A stretch of DNA of 43,914 nt, taken from an uncultured Desulfobulbaceae bacterium (lineage in GTDB: Bacteria; Desulfobacterota; Desulfobulbia; Desulfobulbales; CALZHT01). The notes beneath the pieces were generated by a model. The model searched no databases. It worked only from the letters and a program-made list of their open reading frames with translations, and had not been told where the DNA came from. Shown in pieces: positions 1 to 43,914 of this stretch. Where the stretch lies: contig CALZHT010000016.1 of NCBI GenBank assembly GCA_945787445.1, positions 1-43,914 of the forward strand, written 5' to 3'. Every line of letters starts with the position of its first letter. Position 1 is the first letter of the stretch. Both the position numbers and the translations under genes were made by a program.

Positions 1-588
1 GGGAAGACGAAGCTTACAAAAGAAGAGAAGGCAGGATTTGATTTGTTCACTGGAAAAGGGAAGTGCTCAAAATGTCATATCTCCGACGGAAACAAGCCAC
101 TTTTTACGGATTTTACTTATGACAACCTCGGCGTACCGGGAAATCCTGAGAATCCTGTTTACAAGACTAAGTCCGACTATATTGACAAGGGGTTGGGTGG
201 TTTTCTCGAAAAACCTGAAACACCCAGAGAATGGCAGAAGCTGGCTAAGGGGAATATGGGCAAACATAAAGTTCCTACATTAAGAAATATTGACAAACGT
301 CCCAGCAGCACATTTGTGAAATCCTACATGCATAATGGTTACTTCAAGACACTCAAGGGACTGGTACATTTTTATAATACGAGGGACGTCAAGCCTGCCT
401 GTTCTGGATTATATCCCGAGGAAAAGGCTATTGCGGAGAATTGCTGGCCAAGACCGGAAGTCAAAGAGAATATTAACAGTGAAGAGCTTGGTGATCTTAA
501 GCTCACAGATAAAGAAGAAGAGGCGATAGTTACTTTTATGAAAACGCTTTCAGACGGCTTCATCCATAAGAGAAATAATGATGGGTAA
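1..588 (+). CDS. Di-heme cytochrome c peroxidase family protein (3' part)
   Basis: The reading frame is open from base 1, so the gene begins upstream of the window and only the C-terminal 195 residues are present. A heme-binding CSKCH motif lies near the start of the fragment. Further on are the PTLRNIDKRP stretch and YMHNGYFKTLKGLVHFYNTR, which match the C-terminal heme domain of the CCP/MauG family. Known members are periplasmic and reduce hydrogen peroxide, or carry out related oxidations, using electrons from small c-type cytochromes. The first heme domain and the signal peptide lie outside the window. The family assignment is firm; the exact substrate is not known. Confidence 0.88.
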   Translation, partial: GKTKLTKEEKAGFDLFTGKGKCSKCHISDGNKPLFTDFTYDNLGVPGNPENPVYKTKSDYIDKGLGGFLEKPETPREWQKLAKGNMGKHKVPTLRNIDKRPSSTFVKSYMHNGYFKTLKGLVHFYNTRDVKPACSGLYPEEKAIAENCWPRPEVKENINSEELGDLKLTDKEEEAIVTFMKTLSDGFIHKRNNDG

Positions 589-671
589 GATGAGAGAGTC
601 TTTGTCCTTGGGATAACAGGGGAAAAAACGTTAAAAGAGTGCGCTACAAACTCAAATATAAAGGTACTCAT

Positions 672-792
672 TTAATGAGTTTCGTGAAGCCTTTCCCAAA
701 GCTCCTTAATGATTACATATGAAGCATTTTTTGCGGGCAAATTCTTTTAACCGGTGTAGAAGCCGCAATCACCCAATAACTCTTTGTTTCCT
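672..792 (-). pseudogene. Decayed fragment of a DUF6794-like gene
   Basis: Read on the minus strand, this stretch encodes GNKELLGDCGFYTG, a TAA stop, then KNLPAKNASYVIIKELWER. It is closely similar to the C-terminal half of the intact small gene at 4576-4896. The internal stop replaces the first lysine of GKKNL, and the last residues of the intact protein are missing. No similarity extends upstream of the GNK segment. It is therefore a truncated, stop-containing copy, probably from a duplication or an insertion that carried only the 3' part. Confidence 0.75.
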
Positions 793-952
793 CAAAAGGT
801 TCAATGTATCCCTCCTGTATCGTGTGTTTGGGATTGCCGCAAACGGTTTTCTGTTGTTTTGGGTAACCCGGACAAGTTGATATTTGCAAGCCAAAATGGT
901 ATGAATAATCCCTTTTGACCGCTCGCCCCTTTTATGTTTCGGTCACGGTTTC

Positions 953-986
953 TGCTCCTGCTTCCTGGCGGAAAAGGAGCATTTTT
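953..986 (+). terminator. Possible rho-independent terminator
   Basis: TGCTCCT and AGGAGCA form a 7-bp stem, with a little further pairing inside, followed by five T residues on the plus strand. It is more than 350 bases past the peroxidase stop codon, so its link to that gene is uncertain. The rest of the 589-1097 gap contains only the DUF6794 fragment and no convincing gene. Confidence 0.35.
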
Positions 987-1058
987 AATTGGCATTCACA
1001 TCACATAACATCCAGGCCGCTGCTGTTTTATAATAATAAAGATGATTTTTAATAATGA

Positions 1059-3326
<2,268 letters not shown>

Positions 3327-3345
3327 TTTATTGGTGGAGGCTCAA

Positions 3346-4317
3346 ATGGTCGGTGTACGGTATTTTTCAGATCGAATGGTGCTGATTTTAGGGATTGTTT
3401 GCATGGGATTTGCAGTCATGGCCGGCTGCGGCGGGGGCGGAGACTCGGGGGCGGCTCCCGCGGTTGTCAAAGAGGGTGTGTTTGTGGACAGCGCGGTCGA
3501 GGGCCTGACCTACGCCACAACCTCACAGACCGGCCTCACCGATGCCCTGGGGACCTTTCGATATCAAGAGGGGGAGATGGTCCTTTTCTCGGTGGGAGAT
3601 GTCGTGCTCGGCGAGGCCCCGGGCAAGGGACAGCTCACCCCGCTCGATTTGGTCCCGGCTGCTGCGGATGAAACCGATCCCACAGTGTCCAATATCTGCC
3701 GCTTCCTGCAGTCCCTCGATCTGGATGGTAATCCGGCCAATGGTATTCACCTGGACAGCTTAAATCTCTTGGGAATTTTTCCGGATGCAACACCGCGGGA
3801 ACTATGTCCCGCAGCGACGGCGCAAAGCCATCTGCGTGACACTCTGAGTCAGTTGGATCGCGATGGCGATGGGTTCAGCGTAAGCCAGGGGGATTGTGAT
3901 GATACAGGGGCCGGGATATATCCGGGTGCTCCGGAGAGTTGTGGCGATGGCATCGACCAGGATTGCAGCGGCAGTGATTTGCTCTGTGTCTCGGACATCA
4001 GCGAATATGAACTCAACCTGTTTCAACTGATCAATGATTATCGCTTTCAGCAGCTTCTGGCTGCCCTTGAGTTCGATTCGCATCTCAACGACCTGGCTCG
4101 CGGGCACAGCCAAAACATGGAAATCTCCCAGACCATGAGCCATGACGGATTCCAGGAAAGATATGAAAGTTCGGGATTCAACACCTGTGTTGAAAATGTG
4201 GGCTGGAATTATGCCACCCCGGAAGCCATGTTTGAAGGATGGCGAACCTCGGACGGTCATAATCGCAACATGCTCAATGAACGGATCGAATTTGTGGGAA
4301 TCTGGCAATTAGCCTAG
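3346..4317 (+). CDS. Lipoprotein with MopE-like metal-binding and truncated CAP/SCP domain
   Basis: The N-terminus is a lipoprotein signal with lipobox VMAGC (Cys28), then a glycine-rich linker. Residues around 171-205 carry DRDGDG, GDCDD and a CGDGIDQDCSG motif, the MopE-type putative calcium/metal-binding cysteine pattern. Residues from about 222 resemble a CAP/SCP (PR-1-like) domain, with LFQLINDYR, LARGHSQNM, MSHDGF and SDGHNRNML. The start at ATG 3346 is set by GGAGG at 3336-3340. The protein stops right after EFVGIWQLA, before the final strand expected of a CAP domain. The TAG stop lies inside the terminal repeat of the element at 4314-4506, so the 3' end was probably replaced by that insertion. 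Function is unknown; surface location is likely. Confidence 0.8.
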   Translation: MVGVRYFSDRMVLILGIVCMGFAVMAGCGGGGDSGAAPAVVKEGVFVDSAVEGLTYATTSQTGLTDALGTFRYQEGEMVLFSVGDVVLGEAPGKGQLTPLDLVPAAADETDPTVSNICRFLQSLDLDGNPANGIHLDSLNLLGIFPDATPRELCPAATAQSHLRDTLSQLDRDGDGFSVSQGDCDDTGAGIYPGAPESCGDGIDQDCSGSDLLCVSDISEYELNLFQLINDYRFQQLLAALEFDSHLNDLARGHSQNMEISQTMSHDGFQERYESSGFNTCVENVGWNYATPEAMFEGWRTSDGHNRNMLNERIEFVGIWQLA

Positions 4318-4506
4318 TTTTCATCCGGAAACGCCCCTTTTGCGAAATCTCTGCGTCGATCTGTGGAATTGCTTGTGCGACGTACTCGAGTACGTCTCCG
4401 CCCAATTCCTTGATCTCCTTGACCTTTCGCAAAATTGTCAGTTGCCGAATTGAAAATAACTTGTTCCAGCATCCTCCAATTCTGCGACTTTCCGGATGGG
4501 AACTAG
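4314..4506. repeat. MITE-like inverted-repeat element
   Basis: The ends are imperfect inverted repeats: CTAGTTTTCATCCGGAAA at 4314-4331 and TTTCCGGATGGGAACTAG at 4489-4506, with two mismatches between the arms. An inner perfect pair, TTTTGCGAAA (4338-4347) and TTTCGCAAAA (4425-4434), and a perfect palindrome GACGTACTCGAGTACGTC (4379-4396) lie between them. There is no coding potential. The layout resembles a non-autonomous miniature element; no transposase that would move it is in the window. Its left end supplies the stop codon of the preceding lipoprotein gene. Confidence 0.7.
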
Positions 4507-4575
4507 TATAGAAACAATGAGTTATTCTTGAGAACGTTTGATTTATGTTGGTCTGCCGCAACCATTCCCGAACAT

Positions 4576-4896
4576 TCACTTAACAATACGTAGTAGATGA
4601 GTTTCGCGAAGCCTTTCCCAAAGCTCCTTAATGATTACATATGAAGCACTTTTTGCGTGCAAATTCTTTTTGCCGGTGTAGAAACGGCAATCGTTCAATA
4701 AATCCTTGTTTCCAGACAATAAGCCATACTTAGTACGGATATAGAGACCCAAAGAAGAAAGATGCAGTTCAATCAATTCTTTCTCCCCCATCTTGGCAAT
4801 TTCAGTTTTGTCCTTTAAAGGCAACTCTGAGATGAGCCGTTCAACTGCCTCTTCAATTGTTCGAGGCATAACGCTATGTTGCGGGGAATTATTCAC
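4576..4896 (-). CDS. Small DUF6794-like protein
   Basis: This is a 106-residue soluble protein without signal peptide. The PRTIEEAVERLIS start and the KYGLLSGNKDLL, GKKNLHAKSAS and VIIKELWERLRETH segments match what I recall of the DUF6794 family, which has no established function. The longest frame starts with GTG at 4896; an ATG at 4869 (MPRTIEEAV) is an alternative closer to the family start, and neither has a strong ribosome binding site. A stop-interrupted partial copy lies at 672-792, so the gene or its surroundings have been duplicated. Confidence 0.7.
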   Translation of the reverse strand: MNNSPQHSVMPRTIEEAVERLISELPLKDKTEIAKMGEKELIELHLSSLGLYIRTKYGLLSGNKDLLNDCRFYTGKKNLHAKSASYVIIKELWERLRETHLLRIVK

Positions 4897-4961
4897 TGAT
4901 TTATTGTGTTATGTACAGAGAAATCTTGTTAATCTTTTTTGCAATACCAATGTAGTCTTGC

Positions 4962-5705
4962 CTACCAAGTCAACTCGTTAAAACAAGGGATACATAATTC
5001 CCGGCCGTTTTTTACTCGAGTGTACTGTTCAAAAACCTCTTCCCGGCACATAACGCATTGAATCCGGCCTCCGGATTTGCCAGGTTTTGGTAATGATGCT
5101 TTTAACGTATCCGTATCCTTTTTATCGAGCCAGCGCAGATTAAAGGCCTTATCCTCGGGGACCAGGAGCATCTGGGCTGTTTTTTGTTTTTTCAGGGCCA
5201 AGAATTGTCGGCGCTCTTGTTCGTTTGCCTTTTTTCCCTTTATTTTTCGGGACAAGGTGTTGTATTCATCAGCATCCGGCGCTGTCTTGAAGATATGATC
5301 AAAGGTCCCTGGTTTCAGGACTACACGCAGGGCCTTCTGATCACGGTCCCGGATAAAGATCCAGACATCCTTGCCGTAATCCAAGACAACCAGACCTTTG
5401 CCCCTATTGCCAAGGGTATTGCCGAATGGCGAAGACTCTTTCAGAAGGAATTGGATAGCATCCAGCCCGCAGCGTTGCCCCTCTACTATTGGAGTGATGG
5501 CTTCCCCGCTGGCCTTACCATCCTGAAGATGGCGCTGGGCCACCTGGACCGCCAGATACCCTTTAGCCAGTCCAGGGCAGATATGTCCATGAAACTCCAC
5601 CAACCGGTCGAAGTCTTCAGGGAAATCAGCCTGCTTGCCGGAAGATTGAACAGGGCCTCCCAGAAAAAACAGCAACAAGAACAGCACATTTACGTACGGA
5701 TTCAT
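4962..5705 (-). CDS. Secreted FmdE-family protein with C-terminal zinc ribbon
   Basis: The 247-residue protein opens with a hydrophobic signal peptide (VLFLLLFFLGG), so it is probably exported. The FmdE domain follows, with the FHGHICPGLAKGY motif and the EGQRCGLDAIQFLL segment. FmdE is named after formylmethanofuran dehydrogenase subunit E; many bacterial members are stand-alone proteins of unknown role, some near molybdenum or tungsten enzyme genes. The C-terminus has CVMC and CIPC pairs typical of a DksA/TraR-like zinc ribbon. No molybdopterin gene is next to it here. Export of this domain combination suggests metal binding or delivery in the periplasm, but that is inference. Confidence 0.82.
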   Translation of the reverse strand: MNPYVNVLFLLLFFLGGPVQSSGKQADFPEDFDRLVEFHGHICPGLAKGYLAVQVAQRHLQDGKASGEAITPIVEGQRCGLDAIQFLLKESSPFGNTLGNRGKGLVVLDYGKDVWIFIRDRDQKALRVVLKPGTFDHIFKTAPDADEYNTLSRKIKGKKANEQERRQFLALKKQKTAQMLLVPEDKAFNLRWLDKKDTDTLKASLPKPGKSGGRIQCVMCREEVFEQYTRVKNGRELCIPCFNELTW

Positions 5706-5854
5706 GGATATTTTCTATTGTCAGCTTAATGTTATTGATTTCATGAGTAATGCAAGATGTTTCATCATTCCCGCGCACGCCCTGATTTGTCAGCCATAGG
5801 ATTTTCTCTGCTTCAAAAAATACAAGTTCTTCACAAAAAAACATCATAACACAT

Positions 5855-5945
5855 TTAGAAATAAAGCCCTTATTATTCAGCTTTTAAGATCGCAGGTACA
5901 TGTCAGATCTGATCAACGGAAAGTCAAACAAAGGTCAAAAGGTGA
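5855..5945. repeat. Dispersed 91-bp repeat, copy 1
   Basis: This aligns without gaps to 8865-8955, with about 13 mismatches by my count. It begins TTAGAAATAAAGCCC and includes CGCAGGTACATGTCAGATC. Both copies lie between tandem minus-strand genes. Neither has coding potential. The AGATCTGATC core is partly palindromic. Confidence 0.75.
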
Positions 5946-6000
5946 TTTACCCTTTGTTTTCCTTTAACTTACGTTTTCTTGAGCCCAGCAGGGAGTTTTT

Positions 6001-7890
6001 TCAATCCGTGTCTGGATTCTGAGTCATTGAAGCGCTGTCCCAGCCGACATCTGGATGTTCATCTGCCTCCTGCAACTCTGAGAGCAGGAGTTGTTCAAGG
6101 TCTTCTATCCGCTGGCGTGCCTGATTGATATATTGTATTTGATCGTGGCGAAGATGACGAAGTACGTTGATCGATTCTTCATCGTGATGCCTGAAAGTCT
6201 TTGTGGCACGATGAGCTTGATGTGACCTGAATCCAAGAACGCGTAGCGCATCAAAACTTGCTTTCAGAGCCGTATCAAGGGTGTCTCTATAAACGTGGTC
6301 GACCCCTGAGTCAAGAAGTTCATACGCCGGCGTCCTGCCATAAGCACGTGCAAAAATTGTTAAATGGGGAAAATGTTTTTGAGCGATGTTGACGATCTGC
6401 AAAACCTTTTCATGATCGTCTATGGCAACGATAAGAACCTTTGCCTTTTCTCCTCCTGCGGCAAGGAGAAGATCGTGACGAGATGCATCACCATAAAAAA
6501 CCTGTAGGCCTAATTTGCGTAAAAGCTCAACCTTGTCAGAGTCAATTTCAAGTACCGTAATCCCAACATCATTGGCTCGCAGCAGACGACCGATAATGCT
6601 GCCAAAGTTTCCGAATCCCGCGATGATGATTGGATTTTTTTCATCAATAACATCTGCTGTTTCATCTTCCTTTTCCTTTGTCCCGAAGCGCGGCTGAATA
6701 ATTTTTTCATTCATGAGAAAAAGGAAGGGAGTCAACGCCATTGAGAGAACAACTGCACTTATAAGCGGACTGGCAATGCTGCTTTGCATTACATGGCTCT
6801 GCACAGCAAAGGAAACGAGAACAAAGGCAAACTCGCCACCCTGGGCAAGAGCGAATGAAAAGATCATATTCTGATCCCATCCCATTTTAAAAACTCTCCC
6901 CAGGATGAACAGAACAAGGAGTTTGATCACTATGAGTGCTCCAACAAGCATTCCTATTTGTCCAAAGTTCGAAGAAATTATAGTGAAATCGAGGGACGCA
7001 CCCACAGAGATAAAAAAAAGGCCAAGGAGTAGTCCTTTGAAGGGTTCTATGTCTCCCTCAAGTTCGTGGCGGTATTCACTGTTTGCTAATACAACTCCTG
7101 CGAGAAATGTCCCAAGGGCCGGGCTGATTCCTACCATAGACATAAGAAGGGCAATGCCGATGATAAGCAGCAGAGCGGCAGCTGTGAAAAGCTCACGCAG
7201 GCGGGTACGAGCAATAGTCCGAAAAAACGGCCTTACCAGATAAAGCCCCCCGATAATGATTAAGGCTATAACACATGCTATAACTAAAGCCTGGCTCCAT
7301 GCCGGCAGAGTGGTTACCCATCCTTCAGTGCCATGTGTGATGTGCGTCTCTTTGACAGCTTCAACCGCATGCACCGCCAGAAGCGGCAATATGGCAAGCA
7401 TCGGGATTACTGCTATATCCTGAAAAAGCAAGACAGAGAAGGCGCTCTGCCCGGCGTCGGTTTTCATAAGGTCTTTTTCCCGCAGCGTCTGTAATACAAT
7501 TGCGGTGGATGAAAGTGAGAGGATCATGCCAATGGCTAAAGACGTTTGGAAAGGAAAGCCAAGCAGAAAGGCTACTGCCGTGATAAGTGTCGCGGTCAGA
7601 CCAACCTGGAGGCCGCCCATGCCCAGGATGGGGCCGCGCAGACGCCACAGTAAAGAAGGCTGCAGTTCAAGACCGATAAGAAAAAGCATCATCACTACGC
7701 CGAATTCGGCAAAGTGCATGACATCTTGCCCTCCTTCACCGAGTAAATGCAAGCCATCAGGGCCGATAACAATACCGGCAATGAGGTAGCCAAGGACCGA
7801 GCCAAGCCCAAGCCGTTTTGCTATTGGTACGGAAATTACAGCCGCGGCAAGATAAACGAATGCCTGAAAAAAGAAACTTTCGCCGTGCAC
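6001..7890 (-). CDS. KefB/KefC-like cation:proton antiporter (CPA2) with TrkA-N domain
   Basis: The 629-residue inner-membrane protein has about a dozen hydrophobic segments in residues 1-395, characteristic of the CPA2 monovalent cation/proton antiporters. A cytosolic TrkA-N (RCK) domain follows, beginning IIIAGFGNFGSIIGRLL with the Rossmann GxGxxG pattern. In E. coli KefB/KefC, the related proteins export potassium and acidify the cell in response to glutathione adducts of electrophiles. The start is GTG at 7890, preceded by GGAG at six bases. The KefG-like oxidoreductase gene ends 13 bases upstream, and this pairing supports the Kef assignment. Whether glutathione or another thiol controls it cannot be told. 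Confidence 0.9.
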   Translation of the reverse strand: MHGESFFFQAFVYLAAAVISVPIAKRLGLGSVLGYLIAGIVIGPDGLHLLGEGGQDVMHFAEFGVVMMLFLIGLELQPSLLWRLRGPILGMGGLQVGLTATLITAVAFLLGFPFQTSLAIGMILSLSSTAIVLQTLREKDLMKTDAGQSAFSVLLFQDIAVIPMLAILPLLAVHAVEAVKETHITHGTEGWVTTLPAWSQALVIACVIALIIIGGLYLVRPFFRTIARTRLRELFTAAALLLIIGIALLMSMVGISPALGTFLAGVVLANSEYRHELEGDIEPFKGLLLGLFFISVGASLDFTIISSNFGQIGMLVGALIVIKLLVLFILGRVFKMGWDQNMIFSFALAQGGEFAFVLVSFAVQSHVMQSSIASPLISAVVLSMALTPFLFLMNEKIIQPRFGTKEKEDETADVIDEKNPIIIAGFGNFGSIIGRLLRANDVGITVLEIDSDKVELLRKLGLQVFYGDASRHDLLLAAGGEKAKVLIVAIDDHEKVLQIVNIAQKHFPHLTIFARAYGRTPAYELLDSGVDHVYRDTLDTALKASFDALRVLGFRSHQAHRATKTFRHHDEESINVLRHLRHDQIQYINQARQRIEDLEQLLLSELQEADEHPDVGWDSASMTQNPDTD

Positions 7891-7903
7891 ATGAAACTCC
7901 TTG

Positions 7904-8524
7904 TTACTTCATGATGATATTGTCGATATCGCTGTTAAGTCGAGAAAGCCCGCGGGCAGCGTCGAAATCAATTTGGTTGTCACGCAATGCAGTAAGGAAT
8001 TTTCGCAGGTCTTCCCCGTGTTTGATTATTTTTTCTTCCGTTATTTTGTGGGTGCCATGGATAACAAAAGGCGGCAGATAATCCATCCCGCACATGTATG
8101 CCATCTGTTCGATCGGGCGTAAGAATTCCTTTATCGTGTATCTGTGATAGCCATTACTGCTGTACATAGCTTCTTTTCCCCCGGTAGAGATAACACTGAG
8201 GAGCCTTTTTCCTTGTAATGCTGTTCCTTTTTTGCCATATGCCCAGCCGTAAACAAGAACATGATCCTGCCATTCTCTCAATATTGCCGGCATGTTGAAC
8301 CAGAATACAGGATGATGAAAAACAACGATGTCATGCTGCAGCAAAAGTTTTTGTTCATTTTCAATGAGTATGTGAAAATCCGGATATGCCTCATAAAGGT
8401 CATGGAAGGTGACGCCGTCAATATTGTTGATGTATTTAATAAGCCGCCTGTTTACCCGTGATTTCTGAAGGGCAGGGTGGGCAAATAGAATAAGGATGTT
8501 GTTAGGGTATTGCTTTGGATTCAT
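7904..8524 (-). CDS. KefF/KefG-like NAD(P)H oxidoreductase (flavodoxin-2 fold)
   Basis: The 206-residue cytoplasmic protein starts with ILILFAHPALQKSRVN, the phosphate-binding segment of the flavodoxin-2 (NQO/MdaB) family. It continues with HHPVFWFNMPAILREWQD, typical of the KefF/KefG quinone reductase-like ancillary subunits. These bind FMN and activate the partner Kef channel, and several also reduce quinones. It lies just before the antiporter gene on the same strand with a 13-base gap, which is strong support for a joint operon. No good ribosome binding site is visible at the ATG. Confidence 0.88.
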   Translation of the reverse strand: MNPKQYPNNILILFAHPALQKSRVNRRLIKYINNIDGVTFHDLYEAYPDFHILIENEQKLLLQHDIVVFHHPVFWFNMPAILREWQDHVLVYGWAYGKKGTALQGKRLLSVISTGGKEAMYSSNGYHRYTIKEFLRPIEQMAYMCGMDYLPPFVIHGTHKITEEKIIKHGEDLRKFLTALRDNQIDFDAARGLSRLNSDIDNIIMK

Positions 8525-8656
8525 AACATTTTCATGTCGTAGGATTGTATTTTGGCGTCGTGCACTTTAGCGCATGATCCGTAATTATCATAGAATATAT
8601 GAAATGTATCTTAACTTGACAACCTGAAGAAGTTCCAAACAATTTTCCACGGATAA

Positions 8657-8700
8657 TAAAAAAAGCCGGGTTGAGATGCTTACAATCCCAACCCGGCTTA
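8657..8700 (-). terminator. Rho-independent terminator for leftward transcription
   Basis: AGCCGGGTTGAGAT pairs with ATCCCAACCCGGCT (14 positions, one mismatch), with a 7-base loop. In the leftward direction a run of T residues follows. It probably ends transcription coming from the PAS-domain gene at 9103-10077, although it is about 400 bases past that gene's stop. Confidence 0.75.
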
Positions 8701-8778
8701 GATTTATTTGGTCAGACTCTTTACAGATGCAGCTACGGAACAAGCCGAAAGAACTCAGCGTATTGCTAAGCACTGAGT

Positions 8779-8826
8779 AAATATTGAAGCTCCCCGCAGC
8801 AACTTGTGCACGGGAAACATAACCCT
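8779..8826. repeat. AAATATTGAAGCTCCCCGC repeat, copy 1
   Basis: This is about 47 bases similar to 20728-20775, with the first 19 bases identical and the rest diverged. Both copies run in the plus orientation and have no gene in them. It is part of the gene-free gap 8525-9102, which otherwise holds the terminator and the 91-bp repeat. Confidence 0.6.
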
Positions 8827-8864
8827 ATAAAAAATTAATGGACCAGAGTCGTGTATAATCCGGG

Positions 8865-8955
8865 TTAGAAATTAAGCCCGCATTAGTCAGCTTTTAGGAT
8901 CGCAGGTACATATCAGATCTGATCAGAGAAAAGTTAAATAAAGGTCAAACGGAGA
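8865..8955. repeat. Dispersed 91-bp repeat, copy 2
   Basis: This is the partner of 5855-5945. After it, 8956-9075 contains small hairpins (CATAGC-AGC-GCTATG and GTGACT-GA-AGTCAC) that the first copy lacks. This copy may therefore be a longer version of the element. Confidence 0.75.
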
Positions 8956-9102
8956 CCCCTTGTTGTTCTAAACAAGGCGCGACTGAAGGAGCATAGCAGC
9001 GCTATGTGACTGAAGTCACAACGCAGTGGGCGCGTCAAATTACGAGAAAGATGCGTCAGTTGGCTCTTGACACGACACTAGGTGAATGAGGGTAATCTGG
9101 GC

Positions 9103-10077
9103 TCATTCTTTATCTGGATACATTACCTTATAAAGTTCGGGATAAAGTTTTTTTGCACACTCAGGACAAATACTGTGACTAAATTCGGCTTCTGAATGAT
9201 CACGAATATATTCTTCAATTTGATTCCAATAACCTTTGTCATCTCGAATTTTCTTACATGAAGCACAAATGGGAAGAAAACCACTTAGCAGATTGACTTC
9301 CTCTAAAGCTTTCTGCAGTTCTTCAATTAAATCTTCTTTGGCATCCTCAGCACGTTTTCGTTTACTAATATCCTGAAAACTTTCGACTATACCTATTATT
9401 TCTTTATTGGCATCAAAAAATGGTCTGGCTGTAACAATGAAAGCCTTTTCTGTTCCACTATCATCTTTTTTTAATGTGTCGCAAACAACCTCTTTTTCAC
9501 CCTGCATTATCCGGTCAAGAGGACATTTCTCGCTGTGGCAGCTTTTGCCGGGACGCGATTCAAAGCACTTCTGGCTAGTCGACTGCTGAGCAGGGTGACC
9601 GAATAGATTATAGTAAGCCTCATTGGCCTGTAATATTTCATAATTTCTGTCTGTAATGCATAACGGGATGGCATTATTAAAAATACTTTCCAGGGTTGCC
9701 CTTGACTGCCTGAGTTCTTCAGAGACCTGCTTGTGTTCAATAACTTTTTCTTCAAGTGCCTGGGATGTTTTATTCATTAGGGTTAATGTATTTTGTATCA
9801 GGAGCAGAACCAAAAAAACAAACAGCGCCCCTCCCAAAAAAACTACAGCTCCAATGAGTTCAAAAAATTTCTCAATATCTTGAAACTGAAGAAACAAGAA
9901 AACACTGTAGCCTAAAAGAAAGGAAACCATGAGACTAGTTATTATGGTCCATTTCTGCCTGGTTTCCGGGGATACGGCTCTATTAATTTTCAAACTAGTA
10001 ATAATTGAGATAACCATGAAACAGGTGCCGATCAGAACAAAAACGATAGATATTTTATGCAGATAGGAATGATCCAT
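9103..10077 (-). CDS. Membrane PAS-domain signalling protein with CxxC tail motif
   Basis: The 324-residue protein has three hydrophobic segments in about the first 100 residues, a short coiled coil, and a PAS domain at about 108-235 (SIFNNAIPLCITDRNYEIL to VESFQDISKRKRAED). It ends with a conserved tail, LSGFLPICASCKKIRDDKGYW and HSICPECAKKLYPE, carrying two cysteine pairs. I recognise this tail from the ends of many deltaproteobacterial PAS and response-regulator proteins; its role is not established, and the CxxC pairs suggest metal or redox binding. There is no kinase, cyclase or GGDEF output domain, so it probably works through a partner. Extra cysteines (CFE, CHSEKC) lie within the PAS domain. 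Confidence 0.8.
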   Translation of the reverse strand: MDHSYLHKISIVFVLIGTCFMVISIITSLKINRAVSPETRQKWTIITSLMVSFLLGYSVFLFLQFQDIEKFFELIGAVVFLGGALFVFLVLLLIQNTLTLMNKTSQALEEKVIEHKQVSEELRQSRATLESIFNNAIPLCITDRNYEILQANEAYYNLFGHPAQQSTSQKCFESRPGKSCHSEKCPLDRIMQGEKEVVCDTLKKDDSGTEKAFIVTARPFFDANKEIIGIVESFQDISKRKRAEDAKEDLIEELQKALEEVNLLSGFLPICASCKKIRDDKGYWNQIEEYIRDHSEAEFSHSICPECAKKLYPELYKVMYPDKE

Positions 10078-10205
10078 GGATATTGATAGGAAATTAAAAT
10101 GAAAACTTATATGTTTTACGAATACATGTCTTACTTAAGAACCATCCAAATGGAACGATGTAGAACGATGGGGACGCCCATACGATTATGTTTTTCTCCC
10201 AAAAG

Positions 10206-10298
10206 TTAATGGTCAACATATCCCGCAGTTTCTGTACACCCCATTGGGTGCTTCGGCAAGAGTTTCATAAAATTATCGAAAAAGGTGGCCAGTTCCAT
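10206..10298 (-). pseudogene. Remnant of a type I restriction specificity gene (hsdS) 5' end
   Basis: An ATG three bases after the stop of the RhuM-Fic gene opens a 30-residue frame containing ATFFDNF. In a second frame the DNA reads KLRDML directly after PNGV. HsdS proteins commonly begin with an FFxNFxxLAxAPNGVxKLRxxxLxLAV pattern, so this looks like the first about 30 codons of hsdS with a frameshift. Nothing recognisable follows before the next gene. The assignment rests on short motifs only. Confidence 0.45.
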
Positions 10299-10301
10299 TG
10301 A

Positions 10302-11312
10302 TTACACTCCTTCCGGCCGAGTGAGCAGGTTCATAATCAGGCGGATCAGCAGATCCTTCTGCTTCGGATCGCTCTCGGCAATCAACAAGGCAAGTGCGAC
10401 CAGCGCATTATCATTGAACCCGGACTGTTCAAGCAGACCGTTTTCTCTCAAGAAGACTATAAAAAGAAACGAGCCGATCCTCTTGTTGCCATCACTGAAC
10501 GGATGATCCTTGATGACAAAGTACAGGAGATGGGCTGCTTTCTCTTCTATGCTGGAATACAGTTCCTGACCACCAAAGCTCTGCTCAATATTACCGAGGA
10601 TTGCTTGCAGGGCCTGGTCCCGCTCTTGCCCGAAAAGGTCCCCAGCTTCTTTCCGAGCCATAAGTTCCGTTTTCAATGAATCAATGGCTTTCTTTGCCTG
10701 TTTGTAAGCAATGGTTTTTCCCTTGAAATGGGGTTTCTCTGGAGCCCCAAGCCTGTCTTCATCGTATTGCAGGAGAAGCGACCAGGATTTTGCATATCTG
10801 TTGACCACCTCTAGGACCGCTTTCCCCTCATCCGTTACCAGTTCATGACTCTGCAGGGTGCGGGACAGGAGGGCAACCGCCTGTTCCATTTCTGAAAGGC
10901 CTTTTTCCGCCAATCGCCTTTCATTTGCGGTAAAGCCACGAATGAGATGCTGTTTTAAAACATTGGTGGCCCAGATGCGGAACTGTGTGCCTCGCTTTGA
11001 ATTTACGCAGTAGCCGACAGAAATAATTGCATCCAGATTGTACCATTCAATATTCCTTGTGACCTTTCTCCCACCTTCTATTTGAACTGTTGCATTTTTT
11101 GCAACAGTTGAGCCTTTCTGCAGTTCCCCTGAGGTGTAAATAGTTCGTAAATGCCTTGAAATAACAGATTTATCCCTGTCGAACAGATCGGCCATCTGGT
11201 TTAACGTCAACCATACTGTTTCTTCATGAAGATGGACTTCGATCGAGCTTTGCCCATCACTTGCCTGGTAAATAATTATCTCGCCGCGTTCAGATTGGCT
11301 TTGCTTTTTCAT
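10302..11312 (-). CDS. RhuM-Fic family protein
   Basis: The 336-residue protein has an N-terminal RhuM domain (VWLTLNQMADLFDRDKSVIS, WYNLDAIISVGYCVNSKRG, FRIWATNVLKQHLI). Its C-terminal Fic/Doc domain has the catalytic-type motif HPFSDGNKRIGS. Fic domains usually transfer AMP or another nucleotide monophosphate to protein hydroxyl groups; Doc-type variants phosphorylate. Proteins of this architecture are often found inside type I restriction-modification loci, between the methylase and specificity genes. Here an hsdS-like remnant begins three bases after the stop, but no hsdM or hsdR is present, so it appears to survive a collapsed locus. The target is unknown. Confidence 0.87.
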   Translation of the reverse strand: MKKQSQSERGEIIIYQASDGQSSIEVHLHEETVWLTLNQMADLFDRDKSVISRHLRTIYTSGELQKGSTVAKNATVQIEGGRKVTRNIEWYNLDAIISVGYCVNSKRGTQFRIWATNVLKQHLIRGFTANERRLAEKGLSEMEQAVALLSRTLQSHELVTDEGKAVLEVVNRYAKSWSLLLQYDEDRLGAPEKPHFKGKTIAYKQAKKAIDSLKTELMARKEAGDLFGQERDQALQAILGNIEQSFGGQELYSSIEEKAAHLLYFVIKDHPFSDGNKRIGSFLFIVFLRENGLLEQSGFNDNALVALALLIAESDPKQKDLLIRLIMNLLTRPEGV

Positions 11313-11812
11313 TTAGGTTTTTTTATCAAGAGTCATGTGGCAGACATATTCCTTTGGCTGGTCAGAATATTCTTTCTTATATCCAAACTACCTTTACCCG
11401 CAAAAGAGTAAAAAACCAAGAAGATCGTCAACATGATAGGATTTTTTTGACGTATCACATGTAACTCTCCCCCTTTGCCAAACTTAACGGCCTTATAAAA
11501 ACTATTTTTCTCACGCAAAGCCGCTAAGCGCGCAAATTTTTTACATTTAATGACAATAACTTATTCGGGTAGGAAATGGGATTGGGCCAAAACAAGTGGT
11601 TATTTTTACATAAATTAATATCTAAAATAGGGCCGATTTCGAACCTATAACTGCCTTTTTTTGATAGCAAAAATGACAATTTAGGCAGAGGAAAGTATCA
11701 ATTTAGATGGCCCAAGGTTTCTTATCGTGTCAATATACCGTTAAGGTTAATTCTTCGTCCATTCAATGCCATTGTGAGGCACCACGTAAGGGAAGGGGTG
11801 TTCCATTTTCTT
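11313..11812. other. Gene-free stretch with repeat relic
   Basis: I see no convincing gene here. TCTCACGCAAAGCCGCTAAG near 11509-11530 resembles the CACGCAAAGNCGCNAAG-type repeats scattered in many environmental genomes. The rest is AT-rich. The promoter for the RhuM-Fic gene should lie near its right-hand neighbour but is not distinguishable. Confidence 0.4.
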
Positions 11813-12130
11813 TTATTTGATAACAATCCCTTTCAACTTTATTTCTCGAACCAGGGGGTCGTCATCGTTAAAACTATTAACGTTAAAGGGAAGCGGCTCT
11901 AGCCTGTCATCGATAGCAATTGCCAATTCGGTCAAACGGATTCTCTCTTCAAGGCGATCATTGCCCAGTTGCGGGGAAACAACAGCAACGTCTATATCAC
12001 TCCATTCGTCAGCCTTTCCTTTTGCGTATGACCCAAATACATATGCTCTGGATATGCGGATTCCTGTTTGATCGAGTTTTTCCAGAAATGACATGATATT
12101 ATGTAAAACTACAGTGTCGATTTGAGCCAT
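11813..12130 (-). CDS. mntA: MNT-type nucleotidyltransferase (HEPN/MNT pair)
   Basis: The 105-residue protein has the minimal nucleotidyltransferase signature GSYAKGKADEWSDIDVAVVS, with the GSxxxG loop and paired aspartates. In HEPN/MNT modules this subunit neutralises the HEPN partner, in characterised cases by AMPylating it. I chose ATG 12130 (MAQIDTVVL) because AGAGG lies seven bases upstream. This start overlaps the HEPN gene by 22 bases, indicating translational coupling. The longer frame to 12184 has no ribosome binding site. Confidence 0.85.
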   Translation of the reverse strand: MAQIDTVVLHNIMSFLEKLDQTGIRISRAYVFGSYAKGKADEWSDIDVAVVSPQLGNDRLEERIRLTELAIAIDDRLEPLPFNVNSFNDDDPLVREIKLKGIVIK

Positions 12131-12495
12131 TTGAAAACCTCTTCGATTTTTTCCAGCTCGGCTTTTGTGAACTGTCCGGTGCATTTTTTCCTGAACTCTC
12201 TTTTGTAGTCTGGATATCTTGCCTCGAGATTAAAGGCGGTGATCCTTATGAGATCATACTGTCTGTCCTCAGGAACATTTAGCCCTGCAGCACTTGCCAG
12301 CCTAGGAAGATTGTGGGTACGCGGTACCGTTTCATCAATATTTTTGGCGTATAAGGCTTTCAGAAGCTTTTCAATGGCAAGATGACCGAAAAAAAGAGCA
12401 TAGGAAAAGTCTTTCTTTTCAAAAAGATGCCTGGCAACTTCTTTTGCCTCCTCTGCTTCAGAGGTCCAGAACTGGATAATATCTTTACGGTCCAT
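12109..12495 (-). CDS. HEPN-domain protein
   Basis: The 128-residue helical protein of the HEPN superfamily has FWTSEAEEAKEVARHLFEK, HLAIEKLLKALYA, THNLPRLA and ARYPDYKREF. It is encoded just ahead of and overlapping the MNT nucleotidyltransferase, the standard order of HEPN/MNT toxin-antitoxin modules. I cannot find the RX4-6H motif that marks RNase-active HEPN toxins. It may therefore be an inactive or differently acting member. Confidence 0.83.
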   Translation of the reverse strand: MDRKDIIQFWTSEAEEAKEVARHLFEKKDFSYALFFGHLAIEKLLKALYAKNIDETVPRTHNLPRLASAAGLNVPEDRQYDLIRITAFNLEARYPDYKREFRKKCTGQFTKAELEKIEEVFKWLKSTL

Positions 12496-12958
12496 ACCTA
12501 CATTCTACCTGTAATCAAAATTTTTTCTTTATTTTTTTACTATGGTAGAGGAGGAGGATATACCAGAATGGAAAGGGAATCAGATTGGTTAATTGGGACA
12601 AGGTGAATTCTTTACATGGTAGCAAATGTTGTTTTACAGCATTGTCTGGAAGGTAAAGGGATCATCCTCTCTGGAGAGACCATGTCCCAGAGTTCCCAAA
12701 TGTTCCTTGCGCATGCAGCATTTTAGAAATTTTTACTAGCATCATCCGTACTCATATATCCAGGTTTTATAAACCATCTTTTTTCATAGATCCCTTTGTG
12801 TAATAGGAAAAACAAAAAGGTAGGGTTTTTTTTGTGAAAAATACAGTGTTGACCCTATTTATTTTTTCGTATCGGTCTTTATACACTGGAAAGGTAACTT
12901 GCTAATTTAGGATTCCAAGTATCTTAATTTATAAATTTTGGCAAAAGGAGGAAATTTT
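12496..12958. other. Gene-free AT-rich stretch
   Basis: No supported gene. A short frame at 12568 (ATG after GAGGAGGA) stops at a TGA after 12 codons. It would continue to 12726 if that TGA were read through, but nothing in it is recognisable. Confidence 0.4.
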
Positions 12959-13306
12959 ATGTTCCGTTTTTCAATTGATTTACGACACATGTCGAAAGTT
13001 AACGATGCTGAACTGAAAAAAGCCGGCATTATCCGGGACCATAAATTTCAAGAAAAAATTATTGAGAAAGCTACCACTAAATACAAAAAGATAAATATCC
13101 CCTCCAATATGGTTCCATTCATTGTTGAAGAACTCTTTAGCGGTGAGGTGTTTCTGCGGGCAAAGCAAGCATCCCCGGCCAATAGAAGAGAGGCATTCAA
13201 CTATCTGGGCAAGTTTTTTGAGCACCCTCCAAAACGGATGTGGATTAATCACCAATATATTGAGCTGACTTGCACCGGTAATAAATTGAGGGCCTTGGTT
13301 TCCTGA
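12959..13306 (+). CDS. Unrecognised small soluble protein
   Basis: The 115-residue protein belongs to no family I recognise. It is charged and mixed alpha/beta in character (MFRFSIDLRHMSKVND, EKIIEKATTKYKKINIP, ANRREAFNYLGKFFEHPP), without signal peptide or membrane segments. The ATG at 12959 follows a strong AAAGGAGG with a 6-base spacer, so translation is well supported. A clear terminator follows at 13339, making this a single-gene transcription unit. Translated function cannot be inferred. Confidence 0.72.
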   Translation: MFRFSIDLRHMSKVNDAELKKAGIIRDHKFQEKIIEKATTKYKKINIPSNMVPFIVEELFSGEVFLRAKQASPANRREAFNYLGKFFEHPPKRMWINHQYIELTCTGNKLRALVS

Positions 13307-13338
13307 TCGGAATATCATCATTCCCGCATTTGAGATGA

Positions 13339-13390
13339 CAAAAGGCCGGATCGTTCACGTATTTCTTGCGTAAACGGTTCGGCCTTTTTA
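13339..13390 (+). terminator. Rho-independent terminator
   Basis: A long imperfect stem (AAAGGCCG near 13341 with CGGCCTTT near 13380, extending inwards to ACG/CGT) is followed by T residues. It lies 33 bases after the small gene ending at 13306. Confidence 0.8.
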
Positions 13391-13469
13391 TTTTCTGATT
13401 ACCCCTGATTTTCAGCTAATTTGGCATGATTTTGTAACCTCTTGATTTATTGATTACATGATTAAGGTT

Positions 13470-13537
13470 GTCATTTCGACCAACGGGAGAAATCTTCAAC
13501 TCCGGAGATAGGATTTCTCACATTCGTTCGAAATGAC
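13470..13537. repeat. Palindromic GTCATTTCGA repeat
   Basis: The left arm GTCATTTCGACCAACGGGAG plus AAATC pairs with GATTTCTCACATTCGTTCG plus AAATGAC. This resembles the REP-like repeats with GTCATTTCGAGCGAA cores that are widespread in environmental genomes. It lies in the gap 13307-13626, which contains no gene. Confidence 0.7.
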
Positions 13538-13626
13538 AGATAAATTCGCAACTACTCTATCAAAAAGGCTGAAGTTTGATGGTAATCAGATTTTATTTTG
13601 TGCAGTCCCTGGGCGAGCTTTATTTC

Positions 13627-13836
13627 CTAAAAATTTGATTCCCCAACACTGAAACCGATTTTTGTGATTGCTCCTGTAATGGTCTCTGGAGCTACCGGTT
13701 TTGTTTCGGTGTACGTTGCTTCACCATTTTCAAGGTTTACCTGGACATCGGTAATTCCATCTATATCATTGAGTGCTTTAGTAACTGAGGCCACACAGTG
13801 ACCACAACTCATTCCGGTAATTTTAATTGTCGGCAC
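13627..13836 (-). CDS. copZ: Copper chaperone, HMA domain
   Basis: The 69-residue single heavy-metal-associated domain has the metal-binding motif MSCGHC near residue 9. The start is GTG at 13836, with AAGGAGG seven bases upstream. CopZ proteins carry Cu(I) in the cytoplasm and deliver it to CopA-type ATPases, and the divergent neighbour is exactly such an ATPase. The 170-base divergent region presumably carries both promoters. I see no clear CueR or CsoR operator in it. Confidence 0.92.
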   Translation of the reverse strand: MPTIKITGMSCGHCVASVTKALNDIDGITDVQVNLENGEATYTETKPVAPETITGAITKIGFSVGESNF

Positions 13837-14006
13837 AACAAATCCTCCTTATAGTTAAGAGAAAGCTTAACGACACATGTGTTATTGGTAACAGCAGTGC
13901 CAAAAATATTTTTTGTATGATATGACAATAATGACGTTCCAGGACGATTGCAAACCGCAAATCAGGAGAATATGCGGCTCGTTCCCGGCAGTGCAGAGGA
14001 AAAGTA

Positions 14007-16601
14007 GTGAACAGAATATCAGAGGAAATTGAATCAAACGGAGCAGGGCAGAGTTGCGCCTTGGAGCCACAACATACTCCCGAACCATCTCGTAAAAAGC
14101 AGCTTGCCAATGATAAACGAGTGCAGGTAGGGATCAAAGGCATGACCTGCGCGTCATGCTCGGCAAGAATCGAACGGGTGCTGTCGGCCACTCCCGGGAT
14201 TACCGGGGCAGCGGTCAACCTGGCCACCGAAACCATGGATGTTGAGTGGGACCCGGATCTCATCGATATCGACACGATTGGCGAAACAGTCAAGGACCTT
14301 GGCTTTGAGATGGTAAAGCCCGCGGTTGACGCCAAACTTGACTTTGCCATCAAAGGCATGACCTGTGCATCATGCTCAAGCCGCATTGAAAAGGTGGTGG
14401 GCAATCTTCCCGGGGTGATCAGCGCCAAAGTAAACCTGGCCACCGAATCTGCGGTGATCCATTATCAGCCTGATACCGTCAATCAGCGCCGGATCCGTGA
14501 AACTATAGATAACCTGGGCTTTGAGGCTCATGTTGTCACCGTTGCCGGCGGCGCCTTGTTTTCCAGGCAACAGAAGGAAACAATGGCCAGGCTCGCGGCC
14601 ATGAAGCGCGGTTTGATCCCGGCCATCATATTATCCGGCCTGTTATTACTGATTTCCATGGGGGAAATGCTGGGAATGCCGTTGCCCGCAATCATTGATC
14701 CGCACATGAATCCTCTTGGCTTTGCGCTGGTGCAGTTCTTTCTCGTGCTTCCTGTGATGTATTTTGGCAGGAATTTTTACAAGATCGGTTTCCCCAATCT
14801 TTTCAGGGGTTCGCCAAATATGGATTCGCTCATTGCGGTGGGCACCGGGGCCGCCTTTATCTACAGCACCTGGAATCTCGTGGAAATCATTCTTGGCATC
14901 GACCCCATGACCAAGGCCATGGACCTCTACTTTGAATCCGGGGCCGTGATCATTGCCCTGGTTTCTTTAGGCAAATATTTTGAAACCCGTTCCAAGGTCA
15001 AAACATCCGATGCCATCAAACGGCTCATGCAACTGGCCCCTGAGCAGGCGAGCCTCATCCGCGCAGACGGTCAGGAACAGAAAATACCGGTTGATGAAAT
15101 TGTTCCCAATGACATTCTCCTTGTCCGGCCGGGTGAGCGCATTCCGGTGGACAGTGTGGTATTGAGAGGCCGTTCCAGCATAGATGAATCCATGCTCACC
15201 GGGGAAAGCATGCCGGTGCCCAAAAGGGATGGGGATACCGTGATCGGCGCTACCTTGAATACCAACGGTATGCTGCACATCAAAGCGGAACGGGTGGGGC
15301 AGGATACCGTGCTTGCCAAAATTATCAAGATGGTACAGGAAGCACAAGGATCCAAGGCGCCCATTGCCAATCTGGCCGACCGGATCAGCCTCTATTTTGT
15401 GCCGGTGGTCATGGCAGTTGCAATTCTGTCCGGCCTGGCCTGGTATTTTATCGGCGGGGCCACCTTTGCCTTTGCCTTGCGCATTTTCATCGCGGTCCTG
15501 GTTATTGCCTGTCCCTGTGCCATGGGGCTTGCCACTCCGACTTCAATCATGGTCGGCACCGGCCGCGGCGCCCAACTCGGCGTATTGGTGAAAAGCGGCG
15601 AGGCCCTGGAGACGGCGCAAAAGGTAGGGGCGATTGTCTTTGACAAAACCGGCACCCTTACATACGGCAAGCCGGCAATGACCGACTTCACTCTGCTTTC
15701 CGAGGCCATGTCTGAAAAAGAAATATTGACCCTGGTAGCCAGTGCGGAAAAGGGCTCGGAACATCCCTTGGCCAAGGCTATCGTTCAGGCAGCCGAGGAA
15801 AAGGGGCTTGATCTTTCCGAGCCCGACACCTTCGAAGCGATTCCCGGCAAGGGCATCAGGGCTACTGTTTCCGGTAATACCATAGTGCTTGGCAACCGTG
15901 CCTTCATGATGGAAGAGAAAATTGCCGAAACCGAAGAAGAAAACGTTAAATCTGCCGCCGCAGCATTTGCCGGTTCCGGCAAAACGTCATTGTATCTGGC
16001 TGTTAATGGAGAGCTTGCCGCGCTCTTGGCCATTGCCGACCAGATCAAACCGGAAACGGTTGCAACCATCTCCAGTTTGAAAAATCTAGGCCTCAAGGTG
16101 TTCATGCTCACCGGAGATCATGAGAAAACCGCCAGGGCCATTGCTGCCCAGGCCGGCATTACTGAGGTCATTGCCCAGGTTCTGCCTGATCATAAGGCGG
16201 AAAAAGTATCCGAGCTTCAGGAGACGGGAGTAAAGGTTGCCATGGTGGGCGACGGTATTAACGATGCGCCGGCGCTTGCCAAGGCTGATGTTGGTATTGC
16301 CATGGGCACCGGCATTGATGTGGCCATTGAATCAGGAGATATTGTTCTTATGAAAGGCGACCTGAAGGGATTGCTGGCCGCCCTTGGCCTGAGCAGGGCG
16401 GTTATGCGCAATATCAAGCAGAACCTGTTCTGGGCCTTTGCCTATAATGTTATCGGTATTCCCATTGCCGCCGGTTTACTGTACATCTTTGGCGGCCCCA
16501 CCCTCAATCCCATGATTGCCGGGGCGGCAATGGCCATGAGTTCGGTGTCGGTTGTTTCCAACGCCCTCAGGTTGCGTTTTTTTACCCCTGCATCCGCATA
16601 A
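14007..16601 (+). CDS. copA: Copper-translocating P1B-type ATPase
   Basis: The 864-residue inner-membrane pump exports Cu(I) using ATP. Two N-terminal HMA domains carry GMTCASC motifs (Cys48/Cys51 and Cys120/Cys123). The membrane CPC motif is Cys502-Pro-Cys504, the phosphorylated aspartate is Asp546 in DKTGTLT, and [10 protein letters not shown], the HP motif (SEHPLAKA) and [20 protein letters not shown] are all present. The start is GTG at 14007 with GAGGA six bases upstream. It is complete and lies divergent from copZ. CPC specifies copper or silver rather than zinc or cadmium. Confidence 0.96.
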
Positions 16602-16718
16602 TATTATAATAACAAAGATAACTTCTTGATCTCTTTTTGTTTTTGGTGTGAAATACGTGTAAGAGGATCGCATTTCATATCACCGAACCATCTCTGATGC
16701 CAAAAGGAGAAAACCTTT

Positions 16719-17636
16719 GTGAAGTTTTTCATTACAGGCGGGACCGGTTTTGTCGGTACCACTCTAGTGCGGAGACTTGTCGATCAGGGCTATAAGGTTA
16801 CTGCCATTGTCAGGAGTGAAGCCAAGCGGAAAATACTGCCTTCCGAAGTCTCGGCTGTTTTTGGAAATACAATGGAAGAAGGCATCTGGCAGGAGCAGCT
16901 TAAACACCATGATGTAATCATTAATTTGGCCGGACAAAACATCTTCATGCGCTGGACCACTGAAAACAAACGTCTCATGTGGGAAAGCAGGATTTTAACC
17001 ACGAGAAACATAGTCAATGGACTTCATTCAATCGATGCTGATAACAGGCCAACATTGATAAACGCCGGCGCGGTCGGTTATTTTGGATTTTGTCGGGATG
17101 AAGAAAAACTTGAGGACGCAAACCCCGGCACTGATTTTCTGGCCCGGCTCTGTGTGGATTGGGAGGAAGAAGCCCGCAAGGCAAGAGAAAAGGGCGGCCG
17201 GGTGGTTATCACCCGTTTTGGTATTGTGCTCGGTCCAAAGGGCGGAGCGCTCGGCAAGATGATTCCCGCCTTCAGGATGGGTCTTGGTGGACGGTTGGGA
17301 AATGGCCGGCAATGGTTCCCCTGGATCCATATTGATGATCTTGTGTCAGCTCTTCTTTTTGTAATCAAACATGATGATATTTCCGGGCCGGTAAACTTCT
17401 GTACCCCCTATCCTGTTAGAAACAGCGAGTTAACTGCGGCCTTATCCAAAACATTGAAACGGCCTGCCATGTTGCCGGTGCCCGGCTTGGTCTTGAACCT
17501 GGCATTAGGGGAATTGGCCGGCGTTCTCTTAAAAGGATGTAAGGTGATGCCCGGAGTTTTAACCAAAAAAGGGTTTAAATTCATCTATTCTGATATAGAA
17601 TCAGCATTACAGAATGTGATCGGTGAGCCCAACTGA
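16719..17636 (+). CDS. TIGR01777 family NAD(P)-binding epimerase-like protein
   Basis: The 305-residue protein has an SDR-type Rossmann N-terminus, MKFFITGGTGFVGTTLVRRL (GxxGxxG), and the segments RFGIVLGPKGGALGKM and WFPWIHIDDLV typical of the TIGR01777 (YfcH-like) family. A C-terminal DUF1731-type region ends it. The biochemical role is not established; the fold predicts an epimerase or dehydratase on a nucleotide-bound substrate. The start is GTG at 16719 after AAAGGAG. The copper ATPase gene ends 117 bases upstream with no obvious terminator, but no functional link is apparent. Confidence 0.88.
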   Translation: MKFFITGGTGFVGTTLVRRLVDQGYKVTAIVRSEAKRKILPSEVSAVFGNTMEEGIWQEQLKHHDVIINLAGQNIFMRWTTENKRLMWESRILTTRNIVNGLHSIDADNRPTLINAGAVGYFGFCRDEEKLEDANPGTDFLARLCVDWEEEARKAREKGGRVVITRFGIVLGPKGGALGKMIPAFRMGLGGRLGNGRQWFPWIHIDDLVSALLFVIKHDDISGPVNFCTPYPVRNSELTAALSKTLKRPAMLPVPGLVLNLALGELAGVLLKGCKVMPGVLTKKGFKFIYSDIESALQNVIGEPN

Positions 17637-17790
17637 TGTTGCAGCAAGCCTTACTTATTTCTATCCTCTGTGAGCACCCTTTGTTCGTGTTCAAAATCAG
17701 CACCAAGCAGAATACATGGTCTTGATTTGAACTCTTAACAGGGATCGTTCCATTGGAGCGGAGAAAAAAATCATGAGGAAATAGTCGATA

Positions 17791-19140
17791 ATGACAGAAA
17801 ACCAGCATGATCCGCACAAACATATCAACTCGGCGCTTGAACGACTTAAAGATCTCCGGCTGGAAGATCTCCAGCAGCCGGAATCTACCGTTGAAAAAGA
17901 AAATGATCCGCTCTGGAGTTGGGCTGATGAGAATGATACGGTGGAATCGGATAAAGGCCGGTTGACCATGGAAGATTCTCTGAAAAAGAAAGTTCACTCA
18001 GCCACAGATGGGTCAGACAATAAGAATTCTCTCATTGAGAGCCGTTTTTCTATCACCAGGGAGGAGGAAGATTTCCTGATTGGAATTTCAGATGGCAAGG
18101 CCTCTGCAGGGAAACAAACCGGGGTGACTGCCAAGGATACGGCGCAGAACACAAGTGGAAATAACGTCGACAAACATGATTCCTCTAAAGGAGATGGAAT
18201 TGAGAAACACACAGTGGGGAATGTTGCAGAGCAGCGGCATGATGTAAATGATACATCGGAAAATCAACTACATGGTTTTTCTGCATTTAATGAAGGACAG
18301 GATGGTTCAATGGATAACGACACAGAAACAGAAAGCCCCCAACAATATTCTACCATTATTAAAGCCAAGAGAAGCAAGCCGGCCAGCCTCAACTTAATAA
18401 AGAAAAAACCCGCGGACTCCTCACCCTCAGGTGGTAATAATTGGCTTCAAGGGCTTGCCTTGCTGTTCCTGGTGGTAATTTTGGGAGGAGGTGTCTATAT
18501 CTACCAATCCATCAACCAAATCCAAGGCCAACTAAAAAAGATAAATCAACGCCTTGACTTACTTGAAACCGGTAATCAGAATACAGTTCCGGTTAAAACG
18601 ATTACCGGCGCATCTGAAACCCGTCTCTTGAATCTTGAGCAATCCATATTTGATTTGCAGCAAAAGTCCGGATCTTTGAACACGGACCAGCTTTTGGAAC
18701 AGATGCAGGGCGACCTTGAAAAGATGCAGCAGAAGTTGGGTGCCCTTGAGGGCCGTTTTCCCACAGTAATACCTGAGAAGAATTCAAAAAAACAGGCTGG
18801 CGCTGGTAAAGGTTCACAAGAAAACAATAAGTCTGTGATTGATAAAGCACCCCCGGAAGCCTCTCCCACAAACTCCAATGCCTCTGAGAAAACTGCTGAC
18901 GCAACAGGGACATGGAGTATCAATCTGGTCTCGTTTCCCGTTCAGGCCAGCGCCTTGGTTTGGCAGACAAAAGTTGAGGCTGCCGGATACAGGGGTGATG
19001 TGCAAGAAGTTGTTATCAACGGCAAGCAATGGTATAGAGTGCGTCTAGTCGGGCTTACCAGTCTTGTTGACGCTCGAAAATTACGCAAGGAAGTCGAGCA
19101 GCGGCTGGACCTGAAAAAAACCTGGATATCCAAAGATTGA
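17791..19140 (+). CDS. SPOR-domain membrane protein
   Basis: The 449-residue protein has a long, polar, low-complexity cytoplasmic region, one membrane segment at about residues 217-236 (LQGLALLFLVVILGGGVYIY), and a coiled coil (INQIQGQLKKINQRLDLLE). The C-terminal SPOR domain, from about 375, has TWSINLVSF and KQWYRVRLVGL. SPOR domains bind denuded peptidoglycan glycan strands at the division septum, so a role in division or cell-wall remodelling is likely. The topology (cytoplasmic N-terminus, periplasmic SPOR) matches FtsN-like and DamX-like proteins without sequence similarity outside the domain. The ATG at 17791 has no strong ribosome binding site. Confidence 0.87.
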   Translation: MTENQHDPHKHINSALERLKDLRLEDLQQPESTVEKENDPLWSWADENDTVESDKGRLTMEDSLKKKVHSATDGSDNKNSLIESRFSITREEEDFLIGISDGKASAGKQTGVTAKDTAQNTSGNNVDKHDSSKGDGIEKHTVGNVAEQRHDVNDTSENQLHGFSAFNEGQDGSMDNDTETESPQQYSTIIKAKRSKPASLNLIKKKPADSSPSGGNNWLQGLALLFLVVILGGGVYIYQSINQIQGQLKKINQRLDLLETGNQNTVPVKTITGASETRLLNLEQSIFDLQQKSGSLNTDQLLEQMQGDLEKMQQKLGALEGRFPTVIPEKNSKKQAGAGKGSQENNKSVIDKAPPEASPTNSNASEKTADATGTWSINLVSFPVQASALVWQTKVEAAGYRGDVQEVVINGKQWYRVRLVGLTSLVDARKLRKEVEQRLDLKKTWISKD

Positions 19141-19164
19141 TGAAATCGTAAAAAGTCTTATTGT

Positions 19165-19236
19165 ACCACAGAGGACACAGAGGTAACTGCTTGAAAGTAT
19201 AAAGTTTTATTCTGTGCACTCTGTGTCCTCTGTGGT
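19165..19236. repeat. Perfect 18-bp inverted repeat
   Basis: ACCACAGAGGACACAGAG (19165-19182) and CTCTGTGTCCTCTGTGGT (19219-19236) are exact inverse complements around a 36-base spacer. The arms resemble the CACAGAGGACACAGAG repeats common in environmental genomes. Located between convergent genes, it could also act as a transcription stop, although no T-run follows. Confidence 0.85.
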
Positions 19237-19292
19237 GAATTTATAATTTTTGCGAGTGTGTCAAGATTAGCTGACCGATTTTTTTCCCCATA

Positions 19293-19913
19293 TTAATTCG
19301 TCCAGCTTGTATCCCTGTCAATGTAATAATAAAAATCCTCACCGTCACCACCCACGTGGCCGCCCGTTTCGGAATCATACGTCCAATTGCCTCCTCCGCT
19401 GCCCTGGCCGGACAAGGCATGCAAGTTCACCAGGGGCGGACCGCCTTCATAACCTGCGTTTCCCCAGGCATCCAGCCAGTAACGACCAGGCGCAACCGGT
19501 GATCCAATTACCTGCTGTAGAAAAAGAACTTCCTGCACCGGCAGTTCCCGGCCGTTGATAAACACACCTGTATTGCCGTGGGAGGCGCCTGGCCGCAATG
19601 ATCCGCCGAGACTCAACCCGGCATGGATCTGGCCTGAAGCCGGTTCGCCTTTTTTTCCCCAAAGACCCGATACGGTGTCGTACCAGTAGTGTCCTGACGG
19701 GATGTGACCATAATGCTGTTGCAAGGCAATACTCGATTGACTGGACAGAGGTGAACCATTTACATAAATGGCGGAGCGTGCCCAAGCATTGGAGACAAGC
19801 AAACCTGCGCTGAAAATCATCGAGATAATCATTGCGATTGCAATTTTTTGCTCTGAATATCTCCGATAATTGCTCCTTTCTGGAATAAAAGATGAATTTA
19901 CTCTTTGCTTCAT
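19293..19913 (-). CDS. Exported protein with two tandem YWxD-type repeats
   Basis: The 206-residue protein has a positively charged start and a hydrophobic signal segment (IAIAMIISMIFSAGLLVSNAWA), predicting export. Two related modules follow: IYVNGSPLSSQSSIALQQHYG ending SGHYWYDTVSGLWG, and VFINGRELPVQEVLFLQQVIG ending PGRYWLDAWGNAG. A glycine-rich tail ends it. I chose the ATG at 19913 (MKQRVNSS), which follows GGGGGAAC; a longer frame begins at 19958. I do not recognise the family. The modules may be a small ligand- or surface-binding repeat. Confidence 0.7.
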   Translation of the reverse strand: MKQRVNSSFIPERSNYRRYSEQKIAIAMIISMIFSAGLLVSNAWARSAIYVNGSPLSSQSSIALQQHYGHIPSGHYWYDTVSGLWGKKGEPASGQIHAGLSLGGSLRPGASHGNTGVFINGRELPVQEVLFLQQVIGSPVAPGRYWLDAWGNAGYEGGPPLVNLHALSGQGSGGGNWTYDSETGGHVGGDGEDFYYYIDRDTSWTN

Positions 19914-20348
19914 TATTCGTTCCCCCTGATCCGTTTTAAAAATAATTTGTCCCAACAACCTGGCGTGAATAGCATTTTGAAAATTGAGATAACTACTTCT
20001 ATATCTGTAACAGCAAAGTGGTTTCTATAGTTATTTTGTATCTTGTCTACGAAGGAAAACAAAGGAAGTGGTTCACTTACTTGGCGTGAAATCCATCACA
20101 TTCGCAAGAATAAGATTAGATTATTTTGAAAATCTCCCGTTGTATTGAAAATACGTAATGGCTGTGTTGTATCGCCGATGAAGGGCTTGCCCTTAATTGT
20201 TAGGTATGATAAAAACCTTTCTCTATACACCATGATTTTTGCATTGAGATGGGGAGGAAATTTCGGTTCAAATAATAGGAAATCTTAGCACTGGAAGGAT
20301 TTGCCTGGAATCTTGAAACACAAAAGATAGTATTGGGAATTTAAGAAT
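19914..20348. other. Gene-free AT-rich stretch
   Basis: Divergent intergenic region between the repeat protein and the TfoX-domain gene. I see no further gene or clear promoter. Confidence 0.4.
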
Positions 20349-20681
20349 ATGGCATACGACGAAGGATTAGCACAGAGAGTTAGAGAGTTGCTGGAGGAAA
20401 GGCCGGGGTATAATGAAAAGAAGATGTTCGGTGGCATGTGTTATCTGCTTCACGGAAACATGGCTTGCGGCATTATAAACGATGATCTCATTGTCCGGGT
20501 CGGTCCGGACAATTTTGAAGGTGCGCTGAAGCTGCCTCACACCCGGAGCTTCGATATCACCGGCAGGGCTATGAAAGGCTGGGTGATGGTTTCCTCTGCG
20601 GGCCATGATTCCGATGAAAAATTAGCAGATTGGGTGCAGAAAGGGGTAGAATTTGCCCTTTCTTTGCCACCCAAATACTGA
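20349..20681 (+). CDS. TfoX N-terminal domain protein
   Basis: The 110-residue protein matches the TfoX/Sxy N-terminal domain throughout, with EKKMFGGMCYLLHGNMACGI, LIVRVGPDNFEGAL and GRAMKGWVMVSSAGHDSDE. In Gammaproteobacteria, full-length TfoX/Sxy activates competence genes together with CRP. Stand-alone N-terminal domains like this one are common elsewhere and have no defined function. There is no C-terminal TfoX domain. The ribosome binding site is weak. Confidence 0.87.
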   Translation: MAYDEGLAQRVRELLEERPGYNEKKMFGGMCYLLHGNMACGIINDDLIVRVGPDNFEGALKLPHTRSFDITGRAMKGWVMVSSAGHDSDEKLADWVQKGVEFALSLPPKY

Positions 20682-20727
20682 AAATCTTTACCGTTAGCAG
20701 GCCATTAGGTTTTGTAGCCAGATTGAA

Positions 20728-20775
20728 AAATATTGAAGCTCCCCGCGGCCGCTTGCGCACGAGAAGCGTACCCTG
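20728..20775. repeat. AAATATTGAAGCTCCCCGC repeat, copy 2
   Basis: Diverged partner of 8779-8826. It sits just upstream of the membrane protein gene at 20805 and overlaps an in-frame 5' extension that I regard as non-coding. Confidence 0.6.
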
Positions 20776-20804
20776 CGGGATTAGCGCTTGCTGATTGTGT
20801 TCAT

Positions 20805-21293
20805 ATGATGAAAATATTAATTATCCTGACAGGATCTTTGGGAGTAGCCCTACAGTTCTATTATTCCTCACTGCTTCCCGAAGCGGTTGCCAACCATTTC
20901 GGGGCAGGTGGCAATCCCAATGGCTGGATGTCAAATGAAGTGAACTTTTTCTTTGGCTGTGGAATGATAATTTTTTTGTCCGCACTCATTCTTGCTATCC
21001 CTGTAATTTTACGGAAAAGCCCAGTCAGCCTTATTAACTTCCCCAAAAAATCATATTGGCTGGCCCCGGAAAGAAAAGAAGAAACCATTCCAATTATTGC
21101 TACTTGGCTGCGTTTTATCGGAGTCATGACAAACATATTCTTACTGATCATCAACCACCTCGTGTTCCTCGCCAACCAGACAACACCGCCACGATTAAAC
21201 CAGAGTGCATTCCTGACCGCCTTATTCGTATTCCTCGGAATCATGCTTTTGTGGGTGATAGCCCTATTTGTGAAATTCAATAAAACCGACTAA
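20805..21293 (+). CDS. DUF1648/SdpI-like membrane protein
   Basis: The 162-residue protein has four hydrophobic segments. Following the first, NHFGAGGNPNGWMS matches the DUF1648 signature (a histidine with a GxPxGW-like turn) seen at the N-terminus of SdpI-type immunity and membrane proteins. The full SdpI region is absent. I start at ATG 20805 because the upstream in-frame extension is repeat DNA. The stop overlaps the convergent stop of the RND pump gene by four bases. Function unknown. Confidence 0.75.
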   Translation: MMKILIILTGSLGVALQFYYSSLLPEAVANHFGAGGNPNGWMSNEVNFFFGCGMIIFLSALILAIPVILRKSPVSLINFPKKSYWLAPERKEETIPIIATWLRFIGVMTNIFLLIINHLVFLANQTTPPRLNQSAFLTALFVFLGIMLLWVIALFVKFNKTD

Positions 21294-24200
21294 GAAAAAA
21301 TTTTATCGTAGAGTCTCCAATAGGCCTGGTGTGAAGACTGCCAGGCTTTTTTTGTGTTTTTGGCAATGGAATCAAAGAGGGAATAGAGGACCGGGGTGAT
21401 GAGCAAGGTCAATATGGTGGCAAACATGAGGCCGAAGATAACCGCCATGGCCATGGAGCGCCACCACTGACTCGATTCGCTTGCCCAGGATATTTCCATG
21501 GAGTGGAAATCATAGGAAATCCCGGTGACCATGGGAATAAGGCCCAGGATAGTGGTTATGGCGGTGAGGAGCACCGGACGCAGCCGGGTGCAGCCGCCGG
21601 CGACAACCGCATCTGTGCAGGTCATGCCCCGTTTCCGCAACCGGTTGATATAATCGATGAGAACAATGCCGTTATTGACCACTACGCCGGCCAGGGAGAT
21701 GACGCCCACCCCGGTCATGATGATGCCGAAACTCATTTTAAAGAACGTGAGACCAAGAAATGCCCCTCCCAGGGAAAGGACAACCGAAGTCATGATGATT
21801 ATGGGCTGGCCGATGGAATTGAACTGGGTAACCAGCACCAGAGTGACGAGGAATATTGCCACCAGAAAGGTTTTTGAAAGAAAAATTTCCGATTCCTTTT
21901 GTTCTTCCTGTTCGCCGGTCAGTCTGATCGAATAGCCGGGCGGCAAATCCATTTCATTAAGCGTCTTTTCCACTTCGGCCCGGACAACGGCTGATGGGAT
22001 CATGCTCTCGTCAACGTTGGCCGACACCGTAACAACCCGTTCGTTATTTATCCTGACAACCTGGCCCAGGCTGCCGGTATATTCAAAGCGGGCAACGGTG
22101 GAAAGCGGCACCAGTTCGCCTTGCATGCCGGCAATGATGAGGTTATTGAGTAGATCAGTGCTTTTCCGGTATTCTTCCGGCAAATGGACAGTGATATCAT
22201 ATTCTTCGTCTCCTTCCCGGTAGGTGGAGACCTCCACGCCATTGTATGCATTTTTTAAGGCCTGGCCGATGGCAAAGTTTGAAAGTCCCAGCATTGCGGC
22301 TTTCTGACGATCAACATGGAGCTTGATTGTGGGATTTCCTTCGACATAATCATCCCGGATATCTTCAACATATGGTGATTGCGCCGCGATATCTTTTATT
22401 TCTTTGGCTATTCTGCCAAGGATAGCAAAGTCATCGCCACTGATTTCGATGTTTATCGGCGCGCCTGTGGGTGGACCGACTGCAGCTTCCTTGATGGTAA
22501 TTTTGGCGCCGGGGATTTTTCGGACCCGGTTTCTGATAATCTCCACGGATTCAGAAGATGGAAATGGCCTCTCTTTGAAATCGAGAAACTGGATGCCGAT
22601 ATGGTTTGGGGTGTTTTCACTGAAAACAGCTTCTGCACCAACACCAATCACCGCCTTGGAGTACATATTTTCCACATTTGCAATATCCGAAACAGAGGTG
22701 AAGGTTTCCTTGTTATTCTTTTGGTGTTCTTTTCGGGTCAGGGCCTCGTTATATTTGGCAGTGTTCAGGAAGGTGAAGGTGTCTCCTGCAACCATGCTTT
22801 TGTCGCTGATAACCATTTCTATCTGTTTGACAATCCTGTCGGAGAGTTTAATATCCGCTCCTTCAGGCATATCTATATTAACGAATACGGATACAGGATC
22901 CATATCAGGGAAAAACTCCACCGGCTTCTCAAGACCCACTCGGTAGAGCCAGGATTCAAAAATTATCGCCATCACTAAAAAGGAGATGATAATCACTGCT
23001 ATACGATGGTCTAGAGCCATGGTAATAAATTTATGATATGTCCGCAGAATAATCCCTCTGGGAGTAACCGGTTGCTCCATGATTTTTTTCAGCTCATCCG
23101 GCCGGGTGTGTGTATTCAATGGAATCTGATTGTGGTCGCCTTCCTTCAGGAAATACGATGCCAGAGCCGGATTTATCACCAAGGCGACAAAGAGGCTTGA
23201 GGAGAGGGTTACAATAAGCGTGATGGGCAGAAACCGCATAAATTCACCCATGATGCCGGGCCAGAAGATCATGGGAAAAAAGGCGGCCAGCGTGGTCAAG
23301 GTAGCGCCGATCACCGGATAGGCAACTTCACTGGTGGCGCGCATGGCTGCCGTGACGCGGTCAACTCCTTGCGATGTGAAGCGGTAAATGTTCTCAATTA
23401 TAACAATGGCATTGTCGACAAGCATCCCTAGGGCAAGGGTGAGGCTGAACAGAACAACCATGTTCAGAGTAATGCCCATGCTGTAAAGCACGATAAAGCT
23501 GAGGAACATGGAAAAAGGGATGGCAAGGCTTACCAGGATGGCATTTCGAAACCCCAAGGCCAAGGGCAGGACGAGAAGCACCAGAATGAGCCCTGACACT
23601 AAATTATTTTCCAGATCAGCCACCATGTTGCGGATATCCTTGGCTTGATCCATCAATTTGGTGATCGTGGTGCCGGGGGGCCAAGTTGACTTGTGTTTCA
23701 GGATAATTTCCTCCACCTGATCCGTTATCCAGATGATATTTTCGCCGGCCCGTTTTTTTACACTGATATTGATGGCTGGTTGGCCGTCAAGACGGGACCG
23801 GCTGGTTTCTTCTTTGAATCCGTCATACACCTTGGCAACATCGCCCAGATAGATTGGTTGGCCGTTATGGGTGCCCACCACAAGATGAAAAAAATCCTGC
23901 GGGGTTTTCAGCTCACCCGGCGTTTGGAAGAGGAAACGACCGTCCGCCATACGGAGGAAACCGCCTGATACATTCTGGTTTTCCTGTCTCAGAGTCGCTT
24001 CCAGCTGCTGGCTTGCTATGCCGAAATAGGTGAGTTTTTCAGGAATAAACTCCACCCGGATTTCACGCTCTCTTCCGCCTGTCACCTCTACTTCCAGGAT
24101 GCCGGCAATTGTCTCAATGTCGTCAGCCAGATCGTCGGCGATTTCCTTGAGCCGGCCGGGACCAATGGTGCTGCTCATGGAATAAACAACAATGGGCAGA

Positions 24201-24607
24201 TCTGAAAAATTTACCTCAAATACAAGGGGATCATCCTCAAGATCGGTAGGCAGGTCGGAAGATGCCTCGTCAACCTTGTCCTTTACTTTTTGCAGCACCT
24301 CCTCAATATCAGTGCCGGTCATGAATTCAATGACAATGGAGCTCACCCCTTCCGAGGAAACCGAGCGGATTTTTTTCACGTTCTCGAGGCCGGTCAGTTT
24401 CTTTTCAATGGGTATGGTGATGGATTTCTCAATGTCCGGCGGGACAACTCCCCTGTAGCTTGTGGTAATGAAAACAAAGGGAATGGTGATATCCGGCGTT
24501 GATTCTCGTGGCAAGGCAAAGTAACAATAGAGGCCGATCATCAGGATCAACAGGGAAAGCACCATGACGCTGACCCTCTTTTTTATGGCAGTGTCGCTGA
24601 CAATCAT
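21290..24607 (-). CDS. RND efflux pump inner-membrane subunit (HAE1/AcrB family)
   Basis: The 1105-residue protein has the standard RND layout. A first membrane helix (VSVMVLSLLILMIGLYCY) is followed by a large periplasmic loop, helices 2-6 (ending near 540), a second periplasmic loop, and helices 8-12. LPRESTPDITIPFVFITTSY and MVLFSLTLALGMLVDNAIVI are family hallmarks. It exports hydrophobic compounds using proton influx, with an adaptor and an outer-membrane TolC-type channel. The adaptor gene lies 126 bases upstream on the same strand; no TolC homologue is in the window. It is slightly longer than AcrB. Substrate unknown. Confidence 0.93.
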   Translation of the reverse strand: MIVSDTAIKKRVSVMVLSLLILMIGLYCYFALPRESTPDITIPFVFITTSYRGVVPPDIEKSITIPIEKKLTGLENVKKIRSVSSEGVSSIVIEFMTGTDIEEVLQKVKDKVDEASSDLPTDLEDDPLVFEVNFSDLPIVVYSMSSTIGPGRLKEIADDLADDIETIAGILEVEVTGGREREIRVEFIPEKLTYFGIASQQLEATLRQENQNVSGGFLRMADGRFLFQTPGELKTPQDFFHLVVGTHNGQPIYLGDVAKVYDGFKEETSRSRLDGQPAINISVKKRAGENIIWITDQVEEIILKHKSTWPPGTTITKLMDQAKDIRNMVADLENNLVSGLILVLLVLPLALGFRNAILVSLAIPFSMFLSFIVLYSMGITLNMVVLFSLTLALGMLVDNAIVIIENIYRFTSQGVDRVTAAMRATSEVAYPVIGATLTTLAAFFPMIFWPGIMGEFMRFLPITLIVTLSSSLFVALVINPALASYFLKEGDHNQIPLNTHTRPDELKKIMEQPVTPRGIILRTYHKFITMALDHRIAVIIISFLVMAIIFESWLYRVGLEKPVEFFPDMDPVSVFVNIDMPEGADIKLSDRIVKQIEMVISDKSMVAGDTFTFLNTAKYNEALTRKEHQKNNKETFTSVSDIANVENMYSKAVIGVGAEAVFSENTPNHIGIQFLDFKERPFPSSESVEIIRNRVRKIPGAKITIKEAAVGPPTGAPINIEISGDDFAILGRIAKEIKDIAAQSPYVEDIRDDYVEGNPTIKLHVDRQKAAMLGLSNFAIGQALKNAYNGVEVSTYREGDEEYDITVHLPEEYRKSTDLLNNLIIAGMQGELVPLSTVARFEYTGSLGQVVRINNERVVTVSANVDESMIPSAVVRAEVEKTLNEMDLPPGYSIRLTGEQEEQKESEIFLSKTFLVAIFLVTLVLVTQFNSIGQPIIIMTSVVLSLGGAFLGLTFFKMSFGIIMTGVGVISLAGVVVNNGIVLIDYINRLRKRGMTCTDAVVAGGCTRLRPVLLTAITTILGLIPMVTGISYDFHSMEISWASESSQWWRSMAMAVIFGLMFATILTLLITPVLYSLFDSIAKNTKKAWQSSHQAYWRLYDKIFS

Positions 24608-24733
24608 TACACTATCCGTAATTGAAGATGTCTTTGGGGTGGTGTCTCATCATGATGACCATGAAAAATGTATACCATAAAAATATTATGAATACCGTTT
24701 TACAGAATATTGCGGCAGGGAAAACCTTGCCGG

Positions 24734-25876
24734 TCAACTGCCCGGCGGAGCCAGCATATCCGGATTTTCAAGGCTCTGGATAATGTTGACAGGTTGGCCA
24801 TCTTCAATGCTGCGGTGACCCACGATTATCACCATGTCACCTGCTGAAAGACCTGAAAGGATCTGGACTTTCCAGCCTTCGAGGAATCCTGTGGTGATTC
24901 TCCTTTTCCTTGCTATGTTGGCTTCTGCAACATAGACATACTGCTCTTCGTTTTGGGTGATCACGCCATAGAGCGGTATACTAACGGCATCGGTAATGGT
25001 TCGCTTGACGATTTGCACCCTGGCAAACATGCCGGGCAGGATGGCATGACCGGGATTTGCTACAGCAAGCCGCAGGATATATACCATGGCAGGCTGAACA
25101 GCCTCGCTGGATAGAAAAATTTTCTTTCCTGTAACGGTATGGTTGTTTAAAGCAGTAAAGGTAATTTTGCAGTGCGAAATATCCTTTACTGCAAAAACCT
25201 CGGATTCCGGGATCGCTACATCCACTTTAAGTTTATCAATATCCAGGAGCTTGAACACCGGGTCACCATGGGAAAGCAGGGCGCCGATTTTGGCATGTAA
25301 TTCATTAACAACGCCGCTAAAAGGAGAACGGATAGTGCATCGTTCAAGGTTGAGGCGGGCGTTTTTCATCGCGGCATTCAAGTCTTCCAGGGTGGCTGCT
25401 GCTTCATCATAGTTTGCTTGGGAGACCGCATTTTTGTCGATCAAGCCCTGTTGCCGTTGGAAATTAGTTTTCGCAAGCTTCTGCCTGGCCAGGATGGATT
25501 GGATGTTGTTTTGATAATCGCGCGGATCAACTTGCACCACTATCTGGTCCTTCTCCACCTTGTGACCCTCATCAACCGGAGTTGCAATCACTTTACCGGT
25601 AATTTCCGCCTTTACGACCAGTTCTTCCCAAGGTCTTACAATGGCCGGCAGGTCTATCATGTCTGTCATGGTCCCCGGCCTAATAATTTGGGCGACAACG
25701 CTAATTGGCTGTTGTTCTGATTTTGTAGCCTGAGCCTTCTGCAAGGCAAGTTGCTTTTGCTTGTCGCATGTCTTGAGCCCGAACAATACCGCTATAAAGA
25801 GGAGAAGTAGAACGACAAGCCAGGGAAGGAGAGACCAAAGAATCCGGAAATATTTATTTTTTCGGGAGCCGTTCAT
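24734..25876 (-). CDS. RND efflux periplasmic adaptor (membrane fusion protein)
   Basis: The 380-residue protein has one N-terminal membrane anchor (LLPWLVVLLLLFIAVLFGLK), a lipoyl-like hairpin split by a coiled coil (ITGKVIATPVDEGHKVEKDQ to RCTIRSPFSGVVNELHAKIG), then beta-barrel and membrane-proximal domains. This is the HlyD/AcrA-type adaptor fold. It bridges the RND pump and an outer-membrane channel. The pump gene follows on the same strand, so the two form an operon. Confidence 0.92.
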   Translation of the reverse strand: MNGSRKNKYFRILWSLLPWLVVLLLLFIAVLFGLKTCDKQKQLALQKAQATKSEQQPISVVAQIIRPGTMTDMIDLPAIVRPWEELVVKAEITGKVIATPVDEGHKVEKDQIVVQVDPRDYQNNIQSILARQKLAKTNFQRQQGLIDKNAVSQANYDEAAATLEDLNAAMKNARLNLERCTIRSPFSGVVNELHAKIGALLSHGDPVFKLLDIDKLKVDVAIPESEVFAVKDISHCKITFTALNNHTVTGKKIFLSSEAVQPAMVYILRLAVANPGHAILPGMFARVQIVKRTITDAVSIPLYGVITQNEEQYVYVAEANIARKRRITTGFLEGWKVQILSGLSAGDMVIIVGHRSIEDGQPVNIIQSLENPDMLAPPGS

Positions 25877-25939
25877 AAAGGTATTTATCTCAAAAGAAAA
25901 AGACGGAAAGACCGGTTAGGTTGATGGCAATCACGTTTC

Positions 25940-27163
25940 TCAACTATGCAAAATTGTAAGTGTCCGGTCCCAGATTCGGTGCGCTGTTTCCATTTTTGAA
26001 AGCAAGGGCAGCCGATCTTCTTGGCCGTCGGAGTCAAGCAAGGTCACTTGGTTGGTGTCCGCGGCAAAGCCAGTATCTTTTCCTAAAATATCATTCACCA
26101 CAACAAGATCGAGATTTTTTTCCTGCAGTTTGCGGCGTCCTTCAACCAAGTGGTCCCGACTTTCTGCCGCAAATCCCACCAGGAGGGGGATCTTTTTGCC
26201 GCTTCCCTTGTTTTGGCCAAGCTCTCTCAGGATATCAGGATTGGGCAGTAATGAAAGCGCTTCTTTGTTTCCGGTTTTCTTAATTTTCTGATCCGAGCGT
26301 TCCGAGGGGCGATAGTCCGAGACTGCAGCAGACATGACAACTACTGATGTTTCCGCGTACTTATCCAACACCGCATCACGCATTTCTTCCGCAGTTTGCA
26401 CAGGAATATAATCAACACCGGTCAATGGATGCAGAGCAGTTGGTCCGCTGATAAGCGTGACATGCGCTCCGCGGATTTTGGCGGCTTCCGCCAGTGCAAA
26501 TCCCATTTTTCCGCTTGAGCGATTGCCTATGAAACGCACCGGGTCAATGGGCTCATAGGTAGGGCCTGCAGTGATCAAAACCTGGTGGTCTTGCATGTCC
26601 TGCGGTGTAAAACAGGCCGTAATTATCGGTCTGACGGTTTCCCATGCCGGCAGGCGGCCAGGTCCATCGTCGCCGCAGGCCATGAGGCCTGTCTCCGGTT
26701 CAATGATTTGATAACCGTATCCCTTGATACGCGCTATATTGTTCTGGGTGGCAGGATGGAGGAACATATTGCTGTTCATGGCCGGACAGACGAGGACCTT
26801 TGCTTTGGTGGCAAGGAGGATGCTTGAGAGCAGATCAGAAGCAAGGCCAAGGGCCATTCGACTGATAGTTTGTGCGGTCGCAGGAGCAATCAATACCAGA
26901 TCACACTCTTTGGCAAGGTTAATATGGGGAATATTTTCCGCTCCAACAGGATCGAACATATCCTCATGGACCTTGTTGCCGGTAAGAGCCGTCAGGGTGA
27001 GGGGTGTCACAAATTTGGTCCCAGCCTTGGTCATGACTACCTTGACTTGCGTACCTTCCTTGACAAGATTTCTCACCCAGTCAACAGTCTTGTATGCTGC
27101 AATGGACCCGGTTATGCCAAAGAGTATTTTTTTTCCGGAAAATAGACCGGATTTGTGATTCAT
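25940..27163 (-). CDS. coaBC: Bifunctional phosphopantothenoylcysteine synthetase/decarboxylase
   Basis: The 407-residue cytoplasmic enzyme joins cysteine to 4'-phosphopantothenate and decarboxylates the product, two steps of coenzyme A synthesis. The N-terminal CoaC flavoprotein half has KKILFGITGSIAAYKTVDWVR and VCPAMNSNMFLHPATQ (the substrate-clamp PAMN motif). The C-terminal CoaB half starts at about 190, with ITAGPTYEPIDPVRFIGNRSSGKMG. The length is normal. AAGGA lies about eight bases before the ATG. Nitroreductase and lipoprotein genes precede it on the same strand. Confidence 0.96.
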   Translation of the reverse strand: MNHKSGLFSGKKILFGITGSIAAYKTVDWVRNLVKEGTQVKVVMTKAGTKFVTPLTLTALTGNKVHEDMFDPVGAENIPHINLAKECDLVLIAPATAQTISRMALGLASDLLSSILLATKAKVLVCPAMNSNMFLHPATQNNIARIKGYGYQIIEPETGLMACGDDGPGRLPAWETVRPIITACFTPQDMQDHQVLITAGPTYEPIDPVRFIGNRSSGKMGFALAEAAKIRGAHVTLISGPTALHPLTGVDYIPVQTAEEMRDAVLDKYAETSVVVMSAAVSDYRPSERSDQKIKKTGNKEALSLLPNPDILRELGQNKGSGKKIPLLVGFAAESRDHLVEGRRKLQEKNLDLVVVNDILGKDTGFAADTNQVTLLDSDGQEDRLPLLSKMETAHRIWDRTLTILHS

Positions 27164-27223
27164 GCCTCAAATCCTTTATAAATGCAAAGTCAATATCATC
27201 GCAATCAAGGGCAGGCTTACTGG

Positions 27224-27700
27224 TTAGACATTTTTGGCAATATATATATAAACGTTTGTTTTCATAGCATAATCTCCAGCAATTATCCGGATGATGCACG
27301 AACTGTTTTCTTTGGTAAAGGCTATCATGACATCTTTTGATTTTATTGAGCCGGCCAATACCCAATTGTTGCGCTGCATGGTGGTGATAAAAAAATTGGT
27401 CAGAGAATCCACTTCAACTCTGCCTTTGAAGTTCAATATTCCGCCATTATATGTTGCAGTATTTATGGTAAGGCTTTCGTTCATGTCTCTGCTCAATTCG
27501 CCGGGAATGAGGAGATCCGGATAATCTGTTGGAAAGTATGGTTCATTTTCGGAAATTGCCGCTGTTGAAGAAGCCGTTTCCTCTTCGGGCTGGCCGCCGA
27601 AATCCATCCCGGCGCAGCCTGACAGTTGAAAAAGCAAAAAAGCCATTCCCAATAAAATCCAAGTGGTTGTGGTGTTTTTTGTAATAATAGATCGTTTCAT
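27224..27700 (-). CDS. Lipoprotein of unknown function
   Basis: The 158-residue protein has a lipobox QLSGC (Cys29), so it should be lipid-anchored, followed by an acidic linker and a compact domain of about 100 residues. That domain contains LIPGELSRDMNESLTINT, TNFFITTMQRNNWVLAG and SSCIIRIIAGDYAMKTNVYI. The alternating pattern resembles small ferredoxin-like envelope domains, but I do not recognise a named family. GGGAGG lies seven bases before the ATG. It sits between the nitroreductase gene (20 bases upstream) and coaBC, in an apparent operon. Confidence 0.75.
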   Translation of the reverse strand: MKRSIITKNTTTTWILLGMAFLLFQLSGCAGMDFGGQPEEETASSTAAISENEPYFPTDYPDLLIPGELSRDMNESLTINTATYNGGILNFKGRVEVDSLTNFFITTMQRNNWVLAGSIKSKDVMIAFTKENSSCIIRIIAGDYAMKTNVYIYIAKNV

Positions 27701-27720
27701 GTTTGTACCTCCCGGAATTG

Positions 27721-28245
27721 TTAAAATTCTTTTATAATGAATTCGTTTAGCGGTTTTCTTTGGGATTTCTGATTTCTGTGCTGTGGATGGCCAATGGCAA
27801 CTACGGCCATGAGATCCAGTTCCTTTCCAAGCCCAAGGATCTCGTTGACCTTGGCTTTGTTTTTCAAAATCTGTCCGAGCCAGACGCCGCCCAGGCCAAG
27901 GGCCTCAATGGCCAGCAGCATATTTTGGATACAGGCTCCTGCTGCCTGGTGGTCCTTCACCTCGTCGTACATGGCATTTGTATCAAGATAAACCGCGATG
28001 AGTCCCTTTGCCGCCCTGACAATATGTCCGTAGTGGGTCTGTTCAGCAAGCTTCTCCCGGATTGAATCCTCCTGTATAATCACAAACCGCCATGGCTGGT
28101 TATTCAGGCCGGAAGGAGCCCAACTGCCGGCTTTTGTTATCTCCAGCAGTTGGTCTTTTGCGATTTCTTGATCCGTGAATTCACGAATGGAGCGTCGGTT
28201 ATATATCGCATCAAAAACAGGCGAATCCATTATATTTCCGTCCAT
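27721..28245 (-). CDS. Nitroreductase family protein
   Basis: The protein of about 174 residues has the FMN-binding start of the family (VFDAIYNRRSIREFTDQEI), then APSGLNNQPWRFVII, AAGACIQNMLLAIEALGLGGVWLG and VVAIGHP. Members use FMN and NAD(P)H to reduce nitroaromatics, quinones or flavins; physiological substrates are often unknown. ATG 28245 and ATG 28230 (MDSPVFDAIY) are both possible starts, each with a weak ribosome binding site. It is the first gene of a short minus-strand operon with the lipoprotein and coaBC. Confidence 0.92.
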   Translation of the reverse strand: MDGNIMDSPVFDAIYNRRSIREFTDQEIAKDQLLEITKAGSWAPSGLNNQPWRFVIIQEDSIREKLAEQTHYGHIVRAAKGLIAVYLDTNAMYDEVKDHQAAGACIQNMLLAIEALGLGGVWLGQILKNKAKVNEILGLGKELDLMAVVAIGHPQHRNQKSQRKPLNEFIIKEF

Positions 28246-28396
28246 GTTTATTTTTCTCAATGCAAAAACATATAGAGTATGTCTCCAAACTGCAAATCAA
28301 AATAGTACGGACTCCGAGGCTTTGTCAAATAGTTTACTGTGTACACGACCATTGCGGCATAATTATTGTTCTGGTAGGGTGGCGGCGGAGGTCATA

Positions 28397-29224
28397 ATGG
28401 CGAAAAAGAAAAAAAGGAAAGATATTCCCCTGCCGCTTCTGTCCCCGGGGGTAACGATGATCGATACCCATTGTCATCTCGACATGGATGCTTATGGAAA
28501 GGACCAGGAAGAGGTAATCTGGAGATCGGTTGAGGCAGGTGTAAATTACATGATTACCGTGGGTATTGACCTTGAGAGTTCCAGGCAGGCCATAGCGCTT
28601 GCTGAAGTTCATGAAGCCGTTTATGCAACTGCAGGAATTCATCCCCACAATGTGAAAACAATAACTGAAAAGGATTATACGGAACTTAAAATGCTTGCTG
28701 CCCATACTCGGGTTGTTGCTTATGGTGAAATAGGAATGGATCTTGTCAAATGCTATGCTCCCCCTGAAGTCCAAAAAGAACATTTTCAGCGGCAGCTCAC
28801 CATTGCCAAAGAAATGGAATTGCCAGTCATTATTCATGACCGGGAGGCTCACGCAGACATCGTAGAAATCCTTAAAAAGGAATACCCTTTTTCAGCTGGT
28901 GGCGTGATGCATTGTTTTTCAGGTGACCTCGCCTTTGCCCGCGAGGTAATTGACCTTGGTTTTTTTATATCCCTGCCCGGTGTTGTTACCTTCAATAATG
29001 CACATGCATTACAGGAGGTGGCCAAAGGTATTCCATTGTCGTCAATGATACTTGAAACAGATGCGCCTTTTCTTGCTCCTGTCCCCAAGCGAGGAAAAAG
29101 AAACGAACCCGCCTATGTGCTCTATACCGCATCGCATGTGGCAGAGTTACGAGGAGTTTCGCTGGAGGATATTGCCTTGCAAACAACTGAAAACGCGCAA
29201 AATCTTTTTAAAATAAATGTGTAA
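28397..29224 (+). CDS. TatD family metal-dependent hydrolase
   Basis: The 275-residue cytoplasmic protein has MIDTHCHLDMDAYG (metal-binding HxH), AGIHPHNV, AYGEIGMDL, PVIIHDREAH, GGVMHCFSGD and LETDAPFLAP, a full set of TatD amidohydrolase motifs. Family members are 3'-5' DNases or related phosphoesterases, implicated in DNA repair. ATG 28397 is set by GGAGG five bases upstream; a longer in-frame extension to 28175 overlaps the divergent nitroreductase gene and is not credible. The lysine-rich first ten residues are an unusual addition. The YggS gene starts 12 bases after the stop. Confidence 0.93.
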   Translation: MAKKKKRKDIPLPLLSPGVTMIDTHCHLDMDAYGKDQEEVIWRSVEAGVNYMITVGIDLESSRQAIALAEVHEAVYATAGIHPHNVKTITEKDYTELKMLAAHTRVVAYGEIGMDLVKCYAPPEVQKEHFQRQLTIAKEMELPVIIHDREAHADIVEILKKEYPFSAGGVMHCFSGDLAFAREVIDLGFFISLPGVVTFNNAHALQEVAKGIPLSSMILETDAPFLAPVPKRGKRNEPAYVLYTASHVAELRGVSLEDIALQTTENAQNLFKINV

Positions 29225-29236
29225 GGCAAAATACTA

Positions 29237-29935
29237 ATGGCAACTATTAAGTCTAATTTGGAAAAAATTAAAGAGAGAATGGCCAATGCCGCCAGAAGGG
29301 CAGGACGAGATCCTGATACTATTTCCCTTGTTGCAGTAAGCAAAAAAGTCTCCATTGACAAAATCAAAGAAGCTATAGAAGCCGGACATCGATTGTTCGG
29401 TGAAAACTATGTGCAGGAGGCACGTGAAAAAATCATCGAACTAGGAGATGAAGCGCAATGGCATTATATAGGCCATCTCCAGAGCAACAAGGCAAAAACA
29501 GCCGCATCCCTTTTTCACGTTATTGAAACAGTTGACCGAATAAAGCTTGCCTCTGCTCTTGACAACAGCTTAGAAAAATTGAACAAAACCTTGTCAGTCT
29601 TTATACAGGTTAATATTGGCCATGAACCGCAAAAATCAGGGGTGCTTCCTGAAGATATGGAAAGGATGCTTGAGGATGTTAACAACCGGTTCCGCTTTAT
29701 CAAAGTAAAAGGCCTTATGGCAATGCCGCCCTATTTTGAAAATCCGGAGGCGGTCCGGCCATATTTCCGCCAAATGCGTAATCTCTATGAAAATTTGCAG
29801 GAAAAGGGGCTATTGGGACTGCATGGTCCTGCCGAACTTTCCATGGGGATGTCAGGTGACTTTGAAACAGCCATTGAAGAAGGAGCAACTTTAGTGCGGG
29901 TAGGAACCGCGCTGTTCGGCGCCCGTGAGTTGTAA
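29237..29935 (+). CDS. yggS: YggS family pyridoxal-phosphate homeostasis protein
   Basis: The 232-residue single-domain protein is related to the alanine racemase N-terminal barrel. The PLP lysine lies in SLVAVSKK, and FGENYVQEAREK, WHYIGHLQSNK and LSMGMSGDFETAIEEGATLVRVG are diagnostic. It binds PLP without known catalysis and tunes PLP and amino acid pools. It follows the TatD gene at 12 bases, indicating an operon. Confidence 0.95.
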   Translation: MATIKSNLEKIKERMANAARRAGRDPDTISLVAVSKKVSIDKIKEAIEAGHRLFGENYVQEAREKIIELGDEAQWHYIGHLQSNKAKTAASLFHVIETVDRIKLASALDNSLEKLNKTLSVFIQVNIGHEPQKSGVLPEDMERMLEDVNNRFRFIKVKGLMAMPPYFENPEAVRPYFRQMRNLYENLQEKGLLGLHGPAELSMGMSGDFETAIEEGATLVRVGTALFGAREL

Positions 29936-30074
29936 GGGTGAGAATTTTGCGGGGGAGAAAACCTATAATATCTGTTCACGGGTCAATTATCCCTTAGCGC
30001 TTTCCCGGAGGCCTTAAATCGTTATTTAGGATGCCATCATCCATCCGATCGGACGTATTACGATCGTATCAGTA

Positions 30075-31061
30075 TCAGTCATTATTAAGGGACGATAGTG
30101 ACAGGTAATGCCGCAATTGGTCAAACGAGCTGCCATAGGTAAGAATTTGCTCTTCCTTGCCGCGGATTTCATATTTCTTGGTGACGAAATACTTGTCGGC
30201 TTCACACAGAGTATTTGCGGCATCTTCTCCCATTATGAGTTCCAGTCCTGCTTTCTTTGTGAGACTTTCCAGGCGGAAGGCCACATTCACAACATTTCCG
30301 ATCACCGTGAAATCCCGCTGGCCATCCACCCCCATATTGCCCACCACCGCTTCGCCCGTATTCAAAGCTGCCCTGATCTTAAGCTCCCATGGGATTTCAA
30401 GCAGTTTTTTACCAAGTTTCTCTGTAAAGTCGCTTACTTCAAGAACCGTTTGCAGGGCAAGCGTGGTACTTTCCTCAGGGGTCAATGGGCTGGTCCACAT
30501 GGCAAGAACAGCATCTCCGATAAATTTATCAACAATACCTTTGTTCTTGCGGATTATTGTATTTAGCTGGTCTGTCCAAGATCTGAGAAGCTTGGAGATG
30601 AGTTGATCTCCGATAATTTCAGAGAGCCTTGTAAATTCGACAATATCGCAGACGAGGATCGTCACCCTTTCCTTTTGGACAAAGGCAACGGTTCTGTCAT
30701 TAAAGTCCTCAGGTTCAGAGGGAGACTGGTCTTTAAGAATATTTTTTTGGACGAAAAGAAGTTCTGTTTTGCCTATTCGGATAATGTCGCCTGTTCGAAG
30801 AGCCGTAGGAGTAAAAATGCGTGTATTGTTGACAAAGGTGCCATTGGAACTCCCCAAATCGATAATATTGTGGACACCGTTTTCTTCGACTTGAATCATG
30901 GCATGCTGCCGCGAAACCCAGGAATAAGGCAGATTAATATTACAATTCGGCGCGCGTCCGAGGCGGAAAGTCGGTTGACCTTCAAGTTTCCAGGTTTGGA
31001 CAACACCTTCTTGGTTGTCAATCAACTTGAGGGAAGCCGGCGGTTCTGATGGTATATCCAT
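30075..31061 (-). CDS. FHA domain-class III adenylate cyclase
   Basis: The 328-residue cytoplasmic protein has an FHA domain at about 25-100 (FRLGRAPNCNI, SRQHAMIQ, DLGSSNGTFVN), which binds phosphothreonine peptides. A class III nucleotide cyclase domain from about 125 has the two metal-binding aspartates (CDIVEFT, IGDAVLAMW), the substrate lysine in VDKFIGD, and GNVVNVAFRLE with the catalytic Asn and Arg. These residues indicate an active adenylate cyclase. The FHA domain suggests control by a Ser/Thr kinase, though none lies nearby. The SelW-like selenoprotein gene ends 31 bases upstream on the same strand. Confidence 0.9.
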   Translation of the reverse strand: MDIPSEPPASLKLIDNQEGVVQTWKLEGQPTFRLGRAPNCNINLPYSWVSRQHAMIQVEENGVHNIIDLGSSNGTFVNNTRIFTPTALRTGDIIRIGKTELLFVQKNILKDQSPSEPEDFNDRTVAFVQKERVTILVCDIVEFTRLSEIIGDQLISKLLRSWTDQLNTIIRKNKGIVDKFIGDAVLAMWTSPLTPEESTTLALQTVLEVSDFTEKLGKKLLEIPWELKIRAALNTGEAVVGNMGVDGQRDFTVIGNVVNVAFRLESLTKKAGLELIMGEDAANTLCEADKYFVTKKYEIRGKEEQILTYGSSFDQLRHYLSLSSLNND

Positions 31062-31092
31062 AAATTATATTTTTACATTCCGAGGAGTGAAT

Positions 31093-31314
31093 TTACATGG
31101 ATTTAAGCATGGAAATGATCTTATGCGTTTCTGGAAATTTCCCCACCTTTTTTTTTGAGAATACTTCCTTTCCATCGACACTAATTTCAAAAACTCCTCC
31201 AGAACCGGCAATGTATTCAACATCGACATGTAAATTATCTTGTAAATCTTGTCCCAGACCGGAAGCTCTTGGGTAATAGTTTCATTGTGCACAATAAACT
31301 ATCGTAACTTTCAT
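31093..31314 (-). CDS. SelW/Rdx-family selenoprotein with UGA-encoded selenocysteine
   Basis: From ATG 31314, GGAG-preceded, the frame reads MKVTIVYCAQ, UGA (31282-31284), then NYYPRASGLGQDL, DVEYIAGSGGVFEISVDGK and VFSKKKVGKFPETHKII, ending at TAA: 73 residues. With UGA as selenocysteine this is a full-length SelW/Rdx thioredoxin-like protein with the redox motif CAQU in the correct place. The GSGGVFE and FPE segments are hallmarks of the family. Just after the UGA, CCC-A-AGA pairs with TCT-GGG around a GCTTCCGG loop, consistent with a bacterial SECIS. Members are thought to act in thiol redox chemistry. Standard translation would stop at codon 11. Confidence 0.88.
31253..31284 (-). promoter_or_regulatory. 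Candidate bacterial SECIS element
   Basis: Starting 8 bases after the UGA, CCC (31273-31271), a bulged A, and AGA pair with TCT and GGG (31258-31253) around the 8-base loop GCTTCCGG. The loop begins with G about 15 bases after the UGA. A guanine at the loop start and a short stem at about this distance are known features of bacterial SECIS elements, which recruit SelB. Confidence 0.65.
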
Positions 31315-31815
31315 ATCCAATTCTCCAAAGTTATCAAAAGATGGTCTTCAATTGCTTAGCTATTCGATCAAGAACACAATCTGCAAATAGTATAGTACAC
31401 GATAATCAACCTTTAAAAAATTCTTTCGCGTACATGAGAGCGGCTTTTATTTTCAATAAAATTGGACAAGTTGGATAACTGCATAAAAAAAATTATAAAA
31501 TAATATTATTTTTATAAAATATATTCCATTCTCATTGGTCATAAAAACCATTCATAATGAGTGAAACAAACAACAGGCAATAAATATAATATCATATAAT
31601 TTCCTATACTTATTTGAAAAAAACATGTATATTTATTGTGAAACAACTGCTATATTTTAATAGTAGATCTTGTTTATTGATTATCTTGATTGTGCACTGA
31701 TCGAAGGTTTTTACCAAGTAGTTTTTGAAAGCTGGCATCATAATATGGTAAAGTAGTAACAATATGGTTCAGTTAACTAAATGTTTTGACCGATATTCTT
31801 CACCAGGAGCGCGCC
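31315..31815. other. AT-rich divergent intergenic region
   Basis: About 500 bases between the selenoprotein gene and the PilZ gene. It is strongly AT-rich, with no gene found, and should hold both divergent promoters. I cannot define either. Confidence 0.4.
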
Positions 31816-32169
31816 ATGAGTTTAGATGATATTATCCGCAAATCATACCGATTACCGCTTGAGGGATCTGATGTGGTTAAAGCAGAAATCAATCAAAACA
31901 AGTACCCAATAGTTGATCTTGGCAATAAGGGTATCGGGATTCGCTTGTTTGAACCAGATGAATTCTCAGTCGGTGATAATCTTGATTCAATAACATTGAC
32001 CCTTGATAAGAAAAAGTTTTCATTGCAGGGTGTGGTCGTTCATATCTCTCCTGATATCTCAGATCATTATCTGTGCGGTGTCGAATTTACCAACCTTGAT
32101 GAGGAAGGTGAAAAAAATTATCGGAAATTCATTCAAAAACACCGTAGCGATTTGTTTTCAAATAAATAA
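31816..32169 (+). CDS. PilZ domain protein
   Basis: The 117-residue protein resembles a compact PilZ beta-barrel: LDDIIRKSYRLPLEG at the start, a VDLGNKGIGIRLFE segment corresponding to DxSxxG, and YLCGVEFTNLDEEGEKNY. PilZ domains bind cyclic di-GMP. The typical RxxxR is imperfect here (RKSYRLPL), so binding is uncertain. AGGAG at 31805-31809 sets the start at ATG 31816. The ribbon-helix-helix-like gene begins 46 bases downstream after a hairpin. Confidence 0.78.
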   Translation: MSLDDIIRKSYRLPLEGSDVVKAEINQNKYPIVDLGNKGIGIRLFEPDEFSVGDNLDSITLTLDKKKFSLQGVVVHISPDISDHYLCGVEFTNLDEEGEKNYRKFIQKHRSDLFSNK

Positions 32170-32178
32170 TTATTCTTT

Positions 32179-32206
32179 CCTCCTTAATTTTTCGTATTAA
32201 GGAGGG
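32179..32206 (+). promoter_or_regulatory. Hairpin sequestering a ribosome binding site
   Basis: CCTCCTTAAT (32179-32188) and ATTAAGGAGG (32196-32205) are a perfect 10-bp inverted repeat with a 7-base loop. The right arm is the Shine-Dalgarno sequence of the gene starting at 32216. In RNA it would block ribosome access; as DNA it could be an operator for the ribbon-helix-helix protein. The T-run after it is too short for a good terminator. Confidence 0.7.
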
Positions 32207-32215
32207 ATTTTACTG

Positions 32216-32653
32216 ATGGCAAAAAAGAAGGTGAAAAAGGATATAATGCAGGACCTTCTGGGCGGGCCTGATTTTGACACAATACCAGGGCTGGAGGAAT
32301 TAAATAACCTCATGCGACTTTGTGCCGAACCTCCAGATTTGCCTACCCTGGATAATCCTCTTGAAAGTCGACAGCCAAATGAATCAACGTACACTTTTGA
32401 AGAAGATTATCCGCAGCAACCATGGAAAGACAATATCAAAAAAAGAGTTACTCTCTTAATATCAGAAAAAAATCTTGTAGATCTTGATGATGTTAAGAAG
32501 AGACTCCGTCATATGATAGAAGATCCAGGTTTACGAATATCTAAATCAATGATTATTGATCATGCCGTAAATTATCTTTTGAAAGACTTTGATAAGAAAG
32601 GTGAAAGAAGTTCTTTGGCAAGACGACTTTTGTATGAATCGGGAAAGTTATAA
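32216..32653 (+). CDS. Small ribbon-helix-helix-like protein, probable ParA partner
   Basis: The 145-residue protein has a lysine-rich start (MAKKKVKKDIMQDLLGG), an acidic, proline-rich middle, and a C-terminal segment KKRVTLLISEKNLVDLDDVK ... ISKSMIIDHAVNYLLKDF. That pattern, one strand then two helices, fits a ribbon-helix-helix DNA-binding domain. The ParA gene follows 93 bases downstream. ParG-type partners of ParA have the same form: a mobile basic N-terminus and a C-terminal RHH dimer. Partner function is inferred from this layout, not from a family match. Its ribosome binding site lies in a hairpin. Confidence 0.62.
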   Translation: MAKKKVKKDIMQDLLGGPDFDTIPGLEELNNLMRLCAEPPDLPTLDNPLESRQPNESTYTFEEDYPQQPWKDNIKKRVTLLISEKNLVDLDDVKKRLRHMIEDPGLRISKSMIIDHAVNYLLKDFDKKGERSSLARRLLYESGKL

Positions 32654-32746
32654 AAAAATAGATTCAGTTATTTATGATTGACGATACTCGTTATTTTTTA
32701 TTTAAAAAATTAAAGGGACATATTAAAAATTAATGGGAGAATATGC

Positions 32747-33700
32747 ATGATTGTTATTTGTCCACATTGTAACAAAAAACATGATATAGACGAAAAAAAG
32801 ATACCTCCCAATGTAAAAAAGGCCCGTTGCAATGGTTGTGGTCAGCAATTCCCGTTGGAAATGTCACAGCAACCTGCTGATGAAACAAAAAATGAACCTG
32901 CTGCAGTTGTCGATCCTGTAAAAGCTGTCGAAAAACCGGCCGAAACAAGAAAGCTTGGCGTTACCCTCAGTAAAGGTGGGGTTGGAAAAACCACTACATC
33001 GGTAAATCTGGCCCATGGCTTGGCTCTGGCAGGCTATAATGTGTTACTCATTGATACTGACACCCAGGGTCAGGATAGCTTTATGTTAGGAATCAATCCC
33101 AAGGGCGGTCTTACAGAGCTTGTTACCGGAGAATTGAAACCTGAAGAGGCTATCGTTAAAGCCCGTGAAAGACTATGGCTTTTGGCAGGAGGAAAGTCTC
33201 TTGCAGGGCTCAAGCGTTTGATTGACCGGAAAGACTTTGGTGGCGAGATGACCATATCAGAGGCGCTTGATTCCATCGACAAATCCTATGACTATGTTAT
33301 AGTTGATACATCTCCAGGCTGGGACCCTCTTACAGTAAATGTTTTATTCTATGTAAACGAGATTCTGGCTCCAGTTTCCCTTGAAGTGATGACCCTGCAA
33401 GGCCTTGTCGAGTTTTTAAAAAGCATGTCAGCCATCCAAAAGTATCGGAAAGGCGTGGCGTTGAAATATATCCTGCCTACCTTTAGAGATCATCGAGTCA
33501 AGAAATCAACTGGAATATTGGATCGGCTGGAACAGCTCTATGGCCAGATTCTGTGCACCCCAATCCGCTATAATGTACGAATATCTGAAGCACCGGCATA
33601 TGGACAGACTGTATTCGAGTATGCTCCAGGTAGTCCAGGAGCCCAAGATTACCGAGAACTGGTCCGAAAAGTGGCTAACAATGAAGACCTTTTTAAATAA
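32747..33700 (+). CDS. parA: ParA-family ATPase with N-terminal zinc ribbon
   Basis: Residues 1-40 form a zinc-ribbon (MIVICPHCNKKHDI, CNGCGQQF), like the MJ0042-type finger. After a linker, residues from about 68 are a ParA ATPase. Its deviant Walker A is KGGVGKTTTS with the first Lys at 76, followed by LLIDTDTQGQDS and VIVDTSPGWDPLTVN. ParA proteins form ATP-dependent dimers on DNA and position DNA or protein complexes. A single ParA linked to an RHH-like gene is a plasmid-type partition pair, or a chromosomal positioning system. The zinc ribbon is an unusual addition and could bind a target protein. PilZ and RHH-like genes precede it. Confidence 0.9.
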   Translation: MIVICPHCNKKHDIDEKKIPPNVKKARCNGCGQQFPLEMSQQPADETKNEPAAVVDPVKAVEKPAETRKLGVTLSKGGVGKTTTSVNLAHGLALAGYNVLLIDTDTQGQDSFMLGINPKGGLTELVTGELKPEEAIVKARERLWLLAGGKSLAGLKRLIDRKDFGGEMTISEALDSIDKSYDYVIVDTSPGWDPLTVNVLFYVNEILAPVSLEVMTLQGLVEFLKSMSAIQKYRKGVALKYILPTFRDHRVKKSTGILDRLEQLYGQILCTPIRYNVRISEAPAYGQTVFEYAPGSPGAQDYRELVRKVANNEDLFK

Positions 33701-33959
33701 TTTGCAGGATCGACTTCGTTAATGGCTGATTTGAGGGTACTTCACTGAATATGATGTTCCAACCGGATAAAATCCCTCCCACTTAATGCTGCAATTTTAT
33801 AGTGACCTTCCCATGAATTCCCTCTGCTGCATTCAGAATTTATCCACTTGATATTTTCTTGTTGTTTATTCAGATGAGAGAACATGCTCCTCAACAGCCA
33901 ACAAATTCAAAATAGAGTGATTTTATAGATCGTTGAACGAAAGGTGCCGATCAGAATCC

Positions 33960-34430
33960 ATGATAAAAATCCCATCGGTAACTCGAGTAGGTTTACTCGT
34001 GCTTTTATTGTTGATTATTATGGATATTCACAGTGCGACTGGTGCGCCTATTGTCGTCAGTTTGCGCCAAGCAGCTTGTCAATTTGTTGAAGCGGAAGAC
34101 CAAAACTACCATTTTGTTACATCATCCAAGAAGGATTGTGTAGCAATCAATAATAGGACGGGGCAGGAAAGGATATCACGGACCAAATCCATGACACTTA
34201 GGGCTGGAAATTATACTTTTCGGATAACAAACCTAAATGTTCCATATCAGGTGGGCTTTTATCTGCGTGGTGCCGAAATCCTTGAACGTCGGAAGCTGCC
34301 GAGGGTCTCCGGCAGTGGTTTGTTTCAAGGTGTCACTAAAGACTATCATGTAAAACTTGTGCCGGGCGATTATATATTTTCTTGCCCTCTCAATCCGACT
34401 CCGGATTACCACCTTATCGTTACAGAATAA
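33960..34430 (+). CDS. Exported cupredoxin-like small protein
   Basis: The 156-residue protein has a clear signal peptide (VGLLVLLLLIIMDIHSATGAP). The beta-rich mature part ends YHVKLVPGDYIFSCPLNPTPDYHLIVTE, a pattern reminiscent of a cupredoxin end strand (xGxYxFxCxxxP). A full set of copper ligands is not evident: Cys is present in FSCPLNP, histidines are YHFV, YHVK and YHLI. The start is uncertain (ATG 33960, or TTG 33933); I prefer 33960 because the signal peptide follows it directly. The family assignment is tentative. Confidence 0.62.
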   Translation: MIKIPSVTRVGLLVLLLLIIMDIHSATGAPIVVSLRQAACQFVEAEDQNYHFVTSSKKDCVAINNRTGQERISRTKSMTLRAGNYTFRITNLNVPYQVGFYLRGAEILERRKLPRVSGSGLFQGVTKDYHVKLVPGDYIFSCPLNPTPDYHLIVTE

Positions 34431-34682
34431 TTTTTTTCAAATTACTGTGAATTATTTGGGATTCTCCTGAATCCGTGAGCGTTCGTCAGTGGTCCGAATG
34501 CGCGAAGGGAACGAATTCGATTATCCTTGTGTGATATCAAAGAGTTCCCGACAAAGCAGGCGGGCCGCTGACGGGCGCCCCATAGGGCGGCGTACCGACT
34601 GGGAGTGAAGCATAGGATATGGTATCATGACTATATTGTTATATTATATCGAATAGTTATGTGTGAAATTTTTTGTTTGCCG
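34431..34682. other. GC-rich unexplained island between genes
   Basis: About 34470-34630 is noticeably richer in G and C than its AT-rich surroundings. It holds short hairpins (CGCCC-CATA-GGGCG near 34580) and no reading frame I can assign. It may be a relic of a mobile element or a structured RNA; I cannot decide. Confidence 0.35.
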
Positions 34683-35318
34683 TCACGGATTCAGGATTCT
34701 GTTTTCTTGATTTTTCTTGCCGGAAAATAATGAAAGTAATTTTGTCACTGGATCTGAGAAAAAACAAAAAGTCATACCCAAGACACATGTAGTGGTTGTT
34801 ATCCAAAAGAGAATCAAGTGAATTGTTACGTATTGGTAGAGGAATAAATCAAGAATAAAAAGAATCAAGCCCATATGTATAAGTGAAGAACCGAGCCGTA
34901 TCCAATATCCTTTTTTTTCAAACTTGAGATGAATGCTTCCGGTTATCGCCAAGAAAAGGACAGCTGTCTGCAGGAAAAGAGCAATAAGCAGCAGAAGTAA
35001 TAGTCCCATTTTTAAACCAAATAGTAGGCTTACCGCCGCAACAATAATGAGGAGTAAAACAGCAAACTTGTTGAGCAGTGAAGTAGAAAAAAGCCGCTTG
35101 GGAACACAAATTCCTAGTAAAATTATCAGTCCAATCAAAAAAGGTGAGATCACGCTGTTCATTCTTTCCATATACTGAATTTTTATTAAGGCTGGGGATT
35201 GATGGATGTGAGCGATCTTAAAATAAAACATCGCATAAATACAGATAACGGAAATAATAAAAAGAATACCTGTTGTGGCAAGAATCAAATAAAAGTCATA
35301 GGAAGGTTTTCTGTTCAT
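34683..35318 (-). CDS. Membrane protein of a cytochrome c assembly cluster
   Basis: The 211-residue protein has about six hydrophobic helices. IHLKFEKKGYWIRLGSSLIH is followed by MGLILFILDLFL, recalling the periplasm-facing HxG segment near the end of CcmF-type proteins. It lies 22 bases after the CcsA/CcmF-like gene on the same strand. I infer that it is a second membrane subunit, perhaps corresponding to the C-terminal part of CcmF, but overall similarity is not clear. Confidence 0.6.
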   Translation of the reverse strand: MNRKPSYDFYLILATTGILFIISVICIYAMFYFKIAHIHQSPALIKIQYMERMNSVISPFLIGLIILLGICVPKRLFSTSLLNKFAVLLLIIVAAVSLLFGLKMGLLLLLLIALFLQTAVLFLAITGSIHLKFEKKGYWIRLGSSLIHMGLILFILDLFLYQYVTIHLILFWITTTTCVLGMTFCFFSDPVTKLLSLFSGKKNQENRILNP

Positions 35319-35340
35319 GTATGGTATCTGTCCGATTTTT

Positions 35341-36378
35341 TTATTGAAATGTGTGCTCGCCTGGAAAGTAGAATGAAGTGATAAAGGTAAAAATCATGGC
35401 GGCAAAACAAAGTATCCCTAAAATCGAGGAAAAATACCACATTGATGGCCGGCTCGCATAAAGCCTGGTGTGAAGATAGGTGCTGTAAATGGCCCACATC
35501 ATGATGGAGCTGCATATTTTGGGATCCCACCACCAATTAGGCCCCCATGCCTTAAGAGCCCAGGGATAACCCAAAAGCATGCCAAGGGTAAGCATATAAA
35601 ATCCGATCTTGGCAAATTCATAGCATAGTTTTTCAATAGCTGCTTCACGTCTAATCAGCATAAAGATTGAACAGCAAAAGGTTATGGTGATGGAGGCATA
35701 GGCAATGAACAGCAGGGGAGGATGAAACCACATGTAACTGGCATTGTAATAAAAGATCAGCTTGGGATAAAGCTTCATGAAAATGCCGAGGCGATCATAG
35801 AGATTTAGCCCTTGTTTGAACCACGGGCTTATTTCGCTGAAAAACTGCGGCAATGCCGCTGAAAAAGGATTGGTTAAAAAGAATAGTAAAGATATCTGAA
35901 TTGCGAGCAGAAGATAGAGTGATGCCATGAACCTGGGGTGGGTAAGCTTAAAATGGGCAACAAGGGCCATGAATGAATAACACATGAACCAGAAATAATA
36001 TTTTTCGGATTCGATCCAGACCGGTATCAGGTATCGGGGGGGACTTGAATGATCATATAGGGGGATGGGAAAGGAGGAACGGGCGTTCATCAAATTGAGT
36101 TGTTTATTTATTACCCCCGCCATATCTGCAGGGAGAACTAAGGAAATTTTGCTGTAAATCATGAAATGAAGCCAGCAAATTAACAAAAACCCGGCAAAAA
36201 ACAGAATGGTGATGGATACAAATAAAGAGGTCGAAATCTTCTGCAATGATGGAGTAGGATTTAACAGATTTACTATTCCTGATAGCCCCAACAGGACTGA
36301 AAGAGAGAAAAGTACTAGCAATACGATATTGCCCCAGAGCGCGAATGTAACTGGTATGTCTCCTAAAATATTAGCCAT
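35341..36378 (-). CDS. ccsA: CcsA/CcmF-like cytochrome c assembly (heme-handling) protein
   Basis: The 345-residue protein has about eight membrane helices. It carries the WWD heme-binding segment (WGPNWWWDPK), the MMWAIYSTYLHTRL stretch typical of CcsA, and WFHPPLLFIAYASI, seen in CcmF and CcsA. Such proteins bring heme to the outer side of the membrane and attach it to CxxCH motifs of apocytochromes c; di-heme peroxidases like that at the window's left are clients. No CcsB/ResB partner lies next to it. An upstream 40-codon membrane ORF overlaps the start. Confidence 0.88.
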   Translation of the reverse strand: MANILGDIPVTFALWGNIVLLVLFSLSVLLGLSGIVNLLNPTPSLQKISTSLFVSITILFFAGFLLICWLHFMIYSKISLVLPADMAGVINKQLNLMNARSSFPIPLYDHSSPPRYLIPVWIESEKYYFWFMCYSFMALVAHFKLTHPRFMASLYLLLAIQISLLFFLTNPFSAALPQFFSEISPWFKQGLNLYDRLGIFMKLYPKLIFYYNASYMWFHPPLLFIAYASITITFCCSIFMLIRREAAIEKLCYEFAKIGFYMLTLGMLLGYPWALKAWGPNWWWDPKICSSIMMWAIYSTYLHTRLYASRPSMWYFSSILGILCFAAMIFTFITSFYFPGEHTFQ

Positions 36379-36493
36379 CCATTTTTGCCGGATTTTGTCT
36401 TTTGGGGGAAAGGAGTCTTAGTGACAAGGCAAGGAGCAGAATAATTCCTACCTTAACACCAAGTTCTACAAGAAGTGTCCATTGTGTTGCCAC
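36371..36493 (-). CDS. Possible 40-residue membrane protein overlapping ccsA (CcmD-like)
   Basis: GTG 36493 opens a 40-residue frame with a hydrophobic helix (LLVELGVKVGIILLLALSLR) and a charged end (SPKRQNPAKMDG). Its TAA at 36371-36373 overlaps the ccsA start (36378) by eight bases, the arrangement of translational coupling. Size and topology resemble CcmD, a single-helix protein of cytochrome c assembly. There is no good ribosome binding site; an upstream in-frame TTG is also possible. Confidence 0.45.
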   Translation of the reverse strand: MATQWTLLVELGVKVGIILLLALSLRLLSPKRQNPAKMDG

Positions 36494-36580
36494 CCGGATG
36501 CTTATGTGCAGCAAATGCGATCATTGAATATTTTGCCTCAAGCAGAAGTATTCGACGAAGGCTTGAGATTATTCTGACAT

Positions 36581-36865
36581 TCAATCTTTTATCCAGTATG
36601 CGAGCGCATCAACTATTTTTTTGGCCTGCTCCTTACTTGAAATGTTGAATTTTGACTGCTGGTTATATTGATTATTAATTTTTCTATATCTTCTTATGGT
36701 ATAACGATCCGGGCCATATTCCTTTTTACCGCGCTCCCATTGTTGATACTTAAAAATTATTGTCGTCCAGGCTCCTTTTGAGAGGATTTTTTTATCGATT
36801 TCCTTAACGATAAGAATATCGTCTTCTTCGTAGTTTACTGTAATGTCATTTATGTCAGATGCCAT
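36581..36865 (-). CDS. Conserved small protein of unknown function
   Basis: The 94-residue soluble protein (MASDINDITVNYEEDD, VKEIDKKILSKGAWTTIIFK, EYGPDRYTIRRYRKINNQY, FNISSKEQAKKIVDALAYW) resembles hypothetical proteins I recall from sulfate-reducing Desulfobacterota. Function is unknown. ATG 36865 is chosen over 36892 because AAGGAG lies five bases upstream. It is upstream of the cytochrome c assembly genes on the same strand, 88 bases away, so it may share transcription with them. Confidence 0.82.
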   Translation of the reverse strand: MASDINDITVNYEEDDILIVKEIDKKILSKGAWTTIIFKYQQWERGKKEYGPDRYTIRRYRKINNQYNQQSKFNISSKEQAKKIVDALAYWIKD

Positions 36866-37219
36866 GTTTTCTCCTTGCCTCATGAGTATCAATTATTGAA
36901 TAACTGGCTGAAAAAAGAAAATTTCTAAATCATTCTGTATTGTTGAGGGATCAATTTTACTAAAAAGAATCCAATATTAACTTGCGATACGATTATATGA
37001 ATACTTTTGAACAAAACGTAAAAAGCATATTACTGCAATAATTTCAACACAACAAAATAAAAAATTGCTATACAAATGCTAATAGATGTGATAACTAAAT
37101 AATAATACTATAAATTTATATATCGACAATATTTTACCATCTGGGAGTTCCAAAAAACATAATTTTATTGGGACTTGCTGCCAACGTTCTTATGGGCCAA
37201 TTACCAAAATGAGGGAATT
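36866..37219. other. AT-rich divergent region
   Basis: About 350 bases between the small conserved gene and the second PilZ gene, very AT-rich and without a supported gene or defined promoter. Confidence 0.4.
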
Positions 37220-37612
37220 ATGTACTTAGATAATAGTGGTAGAAGACGTTATAAAAGGGTCTTCTATTCTGCTGAAGATAAGATTGTCGGCTTTTTTTCA
37301 ATACCTGGGGACAATAACCGCAGTATAACCGCGAATGTCATGAATATGAGTATTGGGGGTCTCCATTTTACGCTGAAGAGGGACGATAATATTAGAATCA
37401 GCCAGGGAGACAAGATAATTCTTCACAAAGTAACCGGTAATATTCCTTTTCAATTTGTGGCAAATATCGAAGCTGAAATCAAATGGGTACTGGATCACCA
37501 TCTCATGAAGCATATTGGCTTCGGCTGCGAGTTTGTGAACCTGTCAGACATAACCAAAAAACAACTGCAAAGTTTAGTGGAATCAGGTTGTAAATCTACC
37601 TTTGTTGAATAG
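37220..37612 (+). CDS. PilZ domain protein
   Basis: The 130-residue protein has the expected c-di-GMP-binding features: RRRYKRVFY at the start (RxxxR) and MNMSIGGLHF (N/DxSxxG) about 35 residues later. These are followed by a beta-barrel ending HIGFGCEFVNLSDITKKQLQ. It probably acts as a stand-alone c-di-GMP effector. ATG 37220 is chosen because GAGGG lies five bases upstream; a longer frame starts at 37175. An OmpA-like lipoprotein gene follows on the same strand. Confidence 0.85.
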   Translation: MYLDNSGRRRYKRVFYSAEDKIVGFFSIPGDNNRSITANVMNMSIGGLHFTLKRDDNIRISQGDKIILHKVTGNIPFQFVANIEAEIKWVLDHHLMKHIGFGCEFVNLSDITKKQLQSLVESGCKSTFVE

Positions 37613-37676
37613 TAATTGGAGCGCTGATCGAACAACACATGTCAAAAACCGCCAACCATTGTTAAAGGAATAATGT

Positions 37677-38435
37677 ATGACAATTCTTTTTGAACGCAAT
37701 AGTTGCCAATCTGTTTTCCGTGGAATTTTGTTTTTGATGTTGATTTTTATTTCAGGATGCGTGAACCAATCGAAATATCTGGCCTTGCAGCATCAATATG
37801 CTGACCTCAAGCAAAAAAACAGCTCCATGCTGGATGAAAACAATAAACTTAAAAATGAAATGGATTGGCTTGAATCCAAATCAATTTCTCTCAGCAAGAA
37901 GATTAATGAATTACAAGGTGACCTAAATACCCTTTCTATTACAAACCAAGAACTCATTGCCCAGAAAGAAAAACATCAGCAAGAGCTGCAGAGGTTGAGG
38001 GAAGAATTCAACAGCGCCATCTCTTCTAAAGAGGCGAAAATCATTCTTCTTGAGAATTCTTTAAAGGTTGAAATGGTTGAAAAGGTTCTTTTTGAGCAAG
38101 GTTCAGCCACTGTGACTAAGGAAGGGAAAAAAATCCTAAGTCGAATTGCTCCGATCCTGAAAAACGGCCAAAATCAAAGGATTCGAGTGATAGGTCATGC
38201 CGACGAGCTTCCCCCAAGCAAGAACATTGCCAATAAATACCCATCCAACTGGGAACTTTCTACCGCACGAGCAACCGCAGTAATCAGAATACTTCAATGG
38301 GGGTATGGTATTGATCCCAAAAGATTGGTAGCGGAAGGTATGGCACATTATAGAATGAAAGAACCTGGGCTGGATGAGAAAAAAGGTCCAAAACAGAAAA
38401 GGGCAGTGGAAATTGTTTTGAGCCTAAACCGTTAA
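37677..38435 (+). CDS. OmpA/Pal-type lipoprotein with coiled coil
   Basis: The 252-residue protein has lipobox FISGC (Cys28) after a hydrophobic signal, a coiled coil at about 35-125 (LKQKNSSMLDENNKLKNEM and beyond), and a C-terminal OmpA domain (VLFEQGSATVTKEGKKILSR, RIRVIGHADELPPS, SNWELSTARATAVIRIL). That domain binds peptidoglycan; the SNWELSTARA form is close to MotB-like members. It probably tethers the outer membrane to the cell wall. AAAGGA lies seven bases before ATG. Confidence 0.9.
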   Translation: MTILFERNSCQSVFRGILFLMLIFISGCVNQSKYLALQHQYADLKQKNSSMLDENNKLKNEMDWLESKSISLSKKINELQGDLNTLSITNQELIAQKEKHQQELQRLREEFNSAISSKEAKIILLENSLKVEMVEKVLFEQGSATVTKEGKKILSRIAPILKNGQNQRIRVIGHADELPPSKNIANKYPSNWELSTARATAVIRILQWGYGIDPKRLVAEGMAHYRMKEPGLDEKKGPKQKRAVEIVLSLNR

Positions 38436-38611
38436 GAATATCTATAATCGTATTCATCACCTTTTGGGACGCGCAAAGATTGGTACCAAGAATCATACAA
38501 TAGACTTTGTGTTTTGCTAAATCCAATTGATATTTTTTATTTCCGCCTTCTTCAGCTTTTGAGCAAAGCAATGGAAGAAGTCAAAACAAAACAAACTGTG
38601 CTGGAGGAATT

Positions 38612-38923
38612 ATGCAATCCAAAAGTCCCTGTTTATTAACATGTATTGTCCAACGAGGCGAAGCTGATAAAGTTGTAAAAGCTGCGCGAAAAGCCGGAGC
38701 CGAAGGCGCCACTATTTATTATGGAAGGGGTACCGGAGTCCGTGAAGTCCTGGGTTTTAGAGGACGATTTATAAAACCTGAAAAAGAAATAATATTGATT
38801 GTCACAAAACAGGAACAGACCGATGCTGTATTTGATGCTGTAGTCAAGGCAGCTCATCTTGATGAAAAAGGCAAAGGATTTGCTTTTTTACATACTCTTG
38901 ACCGGGCTATAGGTTTTCTTTAA
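38612..38923 (+). CDS. PII-like signalling protein
   Basis: The 103-residue protein follows the PII trimer fold: CLLTCIVQRGEADKVVKAAR (first strand and helix), GAEGATIYYGRGTG in the position of the T-loop start, then IILIVTKQEQTDAVFDAVVK and a C-terminal AFLHTLDRAIGFL. The T-loop region (YYGRGTGVREVLGFRGRF) lacks the uridylylated tyrosine context of GlnB, so it is probably a PII variant tied to a transport or membrane partner. GGAGG lies six bases before ATG. A membrane protein gene starts 65 bases downstream. Confidence 0.85.
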   Translation: MQSKSPCLLTCIVQRGEADKVVKAARKAGAEGATIYYGRGTGVREVLGFRGRFIKPEKEIILIVTKQEQTDAVFDAVVKAAHLDEKGKGFAFLHTLDRAIGFL

Positions 38924-38988
38924 AGGGAATATAATGCGGCATGTAATTCGTGTTGACAATTCCGTCTACCCGCATCCGGATATGATTA

Positions 38989-39471
38989 ATGATTAAAGAC
39001 TTTATCATAGTAGGCATAATTTGGCTAAGCAGTCTATTGGTCTGGCATATTGATTATGCCGAATTTTATAAATCGACTTTTGAGATGCTTGCCGAATACT
39101 ATCTCTCCATTCTAACATATGGAACCTTAGGGGCCATTTGTCTTGTCTTGATTTCATTTTTTTTACGGGCTCTCAGCTTCTTTTCCCTGATGCGTATGTT
39201 CACACAATTTATCTTTGAACTCAGCCAGCTGGCGATATGTTTTCTTTCTGTGTTTTCGGTTATTTTGCTGTTTGACCCAAAAGTCAACTTATGGCTTGAT
39301 CTAGGGACTCTCTCGGTCATTCCTTTTGAAATTTTGATTGCTTCGTGCGTAAGTTTGCATCTGTTCGATTTCAATTATCCCCTCGCTGGAAAAATAATAC
39401 CTAACCTGACCCTCCCTTTTCTTTCAGTCCTCATCGTTTTCAGTGTGTTCTTCTCAGGTGTTCTGGGATAA
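38989..39471 (+). CDS. Membrane protein of unknown function
   Basis: The 160-residue protein has four or five hydrophobic helices (IIVGIIWLSSLLVWHI, LTYGTLGAICLVLISFFL, LAICFLSVFSVILLF, LTLPFLSVLIVFSVFF). I do not recognise the family. It follows the PII-like gene on the same strand. PII variants commonly regulate a neighbouring membrane protein, so this could be its target, but there is no direct evidence. No good ribosome binding site is seen. Confidence 0.68.
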   Translation: MIKDFIIVGIIWLSSLLVWHIDYAEFYKSTFEMLAEYYLSILTYGTLGAICLVLISFFLRALSFFSLMRMFTQFIFELSQLAICFLSVFSVILLFDPKVNLWLDLGTLSVIPFEILIASCVSLHLFDFNYPLAGKIIPNLTLPFLSVLIVFSVFFSGVLG

Positions 39472-39631
39472 TTTTAGAGAATTCATTTTGGTATTTTTTT
39501 TAATAAAATTCCAATAAGTTAAACAATTTTTCGATTGCGGATGACATCATGTTCTTATAATGTAGTTGACTTTAATGCGTTGCTACGGATAAATTATATT
39601 GAATAGAATATCGTCTATATACAAATTTTTC

Positions 39632-39660
39632 TTGACAACTAGAGTTTATCACATTTAATT
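39632..39660 (+). promoter_or_regulatory. Candidate sigma-70-type promoter
   Basis: TTGACA (39632-39637) is a perfect -35 box. TTAATT lies 17 bases downstream as an imperfect -10. It would serve the PilZ gene starting at 39756. Confidence 0.4.
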
Positions 39661-39755
39661 AATTGCACAGTGTTATCATTTATTGCCTAGTCGATTTTTT
39701 CACCTTGTAAAACAGCGCGGCAACGCGAGTTAATAAACTTATGGGGAGGTTTATT

Positions 39756-40154
39756 ATGAGTCTTAGTAGTATCAATGGTGAGCGAAGAAGATTGAAACGC
39801 TTCAAGGTAGTAGATGGAGCATTTACTGTTAATTCAACCAAACCGGGACTAATTGTTGATGTCAGCATGGAGGGACTGTCCTTTCGTTATGTTGATAGAA
39901 AAAAATGGCCGAACCATAGTGAAGAATTAGATATCCTGGTTGGTGATTATGAATTTTATCTGCCTCAGATACCGTATACCATTGTTTCCGACACCGTAAC
40001 AGCAAGTGATTCTCCGGACAGCTCCTTTATAGTAAAACGTTGCAGCGTGAAATTTGGTGATTTAAGCAGCAGTCAGAAAAGAAAGCTTGAATTCTTCATT
40101 GAAAATAATACGTATTATGAAGAAGAAAATGTACAAATGTTTGTCAGCGCCTGA
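39756..40154 (+). CDS. PilZ domain protein
   Basis: The 132-residue protein has ERRRLKRFKV (RxxxR) and VDVSMEGLSF (DxSxxG), the two c-di-GMP-binding motifs of PilZ, followed by barrel strands. It is the third PilZ gene within about 8 kb. ATG 39756 follows GGGGAGG at seven bases; an upstream in-frame ATG at 39741 overlaps that ribosome binding site and is rejected. A strong terminator follows, so it is monocistronic. Confidence 0.85.
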   Translation: MSLSSINGERRRLKRFKVVDGAFTVNSTKPGLIVDVSMEGLSFRYVDRKKWPNHSEELDILVGDYEFYLPQIPYTIVSDTVTASDSPDSSFIVKRCSVKFGDLSSSQKRKLEFFIENNTYYEEENVQMFVSA

Positions 40155-40196
40155 AAGCAAACTGCTACTTTTCTAAATACCGATTTATATAAAATA

Positions 40197-40252
40197 TAAA
40201 AAAGCGGGCCATGAATTCTAAAATCCTCAAGAATTCATGGCCCGCTTTTTTT
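40197..40252 (+). terminator. Strong bidirectional rho-independent terminator
   Basis: AGCGGGCCATGAATTCT (40203-40219) pairs perfectly with AGAATTCATGGCCCGCT (40230-40246). T residues follow on the plus strand and A residues precede it, so it can stop transcription from both directions. It serves the PilZ gene, and in reverse the HD-GYP gene. The remaining part of the 40155-40499 gap has no gene. Confidence 0.92.
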
Positions 40253-40499
40253 CGGTTCAGGATATAATCGCTCCCGTAAATATCATTGGACTTTGGTCGT
40301 GCCTAGCATATTTATGTCCCATATTTTGCATTTTCAATGTGGCATAATGAACACTGGACCACAAAATATGCGAAAATTTCTAGATACTACCAAGTTGTTA
40401 CCGATGCTCCCGTGAAAAATCGGGAACACCGCTTCAGTGCTAGGTAAATTTGAGATTTATTACAAAGTTATACAACGATGGGTACACAAAACTGTGTGT

Positions 40500-41477
40500 T
40501 CATCGATCTTTTTTCCCACCTAAAAAATTGATGAATTGCAGGAATTTATCCTGTTCAAAGTGGCCAACCATTTCTTCCTTCATCATCAACAGGGCTTTGT
40601 ATGGTGCATTTGCACTTCCATATGGCCTGTTGGATGTTAATGCATCAAATACATCAGCAATGGCCACGATTTTGGCATGGTCTGAAATCTCACCACCTTT
40701 CAGCCCATCAGGGTAACCGTCACCGGTATATTTCTCATGATGATGAAGGATAATATCAAGCGATATTTCCGGCAGATGGTCGGCCATAAGTTCATATCCA
40801 AGTTGAGGATGTCGCCGCACTTCTTCAAGTTCCCACCGGGTAAGGATCTGTGTTTTGCTGAGGATATGATCATCGATTTGCGTTTTGCCGATATCGTGAA
40901 GTAAGCAACCAAGGGCAAAGTCATAAAGTTCCTCTTCGGTTCCCTTGTCAATCATCAACCACATGCCGAGGGCAAAAGTTGTAACATTCACACAATGGGA
41001 AAAGGTATAGTAATGGGTCGAACCAAGGTTGAGCAGGCTCAGAACGGCTTGATTGTCATGGAGAATGAATTTTATGATTTTGTCGGCAATGTTAATTGTC
41101 CTTTGGATGTTTTTTTCCAGCCTTGGCCTTTGAAAAACTTCCTTGACAGTATTTTTTGCGCATTCATAAAGCAGATTTGATTTTTCTTCTAATGGGATAT
41201 TGAAGTTCTCAATAATATTGCCTTGGTTTGACTCTGCAAATCTAAGGAAGTCTATATGGTCACTCTTTTTGATTAAAAGGCTGGAAAAGTTTTTGTCAGC
41301 AATTACCTGTTTTATATCATTGAGCAGGTGATTTTTTCCAACGAGCAGTACAGGTTTTTTTTGCGTTTCAGAGGAGAGAGCAGTGTAAACATCAAAGGGA
41401 AGAATACCCTCAGAAGAGAGAATATACTCTTTGTTGATGTTTAAATATTCAGTGCTCCTGAAAATTAGTGTATCCAT
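40500..41477 (-). CDS. HD-GYP domain phosphodiesterase
   Basis: The 325-residue cytoplasmic protein has a divergent N-terminal region of about 130 residues without a recognised domain. An HD-GYP domain follows: LGCLLHDIGKTQIDDHIL, EEVRRHPQLGYEL, HHHEKYTGDGYPDGLKG (the GYP motif) and AIADVFDALTSNRPY. HD-GYP enzymes hydrolyse cyclic di-GMP at a metal centre, so this probably lowers the signal read by the nearby PilZ proteins. The kinase gene lies just upstream on the same strand (37 bases), suggesting an operon. Confidence 0.92.
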   Translation of the reverse strand: MDTLIFRSTEYLNINKEYILSSEGILPFDVYTALSSETQKKPVLLVGKNHLLNDIKQVIADKNFSSLLIKKSDHIDFLRFAESNQGNIIENFNIPLEEKSNLLYECAKNTVKEVFQRPRLEKNIQRTINIADKIIKFILHDNQAVLSLLNLGSTHYYTFSHCVNVTTFALGMWLMIDKGTEEELYDFALGCLLHDIGKTQIDDHILSKTQILTRWELEEVRRHPQLGYELMADHLPEISLDIILHHHEKYTGDGYPDGLKGGEISDHAKIVAIADVFDALTSNRPYGSANAPYKALLMMKEEMVGHFEQDKFLQFINFLGGKKDR

Positions 41478-41514
41478 TTGATGATATTTATGAAAACCTT
41501 TTTGGTGGTTCGTC

Positions 41515-43704
41515 TTAATCCAGGAGTTCCCGGACTTTTCGGGTTAATGTGGTTGGTGTTAAAGGTTTGGGGATGAAATGAAGTTCCATGTCTTCTGAAA
41601 TATCATGCGGATTTAGAATATTGTCAGCATAGCCTGACATGAAAAGCACCTTTATGTCCGGACGATTTTTTTGTACTGCAACGGAGAGTTCATTGCCGTT
41701 CATTCCCGGCATAATTATATCGGTCAAAAGAAGATCAATCTTCATATCTTTTTTTTGTCTGCATAGTTCCAATGCTTCCTGTCCGTTAGATGCTTCCAGG
41801 AGGGTGTAACCAAGGGGAGCAAGCGTATCGCGTATGAGACTCCTTATAGAATCCTCATCGTCAACTACGAGCAAGGTTTCATCACCCTTTGCCAAGTGAA
41901 CGTTAAGGTGGTTTTCTTCGCTGACCGCTTCCCCTTCAACGATAGGCAGATAGACTTTAAAGGTGGTTCCATGTTCCGGTTCGCTATAGACCCAGATGTG
42001 GCCATTGTGCTGTTTGACTGTTCCGTAGACAGTTGCTAACCCGAGGCCGGTTCCCTTGCCTATTTCTTTGGTAGTGAAGAATGGATCAAAGATCTTCTCC
42101 AGAATTTGTTTAGGCATGCCGATCCCTGTATCACTGACAGAAACCATTACATATGAACCAGTTTCCTCCATCCCGTTATGGTGTTTTACAAAATCTTCGC
42201 CAATTTCAACTTCTGTGGTTTCGATCAGCAAACGACCGCCATTGGGCATGGCGTCTCGAGCATTTACTGACAAATTCATAAGGATTTGTTCTATCTGACT
42301 TATATCCGCGAAGATGTTGCGCAATGAATCTTTGAGCTTAAAATCAAGGATAATATCTTCGCCAATTATCCTTTGGAGCATCGCTACAACATTATTTACA
42401 ATAGTATTGAGGTTTACGACCTTTTTTTCCAGAAGTTGCTTTCTGCTGAAGGCAAGAAGTTTTTTGGTAAGTCCGGCAGCTTTTAAGGCATTTTCATGGA
42501 TTAACGATATATAATTTCGCACCGGTTGATCTGCAGGAGTTTTCAACAGTGCCAATTCACTGTAACCTGTTATGCCTGTCAAAATATTATTGAAATCATG
42601 GGCAACGCCACCGGCAAGCCTGCCTATGGATTCAATCTTTTGGGAATGGTGAAGCTGTTCCTGAAGAGTCAGCTTTTCTTTCTCCGCTCTTCTTCTGACA
42701 ATAATCTCCTCTTTCAGGCTTTGAGACAGATGTTGCAGTAAAAGAAAAACATCACCGAGTTCATCCTCAGAAACGTTTGGAGAATCAAAATCATGTTCGC
42801 CATTGCGAATGGAGTTAACAGCCAGGTTCATATTATTCAGAAAAAGAGTAACTTGACGAGAAACCAGAAACCACAGAAAAAGAGTAAGGATCACAGAAAA
42901 AATGACCAGACTTATGATTAGATACTCGAGATTTTTTTGTTTTTTTTCAATTAGATCTGCTGTGTCTTGGATATTGCTGTTGGCGATTTCCATGAAACGA
43001 TTTTCTGTATCGTTCAGGAATTCAAGTCTGTTTTTAATGGCAAAAAGGTTTATGTAATAACGTTCTGCGTTTTTTATGAAATGATCAGTTTTTTCATCAA
43101 TTTTTTTGTATGATACATTTTGGGAAAGCTCAAATTGAAGCTTTTTCAGTGAAGGAATTTTTGATATATCATGATCAACATAGATCTCATCCCATATATT
43201 TTCCAGCATCAATATGTTGTAATAAAAATTTGTTTGATTATGTGATGGAATCGTTTCATTTTGAGCTAAAATTTCTTGAATTATCGAGGCGTTTTCAATG
43301 AAAAGCATTGTGTCAGATTTTAATTTATCAAACAGCTCTTCTGCTGCATTACGGTAGTATTTAATTTGATTTTTGACGTTGGAAAACGAGTTGCCGGCAA
43401 TAATCGCATCTGTAGGTTGGTCCTCATCTATCTTTTCAACTAATTCTTCAATGTTCTTCAAGGTAATAGCGTATTTTTCATAGGGGAAATGTTTGGTTGC
43501 CGCTGCAGCAATAGCATGCTGCTGCCCCAATTCTGTGATTGATATCTTAAACTCGTTAATTGTTTTTATTCTTTCATTACTCTTGGCGAGTTTGTTATTA
43601 GTGTAGTAAATAACGGTGCCGAGAAATATGGTTACCAATGAGAGCAGGGAAAATATGATTAAAACCTTATGTGATATTGATAGTCGCATTGAGAAAATGC
43701 TCAT
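41515..43704 (-). CDS. Hybrid sensor histidine kinase with receiver domain
   Basis: The 729-residue protein has a membrane helix at about 12-33, a large periplasmic helical sensor region, a second helix near 265-288, a HAMP-like linker and coiled coil, and a HisKA domain with His369 in [13 protein letters not shown]. The HATPase domain has [19 protein letters not shown] and [11 protein letters not shown]. The C-terminal receiver domain has Asp662 in [12 protein letters not shown]. It is a complete NtrB-type hybrid kinase. Its ATG overlaps the TGA of the preceding gene (ATGA), so the two are translationally coupled; that gene may be its periplasmic ligand sensor. The HD-GYP gene downstream is a plausible output. 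Confidence 0.93.
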
Positions 43705-43914
43705 GAATCTTTGGAATGAAATTCAGAATAATAAAGAATTTTATCTAAAGAGTTTTCTTCGTAGGCTTTTTTTACCTCTCCCTTGATCTCCTGTGCATCA
43801 ATCATTGTTTTAATCCAAAACTCAACACCTTCATACCATAATTTATTGAATTCACTTATAAAAGTAATAGTAGGAAGAGATTTTTGCTCGACTTCAAGAG
43901 GTATGTCCAACCAC
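43701..43914 (-). CDS. C-terminal end of an unidentified gene (runs off window)
   Basis: The frame is open to the window's right edge, so the start lies outside. The 70 visible residues (LEVEQKSLPTITFISEFN, WYEGVEFWIKTMIDAQEI and a charged tail) are not enough to name a family. Its stop overlaps the kinase start as ATGA. Periplasmic substrate-binding proteins often precede kinases of this type and could end like this, but I cannot show it. Confidence 0.6.
   Translation of the reverse strand, partial: WLDIPLEVEQKSLPTITFISEFNKLWYEGVEFWIKTMIDAQEIKGEVKKAYEENSLDKILYYSEFHSKDS

Follow-up and report, generated by a model that had tools for sequence, protein, structure and literature searches.

A SelW-type redox protein gene with an internal UGA almost certainly read as selenocysteine in an uncultured Desulfobulbaceae bacterium

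The window, that is, the whole 43,914-nucleotide stretch of DNA analysed here, carries a real gene for a small SelW-type redox protein, and the internal UGA of this gene almost certainly encodes selenocysteine (Table 1). Translation with the UGA read as Sec yields MKVTIVYCAQ-U-NYYPRASGLGQDLQDNLHVDVEYIAGSGGVFEISVDGKEVFSKKKVGKFPETHKIISMLKSM, corresponding to 10 residues, U, and 62 further residues, followed by a terminal UAA at 31095-31093. Ordinary gene finders would miss this gene, the UGA being taken as a stop. The preliminary description had placed a SelW/Rdx protein of exactly this composition on the minus strand from 31314, and every coordinate was confirmed. We hold with great confidence that the product is a SelW-like (Rdx, SelT/W/H) thiol-redox protein with a CxxU motif decoded by SelB and a SECIS element.

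Table 1. Positions of the SelW-like gene and associated features in the window
Feature	Position	Strand	Basis
selW-like (Rdx family) selenoprotein gene, stop codon included, 73 aa, CxxU (C8, U11)	31093..31314	-	translation, Pfam Rdx, TIGR02174, homologues
In-frame UGA, codon 11, almost certainly read as selenocysteine	31282..31284	-	same-codon TGA in 88/94 aligned homologues
Shine-Dalgarno-like GGAG, 8 nt upstream of AUG	31323..31326	-	sequence
SECIS-type hairpin core UUCCG-GUC-UGGGA	31252..31264	-	register kept, with covariation, across 86 distinct Sec homologues
FHA domain / guanylate cyclase-type protein, selW neighbour	30075..31061	-	sequence, synteny

The family identity of the protein was established by profile searches. 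The translation with U at position 11 matched the Rdx family of Pfam over its full length (E = 2.9e-18, residues 2-70, 66.3 bits against a cut-off of 22.6) and scored 64 bits with TIGR02174 (SelT/SelW/SelH, NCBIfam), for which the curated cut-off is 34.2. The Campylobacter model NF041051 (SelTWH_Campy) was narrowly missed, at 85.8 versus 88 bits. The redox motif, C8-A-Q-U11, lies close to the N terminus, and positions 8 and 11 were invariant in an alignment of 33 sequences. The proposal that this CxxU stands where the family has CxxC or CxxU was borne out, as the Cys relatives carry CxxC at the same place.

We searched 96 genomes, comprising the organism's own, two from the same family, and the remainder from the same order, and found SelW-like homologues in 80 of them, its own included (79 of the 95 relatives). 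Among these 80 genomes, every homologue covering the aligned codon has TGA there. Over all loci compared, with distant named genomes included, the codon is TGA in 88, TGC in 5, and TGT in 1 (n = 94); the six Cys codons all belong to distant Proteobacteria (Microbulbifer, Pantoea, and Rhodobacteraceae/Phaeobacter), and two further secondary matches are fragments that stop short of the codon. The nearest relatives found are 57-61% identical to the window's protein. Downstream of the UGA, most differences from relatives affect the third position of codons, the pattern of a translated frame. Searches of viral contigs returned no relative, and those of plasmids only matches below 60% identity, mostly in rhizobia.

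Gene order provided a further criterion of homology. The arrangement of selW with a PilZ protein, the FHA-cyclase, and YggS is common to the host genome and the same-family genome G002, and YggS and TatD lie around selW in both the host genome and the same-family genome G001. Based on this shared gene order, the three selW genes are orthologues.

We weighed the possibility that a nonsense mutation or sequencing error has interrupted what was a Cys-type Rdx gene. In favour of this, the window's SECIS hairpin is weaker than most, but the UGA is conserved in dozens of genera and the remaining Rdx frame is intact and conserved. Together, the same-codon TGA in every covering same-order homologue, the orthology, and the concentration of differences at third positions exclude a broken gene for practical purposes, and we regard it as very improbable. 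The preliminary description had named frame disruption at this codon in close relatives as an argument against selenocysteine; the relatives have UGA there, and the distant ones Cys.

Two side observations arose from these comparisons. In one relative (G062:C31; L090, minus strand), the SelW-like gene contains two TGA codons, one in place of Cys8 and the other at the Sec position (MKIVIKY-TGA-VQ-TGA-NFLPRASS...); this gene could encode a UxxU form, or its Cys codon could have undergone a point mutation. Separately, the protein next to selW in the window combines an FHA domain with a class III adenylate/guanylate cyclase domain in a single fusion, and its gene starts 31 nt past the selW stop codon. 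It likewise adjoins selW in G002 (L023:1795-2778), an observation of synteny only that implies no role in Sec decoding.

The whole bacterial Sec apparatus was detected in the host genome (4.46 Mb, 227 contigs, about 96% complete), in agreement with the earlier suggestion that the organism makes selenocysteine and that selA, selB, selD, and a selC tRNA should be sought. The tRNA-Sec gene selC scored 71.5 bits, above the gathering score of 47, and ARAGORN likewise called a tRNA-SeC with anticodon tca. Scores were 638 versus 268 bits for selA, 356 versus 242 bits for a full-length selB, and 340 versus 125 bits for selD. Judged by gene content, the organism very probably decodes selenocysteine. 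The host's own selD (L019, G000:C85:3605-4534, minus strand) contains an in-frame TGA as well, and behind this codon lies a strong hairpin (GUCCGAC-GGCUCU-GUCGGAC, loop start after 20 nt), making selD a second selenoprotein gene of this genome.

Across the 96 genomes, selA is present in 89. In the near-complete relatives G040 and G048, we found neither selA above cut-off (TIGR00474, PF03841) nor SepSecS, and both have selB, selC, and a UGA-containing Rdx (SelW) gene. In G048, a run of 5000 N (G048:C1:1947501-1952500; L144:7502-12501) lies beside the homologue of the gene neighbouring selA in G013, and the apparent loss of selA is therefore most likely a masking artefact. The idea of Sec decoding without SelA in G048 was dropped for this reason.

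Nothing specific favours a reading of the UGA as an amino acid other than Sec, by a reassigned code or near-cognate readthrough. We consider it highly implausible, given the complete Sec apparatus in the genome, the use of UGA as the terminal stop in 9 of the 25 long ORFs of the window, and the fact that only Cys codons replace the UGA in homologues. Equally implausible is a chance origin of the Rdx frame, with the minus-strand frame at 31065-31292 as the true gene: this competing ORF, named in the preliminary description, does exist and is open (75 aa, GTG start), but it overlaps almost wholly with a frame that matches Pfam at 2.9e-18 and is conserved in 80 genomes.

The selenocysteine reading is further supported by a hairpin downstream of the UGA. 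A hairpin of six core pairs, free of gaps, occurs at a fixed distance in 86 distinct Sec sequences, its loop beginning 21-22 nt after the UGA with G at the first two loop positions. Each core pair is formed in 90-98% of these sequences (95% of cells overall), and sliding the 3' arm by 1-6 nt reduced the pairing to 17-57%. Cys homologues are 43% paired in the SECIS register and have no matching hairpin. In one pair, both partners are third-codon positions; this pair was found as T-A 55, C-G 17, G-C 2, C-A 9, and T-G 3 times, a covariation with a Fisher p of 9e-9, uncorrected for relatedness. Distant Sec homologues retain the hairpin with quite different letters, such as CGCUC-CGUGU-GAGCG in Rhodospirillales. 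In loop, stem length, and spacing, these hairpins agree with the bSECIS model as published (PMC13188914).

The window's own copy is weaker. Its arms UUCCG (31264-31260) and UGGGA (31256-31252) enclose GUC (31259-31257) and form five pairs, including two G-U, with C-C replacing the sixth C-G pair of the consensus. The apical loop is GGUCU, or GUC with the G-U pair counted, on a stem of 4-5 bp, and starts 21-22 nt past the UGA. The preliminary description had noted a short stem with a G-starting loop just after the UGA; it is indeed present, but is weak by itself, at about -2 kcal/mol in the conserved register, and when the 55 nt are folded freely, another structure has the lowest energy (-7.7 kcal/mol, z = -0.5). 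The published minimum free energy criterion for bSECIS elements is -7.5 kcal/mol or lower (PMC13188914); the conserved-register stem alone would miss it, and the fold at -7.7 kcal/mol is the different structure. An Rfam scan of the region returned chance-level matches only and no match to a SECIS model.

Within the family, the window stem ranks 76th of 87, below the median strength. Some relatives from the same order have stems equally weak or weaker, and thus the weakness is no argument for lost function. The putative SECIS element owes its credibility less to its own folding energy than to its conserved position and the covariation across the 86 sequences, and a SECIS predictor working on one sequence at a time might overlook or misplace it. 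That a hairpin with a broken sixth pair still directs efficient Sec insertion seems somewhat unlikely. If it does, SelB of this lineage would recognise mainly the loop and a stem of 4-5 bp, and the bSECIS would be looser than the published model.

In the proposed decoding, translation would start at 31314. SelA would make Sec-tRNA-Sec from Ser-tRNA-Sec and selenophosphate supplied by SelD, and SelB on the hairpin just downstream would deliver it at UGA codon 11. The ribosome would insert selenocysteine and continue to the UAA at 31095. The predicted product is a thioredoxin-like redox protein in which C8-x-x-U11 would cycle between selenol/thiol and selenenylsulfide. We infer that its physiological role is most likely thiol-based redox or oxidative-stress handling.

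The window gene encodes a further SelW-like protein of a well-known type that is common in related bacteria. Such proteins are listed for Desulfotalea psychrophila and Geobacter sulfurreducens (PMC1794560), and the prokaryotic forms are filed under PF10262 with CxxU as high-confidence predictions (PMC13188914). With 427 sequences, they were the most abundant prokaryotic selenoprotein family in the Global Ocean Sampling data (PMC2398784). The window protein shares with them the family, the CxxU with Sec at its second position, and the occurrence in selenoprotein-rich bacteria. Nothing essential differs; the window contributes a new sequence with a shorter SECIS stem.

Solved relatives include Cys-type bacterial Rdx proteins (PDB 2fa8, 2p0g, 2oka, 2obk, 2ojl, and 3dex), which share the Rdx domain and active-site position. 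These have CxxC instead of CxxU in two alignments and longer chains than the window protein, and the Cys-type genes compared lack a SECIS-register hairpin, unlike the window gene. Human C17orf37 (2ljk) is also among the solved relatives, by sequence match. Mammalian selenoprotein W (PDB 2npb) was recognised as a family member by its profile match (E = 7.7e-7) and is described with CxxU, as in the window protein, in PMC8508763. Eukaryotic SECIS elements lie in the 3' UTR (PMC13188914), whereas the window hairpin lies in the coding region.

Nothing known about the SelW-like family is altered by this gene. It offers a clean example of a gene overlooked by standard annotation, which treats its UGA as a stop, and the 86-sequence comparison documents that the SelW coding sequence and the SECIS hairpin have been kept together.
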